DNA of 37,319 nt from Phycisphaerae bacterium (GTDB lineage: Bacteria; Planctomycetota; Phycisphaerae; Phycisphaerales; SM1A02): positions 1-37,319 of the forward strand of contig JABHWX010000057.1 in assembly GCA_018657585.1 (NCBI GenBank). The letters run 5' to 3'. This document shows, piece by piece, positions 1 through 37,319 of this stretch. Both the position numbers and the translations under genes were made by a program. Below the pieces are notes generated by a model, which saw only the letters and a program-made list of their open reading frames with translations, searched no databases and was not told where the DNA came from. The first letter of the stretch is position 1; each line of letters starts with the position of its first letter.

Positions 1-1
1 C

Positions 2-70
2 AATAAAGACTATCCCCGCCTTACCTCTGATGTAACCTCAGAAGAAGATGCAGAGGTGTTTTGTGGCTAA
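2..70 (+). CDS. Possible C-terminal end of an upstream CDS truncated by the window edge (…NKDYPRLTSDVTSEEDAEVFCG*)
   Basis: Open frame from base 2 to TAA at 68-70; too short to identify. Confidence 0.2.
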   Translation, partial: NKDYPRLTSDVTSEEDAEVFCG

Positions 71-185
71 AAACGATACTTTTGAGTGAAATAAGGATAA
101 TTGTAGAAAAACAGCACCCACATACGTGGCTTCTTTCTCTGAGGTAACCCATGAGGATGCATCTGCGTCTTCCTCAAAGGAAGAA

Positions 186-719
186 TTATGGACGTTTTTT
201 TATGATGACTGCAGGGTTACCACTGTAAATAGTGTGCGGATCCAAGTCGCGCATAGCAACACCCCTCGCGCCTAGAATTGCTGAGTCACCAACCGTGACA
301 TTTGGCCCCACGAAACTGTCAGCAGCAAGCCAAACATCGTCACAAATAGTAATTGGCGGCCGCAACAGTGGCATGTCATTTTTCGAATAGTCGTGTGTAC
401 CTGCGCATATATGTACATTTTGCGAAATAGAAACTCTGTCGCCAATCGTAACCTTTCCAAGACAATACACAATCGATCCATCTCCAAGACAACTGTTCTC
501 TCCCATCGTTAAATTCCACGGACATTCGATTTTTACTGTTCGACGAATCATGCATTCGTAATTGACTTTTGCGCCATAAGAACGAAGTAAAAATATGCGC
601 CACTTGTTACAAGTGTGGAATGAAAATCGAAAAAGTGTATTTTGCATAATTGCCCAAAGCAGTCGCCAAACCTTTTCTTGTGTTGTGTATGGGCTTATAT
701 GTCTATCTTCAGCAGCCAT
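186..719 (-). CDS. WcaF-like left-handed beta-helix O-acetyltransferase
   Basis: Hexapeptide-repeat pattern; CAGTHD active-site motif; PWNLTMGENSCLGD; C-terminal GNPAVIIKKRP. Confidence 0.85.
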   Translation of the reverse strand: MAAEDRHISPYTTQEKVWRLLWAIMQNTLFRFSFHTCNKWRIFLLRSYGAKVNYECMIRRTVKIECPWNLTMGENSCLGDGSIVYCLGKVTIGDRVSISQNVHICAGTHDYSKNDMPLLRPPITICDDVWLAADSFVGPNVTVGDSAILGARGVAMRDLDPHTIYSGNPAVIIKKRP

Positions 720-1554
720 CAGTTTGTTCCTGTTTCAGTTCGACAGTCTTCAGTGAAATTAATAACTCGTACGATGAGATAAATAAACAAAATCGAAACC
801 CTGTTACTCCATCAAGAAAACCCAAGCGAAGAAAATACATCCATATAAAACGGAAGAACCACCTCGCGGGTAACTTTGGATAGATATTGCGCTTAATCCA
901 ACGTCGGCGTTGCTGGGGGTTCCCGAAAAATTTTGCGTCAATTGTTTCATCTTTTTTGTTTTCTTGTTGAAGTATCTCCTTCGCCTCGAGTGTGGAATAG
1001 TGGTTGTGCTTCTCCATGTATAGTTCAAGACCTCGTCTATCCCAATGTTCCATGTGTCCGCGAAGTTCTTTGACCGATCCATCCACAACCATGTGTTCAT
1101 GTACTTCTCGTTCTTCATATCGCGCCTTCCCCCGTTTAAAGAATCGCACATTCCAACTTGGATAATATCCACAATGCCTAATGCGTTTTCCAAGAAAGAT
1201 AAAGTAACGATTGATATTAAATGCCGACTCAACAACTTGGTCTATTGGCTTCTTCGCAATTGCAAGAAGCTCATCCCGCAACTCAGGAAGAATCGCTTCA
1301 TCAGCATCAAGGAAGAAAATCCAATCTGCTTTTAAATCAAGGGTATCAAGTGCCCAATTTTTTTGTTTTGCGTAACCTAGCCATGGCTGTACGACTACTT
1401 CGGCGCCAGCGTCTCGAGCAATAGCAGATGTATTATCTGTAGATTCTGAATCAACAACCCACACCTTATCCGCCCACTGTAAAACACTTTCAAGTGCATA
1501 CGGCAAATTGATTGCTTCGTTTTTTACTGGAATAATGACTTCGATGTTAGACAT
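709..1554 (-). CDS. Family 2 glycosyltransferase (WaaE/KdtX-like)
   Basis: MSNIEVIIPVKNEAINLPYALESV…VWVVDSESTDNT…FFLDADE. The track ORF extends to 1620, but the natural ATG is at 1554, overlapping the upstream stop as TAATG. Confidence 0.85.
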   Translation of the reverse strand: MSNIEVIIPVKNEAINLPYALESVLQWADKVWVVDSESTDNTSAIARDAGAEVVVQPWLGYAKQKNWALDTLDLKADWIFFLDADEAILPELRDELLAIAKKPIDQVVESAFNINRYFIFLGKRIRHCGYYPSWNVRFFKRGKARYEEREVHEHMVVDGSVKELRGHMEHWDRRGLELYMEKHNHYSTLEAKEILQQENKKDETIDAKFFGNPQQRRRWIKRNIYPKLPARWFFRFIWMYFLRLGFLDGVTGFRFCLFISSYELLISLKTVELKQEQTDGC

Positions 1555-2063
1555 TAGTTTTGTTCGTACAACACACGACTTGTTCGTGGTTCTGCGGGTT
1601 CTCCAGTACAAATTGTCCAACTAGGGAGCTGACCGTCAACCATTCCCCTTGCTCCTACTACTACACCTGAGGAAATATGCGACCCTGGCATAACAACTGC
1701 ATCAGTAGCCACCCAGACATCATCTTCAATTTTGATTGGTGCCCTGCGCATTGTTTTACCCGCAGTCAAAGTATCTCCAACAACTGTTATCAATAGTGCA
1801 TACTGGCTAATCACGCATCGTTTTCCAATGTGAATTGGTTCGCCTGCCCGAATGACCGAGTTGTCACCAAAAACTACTAAGTCATCAGCCGTTACATTCC
1901 AAGGTTTATCGATAGTTACGCCCTTTCGCGTTCGAACCCTTTGCCCACACTTCATACCAAACAACTTTAATAGATTTGTTCGCACTGGATACGCAATGTG
2001 GGGGATGAACGCATAAAGCGGAGCACCAAAGTATTTCCATAAAAATGGTCTAATTTGGTTCAC
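1554..2063 (-). CDS. WcaF-like beta-helix acyltransferase paralog, apparently without the catalytic His
   Basis: Hexapeptide repeats and PWNVT motif shared with its neighbours; the C-A-G-[TS]-H-D position reads LLITVVGD. Confidence 0.75.
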   Translation of the reverse strand: MNQIRPFLWKYFGAPLYAFIPHIAYPVRTNLLKLFGMKCGQRVRTRKGVTIDKPWNVTADDLVVFGDNSVIRAGEPIHIGKRCVISQYALLITVVGDTLTAGKTMRRAPIKIEDDVWVATDAVVMPGSHISSGVVVGARGMVDGQLPSWTICTGEPAEPRTSRVLYEQN

Positions 2064-2629
2064 TCGATTACTCTCGCAGGATTCCCTTGAAGCTCACAAT
2101 TACCATTAACATTTCTGTAAACACTTGCCCTTGGGTGCACAATAGTGTTCGGCCCAAGTGACACGTTTGGGGCTATGTACGCGTCAATGCCTACAAACGA
2201 ATCGTTGCCGATTGTAATTGGAGGGCGAGTCAACGGAAATGTTGTATCCCGCATGTCATGGCTCCCAGCGCAAAGATGCGCCTTTGTGTCAATACGAACA
2301 TTGTCACCGAGAGTAATCGTGCCGAGTGTGTATAAAATTACTCGTTCCGAAACATGGCAGTTGTTTCCAACAGTTAAATTCCATGGAATGATGATTTCAA
2401 CGCTCCGAGAAAATGTACAACCGCGACCAATCTTTGCCCCAAAGAGACGAAGAACTACACTGCGAGCACACGGTAGACAAATCCAGATTGCTTTTCCAAG
2501 GGTACCCCAAATGAGCCGAACGAGTTTCTGTTTTGGTGTCCACACCGTTCGACGCTCTGGGGGGGCTTTTTCCATGGCCGATGTCTGAGCACCTGCAACG
2601 GCATTTTGTTTATTCTCTGTTGATTCCAT
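2060..2629 (-). CDS. WcaF-like left-handed beta-helix O-acetyltransferase
   Basis: SVEIIIPWNLTVGNN…CAGSHDMRDTTFPLTRPPITIGNDS…GNPARVIE. Likely start MESTENKQ at 2629 (track ORF extends to 2674); ATGA overlap with the downstream gene. Confidence 0.85.
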   Translation of the reverse strand: MESTENKQNAVAGAQTSAMEKAPPERRTVWTPKQKLVRLIWGTLGKAIWICLPCARSVVLRLFGAKIGRGCTFSRSVEIIIPWNLTVGNNCHVSERVILYTLGTITLGDNVRIDTKAHLCAGSHDMRDTTFPLTRPPITIGNDSFVGIDAYIAPNVSLGPNTIVHPRASVYRNVNGNCELQGNPARVIE

Positions 2630-2760
2630 ATAACTCCAAAACTCTCTATCGGAAGAATCATGACTCAGAAACACACAATAGATGTGGCATTCCTATGATG
2701 CCTAACAGCCAATAGGTCGATGATTGTTTTTCCAAGTGAGTACTACTACGAAATCCCCTT

Positions 2761-3564
2761 ATGAGTTCAGAAAACAACTGCAAAACCAGTTCCAATCAGT
2801 CGAACGATCGGCTTCGCGTGCTATTTGTTACAGAAGACGACCCCCTCTACGTGGTACAGTTCTTTTCTGTCTTTTTCGACGAATACCCGCGTGATAAGCT
2901 TGATATTATCGGAATAACTATTGTGGATGCATTTCATGAACCAATATGGAAAACCGCATGGAGGATGTTTCGCTTCTATGGATTGATTGATTTTGTTCGA
3001 CTTAGCCTTCGTTTTATCGGCGTAAAAGTAAGAAGCAAATCCATTAAAACGGAATCGCAAAAACACAATATCGACCTTATTCCAGCCTCTTCGATTAACG
3101 ATCAGGAGTACATCCAAACTGCTTCAAGTCTCGTTCCAGACGTCATCGTTTCAGTTGCTGCTCCAGAAATATTCCGACGTGGAATCCTCGACGTCCCTAG
3201 AATCAAGTGCATCAACATTCATAGCGGAAGGCTCCCCGTCTATCGTGGCATGATGCCTAACTTTTGGCAACTCCTTCATGGAGAGCCTCATGCAACAATT
3301 ACCGTACATGAGATGGCAGAAAAATTGGATGCTGGCGGAATCCTGAAGACTCTCGAATTCCCGCTCAAAGAATATGATTCACTCGACCGAGTAATAGTTG
3401 GTACAAAGCAAGAGGGTGCGCGACTCATGATGGATGTTCTTACTTCAATTGGAGAGGGCAGCTTACAAGCAACTCCACTTGATATGAGTAATGCATCATA
3501 CTTCTCATTCCCTAAACCCAAGGATGTTCGAGCACTTCGTAAACGTGGACACACGATGCTATGA
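2761..3564 (+). CDS. Formyltransferase family protein (methionyl-tRNA/sugar formyltransferase-like fold)
   Basis: INIHSGRLPVYRGMMPNFWQLLHGEPHATITVHEMAEKLDAGGIL matches the formyltransferase core N-x-H-x-G…LP.yRG…D.G. Confidence 0.85.
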   Translation: MSSENNCKTSSNQSNDRLRVLFVTEDDPLYVVQFFSVFFDEYPRDKLDIIGITIVDAFHEPIWKTAWRMFRFYGLIDFVRLSLRFIGVKVRSKSIKTESQKHNIDLIPASSINDQEYIQTASSLVPDVIVSVAAPEIFRRGILDVPRIKCINIHSGRLPVYRGMMPNFWQLLHGEPHATITVHEMAEKLDAGGILKTLEFPLKEYDSLDRVIVGTKQEGARLMMDVLTSIGEGSLQATPLDMSNASYFSFPKPKDVRALRKRGHTML

Positions 3565-4409
3565 GTTGGAAAGATACACAAACAACACCAGCTGCCATGT
3601 CCATTGACATTGAAGATTGGTTCCAAGTTCAAAACCTAGGCATTGACCCTAACCTTTGGGAATCAAATGAAAGACGAGTGGAACAAAATGTCGATCGAAT
3701 GTTAGAGTTGCTCAGTGAAAACGATGTTACGTGCACCTGTTTCTGTCTTGGGTGGATTGCGGAGAGACATCCAGAAACGATTAAGAAAATTGCTGCTGCT
3801 GGTCACGAAATTGCAAGCCACGGCTACAACCATGAACTTGCGTACGACTTAAGTCATGATCAATTTCGCAAAGACATCAGCGATGCAAAAAAAATACTTG
3901 AAGACTTAACGGGCAAACAAGTTATCGGTTACCGCGCGCCATGCTTCTCGATTACTGACTGGACAATCGACATTCTTCAAGAAGAAGGTTATACATACGA
4001 CTCCTCTTCATTTGCAACCATTGCCCACGATCGTTACGGCAGTTTAAGTGGGCTACAGAGCGGAGTTGTTGTACAAGAAATACGCGAAGGGTTCTATGAA
4101 GTTTGCGTGTCCTGTCTTGACTTCATGGGCAAACAATTGCCGTGGGCTGGTGGCGGGTATTTCCGCTTACTTCCTTACCCTATTTTCCGCGCGGGCGTTA
4201 GACGAATACTCAAAAAGAACCAGCCATACGTGTTCTATATTCACCCATGGGAAATTGATGGGGGGCAACCTCGTGTTAAAGGCATCAGTAAGCAACACAC
4301 GTTTCGTCACTACTTGAATCTAAAAAAATGTGACAAACGGTGGTCACGTCTGCTCGGAGATTTTAAGTGGATGACCGTAGCAGACCTGCTTGCCAACAAC
4401 ATTGATTAA
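3561..4409 (+). CDS. Polysaccharide deacetylase with DUF3473-type C-terminus (XrtA/PEP-CTERM-locus type)
   Basis: MSIDIEDWFQV…TCFCLGWIAERHPETIKKIAAAGHEIASHGYNHE…GYRAPCFSIT…FYIHPWEID; ATGA overlap with the upstream gene. Confidence 0.88.
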   Translation: MSWKDTQTTPAAMSIDIEDWFQVQNLGIDPNLWESNERRVEQNVDRMLELLSENDVTCTCFCLGWIAERHPETIKKIAAAGHEIASHGYNHELAYDLSHDQFRKDISDAKKILEDLTGKQVIGYRAPCFSITDWTIDILQEEGYTYDSSSFATIAHDRYGSLSGLQSGVVVQEIREGFYEVCVSCLDFMGKQLPWAGGGYFRLLPYPIFRAGVRRILKKNQPYVFYIHPWEIDGGQPRVKGISKQHTFRHYLNLKKCDKRWSRLLGDFKWMTVADLLANNID

Positions 4410-4430
4410 CCCAGGGATAATTTATTTTTT
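4405..4430 (+). terminator. Candidate intrinsic terminator between convergent genes
   Basis: ATTAACC-CAG-GGATAAT hairpin (one A/A mismatch) followed by TTATTTTTT. Confidence 0.45.
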
Positions 4431-5459
4431 GTAAATTTCTTTTGGGGGCTGATGCCACTGAGCGGATTCATTCTCGCCAACTTGCTTGTACCACTGTGCG
4501 GTTCTGTCAATACCTTCGCGAACACTTGCTTCTGCAACATATCCTGCATCGAGAATTTTCTGAGCTTCAAACTTGGTTTCATGAACAAATAGTTTTTTCA
4601 CACGAGCAGTTGATACTGGCAAGTTTTTGCCTGTCAAAGCAATGACTATATCAAAGGGTTTTGCGCCAAGGAGCAGCAACCACGTTGGGGGTCTAAATTT
4701 GGGCAACGGCTTCTTAAGCGATTCGTAACATGTTTTCGCAATTTCAACGCTCGTCAAATCTGGCTTGTCGATATAGTTGTAGATTGCAAATTTTTCATCG
4801 CATCCTTTATCAAGCAAGAACATAGTTGCTGGAACGATGTTCTCAATGTACGAAAGACTTTTTATGTTTGATGATCCCTTGGCAAAGAAAAACTTACCCT
4901 TATCGATTTGGCGAAGAAGAGAATACATATTTGCAAAATTATCCGGTCCGTATGTAACGGTAGGTCGAATCACAAGTGCGTGTCTTCCATCCCCTTTATT
5001 CACCCAAGCTTTAAGAACAACTTCGCCAGCAAGTTTTGATTTTCCGTAAAATGACTCTGGTTGTGGGAGTGTTTCTTCAGTCAGGGGTGGCGTTGCATCC
5101 CCATATACTGCTACTGTGGAATAAAACGTGATGCTTGTAATACCTAGTTCGTCCATGACAGATGTCATGATTTCAAGTCCACCTTCGTTCACATCAAAAT
5201 AAGTTTGTTCTTCAATACCAAAATCATGGTGTGCCGCGGCTAGATGGATTACTTCTTGGCAACCCCCAAAAGCATCCCTGACTGCTTCGGCATCTCGAAT
5301 ATCGCCCTGTACAAACCTATCATGTGGGCTTTTTTTGGATGGCTCGATAATGTCAAGAATCACTACTTCATCGCCACGTTCTTTGAGGAAACGGCAAAAG
5401 TAGGCGCCGATGAATCCAGAACCGCCAGTAACTACTATTTTCTTTGGTTGTGCGCTCAT
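4422..5459 (-). CDS. NAD-dependent epimerase/dehydratase or 3-beta-HSD family (SDR extended)
   Basis: IVVTGGSGFIGAYFCRFL Rossmann motif; FYSTVAVYGD…ESFYGKSKLAGE (YxxxK). Confidence 0.85.
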   Translation of the reverse strand: MSAQPKKIVVTGGSGFIGAYFCRFLKERGDEVVILDIIEPSKKSPHDRFVQGDIRDAEAVRDAFGGCQEVIHLAAAHHDFGIEEQTYFDVNEGGLEIMTSVMDELGITSITFYSTVAVYGDATPPLTEETLPQPESFYGKSKLAGEVVLKAWVNKGDGRHALVIRPTVTYGPDNFANMYSLLRQIDKGKFFFAKGSSNIKSLSYIENIVPATMFLLDKGCDEKFAIYNYIDKPDLTSVEIAKTCYESLKKPLPKFRPPTWLLLLGAKPFDIVIALTGKNLPVSTARVKKLFVHETKFEAQKILDAGYVAEASVREGIDRTAQWYKQVGENESAQWHQPPKEIYKK

Positions 5460-5552
5460 TGCAGGTATTTGTACTTTCTATTCCTCAATTATGGGTTGTT
5501 TGCGTTGAGAACTTGAATCATACCTTACTTGATTATTAAATAAAGATGGGTG

Positions 5553-7115
5553 TTATCGACTTTTACCAATCGCCCAGTGCAATTCTGGTCTTTTCATAAG
5601 AACGCTACCCAAAACGAATACAACAATTCCAGCAGCAACCGAACTTATGAGAGGCAATAGAGAGTCATTCCAATCACCGCCTGTTTTCCAGAGTTGGCTT
5701 ACAACTAGAGCAACAACAATTGACATTGCAATTGTAAGAACAGATGTTGCTACGAATGAGCGAATTACTTCTTGGTCAATCGGATTTGCAACGTGAGGGC
5801 GAATATATACAAGTAGCAAACTCACGTTCATAACCGCACAAATTGCTGTTGACCAAGCAAGACCACTTGCGCCGAGGGGGGTCCATATTAACAATACATT
5901 CAATACAAAATTTAGTGCAACACAAATTACAGCGATAGTGACTGGGGTTTTCATGTCACCCTTTGCATAAAAACCTCTCGTAAGGACTTGGATCATAGAG
6001 TACGCCCATACTGCTGACGAATATCCAAGTAATATTGAACCGACAGTAATAACATCTTCGCTCGTAAATTTATCGCCTTGAAATACTGCCGATACTAGTG
6101 GTTCGCGTATTAAAATCAGCCCAGCACTTGCTGGCAATCCTATATAGACAACTAACCGCAAACCCCTACGAATCATTGAAGAAAAAGAATCGTGCATCTT
6201 TGCTTGTTTAGCAAGAAGTGGATAGATTGCTGTTGCAACAGCAATTCCAAATACGCCTAGAGGAAATTGATACAAACGTTGTGCCCACGTTAACGAAGCC
6301 ATTGTTCCTTCCTGAAGGGGATACTGCAAACCAAAGAAAAAAGAACTTCCAAATAGATTTGACCAGTTTGCTACAAATCCATCAAGGAGTGTGTTCAGTT
6401 GCAAGGTTCCTAGCCCAACAACCATTGGCAGCATTCTCCTCGTCATAACTTTCAATTCGTTGTGAGCCGATTTTTTATTACGAGTAAACCAACCATGCTT
6501 TCTAAGAGCGAGCATTGACCATGCTACCTGTACCACTCCAGCAAAGACAACAGAAACACCAATCGCTGTCATGTGATGCATTGGGTTCGCAAAGACACCT
6601 ACGAGACCCACTGTTGCTGCAATCATAAACCCGTTCAATATAATTGGGGCCGTCGCGGTTGGCCCAAACTTATCATGTACGTGCAACATCGCACCAAAAA
6701 TTGCAACCAAACAAACAAGTGGCATGTAAGGCAACATCACCATAGTTAATTGAATGGAAATGTTTTCCCCTGTTTGAAACAGGAGAATCATCCAGAGCAC
6801 AAATTCGCCAAGCAACGTTAGCAGTCCTAGAAACAACACTAATTTAGAAATAGTGAGCGACGCAAATGCTTTTGCTAGTTGTGGGTCTTCTGTTTGTAGT
6901 TTTGTGTAACTTGGCAAAAAAGCTGCTGCAAGAGCGCCATCGCCAAATAGTCTACGAAACAGATTTGGTATCAAAAAAGCAAAACAAAACGCAGAAGTTA
7001 ATATCCCAGGTCCAAAAATTCTTGAGAGTGCACCATCCCTAACAAGCCCAAGAGATCTGCTCACGAGTGTTAATACACTGTTTGTACGTGTATTCTTTTC
7101 AAAGTTGTCACTCAT
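5553..7115 (-). CDS. murJ: Lipid II flippase MurJ (MviN family)
   Basis: LTLVSRSLGLVRDGALSRIFGPGILTSAFCFAFLIPNLFRRLFGDGALAAAFLPSY is the MurJ N-terminus; many TM helices. Likely start MSDNFEKN at 7115 (track ORF extends to 7175), overlapping the upstream stop as ATGA. Confidence 0.92.
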   Translation of the reverse strand: MSDNFEKNTRTNSVLTLVSRSLGLVRDGALSRIFGPGILTSAFCFAFLIPNLFRRLFGDGALAAAFLPSYTKLQTEDPQLAKAFASLTISKLVLFLGLLTLLGEFVLWMILLFQTGENISIQLTMVMLPYMPLVCLVAIFGAMLHVHDKFGPTATAPIILNGFMIAATVGLVGVFANPMHHMTAIGVSVVFAGVVQVAWSMLALRKHGWFTRNKKSAHNELKVMTRRMLPMVVGLGTLQLNTLLDGFVANWSNLFGSSFFFGLQYPLQEGTMASLTWAQRLYQFPLGVFGIAVATAIYPLLAKQAKMHDSFSSMIRRGLRLVVYIGLPASAGLILIREPLVSAVFQGDKFTSEDVITVGSILLGYSSAVWAYSMIQVLTRGFYAKGDMKTPVTIAVICVALNFVLNVLLIWTPLGASGLAWSTAICAVMNVSLLLVYIRPHVANPIDQEVIRSFVATSVLTIAMSIVVALVVSQLWKTGGDWNDSLLPLISSVAAGIVVFVLGSVLMKRPELHWAIGKSR

Positions 7116-7864
7116 AGTGCTTTTGCCCATGCGCAACGGGCACCAATAACGAGAACAAGCATCGCTAATACCCATTTATCTACATGAACAGTATGTGCTT
7201 TTAAAATAATTGCCACCGAAATTAAAATCGTCCCAAGTAGAATCAGCACTGCACTTTTTTTGTGTTTTAAAAAATCACATTTCACGCCAGACATTCGCTT
7301 GAGTAACATCAGCGCCCCGCCAATACTCACTATTGTCGCAAGTGCCATTGCCAAATCGCTTTCTTGTTTGTCAAAAAATTCAACGGATCCAAACCAAATT
7401 CCAGTGGAAATTGCGCAAAACAAAACGATTCCGGTCGCTGCAATTGCCATGCAATTTTTTGTGCTAGAAAGCGTATTTTGAACTGATTCTTTTACGGTCC
7501 GTAATTGTGGCGGGCGGAGGGCGCCATACCAACAAAGGGTCGCAAAAATTCCAAGTGATCCAGCGATGAAATCTTCGCTGGAAATTTCACGTTGAAGTGG
7601 AAGAATATCCTGTGTGGATTCATCAGCAAATGCCCACATTGTCATAATGAGCCAAAGAAAGCCTACGTTTCGTACCCAATTTGAGCACATAAACAAGAAA
7701 GTGAGGATTCCAAAGAAAACAAAATGCAAAAGTTTGTCTGGAGAGTCAAAGGTGGGATTCTCCACTGGTGGATCCTGTGGAAGGTGTGTGCCAATTGTTA
7801 GGCAAACCATCCAAACAACAAAGGCGACCCGAAAGTGCCAAACCATTCGGTCATGTTGCGTCAT
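7112..7864 (-). CDS. VanZ-like membrane protein with extra C-terminal TM region
   Basis: MVCLTIGTHLPQDPPVENPTFDSPDKLLHFVFFGILTFLF…WAFADESTQDILPLQREISSEDFIAGSLG resembles the VanZ family pattern. Confidence 0.75.
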   Translation of the reverse strand: MTQHDRMVWHFRVAFVVWMVCLTIGTHLPQDPPVENPTFDSPDKLLHFVFFGILTFLFMCSNWVRNVGFLWLIMTMWAFADESTQDILPLQREISSEDFIAGSLGIFATLCWYGALRPPQLRTVKESVQNTLSSTKNCMAIAATGIVLFCAISTGIWFGSVEFFDKQESDLAMALATIVSIGGALMLLKRMSGVKCDFLKHKKSAVLILLGTILISVAIILKAHTVHVDKWVLAMLVLVIGARCAWAKAL

Positions 7865-8711
7865 TGGGTATTTGGTTTACCTGCTCTGACTTGACTTCAA
7901 CTTCTACTGTAACTGTTTTTGTTGGATCAGCGTCAACCACACTTTGAGCAAGTTTTCTGTAATCCTTTGCGCCAGCACAATCGGGTTCGTAGTCAAAAAT
8001 CGTTTGCCCAAAACTTGGGGCTTCGGCAAGTTTTACATTTCGACGAATTGGTGGGTATAGTATTTTGCAGTTTTTCCAAGGCACAGCGGTTTCACGAGAT
8101 GAGTCGAAAAACCCTTGCAAGTCATCTACAACTTCTCGAGCGAGTTTAGTATTCTTTTCGTGCATACATAGAACGATGCCAGTAACTTGCAATCCTGGGT
8201 TCAATCCTCCCACAAGCATTTGTACTGTTTCAAACAATCGGCTCACTCCTTGTAGTGCAAGGAAGTGTGTTTGCATTGGGACAATTAACTCCTTCGATGC
8301 AGCAAGTGCATTGATGGTCAACAAGCCCAAACTTGGTGGGCAGTCAATCAGAATGTAATCGTACTTACCATCAATAGGAGCAAGTTTGCGTGAAAGCAAA
8401 TCATGGCGATCTGTTTTTGAAGCAAGTTCTGATTCAGCTGCGGCAAGACCCACTTCGCTTGTAACAAGGTCGATGTTTTCCCGCGCAACTAGAAGGGTGT
8501 CTTGTATCGTGACATCTTCTTCCATAAGCAAGTCATAAACCGAAGCTGATTCACTTTCAACACCAAAGTGCAAGCCGAGATGAGTCTGCGGGTCGAGATC
8601 TATAACAAGAATCTTGTTTCCTTGCAGGGCAAGAGCCCCAGCAAGATTTACCGTCGTCGTGGTTTTGCCTACCCCGCCCTTCTGATTCAATAATGAAATA
8701 ATTCTCGTCAC
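7851..8711 (-). CDS. parA: ParA/Soj chromosome-partitioning ATPase
   Basis: SLLNQKGGVGKTTTTVNLAGALA deviant Walker A; VIDLDPQ; DYILIDCPPSLGLLTINAL; GTG start. Confidence 0.93.
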   Translation of the reverse strand: MTRIISLLNQKGGVGKTTTTVNLAGALALQGNKILVIDLDPQTHLGLHFGVESESASVYDLLMEEDVTIQDTLLVARENIDLVTSEVGLAAAESELASKTDRHDLLSRKLAPIDGKYDYILIDCPPSLGLLTINALAASKELIVPMQTHFLALQGVSRLFETVQMLVGGLNPGLQVTGIVLCMHEKNTKLAREVVDDLQGFFDSSRETAVPWKNCKILYPPIRRNVKLAEAPSFGQTIFDYEPDCAGAKDYRKLAQSVVDADPTKTVTVEVEVKSEQVNQIPNDAT

Positions 8712-8717
8712 ATACGC

Positions 8718-8723
8718 AGTATA
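8718..8723 (-). promoter_or_regulatory. Candidate -10 element (TATACT) for parA, immediately upstream of the GTG
   Basis: TATACT read on the - strand, 6 nt before the GTG; no clear Shine-Dalgarno and a weak -35. Confidence 0.3.
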
Positions 8724-8834
8724 AACGACCAGCGGAATTGTTTATTTATTCAAACTTCAAATATCCGGTTGTGGTGGTGTTTATTTTATGAATACTTTTA
8801 TTAACCGTAAGTGTGACGACCATTTTGGGGTGCT

Positions 8835-9563
8835 TTATGCACCGCGGATGGATTTGTCCGGGGGCCACATCCACCGCATTGCGGCGGTTTCTTTGCCGAT
8901 GATGTCACGAAGATAATGCGCAAGCAACCTGTTGGCGCGGTGGAGTGCATCGGGTTCGACAGGTTGCATCGGACCGTCATCTTGCACAAAGCGAAGTACC
9001 TCGATCGTTTCCTTTCGAACACGAACTCTGTCTATTTCACCGGTATCTTCAACGACGCCACCAACCTTAGAACTAAATGCAACTACGGATTCATCGCCAT
9101 CAATTGTAAGGGTCGGTTGGTATCCCGTCTCAACAAGAAGCGCCCATTGAAAACGGAGAAGTGGCCAATCAATATCATGACCTTCTTCCATCCTATCCAG
9201 TGCCATCAAAAAAGAATCAAATACATTTGTATGTGGATCTTGGTCCGTTATCATCCGACCAACCAAATCCGTCATGTAAATGCCCGCTCTGTTTACTGCC
9301 AAAGATTTTCTAGTAGTCCACCAGACATGTTCGAGTTGCCATTCTGTAAACATAGCGAGATCACTATTTGTTTTTAATCTTGCAACGATATTTCCGCGAG
9401 TCAATGGGTCAAAACCGCCAGAAAAAGATCCTTTATCTCGCTTTGAGCCCTTAGCAATTCCGCGAATGAGACCATACTCCTTTGTAAGTAAACTTACTGT
9501 TTGGCTCGTTTCTGAGTAGTCCCAGCAACGCATACAAATTGCACTGTCAGAAAGAATTGCCAT
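8835..9563 (-). CDS. recO: DNA repair protein RecO (lacks the usual zinc-finger cysteines)
   Basis: SDSAICMRCWDYSETSQTVSLLTKEYGLIRGIAKGSKRDKGSFSGGFDPLTRGNIV…; size and RecO N-terminal OB-fold pattern. Confidence 0.85.
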   Translation of the reverse strand: MAILSDSAICMRCWDYSETSQTVSLLTKEYGLIRGIAKGSKRDKGSFSGGFDPLTRGNIVARLKTNSDLAMFTEWQLEHVWWTTRKSLAVNRAGIYMTDLVGRMITDQDPHTNVFDSFLMALDRMEEGHDIDWPLLRFQWALLVETGYQPTLTIDGDESVVAFSSKVGGVVEDTGEIDRVRVRKETIEVLRFVQDDGPMQPVEPDALHRANRLLAHYLRDIIGKETAAMRWMWPPDKSIRGA

Positions 9564-9565
9564 GC

Positions 9566-10783
9566 TTAGGATTGCGAAGAAGAAGCTTCAAAGATTGGTT
9601 CCCAAGGAAACAACTCTGCTGCTTTTTGCAAGTCTTTCAATGTAAGTTGTTCAATTGTTTGCAATTCATTTTCAAACGAAACGTACTTGCCCGATGTTGT
9701 CAAGATGCTTCCCAACCGTTGCATTCTTCCAGCAGGCCGCTCACTTGCAACTGCCACACCCGTACTCGCTTTTGCAATTACTTTTGAAAGGTCTTCCTGA
9801 GTAAGAGATGAGACAAGTTTTTGCATTTCTTCGAGGATAACAGAAGAAACTTTTTCAGCATCGTCAGGTGCACAAACTGCCCATACCATCTGTTCTCCAA
9901 AACCATCGTTTGAATCAACACTTGCAGAAGCTACTTCTGCAAGACCAGAGTCGACAAGAGCCCAATGCAGACGTGAGCCATCACCGCTACCAAGTATTGA
10001 TGCGAGTACAGAAATCGCGTGTCGATTTTCATCTTGAAAAGAAGCGCTTGGCATCATCATCATAAGATAGTGTTGATGTAAATCTTCAATTACTTTGTTA
10101 TGCACCCCACCAAAGCGTTGGATTTCTTCGTACTTTCTTGTCGCGCCTGTCGTCTCCCACCCACCACAAAGATTTTCTATACGAGACACCATGTCTTCAA
10201 AGTCCACATTTCCCGCCATTACAACAATTGTGTTATCTGCACTGTAACGATCTACAAAATAATTATTGAGTTCGTCCCTCTGCATATTTGTAATTGTCTC
10301 AGGTGTTCCAAGTACTCGATGACCAAGCGAACTTGCACCATAATATTTTTCCATAGCACTTTCGTACAACACCCAAAACGGTTGGTCGTCGTACATCGCA
10401 ATTTCTTCAAGTATAACTTTCTTCTCATCGTCAAAATCTTTCGCTCGTAACGCAGGACGTAAAATGTCTGCTAACGTTTCGTGAATGTTTGGAAGAATTT
10501 CTGGCAAACCAGCCCCCCAAAAAGCTGTCATCTCACTCGACGTAAATGCATTGTGCTCTGCTCCAATTGAGTCGAATGCAAGATCGACATCTTCGGCACT
10601 AAGGGTATCTGTGCCTTTAAACATCATGTGTTCAAGAAAATGACTCACCCCCATTAATTTTGCTGATTCGTCCCGAGCGCCAGTCTTTACAAAAAAACCG
10701 ATTGCAGCAGTAACCGCATTACTAGAATGTTCTGCAGCAATTCTTAAACCGTTGGGTAGTGTTGTTTCTGAATATTTGTACAT
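9566..10783 (-). CDS. M16 family zinc metallopeptidase (processing-peptidase-like)
   Basis: GVSHFLEHMMFKGT (HxxEH) motif; TTLPNGLRIAAEHSSNAVTAAIGFFVKTGARDE. Confidence 0.92.
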   Translation of the reverse strand: MYKYSETTLPNGLRIAAEHSSNAVTAAIGFFVKTGARDESAKLMGVSHFLEHMMFKGTDTLSAEDVDLAFDSIGAEHNAFTSSEMTAFWGAGLPEILPNIHETLADILRPALRAKDFDDEKKVILEEIAMYDDQPFWVLYESAMEKYYGASSLGHRVLGTPETITNMQRDELNNYFVDRYSADNTIVVMAGNVDFEDMVSRIENLCGGWETTGATRKYEEIQRFGGVHNKVIEDLHQHYLMMMMPSASFQDENRHAISVLASILGSGDGSRLHWALVDSGLAEVASASVDSNDGFGEQMVWAVCAPDDAEKVSSVILEEMQKLVSSLTQEDLSKVIAKASTGVAVASERPAGRMQRLGSILTTSGKYVSFENELQTIEQLTLKDLQKAAELFPWEPIFEASSSQS

Positions 10784-10844
10784 AGGAAAAACCCCAGTTT
10801 AGGTATACGCTTCTAGCAGTTCTTGATCAACGGGTAAGGGCATC

Positions 10845-12311
10845 TTAATTGTGAATCATTCTGTCTTCGGTTCCAAGGGCTGCCTCGTGAATGGATTCCG
10901 CCATTGTTGGGTGCGGGTGCATCGTAGAGATAATATCCTCTACAGTCGCTTCAAGACGAATCGCCAAACCTATTTCTGCAATGAGTTCACTGGCATCGTG
11001 TCCAATAATGTGTGCCCCTAAAATTTCGCCGTATGGTTTGCTCGCTAGTATTTTTACAACACCTTCTGTTGCACCAACAGCGAGTGCTTTGCCATGCGAC
11101 TTTAATGAATACTCGCCTTTGATATATTCAATACCCGCATCTTTGACTTGTTGTTCCGTCATTCCAATCGATGCAATTTGTGGATTCGTGTACGTGCAAC
11201 CAGGAATTGATTTATAGTCAACGCCAAAAGTATGGTGCCCTGACATCCGTTCAACACAAGACGCAGCTTCTTCTGAAGCAACGTGTGCAAGGAGCGGCGG
11301 TCCAATGACATCGCCAATTGCATAGATTCCAGAAACACTGGTTTTATATGTTGGCTCGTCTACATCCTTCGCATCCGTTTTTATATACCCTCGATGCAAC
11401 TCAATACCAAGCGAATCGTCAAAAAGACCGTCACAGCGTGGTCCAACGCCAATTGCAACTAGAACTTTTTGCGCTTCAATGGTTGACTCTTTGTCACCTT
11501 TTGTAAATGTAACTGTTGCACCGTTGTCATTTGTCTCAATCGCGTTTACCGAAGCGCCAGTGTGAATATCCATCCCCTGCTTTTTAAAAGCACGTCCTGC
11601 AAGTTTGCTGATGTCCTCGTCTTCAAGCGGGAGAATACGATCAAGCATTTCGATAATTGTTACCTTCGTGCCGAATGCATTGTATACATACGCAAACTCC
11701 ATACCTATTGCACCCGAACCAATAATGGCAAGAGACTCTGGTCGTTCTTCAAGTGTCATCGCATGAGAAGATTGTAAAATTGTTTTGCTATCACAGGGAG
11801 CAAATGGTAACTCTCGCGGTTTTGCACCAGTTGCAATCAGGACTCGGTCCGCGGTAACTGTTTCAAGAACATCGTCTCCATTTCCGTTGTAATAATCACC
11901 GGTTGGTTTGCGAACTTCAACGCTGCATGGTGTTACACCGTTGTTACCAGAGGTAATGTGTGCATGCCCACTAATGTGTTCAACGCCATTTTTCTTAAAC
12001 AAGAAACCAACGCCACCATTGAGTTGCTCAGTAATTTTTCGGCTTCGACCAATGAAAGCACCCCAATCAACCGAAACTTCACCAACGTTGATGCCCCACT
12101 CTTTGCCGTGGTTTACCGCTTCGTCATAAACCTCTGCTCCGTGCAACAATGCTTTTGATGGAATGCAACCCCAGTTCAAACATACGCCACCCAATTTATC
12201 TCGGTCAATACAGGCAACTTGTAAACCGAGTTGCGAAGCGCGAATTGCCCCAACATAGCCGCCCGGACCCGAGCCAATTACAATCAAATCAAAATGTCGC
12301 TGCGTAGTCAA
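10845..12311 (-). CDS. lpdA: Dihydrolipoyl dehydrogenase
   Basis: DLIVIGSGPGGYVGAIRASQLG; GGVCLNWGCIPSKALL redox motif; C-terminal HPHPTMAESIHEAAL. Confidence 0.95.
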   Translation of the reverse strand: MTTQRHFDLIVIGSGPGGYVGAIRASQLGLQVACIDRDKLGGVCLNWGCIPSKALLHGAEVYDEAVNHGKEWGINVGEVSVDWGAFIGRSRKITEQLNGGVGFLFKKNGVEHISGHAHITSGNNGVTPCSVEVRKPTGDYYNGNGDDVLETVTADRVLIATGAKPRELPFAPCDSKTILQSSHAMTLEERPESLAIIGSGAIGMEFAYVYNAFGTKVTIIEMLDRILPLEDEDISKLAGRAFKKQGMDIHTGASVNAIETNDNGATVTFTKGDKESTIEAQKVLVAIGVGPRCDGLFDDSLGIELHRGYIKTDAKDVDEPTYKTSVSGIYAIGDVIGPPLLAHVASEEAASCVERMSGHHTFGVDYKSIPGCTYTNPQIASIGMTEQQVKDAGIEYIKGEYSLKSHGKALAVGATEGVVKILASKPYGEILGAHIIGHDASELIAEIGLAIRLEATVEDIISTMHPHPTMAESIHEAALGTEDRMIHN

Positions 12312-12508
12312 AATACAAACCTTCCTTGTAGGGGTGAAAATACGTATGAAAAATAGTATTTTATCGTGCTAACTGCATAACGAGAAGTAGGTCATAACCA
12401 GTTGATATTAATAGAGTTGTGTTTCCTTCCATCAGTGCCCGTTTGAGCCCGCACTCAATTACTCTGTCTAAGGTATCATCCGCGGTTCAGTAGGAAAGAG
12501 ACCAATAC

Positions 12509-13270
12509 ATGCGAACTGCATTAATCAGCGACATCCATGGCAACCTTGAAGCACTCAATCGAGTGTTGGAGGCAATATTTGATCAAAAAACAGATCGAAT
12601 TGTCTGTTTGGGTGACACTCTTGGGTATGGTCCAAACCCTGTAGAGTGTGTGGATCTTATTGAAGAGCATTGCGAGTGGAGCCTCCTTGGAAATCACGAT
12701 TACGGGGCACTCTACGAACCAACCAACTTTAACGCTGCTGCTGAACAGGCTGCGTACTGGACTCGCGCGCAATTTGACGCCGAAGAAGACACGGAAGTTG
12801 CAGCAAAACGTTGGGAATTTTTAGGGTCTCTCCGTGTGAGAACGCAAATGGATGATTTCCTCTGTGTTCATGGTACACCTCGCCGACCAATCAACGAATA
12901 TCTCTTTCCAGATGACGCCATCAATTCACCAGTAAAAATGAAACAGATTTTTGAACGCATCCCAAAATATTCCATGTCTGGGCATACACATGTCCCTGGG
13001 ATTTTCACAAACGAACCCGAATTCTATCCTCCTGACGAATTAGATTATTCTTTCTCTTATAAGGATGAGGAAAAGTTCATTATCAATCCTGGCTCCGTTG
13101 GGCAGCCGCGTGACCTTGACCCAAAATTAAGTTACGCAGTCCTTGATGATAAAAAATACACTGTAGACTTTTATCGTCTTGATTACGATATAGATAGCGT
13201 ACGAGATAAAATTTACGCCATTCCAGATCTCAGCAATTGGCTCGGGGATCGATTGCTCGAAGGTCGTTAA
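12509..13270 (+). CDS. Metallophosphoesterase (YfcE/MJ0936-like calcineurin fold)
   Basis: ALISDIHGNLEAL…CLGDTLGYGP…LGNHDYGAL…SGHTHVPG…INPGSVGQPRD. Confidence 0.93.
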   Translation: MRTALISDIHGNLEALNRVLEAIFDQKTDRIVCLGDTLGYGPNPVECVDLIEEHCEWSLLGNHDYGALYEPTNFNAAAEQAAYWTRAQFDAEEDTEVAAKRWEFLGSLRVRTQMDDFLCVHGTPRRPINEYLFPDDAINSPVKMKQIFERIPKYSMSGHTHVPGIFTNEPEFYPPDELDYSFSYKDEEKFIINPGSVGQPRDLDPKLSYAVLDDKKYTVDFYRLDYDIDSVRDKIYAIPDLSNWLGDRLLEGR

Positions 13271-13295
13271 GACCGCAAATGGGAAATAGAAAATC

Positions 13296-15458
13296 ATGAC
13301 AAAACAGGCACGCCGGCGGTTGATACCGCTATTAGTAATTCTTGCAGCAGGAAGTGTATTGCTTGTTACTGTTTTTAGTGACAAGGTCGGGGATAAAACA
13401 GATACACCTGCACAAACAACTGCCGTTCAGGAGCAAGAAAAACCTGTAGAAACTTCACCACCTGCGAACACAACTGTTGCTGCAACACCAAGTACACCAA
13501 AAGAAGATAGTGTAAAAGCAGACCTTCCCACGCCTTTTGAAGAATTGCACGTTCTGCAAAATAGTCAAAGTGAAACACCTTTAGTTCTCGGATCTCTCCA
13601 CGATATAGAAAAGTGGAAGATGCAAGTTGCATTTACGCAAACTGGTGGTGGTATCAGCTCTATCCGTTTTGCAGATATTTTTGAAACTGTTGACGGCAAA
13701 CTTGCTTGGAACAAATTTAGGAAAGATGGCGGAGAACAACCGCCAATTGATTATTTGTATTTGCTCGTTGATGAACGTATTATCAATAAAACAACTGTGC
13801 CTGCGCTTGGTGCATTTAAACTTGTCATCAATGACCAAGAATTGAAACTTATTAACGCAAGTGACTGGAAAGTTTCTAGTAGTCGGAGCGATGGCGTTCA
13901 CTTCGAAGCCACAATTGCTGATGAAAACAATACGGAAATTGCAAAAGTCTATCGTTCGTGGACCATTGATAACCAGTACGGTTTGCAACTTAAACAAAGC
14001 GTACAAAACCTTACTTCGCAAAACATTGTTGTTCGTTGGGTACAGTATGGTCCACCATCACTAACTGTAGATCGCTCAAGGTACATGGACCGCAGACGCT
14101 TCCGATTTGGGTGGGAACTTGGGAACGATGGGCATCTTGCTCCAATTCAATCGAATGATATCGTCATTGAATTTGCCGATGCTATAAAAGAACAAAGTGC
14201 CACAATTTGGCCAACCCTTGACTCTGTAGAGGAAGATGACAAACTCTCTTGGTTCGCCGCTACGAACAGATACTTTGCACTTGCTACTTTTCCAAACATC
14301 AACAAGGAAGGCAAAGGGAATCGCCTCTTCACTGATAAAGTTGAGAAAATCACAACCGTGGTTGGTGGGGTCGAGGGTTCTGAGTTTGTTATTACTGGGC
14401 TCTACAGCCCAGAGGTAACTATTGAGGGCGGGAAGAAGTACGACCTTTCGATGGGTATCTATGCAGGTCCATTAGAACGTTCTCTCCTAGACAACGAACA
14501 ACCGTACATAGCTCTTAATTTACGTGATTTAGTTCTGTATCAAATGTCTAGTATGTGCGCAATTTGTACATTCCAGTGGCTTGCTGACTTCTTAGCAATT
14601 GTGCTCACTACCCTTGATCATTATGTTGTCTTTGACTGGGGTTTTTCTATCATCATACTTGTGCTCATCGTGCGCACCATTTTGCACCCAATTACCAAAA
14701 AGTCGCAAATCAATATGCAACGTTTTGGAAAGGTAATGCAAAAGCTGAAACCTGAAATTGACAAACTGAAAAAGAAATATCCTAACGATCCCAAACGAGT
14801 ACAGAGTGAACAGATGTCGCTCATGAAACAGTATGGAGTGAATCCCCTGCAGATGCTCGGGTGCCTTCCAATGTTCTTGCAAATGCCGATTTGGGTTGCG
14901 CTCTACGCGCTTCTTTACTTCATGTTCGACATACGGCAAGAACCTGCGTTCTTTGGTGTATTCCAATTATTAGGGGATTGGCCCTTCCTTGCAGATCTAA
15001 GTTCCGCTGACCACTTCTTTGGGAAATTCACTGAGGCAAAACAGTTCTTGTTTTGGAATATCACTGGAATAAACTTGCTCCCAATTTTAATGGGAGTAAT
15101 CTTTTTCGTACAACAAAAATACATGTCGCCACAAAGCATGGCATCAACACCAGAACAAGCCTCGCAACAAAAGATCATGCGTGTCATGATGGTTGTACTT
15201 TTCCCGCTTATGCTTTATTCAGCACCATCTGGCTTGACACTTTACATTTTGACTTCCAGTACAGTTGGTATTTTGGAGAGCCGTAGAATTCGTAAACACA
15301 TCGATAACACACCTATTGAACCAAAGGCTGTTACCAATGGAGCTGATGGTCGCAAACCTAAGGACAAACAAGGTCGTGCGTGGGCGGATGCTATGGAAGC
15401 GCGTAGAAAGAAGGTGCAAAACAAAGCGAAAAAGCGATCCTTTAAGAAACGCGATTAA
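13296..15458 (+). CDS. yidC: Membrane protein insertase YidC/Oxa1 with large periplasmic domain
   Basis: VVFDWGFSIIILVLIVRTILHPITKKSQINMQRFGKVMQKLKPEIDKLKKKYPNDPKRVQSEQMSLMKQYGVNPLQMLGCLPMFLQMPIW; Lys/Arg-rich tail. Confidence 0.95.
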   Translation: MTKQARRRLIPLLVILAAGSVLLVTVFSDKVGDKTDTPAQTTAVQEQEKPVETSPPANTTVAATPSTPKEDSVKADLPTPFEELHVLQNSQSETPLVLGSLHDIEKWKMQVAFTQTGGGISSIRFADIFETVDGKLAWNKFRKDGGEQPPIDYLYLLVDERIINKTTVPALGAFKLVINDQELKLINASDWKVSSSRSDGVHFEATIADENNTEIAKVYRSWTIDNQYGLQLKQSVQNLTSQNIVVRWVQYGPPSLTVDRSRYMDRRRFRFGWELGNDGHLAPIQSNDIVIEFADAIKEQSATIWPTLDSVEEDDKLSWFAATNRYFALATFPNINKEGKGNRLFTDKVEKITTVVGGVEGSEFVITGLYSPEVTIEGGKKYDLSMGIYAGPLERSLLDNEQPYIALNLRDLVLYQMSSMCAICTFQWLADFLAIVLTTLDHYVVFDWGFSIIILVLIVRTILHPITKKSQINMQRFGKVMQKLKPEIDKLKKKYPNDPKRVQSEQMSLMKQYGVNPLQMLGCLPMFLQMPIWVALYALLYFMFDIRQEPAFFGVFQLLGDWPFLADLSSADHFFGKFTEAKQFLFWNITGINLLPILMGVIFFVQQKYMSPQSMASTPEQASQQKIMRVMMVVLFPLMLYSAPSGLTLYILTSSTVGILESRRIRKHIDNTPIEPKAVTNGADGRKPKDKQGRAWADAMEARRKKVQNKAKKRSFKKRD

Positions 15459-15466
15459 CTTTTGCT

Positions 15467-16750
15467 ATGGATATTGACACCACTATCGTTGCGGTAAGCT
15501 CCCCAAGTGGAGAATCGTCGCATGCTTTAGTACGAGTAACGGGAAACAATCTCTTTGCGCCTCTTCGTACTCTAGGAATTGAGTGCAAGCCGAGTCAAGC
15601 AACTCCAAGTGTAGTGCAACTTCCTATTGGCGAACTTTCCATACTTGCAATGGCATATCCTGCAGGCAGATCATTTTGTGGGCAAGAAACTGTTGAAATA
15701 GTATTACCCAATAACAGACATTTGCTGCATGTTCTTGTATCAGAACTCATCTCTGTAACAAATGGTCGACAAGCTGAAGCTGGTGAATTTACTGCACGCG
15801 CTTTCTTTAATGGAAAACTTTCATTGTCACAGGCGGAAGGTGTCTGTGCAACAATTTCAGCATGCAATGATTGTGAGTTGCAAGGCGCAACTCTTCTTAG
15901 AGAAGGTGCGCTTCACAAACTTGTCGAACCCGTTTCAACATTGATTTGCAAAACACTTACTCTTGTAGAATCGGGAATTGATTTTGTAGACGAAGAAGAT
16001 GTAGTTGCTATTTCACAACACGACCTTGAGGCGGCGATTGTGAATATGTCCAAAACACTTCAGTCAATTCTCCATGGGAACATCGCCATGGAAACCTTGC
16101 GAGAATTACCCACAGTTGTCCTCGCAGGTAAACCAAATGCCGGCAAGTCTTCTCTGTTCAACGCGTTGGTGAATCGCAATCGGGTTGTAGTTTCAGAAGT
16201 GGTTGGAACAACACGAGACGCTATTGTAGAACCAGTTAGGTTCGGTGATAAAGAGGCATTGTTGATAGACATAGCTGGACTAGTTGATGCAAGTGACGTA
16301 CTGCATACTTCTTCGCAAGAGATTGCAAACAAAACTATTCAAGATGCTAATCTTGTCTTAGAATGTGTTGCTCCTGGCGAACTGGCTCAAGGTATTGGCA
16401 AAACAAGGTTGGTAGTTCACACAAAGGTAGACTCCACTAATTGTAATTCTGAACACACAATCAGCATAAAAACGATGCGCGGAATTGATGCGTTAAGAAA
16501 ACGAATAGAGAATACACTAGATGCAACACCTACCCCATCTACTGATGCGCTTGCGCTCTACCCAAGACATATACGATATTTACAAGACGCAATAGAATCG
16601 CTTTCGCGTGCTCTTAGTGAAATAAAAGTACCCGAGTTAGCCGCTGCATCATTACGCGAAGCCCTTAATGACATTGGTAAAATTACTGGCGAAGTAACTC
16701 CAGACGAAGTGCTTGGCGAAGTATTCTCCTCTTTTTGTATAGGGAAATAA
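15467..16750 (+). CDS. mnmE: tRNA modification GTPase MnmE (TrmE)
   Basis: N-terminal DTTIVAVSSPSGESSHALVRVTG; GKPNAGKSSLFNAL…GTTRDAIVE; C-terminal FCIGK. Confidence 0.92.
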   Translation: MDIDTTIVAVSSPSGESSHALVRVTGNNLFAPLRTLGIECKPSQATPSVVQLPIGELSILAMAYPAGRSFCGQETVEIVLPNNRHLLHVLVSELISVTNGRQAEAGEFTARAFFNGKLSLSQAEGVCATISACNDCELQGATLLREGALHKLVEPVSTLICKTLTLVESGIDFVDEEDVVAISQHDLEAAIVNMSKTLQSILHGNIAMETLRELPTVVLAGKPNAGKSSLFNALVNRNRVVVSEVVGTTRDAIVEPVRFGDKEALLIDIAGLVDASDVLHTSSQEIANKTIQDANLVLECVAPGELAQGIGKTRLVVHTKVDSTNCNSEHTISIKTMRGIDALRKRIENTLDATPTPSTDALALYPRHIRYLQDAIESLSRALSEIKVPELAAASLREALNDIGKITGEVTPDEVLGEVFSSFCIGK

Positions 16751-17130
16751 TGAATACATCAACAATTGAAATACGAGTCCGTTACAACGAATGCGACCCA
16801 ATGGGTGTTGCTCATCATGCTACGTACCCCATTTGGTTTGAGATGGGAAGAACAGAACATCTTCGTTCTCAAGGTAGACTATATGGCGACATTGAAAATG
16901 AGGGCTTGTTTTTTGTTGTTGTAGATTTACACGTGCAATATAAAAAGTCTGTAAAATATGATGACGTTCTCTCTCTTGCAACAGTCGTAGAAGATTGCAC
17001 CCCTGCCCGGTTACGACATTCATATGTCTTAACCAAAGAGAACGAAGTAATCGCAAGAGCATCAACAACATTAGCGTGTGTGGATTCCAAAGGAGTGGTA
17101 CATCGTTTTCCGGAATCGCTTGTACGCTAA
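16750..17130 (+). CDS. Acyl-CoA thioesterase, YbgC/4HBT hot-dog family
   Basis: VRYNECDPMGVAHHATYPIWFEMGRTEHLR; TAATG overlap with mnmE (track ORF starts at 16735). Confidence 0.9.
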   Translation: MNTSTIEIRVRYNECDPMGVAHHATYPIWFEMGRTEHLRSQGRLYGDIENEGLFFVVVDLHVQYKKSVKYDDVLSLATVVEDCTPARLRHSYVLTKENEVIARASTTLACVDSKGVVHRFPESLVR

Positions 17131-17143
17131 CTATTAATTATTT

Positions 17144-17482
17144 TTACTCAACGCGAACCTTAATTTTTTGCAACGAACCGCTGCAGCGTTGTTGCAGCTC
17201 TCGAAGTAAACCCGCACGAATAAGCCGGTTAACTTGGTATGCCGTTGGAGCGCCATCAACAATTACTTCAACTGTTCCATTTCGCAAAGCAATAGGCATT
17301 GAAACAGTGCTGAGCTGGTTTGGAATAAGCTCAAGCCAAGCGTCTTGAACTTGCACTAATTGTTTGCTTGATTTTTTAAGAGAGCGGCAAAATGAATTCA
17401 TCACTTGATCAACTCGGAGGTTTGGTTTTTTCCATGCTCTCCAGTTTTGAAGTCGTTCAATTTTGCTTGTATTGTCGTCCAT
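17144..17482 (-). CDS. DUF721/DciA-like protein
   Basis: VQDAWLELIPNQLSTVSMPIALRNGTVEVIVDGAPTAYQVNRLIRAGLLRELQQ resembles DUF721; size about 112 aa. Confidence 0.65.
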   Translation of the reverse strand: MDDNTSKIERLQNWRAWKKPNLRVDQVMNSFCRSLKKSSKQLVQVQDAWLELIPNQLSTVSMPIALRNGTVEVIVDGAPTAYQVNRLIRAGLLRELQQRCSGSLQKIKVRVE

Positions 17483-17578
17483 ATTGATATCTTAACTCTT
17501 ACACAAACGTAAAACCAAATAAAAGTTCTTCTATTTCTTCCATACAAATGTTTTGTGGTGCTGCTATTGTTTCGACAT

Positions 17579-18700
17579 ATGACAGCAATTCATCTAAAAA
17601 AACTAGTAAAAAAATATGGGGAAACTACAGCAGTCGATGGAATAGACCTTGATATTGAGGCTGGAGAACTTTTCTTTCTTCTTGGCCCCTCTGGTTGTGG
17701 AAAAACCACCCTCCTTCGAATGTTGGCTGGTTTTATTGACCCAACAGCTGGTATTGTGATGTTTGGAGATACAAATGTCACTCATACTCCGCCAAACAAG
17801 CGGAATACGGGCATGGTGTTTCAGTCTTACGCACTCTGGCCACACATGACGGTCGCAGAAAATGTGGCGTATGGACTTAAAATCCGTAAAGATACACCAA
17901 CAGAACAGCGAAAAAAGGTAATCGAGGCGCTTGGTAAGGTTCAGATGAAGCACCTTGCAGAAAGAAAGCCAAATGAACTTTCAGGCGGGCAGCAACAACG
18001 AGTTGCTCTAGCACGAGCGATAGTTGTTGAACCAGATGTTTTGCTTCTTGATGAACCTCTGTCAAACTTGGACGCAAAATTGAGACTTGAAATGCGAAGC
18101 GAGATTCGCAGAATTTGCACATCTATTGGTATAACAACAGTTTACGTTACACACGATCAAAAGGAGGCCCTCTCAATTGCTGACCGAATGGCAATTTTAA
18201 AAGATGGCAAAGTGCAACAAGTTGGCACCCCCTGCGAGATTTACCAGCAGCCGGTTTCACAATTTGTAGCTGAATTTATTGGCGAAACAAATTTCGTACC
18301 CGCGAAACCTGAGGACTCCGGCTTACGAACTCCATTTGGAATCCTTTCGTCAAATTCAAAAACAGAGGCGAAAGAAGTAGTCTGCTCTCTGCGACCAGAG
18401 GCACTTGTTGTGTGCAATGCACCTCCTGCTGAGAATGGTTTTTCTGGAACCTGTATAGAAACTACATACCTTGGAGAACTTGCGCAACACCAAGTAAAGG
18501 TAGAGAGCGGACTAATCCTTCGTGTCACGGAAGTGAATCCAAGCCATCTAGGTAAAGTTGGAGATACCATGCATCTCTCGATCCATCCCAAAGACGTTGT
18601 TCCATTACCTTCAAACGGTGCTCCTGTATCTGTAGCGAAAACCACCGTAAATGTTGACATCTTGCACGCAAAAGTGTCAATTGAGACGGAACTCGAATAA
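17579..18700 (+). CDS. ABC transporter ATP-binding protein, FbpC/PotA/MalK class with TOBE domain
   Basis: LGPSGCGKTTLLRMLAG; LSGGQQQRVALARAIV; LLLDEPLSNLDAKLR; VYVTHDQKEAL; C-terminal TOBE. Likely start MTAIHLKKL at 17579 (track ORF starts at 17555). Confidence 0.93.
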   Translation: MTAIHLKKLVKKYGETTAVDGIDLDIEAGELFFLLGPSGCGKTTLLRMLAGFIDPTAGIVMFGDTNVTHTPPNKRNTGMVFQSYALWPHMTVAENVAYGLKIRKDTPTEQRKKVIEALGKVQMKHLAERKPNELSGGQQQRVALARAIVVEPDVLLLDEPLSNLDAKLRLEMRSEIRRICTSIGITTVYVTHDQKEALSIADRMAILKDGKVQQVGTPCEIYQQPVSQFVAEFIGETNFVPAKPEDSGLRTPFGILSSNSKTEAKEVVCSLRPEALVVCNAPPAENGFSGTCIETTYLGELAQHQVKVESGLILRVTEVNPSHLGKVGDTMHLSIHPKDVVPLPSNGAPVSVAKTTVNVDILHAKVSIETELE

Positions 18701-18763
18701 TTACACCTTGCTTAATTGTATATTATCGGACGAAACAAATACTTGTTTTGTTGCCTATACCCC

Positions 18764-18792
18764 TTGACGTTCCACGTGGAACATGAGATAAC
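18764..18792 (+). promoter_or_regulatory. Candidate parB promoter TTGACG-N17-GATAAC with parS site 1 in the spacer
   Basis: -35-like TTGACG at 18764-18769, -10-like GATAAC at 18787-18792. Confidence 0.4.
18768..18783. promoter_or_regulatory. parS site 1 (CGTTCCACGTGGAACA)
   Basis: 14-bp perfect palindrome GTTCCACGTGGAAC; differs from site 2 at one outer base; close to the known parS consensus TGTTTCACGTGAAACA. Confidence 0.88.
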
Positions 18793-18808
18793 CCTGGCTG
18801 ATTTTAGT

Positions 18809-18836
18809 TTTATATGTTCCACGTGGAACATATAAA
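18809..18836. promoter_or_regulatory. parS site 2 (TGTTCCACGTGGAACA core within a 28-bp perfect palindrome)
   Basis: TTTATATGTTCCACGTGGAACATATAAA; core 18815-18830; immediately upstream of parB. Confidence 0.92.
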
Positions 18837-18871
18837 GGGAACGCGCTCGTGTACGGTTGAAGGAGTAACCA

Positions 18872-19873
18872 GTGGCAAGCAAACCAAAGAAAAAACGTCG
18901 CCTTGGGAAGGGGTTAGAGAGCTTACTTGCAAAGGCTGTTGATATTGTCCCTCCTCCTGAGTCGACGACGACCTCCACCGCCAAGAGTGTCTCAGGTAAA
19001 CCAAACGGAGCCTCGCAAAAAAGGGTGGATCATCAGCCTTTGCCCTCGAGGGAATTTGGTGTGGATATGGGCAATGAATTGGTCTACCTTCGGACTGAAC
19101 AGATAATTCCAAACCCAAGACAGCCACGCCAAGTTTTCGATGACGAAGGGTTATCCGCACTAGCCGACTCGCTCAAGAGCGCTGGACTCATGCAGCCAAT
19201 AATTGTTCGGGCATCGGAAACTCCAGAGATTTTTGAACTCGTTGCTGGTGAGCGGAGGTGGAGAGCCGCTCAACTTGCTGGACTAACCCAACTCCCATCA
19301 ATCGTTCGAGATATCGATGATGAAACATCTGCGCAGTGGGCGCTCATCGAGAACCTTCAACGCGAAGACTTGAACCCGATCGACCGCGCTGAAGCGTTCG
19401 ATCGATTGGTTGTAGATTTTAATGCTACCCAAAAAGAGATTGCTCTGAAGCTTGGTATTAACCGCTCGAGTGTCGCTAACTTCTTGCGCCTAAACGACTT
19501 AGGAGACTTTGCAAAAGATGCTGTTCGAGATGGTCGTCTGTCTATGGGTCACGCCAAAGTCATTCTGGGAATTCCAGACCTTGAGACCAGCAAAGCAATT
19601 TCGCGTCGGTGTTCGCAAGAACAGTGGTCCGTAAGGGAACTCGAACGGCAATTGAAAAAACGCACTACCAAAATTTCCATGCAGAAAACGGAGCGGGATC
19701 CGCATGAGATGTTTATGTCCAACCTCGGTAGCCAACTTGAGGAACATCTTGGGACGCAGGTATCAATTACGCTTGGTAAAAAGAAGGGGAGCGGCAAGCT
19801 TTCCATATCCTTTTACTCCAATGAACACTTTGAGGGAATTCTCAATACGTTCAACTTCAAGCCAAAATCATAA
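18872..19873 (+). CDS. parB: Chromosome-partitioning protein ParB/Spo0J
   Basis: LRTEQIIPNPRQPRQVFDDEGLSALADSLKSAGLMQPIIVR…VAGERRWRAAQLAG…ENLQREDLNPIDRAEAF…HTH…GHAKVILG; GTG start with AGGAG Shine-Dalgarno at about 18861. Confidence 0.95.
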   Translation: MASKPKKKRRLGKGLESLLAKAVDIVPPPESTTTSTAKSVSGKPNGASQKRVDHQPLPSREFGVDMGNELVYLRTEQIIPNPRQPRQVFDDEGLSALADSLKSAGLMQPIIVRASETPEIFELVAGERRWRAAQLAGLTQLPSIVRDIDDETSAQWALIENLQREDLNPIDRAEAFDRLVVDFNATQKEIALKLGINRSSVANFLRLNDLGDFAKDAVRDGRLSMGHAKVILGIPDLETSKAISRRCSQEQWSVRELERQLKKRTTKISMQKTERDPHEMFMSNLGSQLEEHLGTQVSITLGKKKGSGKLSISFYSNEHFEGILNTFNFKPKS

Positions 19874-19910
19874 TAATCGTAACCTTTACAGAATTACCCT
19901 AAGAATCCAG

Positions 19911-19948
19911 TCGAGTGAGTGGGGTGCAAAAACAACCTGCTCACTCGA
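19911..19948. repeat. Inverted repeat TCGAGTGAG…CTCACTCGA (9-bp stem, 20-nt loop) downstream of parB
   Basis: Arms at 19911-19919 and 19940-19948; no U-tract. Confidence 0.6.
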
Positions 19949-19953
19949 ATTAT

Positions 19954-20115
19954 GTGGAGATTCCATCCAAGCAAGCCTCAGCTCTTGCGTGCTCCAACGC
20001 CGCAAGGATGTACCGACGAGTATTGGCTAGCTGGGCATCTGATTTGTTAATTGCTCGTGCTGAAAATCGAAAAGATCAAGGTGATTCGCACTCGACGTAT
20101 AAACGAGTGGCGTAA
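19954..20115 (+). CDS. Candidate small basic protein (GTG start; MEIPSKQASALACSNAARMYRRVLASWASDLLIARAENRKDQGDSHSTYKRVA)
   Basis: Open frame fills the parB-mqnE gap (track ORF starts at 19915); no recognised family. Confidence 0.3.
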   Translation: MEIPSKQASALACSNAARMYRRVLASWASDLLIARAENRKDQGDSHSTYKRVA

Positions 20116-20117
20116 CG

Positions 20118-21323
20118 TTATCGGACGTGCCATTCCTTGCCGTCTCTTTCCACCTGCCTGTATAAAGTATCTCGTTCTACTGGATTAAAACCTGCATCGC
20201 GAATCGCTCTGCATAAATCTCTGATTGATTGCGATTGATTCGTTGTGTCTGATTCCACTTTCGTAATGTCGTACCACATCACTGTTCCATCAATATCATC
20301 TGCGCCGCACTGCAACATGTGTTGTGCCATTTGAATTGTTTGCATAATCCAAAATGCCTTTATGTGCGGAATGTTATCTAGCATCAACCTAGAAATAGCA
20401 ATTGTTTTTAAGTTTTCTATTCCACTTGGGCCTGGCAACTTGGACAACTCGCTTACACCCGGAATAAACGGTAGGGGAATAAACGCTTGAAAACATCCCG
20501 ATGAGTTACTTGCAATGCACCGTTCCTGTTCTTCGCGAATTGTAATCATGTGTGAAATTCTATCTCTTCGCGACTCAATATGTCCATAGAGCATTGTTGC
20601 GTTTGAATGTAAACCAAGTTCGTGCGCAACCCGATGCACATCAAGCCATTTTTCACCACTTATCTTTCCGCGAAATGCTTCGTCATGCACGCGCTCATCA
20701 AATACTTCAGCGCCACCGCCTGGCAAAGACCCCAAACCGTGTTCTATTAATTCGCTAATCACAGAGGAAATCCCTGCAATTCCATCGCGTCCGCGTTTTG
20801 AAATGCGCGCAAGATGAACAATCTCTACCGCAGTAAAAGCTTTAATATGAATCGTCGGTGCAAGTTTCTTAATAGTAGAAAGCATTGTTGTGTAATATTC
20901 AAACGGTAACCAAGGATGCAAACCGCCAACAATGTGCATCTCAGTTGCGCCGGAATCCAACGCCATCTTTGCTTCATTTTCTATGTCTTCCAGTGAATGC
21001 TCGTAAGCTCCTTCCTCATCTTTTTTTCTGTAAAAATCACAGAACTTACAACTTAATGCGCACACGTTAGAGTAATTCAGGTGCCGGTTGATATTGTAGT
21101 ATGCACAATTCGCGTGCAATTTTTTTCGCACACTGTCTGCAAGATTACACACTGTCCAAAGGTCTTCACTTTCATACAACAGCAACCCGTCTTCAAGTGT
21201 GAGGGGAATTGTGTTTTCTACTTTATCAACAATGTCATCAAGAGATCTATCGTCGGTAGATCGTGGTACTGGGAGATGGTATGAACATATTGCCATAGAA
21301 CAGCGCATTTTACATGACTTCAT
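20118..21323 (-). CDS. mqnE: Radical SAM aminofutalosine synthase MqnE (CofH/MqnC superfamily)
   Basis: NYSNVCALSCKFCDFYRKKDEEGAY (CxxxCxxC); HIVGGLHPWLPFEYYTTMLSTIKKLAPTIHIKAFTAVEI; LPGGGAEVF. Confidence 0.88.
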   Translation of the reverse strand: MKSCKMRCSMAICSYHLPVPRSTDDRSLDDIVDKVENTIPLTLEDGLLLYESEDLWTVCNLADSVRKKLHANCAYYNINRHLNYSNVCALSCKFCDFYRKKDEEGAYEHSLEDIENEAKMALDSGATEMHIVGGLHPWLPFEYYTTMLSTIKKLAPTIHIKAFTAVEIVHLARISKRGRDGIAGISSVISELIEHGLGSLPGGGAEVFDERVHDEAFRGKISGEKWLDVHRVAHELGLHSNATMLYGHIESRRDRISHMITIREEQERCIASNSSGCFQAFIPLPFIPGVSELSKLPGPSGIENLKTIAISRLMLDNIPHIKAFWIMQTIQMAQHMLQCGADDIDGTVMWYDITKVESDTTNQSQSIRDLCRAIRDAGFNPVERDTLYRQVERDGKEWHVR

Positions 21324-21396
21324 CCAAATATCAAAATAGAGAAACTTCCAACTAAGGCTTCATTTGCCTTTTATTTCTCCCGATGAGGTCAATTCC

Positions 21397-21615
21397 ATGT
21401 CTGAACAAAAAAATTCATGTCCCGACCCGCTTAAGTACTCAAATAGAACATCTCTACCGTTTACTGACTGCGCTGATAACCGTCTAGGTTCAACTCGTAA
21501 CAGTCGGTATGACCATGGTTTGCTTAAGTTCGCTGGTGCGGAACTTCAAATTAGACAATTCGCATCCATTATGGGTATGGTTGGAAGCGATGACGATTAC
21601 CCAACCGCTGCCTAG
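21397..21615 (+). CDS. Small hypothetical protein (about 72 aa)
   Basis: MSEQKNSCPDPLKYSNRTSL…DDDYPTAA*; GAGG Shine-Dalgarno-like sequence upstream of ATG 21397 (track ORF starts at 21364). Confidence 0.4.
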   Translation: MSEQKNSCPDPLKYSNRTSLPFTDCADNRLGSTRNSRYDHGLLKFAGAELQIRQFASIMGMVGSDDDYPTAA

Positions 21616-22142
21616 GGCGTTGAAAGCACTATTTCTAATACAAGGGCGGTTAAACGATGGCGTCTATACGCCTCATTCTCAATAAATTGAAGGGTGTGGG
21701 GGTCAGTTGCAATGGGCTTGAAAAACGATCTTCCATGTGTTGTTTCAACAATTGTCGGTTGCACCATGGATGGATGATATTCTTGATCTCCCTGCAATTC
21801 GCCAAGTTGCGTTGCAAAGTCCGCGGGAATATCTCCTATGTAGTACACCGTACCTGCTGGGACAATTGGTATGTCACCCGACCCAGTCTGAAGATAAGCC
21901 GATTTCTGGAAAACCGCAGTCAGACCGCCTGATTTACGCACAAAAATACCATCGCTTCCCGCAACTCGGTAAAGTTTTTCAAACCCCATATCCACCCTGA
22001 GATCCTGTTGTTGCATCTTAAACGATGCGCTATGTGCCCCCACATCTTCAACACCAGCATCTACTGGAACCAACTCTAAATGGGTGGGTTGGGCTAAACA
22101 TAAAAAAGATATGAAACTCAAGGCAAAGCCGTAGTAAATCAT
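21612..22142 (-). CDS. Hypothetical secreted protein with N-terminal signal peptide
   Basis: MIYYGFALSFISFLCLAQPTHLELVPVDAG is signal-peptide-like; track ORF extends to 22163. Confidence 0.6.
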   Translation of the reverse strand: MIYYGFALSFISFLCLAQPTHLELVPVDAGVEDVGAHSASFKMQQQDLRVDMGFEKLYRVAGSDGIFVRKSGGLTAVFQKSAYLQTGSGDIPIVPAGTVYYIGDIPADFATQLGELQGDQEYHPSMVQPTIVETTHGRSFFKPIATDPHTLQFIENEAYRRHRLTALVLEIVLSTP

Positions 22143-22166
22143 GATGAGTTGAGTATAGTCCACTTC

Positions 22167-22610
22167 ATGGCAAAAGTACTCTCTGTAAACGTATCAAAAG
22201 GTGGAATTCCAAAACTACCAACGGCTTCGTGCAACGTGACTGTTGATGGACTTGAGGGAGATGGACGTAATCATGATAAACACATTTCCCCTGATAGAGC
22301 AGTCAGTTTAATTGATATTGAAATTCTGCATCAACTTGTAAATGAAGGCTACGACGTTATTCCTGGCGCAGTCGGTGAAAACCTCACAGTTGAAAACCTT
22401 GACGTACAAACGTTAGAGCCAGGAGACCATCTTGTTTTCTCTGGTGGAGTCGAAATTGAACTTGTCGAAAGTAGACGCCCGTGCTTTGTTCTTGACCCGC
22501 TCGGAATAGACCTTAAAAAGATAATTGTTGGACGTTGTGGATATCTTGCAAAAGTGATTACCGAGGGAATATTTACTCCCGGTGAAACAATCTCTGTTGT
22601 CAAATCGTAG
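22167..22610 (+). CDS. MOSC domain protein
   Basis: VLSVNVSKGGIPKLPTASCNVTVDGLEGDGRNHDKHISPDRAVSLIDIE…GAVGENLTVENLD…RRPCFVLD. Confidence 0.88.
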   Translation: MAKVLSVNVSKGGIPKLPTASCNVTVDGLEGDGRNHDKHISPDRAVSLIDIEILHQLVNEGYDVIPGAVGENLTVENLDVQTLEPGDHLVFSGGVEIELVESRRPCFVLDPLGIDLKKIIVGRCGYLAKVITEGIFTPGETISVVKS

Positions 22611-22617
22611 AATTAAT

Positions 22618-23169
22618 ATGTGGCCACATACTGTTGCAATTCTGATTGGCGGTCAAAGTAAACGAATGGGCTCGCCAAAACATCTCGTCACTTTACCAAG
22701 CGGTCAATCAATGCTTGAAACCATGATTGCATTCGCAAAGAAAATTTCGCCAACAACCGTTATTGTTGGTGGGAAAGTAGAAGGTGTTCGCTCGGTTCTT
22801 GATAGACGAACTTTGCACGGTCCTGTTGCTGGAATTGAAGCCCTACTTGCTTCAGAAGTAGATTCGCAATATCTCGTTGTAGGGTGCGACATGCCATACT
22901 TGCAACCGATACATGTAGACCCATTATTAGAATGTAATGGAAACGCCGTGTTTTCTTTTGAAAACCATACTCTTGGACTCCCTCTCAAAATACATACCGA
23001 TGAACTAGTCCACTGCACCGCATATCTAGATTCCGGTAGAAAATCTATTCGTGGTTTCATTGGGAAACTTCCCCATACAACGGTTGTACTTCCTGATGAA
23101 TTTCGAAATAGTGTAACAAGCTTAAACTCAAAAGAAGAAATTTCTAAATCCTTTGGTGATAATGGATGA
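22618..23169 (+). CDS. mobA: Molybdenum cofactor guanylyltransferase MobA-like
   Basis: VAILIGGQSKRMGSPKHLV…VVGCDMPYL nucleotidyltransferase motifs; adjacent to MOSC. Confidence 0.82.
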   Translation: MWPHTVAILIGGQSKRMGSPKHLVTLPSGQSMLETMIAFAKKISPTTVIVGGKVEGVRSVLDRRTLHGPVAGIEALLASEVDSQYLVVGCDMPYLQPIHVDPLLECNGNAVFSFENHTLGLPLKIHTDELVHCTAYLDSGRKSIRGFIGKLPHTTVVLPDEFRNSVTSLNSKEEISKSFGDNG

Positions 23170-23921
23170 ATCAGTATTACAGAACTATTGCGGAAACTAA
23201 CTTTGGAGATGAGCCTGATATAAAAGTACGCGAAGAACTCGCAGAACAATTCCTTGTACGGCAATACCTTGGCGAAAAGGGTGGGTTCTTTGTTGAAGTT
23301 GGTGCAAACAATCCATTTGATCTTTCGCAAACATGGCACCTTGCACAACTTGGATGGAAGGGAATCCTAATCGAACCAATTCCCTCTCTTTGCTCCGCAC
23401 TGAGAGAGAAACGCCCAGAGTCTACCGTCATCGAAGCTGCTTGTAGTTCGCCAAGCGCACCTACAAGTGCCACTTTTACCGTTGCACAAGACAGTGGAAA
23501 ATCGACTCTTGCCGACGAATTTTTAGACAAACGTTCTGATGTTTTGTCGCAAATCACTGTAAAACTCAGCACGTTGGATTCAATGCTTCAAGACAACGCA
23601 GTTAGCGAGGTTGATTTTGTTTCGATCGATGTGGAGGGGACACAATTCGATGTGTTGTTGGGGTTTGATCTTCAAAAGTGGAAACCAAGATTGGTGCTTG
23701 TTGAAGATCACCTACTCGACAAGAATACGCACAAACTACTCGTTGGACAGGGGTATCAACTTGTAAAAAGAACTTTGTTTAATAATTGGTACATACCAGA
23801 TAACGCAGAACCTCCAAAAACTGGAAAAGAAGAAGACAGGATTTTGCGAGGAAAGTTTCGTAGAATTCTTGTCCGGAATCTTCGTTTCAAAATACGCAGA
23901 CTCTTCGGCAGGGGACTTTAG
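23166..23921 (+). CDS. FkbM family methyltransferase
   Basis: GFFVEVGANNPFDLSQTWHLAQLGWKGILIEPIPSLCSALREKRP…VDFVSIDVEGTQFDVLLGFDL; ATGA overlap with mobA. Confidence 0.88.
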   Translation: MNQYYRTIAETNFGDEPDIKVREELAEQFLVRQYLGEKGGFFVEVGANNPFDLSQTWHLAQLGWKGILIEPIPSLCSALREKRPESTVIEAACSSPSAPTSATFTVAQDSGKSTLADEFLDKRSDVLSQITVKLSTLDSMLQDNAVSEVDFVSIDVEGTQFDVLLGFDLQKWKPRLVLVEDHLLDKNTHKLLVGQGYQLVKRTLFNNWYIPDNAEPPKTGKEEDRILRGKFRRILVRNLRFKIRRLFGRGL

Positions 23922-26059
23922 GTTTTTTGAATCGACACCACTGTTCCTTTGAATAGTGGTGTTTTTGATTCTTCGTCAACTTCATTTGATAACAACACAT
24001 TTGCTTCTGGAAAATACATGGCGCAATTTCCAGTAGTAATTTGATATGGTCTCACAGTAACAAAAAGTGAACCGTTTACCCCAACTACATTCACTCGTTC
24101 CTCTGGAGCAAGATGCATGTCCTTCATGTCCTGTTCATTCATCATAATAATGTCTCTTTGTGTTTGATTTCGATAAACATCTTCTTCTTCGTATACAACT
24201 GTGTTAAATTGACCTTCGGATCGAATTGTCATCAAACGCAACTGAAACTCTGCAAGTTTCTTTGTTGGTTCAATCTGAATTACGTGCGATTTTACCTTAC
24301 CTGTAGATGTAGAAAACGAAGGCGAATGAAATGTTCTGCCTTCTATTTGATGCTCTAATTGATTATCAAAACCAGTGATACACGAAGAAAGCAATGCACG
24401 AACAGCAGAGTGATCTCTGTATTTTTCCCACGAAATTACTCCTACGCCTTTTGTGGCAATGTCCACAAGAATGCTTACTTCTGAGCGTGGCCCATTGTGC
24501 CGAGGTGAACCACCTGAACTCCTGCGAACATAATTGAACATTGACTCTTGCGTTGTCGTTTGCGATTCTTCATCTCTTGGAAGCACTGGAAAAATAATTG
24601 TATCTACGCCTCGTCCTTGGAAATGCCCTTGATTCAGCGTTGTAGACAAATAGGTAACAAGTTGTATCTTTGACATGGCTTCCATTGCAAATCGGGTATC
24701 GGGGTTTGCGCCAACAAGGTTCCCACCCAAGCACATTGCATATTTGATATTCCCCTTGCACGCTTCCTTCATACACCACATTGTGTCACCAGTATCTATC
24801 TCTGGTTTGGGAAGGGTTACAGAAAGTTCTTTTTCGATTGCACGAGCCATGTTCCCCTTCAATATAGGCGCAACTCCTACCGAACCCATACCCTGCACAT
24901 TAGAGTGCCCTCTGAGCGGTAATAAACCCGCGCCCTCTTTGCCAAGCATTCCACGAGCGATTGCAACATTTGCGATAGAACGCACTCCATCAACTCCCCC
25001 CTTCGTATGTGTGATACCCATCGCCCAACAAAAAATAGTTGCAGAAGATTGACTGTATATTTTGCTTACTTCCTCAATGAGTTCTAATTTCACCCCACTT
25101 TGTTCCACAATCCAATCCCAAGAAATTCCCCTTGCTTGCATCCTCGTTTCAGGAAAACATTCAGCATGGTGTTCTACAAAATGTTCATCAATAGCATCAT
25201 GTTCATCAAGCCATTTCAGAATTCCCATGAACAAGGCCTGATCTCCACCAATGTGCGGTTGAACGTATAGATCAGAAATCGTTGATCCAAATAAAAGACT
25301 TCTGAGATCACTCGGAACGCGAAATTTACAAAGCCCCGGTTCAAGAAGTGGGTTGACAACGATTACTTTACCGCCACGCCTCCGAAGATCAATAAGTGAT
25401 TTGAGTAACCGCGGGTGATTCGATGGTGGGTTACAACCAATTAAAAAAACCACATCGCTTTTGGATAAATCTTCGAGTTGGACCGTTGCAGTTCCAGAAC
25501 CCGTGACGCTTGTCAGACCAACCCCACTTGCTTGGTGGCAGTAATACGAACAGTTATTTATATTATTCGTCCCGCGTATTCTCGCAAGGAGTTGCAACAA
25601 GAAACCTGCCTCGTTACTAGATCTACCAGAACAATAGTAGAACGACTTTTCAGGAAGGGTCGATTTAATTTTTTCTCCAACCTGATTAAGCGCTTCATCC
25701 CAGTCGATAGGTTTGTAATGCATGTCTAACGGCCCTGCATACAACGGAAATGTAATACGTCCTAGACCTTCAAGTTCACGGGGGGACATTGCAGAGAGTT
25801 GTGAGATTGTATGTCGTTCAAAAAAATCTTGAGAAATCGCACCCTGCATATCTGCTGCCATCGCCTGTACAGATTTCTTACAAAACTCTGGAAACTTCCC
25901 TGCTTCATTTACCATTCCACCGCGTTGTCCGCCCATCCCGAAGGCACATGTTTTACATGCATTTGGAGAACGCATCGCTTTCCACATTGCAAGAATGCCA
26001 CCAACACTACGTGCTTTTTTTAAAACATAAAAGACGGAATGAAATCCACCAATGGCCAT
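23918..26059 (-). CDS. Molybdopterin oxidoreductase, FdhF/YdeP family formate-dehydrogenase-like
   Basis: CKTCAFGMGGQRGG; SGRSSNEAGFLLQLLARIRGTNNINNCSYYCHQASGVGL; FLIGCNPPSNHPRLLK. Confidence 0.88.
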   Translation of the reverse strand: MAIGGFHSVFYVLKKARSVGGILAMWKAMRSPNACKTCAFGMGGQRGGMVNEAGKFPEFCKKSVQAMAADMQGAISQDFFERHTISQLSAMSPRELEGLGRITFPLYAGPLDMHYKPIDWDEALNQVGEKIKSTLPEKSFYYCSGRSSNEAGFLLQLLARIRGTNNINNCSYYCHQASGVGLTSVTGSGTATVQLEDLSKSDVVFLIGCNPPSNHPRLLKSLIDLRRRGGKVIVVNPLLEPGLCKFRVPSDLRSLLFGSTISDLYVQPHIGGDQALFMGILKWLDEHDAIDEHFVEHHAECFPETRMQARGISWDWIVEQSGVKLELIEEVSKIYSQSSATIFCWAMGITHTKGGVDGVRSIANVAIARGMLGKEGAGLLPLRGHSNVQGMGSVGVAPILKGNMARAIEKELSVTLPKPEIDTGDTMWCMKEACKGNIKYAMCLGGNLVGANPDTRFAMEAMSKIQLVTYLSTTLNQGHFQGRGVDTIIFPVLPRDEESQTTTQESMFNYVRRSSGGSPRHNGPRSEVSILVDIATKGVGVISWEKYRDHSAVRALLSSCITGFDNQLEHQIEGRTFHSPSFSTSTGKVKSHVIQIEPTKKLAEFQLRLMTIRSEGQFNTVVYEEEDVYRNQTQRDIIMMNEQDMKDMHLAPEERVNVVGVNGSLFVTVRPYQITTGNCAMYFPEANVLLSNEVDEESKTPLFKGTVVSIQKT

Positions 26060-27765
26060 CAGGGTGCGTTTTTGTCGAGTTCTTCCTCAACAACTAACAT
26101 TAATTCGCCAACCATTTCCAATGAAAAGTCGAACTGAAGACCAGATGTTTCAAACAGTTCTGGAAGTGGCTTACTTGCACCAAGCGATAAACCTTTTTTG
26201 TAAGCAGTAATTGCAGCTTGGGGGTCTTGGCGATATTGCAGCCACATCTGTAGCGCTCCAAGTTGCGCTATACCATATTCCACATAGTAAAAAGGTACTT
26301 CAAATGGATGCAGCTGTCTGTGCCAAGCCGCTTCTTGCTCTGCTTCTAACCCAGACCAATCAACTCCGCCACCGAAACGTTTACCCAATTCAACCCATTT
26401 TGCTGTTCGTTCATCTCGTGTGTGTTCTGGATTTAAATAAATCCAATGTTGAAATGCGTCGATTGTTGCAACCCATGGCAATATATTCACTATTCCTTCA
26501 AGGTGTTTACGAATTGCTCGCTTGCATTCTGCTTCTGTATAAAACTCATCAAGAAATGGATATGCAAGTGACTCCATACTCATCGAAGCAACTTCAGCAA
26601 ATTCAAGTGGGGCCGTTCTGTTCCACACTAAATCATCGTGCCGACAAAGCATGTAATGGAATGCGTGGCCTGCTTCGTGCACCATTGTGTCAAGGTCGCG
26701 AGGAAGTCCTGCAGCATTCATAAAAATAAATGGCATTCGCTTACGATCACGGCTTGCTTGGTAACCACCGGGGGCTTTGCCTTTCCGAGATGCAAGGTCA
26801 AGTGAATACCCACCATCACGCATGGTGTCAAACATGTCCCCAAGCCCTTCGCCCATACGGTGGAATAGTTTAGATGTTTTTTCAATAAGGTCATCCGCTG
26901 TATCAAATGGTTTAAGCGCATCAAGACCGCAGGGGTCAACTGATAAATCCCAAGGGCGCAATGTATCTAAACCTAGAGCTGCTTTTCTTTCTTCAGCGAG
27001 TTTGCGAACAATAGGCATACATTTTTGTTCAATCGCGTCGTGAAATACAACACAATCGTCAGGGGTGTAATCAAAGCGATGCATCTCAGCAAACACATAT
27101 CCCATGTAATTATCAAAACCAGCGTTATGTGCCGTTTGGTTTCGATTCTTCACCATTTTGTCAAAGATGCCATCAATCGCATCTCTATCTTGCAAACGAC
27201 GTTCTGCTACAGAGCGCCATGCAGATTCACGCACATTTCGATCTTGATCTTGCTGGTAGACGCCCATCTGTGGCATAGTTTTTTCTTCGTCATCGAAGTT
27301 CACCATCATCGCTCCACAAACTTCTGAATACTCTTGCCCTAGTTTTGTATCTTCAGTTTGGAGAGGCACATTTTCATCACGATAAATTTCAACATCTGCA
27401 AACCAGTTACGAAGCATCACACCATAGCGAACTGGATTCAATCCCGCAACGAATTCTGAACGGACAACTTTTTTGTTCAGTTCAAAGCCAACTTTCTTTA
27501 ACTCTGGTTCAACATTTTCGATAAATGACAAGAATCCGTTTTTAGCATCCTCATCTTCAGTGTTACATGTCATTGCAATATATAAATCTGAACCAGCCTC
27601 TGCAACTGCTGCATCAAGTTCGCTTCGATCAAGAAGAAACTGCTCAATACAATCCGAACATGAAAATTCCCGATCTAATAGAAGTTGGTAATATGGTTGC
27701 AGGTTATCCCATGTTGTAGCATCAATATCTGCTGGGATAAAGTCTGTAATCATCATTGTTGTCAT
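26059..27765 (-). CDS. M3 family oligoendopeptidase (PepF-like)
   Basis: MVHEAGHAFHYMLC (HExxH-type zinc motif); ATG at 27765 preceded by GGAGAG (track ORF extends to 27807). Confidence 0.9.
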   Translation of the reverse strand: MTTMMITDFIPADIDATTWDNLQPYYQLLLDREFSCSDCIEQFLLDRSELDAAVAEAGSDLYIAMTCNTEDEDAKNGFLSFIENVEPELKKVGFELNKKVVRSEFVAGLNPVRYGVMLRNWFADVEIYRDENVPLQTEDTKLGQEYSEVCGAMMVNFDDEEKTMPQMGVYQQDQDRNVRESAWRSVAERRLQDRDAIDGIFDKMVKNRNQTAHNAGFDNYMGYVFAEMHRFDYTPDDCVVFHDAIEQKCMPIVRKLAEERKAALGLDTLRPWDLSVDPCGLDALKPFDTADDLIEKTSKLFHRMGEGLGDMFDTMRDGGYSLDLASRKGKAPGGYQASRDRKRMPFIFMNAAGLPRDLDTMVHEAGHAFHYMLCRHDDLVWNRTAPLEFAEVASMSMESLAYPFLDEFYTEAECKRAIRKHLEGIVNILPWVATIDAFQHWIYLNPEHTRDERTAKWVELGKRFGGGVDWSGLEAEQEAAWHRQLHPFEVPFYYVEYGIAQLGALQMWLQYRQDPQAAITAYKKGLSLGASKPLPELFETSGLQFDFSLEMVGELMLVVEEELDKNAP

Positions 27766-27781
27766 GTTCTCTCCAATGCTT

Positions 27782-28600
27782 TCAGCAAGTGCGTGTTGCA
27801 ATTGCAACGAGTTCGGTTTCTTGTTCTATTTTTTTTGCAATCTCACTAGCGGACTCCGTATTATTGCATATTACAAAGAATGTGGAACCGCTTCCAGAAA
27901 GGTATATTTCTTGGTTTATAAGCTCTTTTACACAACCCATATCCTTTTCTAATCTTCGTTCCACGGCATACGCGGGGAGAAGTAGGTCGTTGCTCTGTTT
28001 GCCTTCTGGTTGCTCAAGTGAATCAAACGCCTTGTAAACATCTGCTGTCTTGCAACTGTATTCTGGACAAACAAGCACCAAGTGCGTTGTTTCGAGTTCT
28101 AATGGTTCTATTTCATCTCCAAGACCACAAACGGTTGCGTTTTTTCCGAAAAGAAAGAAGGGGACATCGGATCCAAGCTGAAGTGCCAAGTCAGCTGGAT
28201 CTATATCCAAGTTAAAAAGTTCGATGGTTGCTTTCAACATTGCAGCGGCGTCTGCCGAGCCACCACCGAGCCCTCCCCCAACAGGAATTCTTTTTTCAAG
28301 TTTCATCTGCACTGGCAATGAATGACCTAGCAATTGCTCAAGGCTTCGGTGTGCCCTGACTGCAAGGTCCGCTGTTACGGGCCAATCGATATCGGATTGC
28401 AGAGGCGCATCTGGGTGCCATAGGATGGCATACCTAGAAAGAGCGTGGCTGTCTAGCTTTGTAACTTCAAGCTCATCAGAAAGGGCGATTCGAGCCATCT
28501 TTGATTCAATCGGGTGCATTCCAGATGCCAAAGGAGATCCTACTGAAAGCGTAAAGTTAACCTTGGCTTGCGGGGAAAGATGAACTTGTTCTCTTTGCAT
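27782..28600 (-). CDS. ispE: 4-diphosphocytidyl-2-C-methyl-D-erythritol kinase
   Basis: HLSPQAKVNFTLSVGS…RIPVGGGLGGGSADAAAML…LQLGSDVPFFLFGKNA…SGSGSTFFVI; natural start MQREQ at 28600 (track ORF extends to 28720). Confidence 0.92.
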   Translation of the reverse strand: MQREQVHLSPQAKVNFTLSVGSPLASGMHPIESKMARIALSDELEVTKLDSHALSRYAILWHPDAPLQSDIDWPVTADLAVRAHRSLEQLLGHSLPVQMKLEKRIPVGGGLGGGSADAAAMLKATIELFNLDIDPADLALQLGSDVPFFLFGKNATVCGLGDEIEPLELETTHLVLVCPEYSCKTADVYKAFDSLEQPEGKQSNDLLLPAYAVERRLEKDMGCVKELINQEIYLSGSGSTFFVICNNTESASEIAKKIEQETELVAIATRTC

Positions 28601-28638
28601 TACGCTGAAAGATACCAGAGCAGTATCATACGAAGTAC

Positions 28639-31386
28639 ATGCGTAAGAAGAAAATATCTTTGTGGTTTGGGATAGGGCTTGGTTGTATTGCAATTGGTGC
28701 GTTTTTTGCAATTCCACCAATTGTTGAGCAACTTCTCATCGGAAAGATTGCCGAGAACCCGGCGTACTCCGTTCGGGATGTCAGCGTTTCTTGGAAAGGC
28801 CCCCAAACTATTCGGGGTCTTCACGTTGAAGATGAATTTGGGTCAGCTGATATTGACGTAGAACTTTCCGGTGGACTTCTTGCTGTTCTTACACAGCCCT
28901 ACCAATTTGTTGTGAGTGGGGACATGGTTATACAGTCAACATTTGATTCCGTTAAAGGATCGGCTGGGCCAAGTGGTAAAAAGGAAAACGAACCTGCGCC
29001 TAAAACGGAGACCGAGCTATTTACGCTTCCTTGGTTCACCGCAGATATTGAACTTGAAACTGTCACTATCAATGCCGATGAGCCGCTCGTCTACCACGAT
29101 GTCAAAGGCGAGTTTATTGTAGAACCGGGTAGAGTCTGCTCTTTCAATTTAGACGCGAAAACAGACCGCGGTGGAAGTATTGTTTGTTTCGGAAATGCAC
29201 CAGACTTGTTAACTGAACAGGGTGAATTAAATTGGAACGCAAGTGCTTCGATGAACGTGTCCGTTAGAGATGCAGCAATTCCAACAATCGATGGGCAGGG
29301 TGGTTGGTCTGTCACAAGTCTTGATGGAGATATAACTACACCAAAATTGAGCGAAACAATCGTAGTATCCATGGTTGGCGAGTTTTCGCAATACGATATT
29401 CCTAGAGGAATAGCATCAATAAAAACACAATTCCAAAATACGCTACATTCGAGAGATCCATTTACCTTTAAGGGCAAGGAAATTGTTGGGACAATTGATG
29501 TGCAAGAGGTACCAACATCTATTCTTGCACCATTACTCAACAAATATGGTGTCGACACTGCTCGTGATTTGGGTGAAACAATGGAGTTTCATCTTGCAAG
29601 AGCAACTGAAGATTCTCTTCTATCTGCATCGTTTCAATCTGATAACGTTTCCGCTGAAGGAATTGTTGATTTCGAAATGGGGATACTCACCAACGTCTCA
29701 ATCACTGCAGATATTGGAACTGAGTTTGTTCAAGAATTAAGCAACGGTGAACTTTCAGGTGATGCAAATGCCAGTATTTACCTTAATCGACTTGTCCCTA
29801 TCGGTTTCAGCCACGATGACAAAAAAGAGTGCGAAGGAAGTCTAGTCGTAAAAGGAAACTTGCAACACGTTCCTACAGAGACCAGTATCTCTTATCTTCA
29901 ATCAGACTTCAGTGCAAATTTGAACTTGCGAAAGGTAATCATATCTGGCGTTATAACGCTCAATGAAAGTAACGCAACATATATTGCGACGTTTTTATCC
30001 ACAAACAAAAACAAATTACATGGCATTGATGATTTGTGGACGACCATTTTCAACCAACTTCCTCGTGGAAATGGCAGGGTTGCAATGGAGCGAGTTCCAA
30101 CTTCAATATTACATTACTACATCCCCCAAGAACAACAACAATTTTCTACGTTACTAGGAGAGGCGTTCTCTTTTAGCGCAACATTTTCGCAAAATGACAT
30201 TCAATTAGGATTGATTGGTGACGCTGTGCGAGCGGACGGTACCGTCTCGCTACTTGGCAACAATATTGTTACCGAGATAATCGACGTTGAAATACGCAGT
30301 GTATTACCCGCAGAATTATCAAGCACCCTACTTGGAGTTCGCATCGATAATGAATCTAAAATAGCAGTCGACATTCCTAGAATTGACATTGCAGGAAACT
30401 CTTCATTCTCCGCAATCTATGAAATTGGCTTACAGAAAACTTTTGTGAACGGAAAAACTACCAGGAAAATTGAGGGAGATCGAATAGGGGAGTTGGACGT
30501 ACACCTTGCTATGACAGGTGTTGACACACGCCTTCTGGATGCAATTCTTAATTGCAGCGGGCTTCTCGCTAATTCCCTTGGTTCACCCCTTGCCGTTGAA
30601 GTCATCGCAACCGATATTCTCGGCAAACCCATTGTCAAGGCTGGTGGGACCTCGCCAAACTCTGCATTTGAAACGTCTTTAGGCTTCTTTGATGGCAAGG
30701 TGTTTACTATTCCAGAAATACCTACAAAAGTTGATTTGCAACTCTCGCCGCAACTGACACAACATTTCCTGAAGGACTTAGGACCAGTACTCTCAGATAT
30801 TCGCTCGGTAAAAAATCCCATACGGATGACGGTGTCGAACGCGAGTACCACAACGGATGGAAATGTCGCTTCACTAAATGCAGACATTCTCATTAACATC
30901 GGAGAGGTAGAACTTGACAGTGGATCTGCAACCATGAAGCTACTACCAATGTTTAACACAAAACATGTTGAGATAGTTCCTGCATTCTTTGACCCTATTC
31001 AGATAGAAATACGAAATGGAATTGCGACGTACAAAAGGTTTAACCTTACACTCGTTGGGAAATATTCAATTCCCTATTCAGGAACTATTGACTTTGTAAC
31101 ACGGCAACTTAATATTAAAACAGCTGTTCCTCTCAGTGGTCTTGGATACAGCATTAAAGAACTACGTGGATTAACGACGGATATAGATGTGCCAATACTC
31201 ATCACGGGAACCATTGATCACCCAATAACAAACGTTGACCCTAATTTTGATCTCGGTAAATTGTTACAAAATGCTGCTCTTGGTGTTATTGGCGACGCAT
31301 TGGGTGGGGCTCTCGACGGAGATGGAACTGAAAAAGAAGCACCAAATCCACTCGACCTTCTTGAAGACTTGTTAGGCGGTCACTAA
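28639..31386 (+). CDS. AsmA-like/TamB-type large envelope protein
   Basis: Single N-terminal TM; long beta-rich repetitive domain; C-terminal LGYSIKELRGLTTDIDVPILITGTIDHPITNVDPNFDLGKLLQNAALGVIGDALGG is AsmA-like. Confidence 0.7.
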   Translation: MRKKKISLWFGIGLGCIAIGAFFAIPPIVEQLLIGKIAENPAYSVRDVSVSWKGPQTIRGLHVEDEFGSADIDVELSGGLLAVLTQPYQFVVSGDMVIQSTFDSVKGSAGPSGKKENEPAPKTETELFTLPWFTADIELETVTINADEPLVYHDVKGEFIVEPGRVCSFNLDAKTDRGGSIVCFGNAPDLLTEQGELNWNASASMNVSVRDAAIPTIDGQGGWSVTSLDGDITTPKLSETIVVSMVGEFSQYDIPRGIASIKTQFQNTLHSRDPFTFKGKEIVGTIDVQEVPTSILAPLLNKYGVDTARDLGETMEFHLARATEDSLLSASFQSDNVSAEGIVDFEMGILTNVSITADIGTEFVQELSNGELSGDANASIYLNRLVPIGFSHDDKKECEGSLVVKGNLQHVPTETSISYLQSDFSANLNLRKVIISGVITLNESNATYIATFLSTNKNKLHGIDDLWTTIFNQLPRGNGRVAMERVPTSILHYYIPQEQQQFSTLLGEAFSFSATFSQNDIQLGLIGDAVRADGTVSLLGNNIVTEIIDVEIRSVLPAELSSTLLGVRIDNESKIAVDIPRIDIAGNSSFSAIYEIGLQKTFVNGKTTRKIEGDRIGELDVHLAMTGVDTRLLDAILNCSGLLANSLGSPLAVEVIATDILGKPIVKAGGTSPNSAFETSLGFFDGKVFTIPEIPTKVDLQLSPQLTQHFLKDLGPVLSDIRSVKNPIRMTVSNASTTTDGNVASLNADILINIGEVELDSGSATMKLLPMFNTKHVEIVPAFFDPIQIEIRNGIATYKRFNLTLVGKYSIPYSGTIDFVTRQLNIKTAVPLSGLGYSIKELRGLTTDIDVPILITGTIDHPITNVDPNFDLGKLLQNAALGVIGDALGGALDGDGTEKEAPNPLDLLEDLLGGH

Positions 31387-31388
31387 CT

Positions 31389-31940
31389 ATGCCTCGATGT
31401 GGCTGGTGCGGTGATGATCCTGTGTATGTTGCATACCATGATGAGGAGTGGGGCGTTCCTGAGCATGACGACCGGGCTCTTTATGAAAAACTCTGTTTAG
31501 ATGGGTTTCAAGCAGGATTATCTTGGATTATCGTTTTAAAGAAACGGGATAATTTCAGGAAAGCGTTTGATAATTTCGACCCTGAGAAAGTTGCGAGATA
31601 TGGGAAGAGGCAGATCAATAAACTTCTGAAAGATGCTGGCATCATTCGAAGTCAATCGAAAATTAACGGTGCAATTGCAAACGCAAAAGCGTGGCTTGCG
31701 ATTATGGAAAATGGCACTGGGTCATTCGATGATTTCTTATGGAAACACGTCAATCATAAAATAATAGTGAACAAATGGAAAACCGATACACAAATCCCTG
31801 CTTCTACCCCAATCAGTGAAGCAATGGCAAAGGACTTAAAAAAACACAACTTTAAATTCGTCGGTCCAACTATTTGCTACGCCTTCATGCAAGCAGTAGG
31901 AATGGTCAACGACCACGTCATCAGTTGCCCGCAATATTGA
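31389..31940 (+). CDS. tag: DNA-3-methyladenine glycosylase I
   Basis: RCGWCGDDPVYVAYHDEEWGVPEHDDRALYEKLCLDGFQAGLSW. Confidence 0.95.
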   Translation: MPRCGWCGDDPVYVAYHDEEWGVPEHDDRALYEKLCLDGFQAGLSWIIVLKKRDNFRKAFDNFDPEKVARYGKRQINKLLKDAGIIRSQSKINGAIANAKAWLAIMENGTGSFDDFLWKHVNHKIIVNKWKTDTQIPASTPISEAMAKDLKKHNFKFVGPTICYAFMQAVGMVNDHVISCPQY

Positions 31941-31956
31941 TTATCCATGGGATAAT
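31940..31956. terminator. Short palindrome ATTATCC-ATG-GGATAAT between convergent tag and Nif3-like genes (possible bidirectional terminator)
   Basis: 7-bp stem, 3-nt loop, AT-rich flanks, no strong U-tract. Confidence 0.35.
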
Positions 31957-33080
31957 TAAAAGTATGTCCAGAGTGGGGCGTCAGCGGTGCTTACTGAAAT
32001 ATCTGCTTTTGGAAGCAGCTCGATAAGTTGCTCTTTAAGTTTTGGCAAATACCCACGTTCACTGTTGGTATGCCCCGTCAATACAACGGTGCAACCACGA
32101 GCTGTTGCTGCTACTACACGATGATGTGTCATCTCACCAGTAATAAAAACTTCACACCCATCGTCAATTGCTAATTCACAAACCGAACCACCTGCACCAG
32201 CGCACATCCCAATAGTTTGAACACTCGACCTGTCATCTTTTCCCGCAGCTGGAGCAACGCGAACGTAGCCGATACCTAGGTGTTTTTTGAGTTTGCGTGC
32301 AAGTTCATCGAGTTGCATGGGTTGATCAAGAAGAATACGTCTACCAACCCCCATATCCCGACGTGGTCGCTCACAGAGTTCGTGCACTTCAAGCGCAGGT
32401 TCTTCGTACGGGTGGAATTGGCGAAGTGCCTGAATGGCGAGAGAAAGAGATGCTCTTGACACAACCATTTCAAACTTACACTCTATAACACTTTGTAATT
32501 CTCCGGAGACACCGTGCGTCGGGTTCGTACCTTCTTTTCCAATGAAAGTACCTGTACCGGCTGTAGTGAACGAACATTGTTCATACTGTCCAATTCGACC
32601 ACACCCAACGCTTGAAAGTGCAAGTCGTAGTGCTTCGACGCTGTCTTCTGGGCACACTGTAATTATTTTGCATTCTTCATCCGGCGGCAAATTCCCAAAT
32701 GGGCGTAAAGCGCGAACATCTCCATCACCTAAACCTTCAACTATCCAATCATTCACCCCACCTTTTGCAATGTCAAGCGATGTGTGTGGAGAGTAAATTG
32801 CAATGTTGTTAGAAATTGCATCAAGAACTACACGTTCCTTGAACGTTCTATTTGTGATTGATTTTAGCGGGTCAAATATTGGGGGGTGGTAAGAAACAAT
32901 TACATTTGCTTTCATTGCAATTGCTTCTTTTAACACCGACTCTGTAAGATCAATCGTAAGCAAAATTTTATCTGCTGCCCAATCTGGGGTTCCAACGAGC
33001 AAACCAACATTGTCCCATTCGTTTGCGTAATACGTCGGGGCAAAAGTATCAAAAGCCGATATGAGTTTTTGTGTTTTCAT
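31956..33080 (-). CDS. Nif3-like dinuclear metal centre protein (YbgI/YqfO family)
   Basis: WDNVGLLVGTPDW…VIVSYHPPIFDPLKSIT…YSPHTSLDIAKGGVNDWI…GMCAGAGGS…ITGEMTHHRVVAA. Confidence 0.92.
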   Translation of the reverse strand: MKTQKLISAFDTFAPTYYANEWDNVGLLVGTPDWAADKILLTIDLTESVLKEAIAMKANVIVSYHPPIFDPLKSITNRTFKERVVLDAISNNIAIYSPHTSLDIAKGGVNDWIVEGLGDGDVRALRPFGNLPPDEECKIITVCPEDSVEALRLALSSVGCGRIGQYEQCSFTTAGTGTFIGKEGTNPTHGVSGELQSVIECKFEMVVSRASLSLAIQALRQFHPYEEPALEVHELCERPRRDMGVGRRILLDQPMQLDELARKLKKHLGIGYVRVAPAAGKDDRSSVQTIGMCAGAGGSVCELAIDDGCEVFITGEMTHHRVVAATARGCTVVLTGHTNSERGYLPKLKEQLIELLPKADISVSTADAPLWTYF

Positions 33081-33131
33081 AAGTAATTATTCAGTAGAAT
33101 ACCCCAAGTACCTAAACGGAGGATACACCAT

Positions 33132-33959
33132 ATGAGATTCGGAAAAAACATGTTAAGAACAAGTAATCCTGCCCTAAAGAATCAAACAGCTTGGCGCGAT
33201 GGGGTGGCAGAAGGCGGAACTGGAACTGCCTCTATTCAAGGTGCTGTAAATAAAACAGCCATGCTGACAGCCGTCGCGCTAGCTGGAGGAATGGGCAGCA
33301 TCGTTCTTATGAAAAACCCTAATTTCAGCCAATACGCTTGGATTCTCGGAATTGGCGGTTTTATTGCAACTCTTGTTGTGTACTTCATGATTTTACGAAA
33401 TCCCATGCGGGCAAAAAGTATGGCTTGGGTATACGCGGCAATACAAGGTGCATTCCTTGGTGTTCTCACAAAAGCACTTGATAGCACTCTTGCTTCAATG
33501 GAAATAGCTGTCCCTGGAGGGCTTGCTCTTCAAGCATTCGCAATCACGATGAGCGTTTTGGTTGCCATGCTCACTTTGTATTATTTCCGAATTCTTAAAC
33601 CAACAAAAATGTTTGTAAATGTTGTTTCTGTTTTAACCCTTGGGATTTTTATCACATACATGGTTTCATTCGCCATGTCGTTCTTTGGTGCCGAAATGCC
33701 ATTCCTTAATCTTGGATCTGCTATCAAAGGTGGAACCGCGGGGTGGATTGGGGTTGGAATCAACGTATTAATTTTAGGCGTTGCATCGCTTTGGCTCATC
33801 ATTGATTTTGGAATGATCGAACAACAGATTCAATCTGGAGCTCCAAAACAGATGGAGTGGTTCTGTGGTTTTATTCTGATGGTAACACTCGTCTGGATTT
33901 ATCTAGAAGCCCTCAAGTTATGTTTCAGGCTTGCTGTTCTTTTGAACAATAGAGATTAA
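33132..33959 (+). CDS. Bax inhibitor-1/YccA family membrane protein
   Basis: Seven-TM pattern; MAWVYAAIQGAFLGVLTK; DFGMIEQQIQSGAPKQMEWFCGFILMVTLVWIYLEALKL. Confidence 0.9.
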   Translation: MRFGKNMLRTSNPALKNQTAWRDGVAEGGTGTASIQGAVNKTAMLTAVALAGGMGSIVLMKNPNFSQYAWILGIGGFIATLVVYFMILRNPMRAKSMAWVYAAIQGAFLGVLTKALDSTLASMEIAVPGGLALQAFAITMSVLVAMLTLYYFRILKPTKMFVNVVSVLTLGIFITYMVSFAMSFFGAEMPFLNLGSAIKGGTAGWIGVGINVLILGVASLWLIIDFGMIEQQIQSGAPKQMEWFCGFILMVTLVWIYLEALKLCFRLAVLLNNRD

Positions 33960-35140
33960 CGATCGCAATCTGCGTCGATTGGAATTTGCTGTTCAATATC
34001 AATTCCAAAACCATGCAGAGCCGTTAAGTGTTTTGGATGATTCGTAAGCAAGTTTAATTTCTTCAAGCCTAGGTCGCGAATTATTTGAACGCCTGTTCCA
34101 TAATCACGACGATCCATCGGATGCTCTGAAACAGTTAAATCTGGAACATTGAAATCAGTTTCAGGTCGTTGTATTTTTTGTAAGCGATCAATAAACTCAT
34201 CCCCATATTGTTCTGGTCGCATATATATTAGTGCACCCCTCCCAGTGGCCGCAATCATTCTCAGTGATGCTCGCAGTTCGCGACCGGATGGGTGATTAGT
34301 TGCATCAAAAATGTCTCCAAGTAAATTTCGTCTATGAACCCTGACAAGTGTGGGTTCCTCTATCGCTTTCGCCGTCCCGTATTCATCAAGTTCCCCAACT
34401 CCTCCAACAGTAAGAGCAAGATGGGGAACAGCATCAATGTCACTGTGGTACGCAATTAAATTAAAGGTGCCGTATGGTGTTTCGATTGGTGTGCCGCATC
34501 GTGGATCAATTCGACTGACAAGGCTTTCACGTGCAAGTCGATACTCAATAATTTGTTCTACAGAACACATCTTTAAAGAATGTTCTTCGCAAATTTTTTC
34601 TAAGTCTGGCACTCTTGCCATCTCACCATCTTCCTTAACAATTTCAATAATGACAGCGGAAGGTGTAAGGCCAGCAAGTTTGCAAAGATCGACCGAACCC
34701 TCGGTCTGACCGGTGCGAGCAAGTACCCCACCATCTCGCGCACGAAGTGGGTTTATGTGTCCAGGACGAACAAAATCGTCTGGTCTTGTGTTTGGATCAG
34801 CAAGCAGTTCAAGCGTCTTCACCCTATCCGCAGCAGAGATGCCTGTACTCACGTTGTGTCGCGGGTGCCCATCCACACTAATTGTAAATGGAGTACCTCG
34901 AACACTTGTGTTGTCTGAAACTTGGGGACCTAACTCAAGACGATCACAATCTTCACCAGTCATGGCGACGCAGAGATAACCACCACCGATACGAGTAAAA
35001 AAGTTGATGAGTTCAATATCAATATGTTCAGTAGCAACTACAAAATCACCTTCGTTTTCCCTATTTTCATCGTCCACAAGGACGATGACCTTCCCATCAC
35101 GAAGGTCGCTTATTATTTCCTCTATTGGTGCTAACGCCAT
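33956..35140 (-). CDS. RibBA-like: 3,4-dihydroxy-2-butanone 4-phosphate synthase plus degenerate GTP cyclohydrolase II-like domain (RibBX-like)
   Basis: N-terminal VLVDDENRENEGDFVVATE…GHINPLRARDGGVLARTGQTEGSVDLCKLAG; C-terminal LALTVGGV…LVRVHRRNLLGDIFDATNHPSGRELRASLRMIAATGRGALIYMRPE lacks the zinc cysteines. Confidence 0.9.
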   Translation of the reverse strand: MALAPIEEIISDLRDGKVIVLVDDENRENEGDFVVATEHIDIELINFFTRIGGGYLCVAMTGEDCDRLELGPQVSDNTSVRGTPFTISVDGHPRHNVSTGISAADRVKTLELLADPNTRPDDFVRPGHINPLRARDGGVLARTGQTEGSVDLCKLAGLTPSAVIIEIVKEDGEMARVPDLEKICEEHSLKMCSVEQIIEYRLARESLVSRIDPRCGTPIETPYGTFNLIAYHSDIDAVPHLALTVGGVGELDEYGTAKAIEEPTLVRVHRRNLLGDIFDATNHPSGRELRASLRMIAATGRGALIYMRPEQYGDEFIDRLQKIQRPETDFNVPDLTVSEHPMDRRDYGTGVQIIRDLGLKKLNLLTNHPKHLTALHGFGIDIEQQIPIDADCDR

Positions 35141-35184
35141 TCGCTTATTTTACTCGGTTTGGTGCCTGGCACTATGATACGCAG

Positions 35185-36288
35185 ATGAAAAAGCATCTGA
35201 ATTGGTTGATGGATATAACTGCTATTCCGACGGCTGCGGGTCAGGAGTGGCGAGTTGTTGATTGGGTTGAACAGTGGGTTAATAAACAAAAGGGTATTGA
35301 ATTTCGTAAAGACAAATTCGGAAACTTGATTCTCACCCAAACTCGCAAATCATCCAGAAAACCAATCTATATCACCGCTCACTTAGATCACCCTGCATTT
35401 GTGGTTCGTAAACAAATCGATGATCAACATCTCGAAATGGAGTTTAGGGGTGGTGTAAACGATGCTTATTTTGTCGGAGCCAAAGTCGAAGTGTTTGACA
35501 ATGAAGACAACCGTTACATAGGCACAATTCAATCGCTCGACGCAAAGGCGAAACCATTTAAGCGAGTTGTTGTGCAACTCAATAAAGGTGTTGCAGGAAT
35601 ACTGATTCAAGATGACATTGCTCGCTGGAGGTTCCCTCCTCCAGTTGTAAAAAACGGCTTGCTACATGCCCCCGCTTGTGATGATCTTGCGGGCGTTGCT
35701 GCAGCTGTTTGCGCACTCGATAAAATTAAAAAAATACCTGCTCTCGGAAACGTCGGTGTACTTCTAACACGGGCCGAGGAAATTGGTTTTGTTGGCGCAA
35801 TTGCTGCGGCGAAACATCGCTCAGTTCCAAAAACGTCGAGATTGCTCTGCCTTGAAACATCAAGAAGTTTTCCAGAGTCACCTATTGGCGGCGGGCCAAT
35901 TCTTCGGGTAGGTGATAAGACCAGTGTATTTGGACCTGAGCTTACGAACGCTGCAACTGAAATCATGAACGCGCAAAAGAATTTTTCTTGGCAACGAAAA
36001 CTAATGCCTGGTGGGACGTGTGAGTCCACTGCATTTTGTGGCTACGGTTTTCTTTCAACGTGTTTATGCTTAGCATTAGGTAATTACCACAACATGAAAG
36101 ACATTGATGGTGTTTTACAAAAGAACAAGCCCGCAAAAGTCGCTCCTGAAGTTATATCAGTGAACGATTTTCATGGGCTTGTTGATATGTTAAAAATTGT
36201 TTGCCGAGACTTAGATAAACCAAGAAAAACAACTCTGCGCAAAGGTCTCGAAACTCGGTTAACAATGTATCGCAAAATCCTTAGTTAG
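35185..36288 (+). CDS. M42 family (glutamyl aminopeptidase/cellulase-like) metallopeptidase
   Basis: ITAHLDHPAFVV…HAPACDDLAGVAAAVCAL…LTRAEEIGFVGA; likely start MKKHLNWLM at 35185 (track ORF starts at 35125). Confidence 0.85.
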   Translation: MKKHLNWLMDITAIPTAAGQEWRVVDWVEQWVNKQKGIEFRKDKFGNLILTQTRKSSRKPIYITAHLDHPAFVVRKQIDDQHLEMEFRGGVNDAYFVGAKVEVFDNEDNRYIGTIQSLDAKAKPFKRVVVQLNKGVAGILIQDDIARWRFPPPVVKNGLLHAPACDDLAGVAAAVCALDKIKKIPALGNVGVLLTRAEEIGFVGAIAAAKHRSVPKTSRLLCLETSRSFPESPIGGGPILRVGDKTSVFGPELTNAATEIMNAQKNFSWQRKLMPGGTCESTAFCGYGFLSTCLCLALGNYHNMKDIDGVLQKNKPAKVAPEVISVNDFHGLVDMLKIVCRDLDKPRKTTLRKGLETRLTMYRKILS

Positions 36289-37015
36289 ATAAAACAAGCT
36301 CAACCATATAATCGGCGGCTGCTTGGTCGTTGCCTTCCTCTTTCAATGTTTGAATGGCTACTATGAGTGCTGCGTTGCGGGATGAAGAGCCCATCGCTCC
36401 ATCTTCGATGATGGTTTCAAGAGCAGCCATTCTCGCTTCGCCCTCAAGCTCATCACGAATCATCTGAATTCCCAACATCGCTACTGCGTTTGAATCATCA
36501 AGGGAATGTGAGGCTCCTCTAAATAATTCAAGTTCATGCATAAACTCTCTTATTTCTGAGCCATCTTGTTCACCGTGTGGGTGCTCACCTAGACGTTCGC
36601 CGTGCAGATTCTTTCCATATCCACTGCGTATGTGTGCCACGTATTCTCGCATCCCATCCCTGTCTTCTGGTGGACCGCCTTGCAAATGCATCATCCGGTT
36701 CCTCATCTGCGGGTGGGGCATTTCTTTTCCATTTACCCACTTCATCAACTGTATTGACTCTTCATCAGCAACAGCCATGATTGCAATACTCATTTCTCCA
36801 TCGGTGACATCCAAATCGATATCTCCCATGATTTCACTGATGTCAATAGTTTGCTCTTCGCCATTCACAAGGACAATTATTTCACCGCTATCAACCTCAA
36901 CATCTACTTCCATTTCAGTTGGTTGTAATGTTGCTATTGTTGCATTCTTTGTTTTAGAACAGCCAGCGAAAATAAGTGTTGAAGTAATTGCAATAGTTGT
37001 TACTAGATATTTAAT
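36281..37015 (-). CDS. Hypothetical Met/His-rich lipoprotein; inferred ATT start gives MKYLVTTIAITSTLIFAGCSKTKN…
   Basis: In-frame extension of the track ORF (36281-36913) through a lipobox LIFAGC, with AAAGGA 7 nt upstream of ATT at 37015; no in-frame ATG/GTG/TTG at the signal-peptide start. Confidence 0.7.
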   Translation of the reverse strand: MKYLVTTIAITSTLIFAGCSKTKNATIATLQPTEMEVDVEVDSGEIIVLVNGEEQTIDISEIMGDIDLDVTDGEMSIAIMAVADEESIQLMKWVNGKEMPHPQMRNRMMHLQGGPPEDRDGMREYVAHIRSGYGKNLHGERLGEHPHGEQDGSEIREFMHELELFRGASHSLDDSNAVAMLGIQMIRDELEGEARMAALETIIEDGAMGSSSRNAALIVAIQTLKEEGNDQAAADYMVELVLSN

Positions 37016-37044
37016 GTATGTTTCCTTTGGGTTTGAACATACAG

Positions 37045-37067
37045 AATAGCGTCCTGCGCTATTTTTT
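37045..37067 (+). terminator. Intrinsic terminator on the + strand
   Basis: AATAGCG-TCCTG-CGCTATT perfect 7-bp stem followed by TTTT, in the intergenic gap. Confidence 0.65.
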
Positions 37068-37075
37068 ATTGCATT

Positions 37076-37319
37076 TTATTCTTGAACTCGTTGCAATTCA
37101 ATAGATAATTTGAGGATCTGGGTTTCAGATACTTTAATTGCTGAAATAACTACGCCGTGTGTTTCAATTATTTCGCTTTGCGCTGGTACGTGCCCCAGTT
37201 GAGCCAACACAAACCCTGCAATCGTGTCGTACTCTTCATCCTCTGGCAGTTCAAGCCCAAGCTCATCGTTAAAGTCATCAAGACTATATCGCCCATCAAC
37301 CTCAACGAGATTTTCATTA
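37076..37319 (-). CDS. C-terminal part of CorC/HlyC (CNNM-like) transporter-associated domain protein, truncated by the window edge
   Basis: Reverse-strand reading NENLVEVDGRYSLDDFNDELGLELPEDEEYDTIAGFVLAQLGHVPAQSEIIETHGVVISAIKVSETQILKLSIELQRVQE*; absent from the ORF track because its start lies outside the window. Confidence 0.88.
   Translation of the reverse strand, partial: NENLVEVDGRYSLDDFNDELGLELPEDEEYDTIAGFVLAQLGHVPAQSEIIETHGVVISAIKVSETQILKLSIELQRVQE

Follow-up and report, generated by a model that had tools for sequence, protein, structure and literature searches.

The infC gene is known to begin at a non-AUG start codon, which is autoregulatory and is conserved across genera. Additional studies have described non-AUG starts in other bacterial genes. 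In Streptomyces, sigR begins with a GTC codon and is repressed by IF3 (PMC5472188), and in Staphylococcus aureus the AUU of cvfC1, as well as the AUA of other reporters, operated at approximately 10% of the level of AUG in poor medium, with the natural AUU and AUA sites being both conserved and equipped with extended Shine-Dalgarno (SD) motifs (PMC13009471). In Listeria, natural changes of ATG to ATT or ATA in rsbW were found to reduce translation, with ATT having the largest effect; rare or flexible starts were present in <0.3% of core genes in that organism, and an AUU start fell below fluorescence detection in one reporter (PMC13068326).

Here we describe a predicted lipoprotein gene from a Phycisphaerae bacterium in which an ATT codon occupies the position of the start codon of its relatives. 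The window (the whole stretch of DNA that was analysed, 37,319 nucleotides in length) is a single contig of a 1.92 Mb assembly that comprises 232 contigs and is 88% complete, and the relatives named below are Phycisphaerales/Planctomycetota MAGs.

The start position of the lipoprotein gene

The lipoprotein coding sequence spans positions 36281..37015 of the minus strand (244 codons and a stop) and retains the invariant columns of its family. Around its start the minus strand reads ...CCCAAAGGAAACATAC ATT AAA TAT CTA GTA ACA..., and the frame opened by the ATT (37013..37015) translates as IKYLVTTIAITSTLIFAGCSKTKN..., uninterrupted by stops until the one at 36281, to give a product of 244 residues with the N-terminus (M)KYLVTTIAITSTLIFAGC. 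The SD-like AAAGGA that the initial annotation had placed 7 nt upstream of the ATT is present (37023..37028, minus strand), and its further statement that no ATG, GTG or TTG is available in frame nearby is borne out: the 20 open codons preceding the ATT in the stop-to-stop frame contain none, and none follows until codon 35. The sole oddity of the gene is the third base of its start codon, with the remainder intact. The pattern formed by the SD, the spacer and ATTAAA, which was chosen after the site had been seen, occurs once in the window against 0.02 occurrences expected by chance; homology furnishes a stronger argument against chance than that count, in that the start codons of the relatives fall in the identical column.

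A search of contigs with the single protein as a query returned no match, and a search with the family alignment returned 10 loci. Every one of the 13 genomes in the genus has the gene, beside corC, and weaker matches, to the C-terminal part of the protein, came from further genera of the taxonomic family. A comparison of starts that covered every congener with an N-terminus available in the data found ATG in the ATT column in 11 congeners and GTG in one (G006), with a purine-rich SD-like sequence upstream of each of these 12 starts. Because the starts of the relatives all lie in that column, the ATT occupies, by sequence comparison, the genuine start position, having arisen from ATG in a single species, which upholds the initial assignment of the start to this codon. 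That assignment had been accompanied by the proposal that an ATG or GTG in homologs would reveal a sequencing error; such codons were indeed found, but they belong to other species, whose proteins share approximately 35-50% identity with the lipoprotein, and they establish a derived state for the ATT without establishing an error. Divergence in both the signal region and the body is of the coding type (pS ~0.6-0.7 versus pN ~0.25-0.4), and synonymous sites are near saturation, so that this divergence speaks for long-term coding and not for recent selection.

The duplex formed by AAAGGA with a canonical anti-SD sequence, which was assumed, has a calculated energy of approximately -6.1 kcal/mol (relatives range from -5.1 to -10.0) and is among the weakest of the 13 family members compared. 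On these energies the SD appears ordinary to weak and not extended, and gives no impression of making up for a poor start codon. The mRNA leader is predicted to be unstructured, which favours initiation at the ATT.

The use of similar codons elsewhere in the lineage was apparent from infC, which was found in 12 of 12 congeners. Judged by SD position and a conserved N-terminus (loci L194, L198, L200, L201, L202 and L203), it starts with ATC in three congeners (G012, G002 and G010) and with ATT in two (G011 and G008), and with ATC in G016, a member of another genus of the family, in each case behind an SD. Since infC of relatives starts in this way, the translation machinery of the lineage is able to initiate at such codons. 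These starts extend a known pattern to the Phycisphaerales, and IF3 autoregulation through a non-AUG infC start probably extends to this group as well. A search for infC in the genome that carries the lipoprotein ATT did not find it, probably because of a gap in the incomplete assembly.

The protein product and its surroundings

Codons 1-18 (36962..37015, minus strand) encode a signal peptide with the lipobox LIFAG ahead of a cysteine, Cys19 (36959..36961, minus strand), that is invariant across the family alignment, and the signal peptide aligns with MKTILTTIAIGSVMIIGG-C and similar sequences in congeners; the lipoprotein signal originally recognized in the translation, with its LIFAGC lipobox, is therefore supported. 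The short n-region, hydrophobic core, lipobox and invariant cysteine are shared with known lipoproteins that carry type II signal peptides and are SPII substrates. The mature part differs from those proteins in that searches of Pfam, NCBIfam and the PDB found no family or relative for it. The predicted structure is poor (mean pLDDT 51), being fairly confident solely in a C-terminal five-helix part (residues 153-243), and a fold search of the PDB with that structure found nothing at E <= 0.001, so that no function is claimed from structure. Searches of viral contigs for the lipoprotein, and of Rfam for an element, returned nothing.

Together with loci L013-L020, the gene at 36281-37015 represents an exported Met/His-rich family whose repeats vary (MREHMM..GG is one of them) and which matches no Pfam family. 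The C-terminus of the family is conserved and helical, and its genes lie near corC and ribBA; from composition and neighbourhood, a role in envelope metal handling may be guessed at. In G007 (L021, L007), the repeats of the homologous gene are interrupted by a run of N, and the apparent split of that gene into two hits is due to this assembly gap.

The upstream neighbour is the C-terminal end of a CorC/HlyC-type protein (37076..37318, minus strand; Pfam PF03471, E 1.1e-19). Downstream lies a convergent gene (35125..36288, plus strand), 68-87% identical in congeners, which we take to belong to the M42-type peptidase family. The order CorC, lipoprotein, convergent M42-type gene and ribBA is kept throughout the genus, and the present gene occupies the same place between corC and the convergent M42/ribBA pair. 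Upstream of the lipoprotein gene, a -10-like TATTCT (37043..37048, minus strand) falls inside a motif of approximately CGTTAT[C/T]CTG that is kept 5' of the gene in most congeners; this upstream comparison suggests a candidate promoter element, and a scan for the sigma-70 consensus did not list it. A small inverted repeat, AATAGCGCAGGACGCTATT (37045-37063), between corC and the lipoprotein gene, overlaps the TATTCT and was terminator-like in a loose scan.

Explanations for the ATT codon

An organism that actually carries ATG might be represented here by an assembly or base-call error, or by a consensus sequence in which a minor allele was fixed. The difference amounts to one base, all congeners display ATG or GTG, and the ATT sits approximately 305 bp from a contig end in a fragmented assembly, so that a single bad base is conceivable. 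Arguing against such an error is a comparison of 586 kb of the organism's own genome (approximately 31%) with 998 kb from congeners, in which approximately 205 genes had testable start regions. Of these, all but the lipoprotein gene have a standard start close to, or exactly at, the position expected from homology, with no second start loss, and the 63,377 codons that were aligned contain no genuine nonsense or frameshift change; had random error or decay been at work, it would more often have left traces elsewhere. (Other flagged missing starts were rejected as antisense frames, as internal domain alignments, or for an ATG just downstream, and two apparent internal stops in G000 proved to be an antisense frame and a stop 5' of the real start.) A hand calculation, in which each unit of substitution rate was taken to yield approximately 0.126 nonsense changes in a codon and 2.33 start losses in a gene, indicates that uniform random substitution in the sample would generate approximately 16 nonsense events for each start loss. 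The combination of one start loss with no nonsense disfavours random error and better fits a tolerated real change (a likelihood ratio of approximately 16:1, for an observation that was selected), and we regard an error, the leading alternative to our preferred explanation, as unlikely, if worth serious consideration. The mutation might also be real and have produced a null or near-null allele in a gene at the onset of decay, given that AUU is a poor start, which in a Listeria reporter gave no detectable fluorescence (PMC13068326), and that the SD has not been strengthened; however, the gene is otherwise intact with its invariant residues (a very recent mutation would look alike) and is kept across the genus, and this outcome seems improbable.

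Initiation elsewhere is given very little weight. It would involve either coupling or frameshifting from a nine-codon, out-of-frame ORF (ATG...TAA, encoding MFKPKGNIH; 37011..37040, minus strand), or the use of the ATG at 36913 to produce a cytosolic protein. The ATG at 37040 lies outside the lipoprotein frame, the TAA of its ORF (37013-37011) overlaps the ATT by one base, and a +1 shift would yield MFKPKETYIKYL..., a plausible signal N-region. Yet the relatives, whose starts all fall in the ATT column, did not show this ORF when their upstream regions were compared, and it is probably a chance occurrence; the SD of its ATG is badly spaced, and that ATG may precede the start of the transcript if the TATTCT serves as a -10 element. 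The ATG at 36913 (36911..36913, minus strand; codon 35) is aligned to an internal Met (EM[DE]VEV) in most congeners and to Ile in two, is preceded by no SD-like sequence, and if used would forfeit the conserved lipobox, all of which agrees with the earlier view that it is not a start.

The explanation that we favour, with somewhat better than even confidence, is a real but weak, lineage-specific change of the start codon from ATG to ATT, which would lower synthesis of the Met/His-rich lipoprotein. A single G-to-T change would have converted ATG to ATT in one species; an ordinary SD at the correct spacing, and an unstructured leader, would still position fMet-tRNA on the AUU; and the lipoprotein would be made with its signal peptide and with fMet as its first residue, at a much reduced yield, presumably under IF3 discrimination. 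The ATT is likely to be real in the organism, and we infer that the AUU is used and that the yield is low. If so, gene callers limited to ATG, GTG and TTG would misannotate the N-terminus of the lipoprotein and drop its export signal; comparison with sister genomes, as seen here, offers a route to true starts.

Comparison with described non-AUG starts

The lipoprotein gene and infC both combine a near-cognate AU[U/C] start with an SD, and they differ in that the lipoprotein ATT is restricted to one genome and the lipoprotein is not known to be connected with IF3. The cvfC1 (AUU) and ccpN (AUA) genes of S. aureus likewise pair AUU or AUA with an SD (PMC13009471), although the ATT described here is neither conserved nor accompanied by an extended SD. 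Relative to the regulatory class of non-AUG starts represented by infC, sigR and ccpN, the codon does lie at the true start position, but the non-canonical start is not conserved (11 ATG and one GTG in congeners) and the SD is not a strong or extended, compensating one (at -6.1 kcal/mol, it is one of the weakest pairings in the set of 13). Because both conservation and a strong SD are missing, the lipoprotein ATT is not placed in that class, and the hint of infC-like regulation in the initial annotation found no support.

The working of the ATT at the level of the ribosome would be the same as in the regulatory class, and special regulation of the lipoprotein through it is not indicated. Were the ATT fixed in the species and the envelope lipoprotein responsive to IF3, it would represent species-specific translational control outside of the translation apparatus in the Planctomycetota, which we consider quite improbable; most likely, it is a curiosity that involves no new mechanism. 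If real, it would add one more natural replacement of ATG by ATT, in an uncultured (marine) planctomycete lineage. While the rsbW changes in Listeria were established by experiment, and the present case is drawn from sequence in another gene and phylum, the two resemble one another in that a lineage-specific, single-base change puts ATT in place of a standard start, in a gene that is otherwise intact and has an ordinary SD, with a lower yield to be expected.
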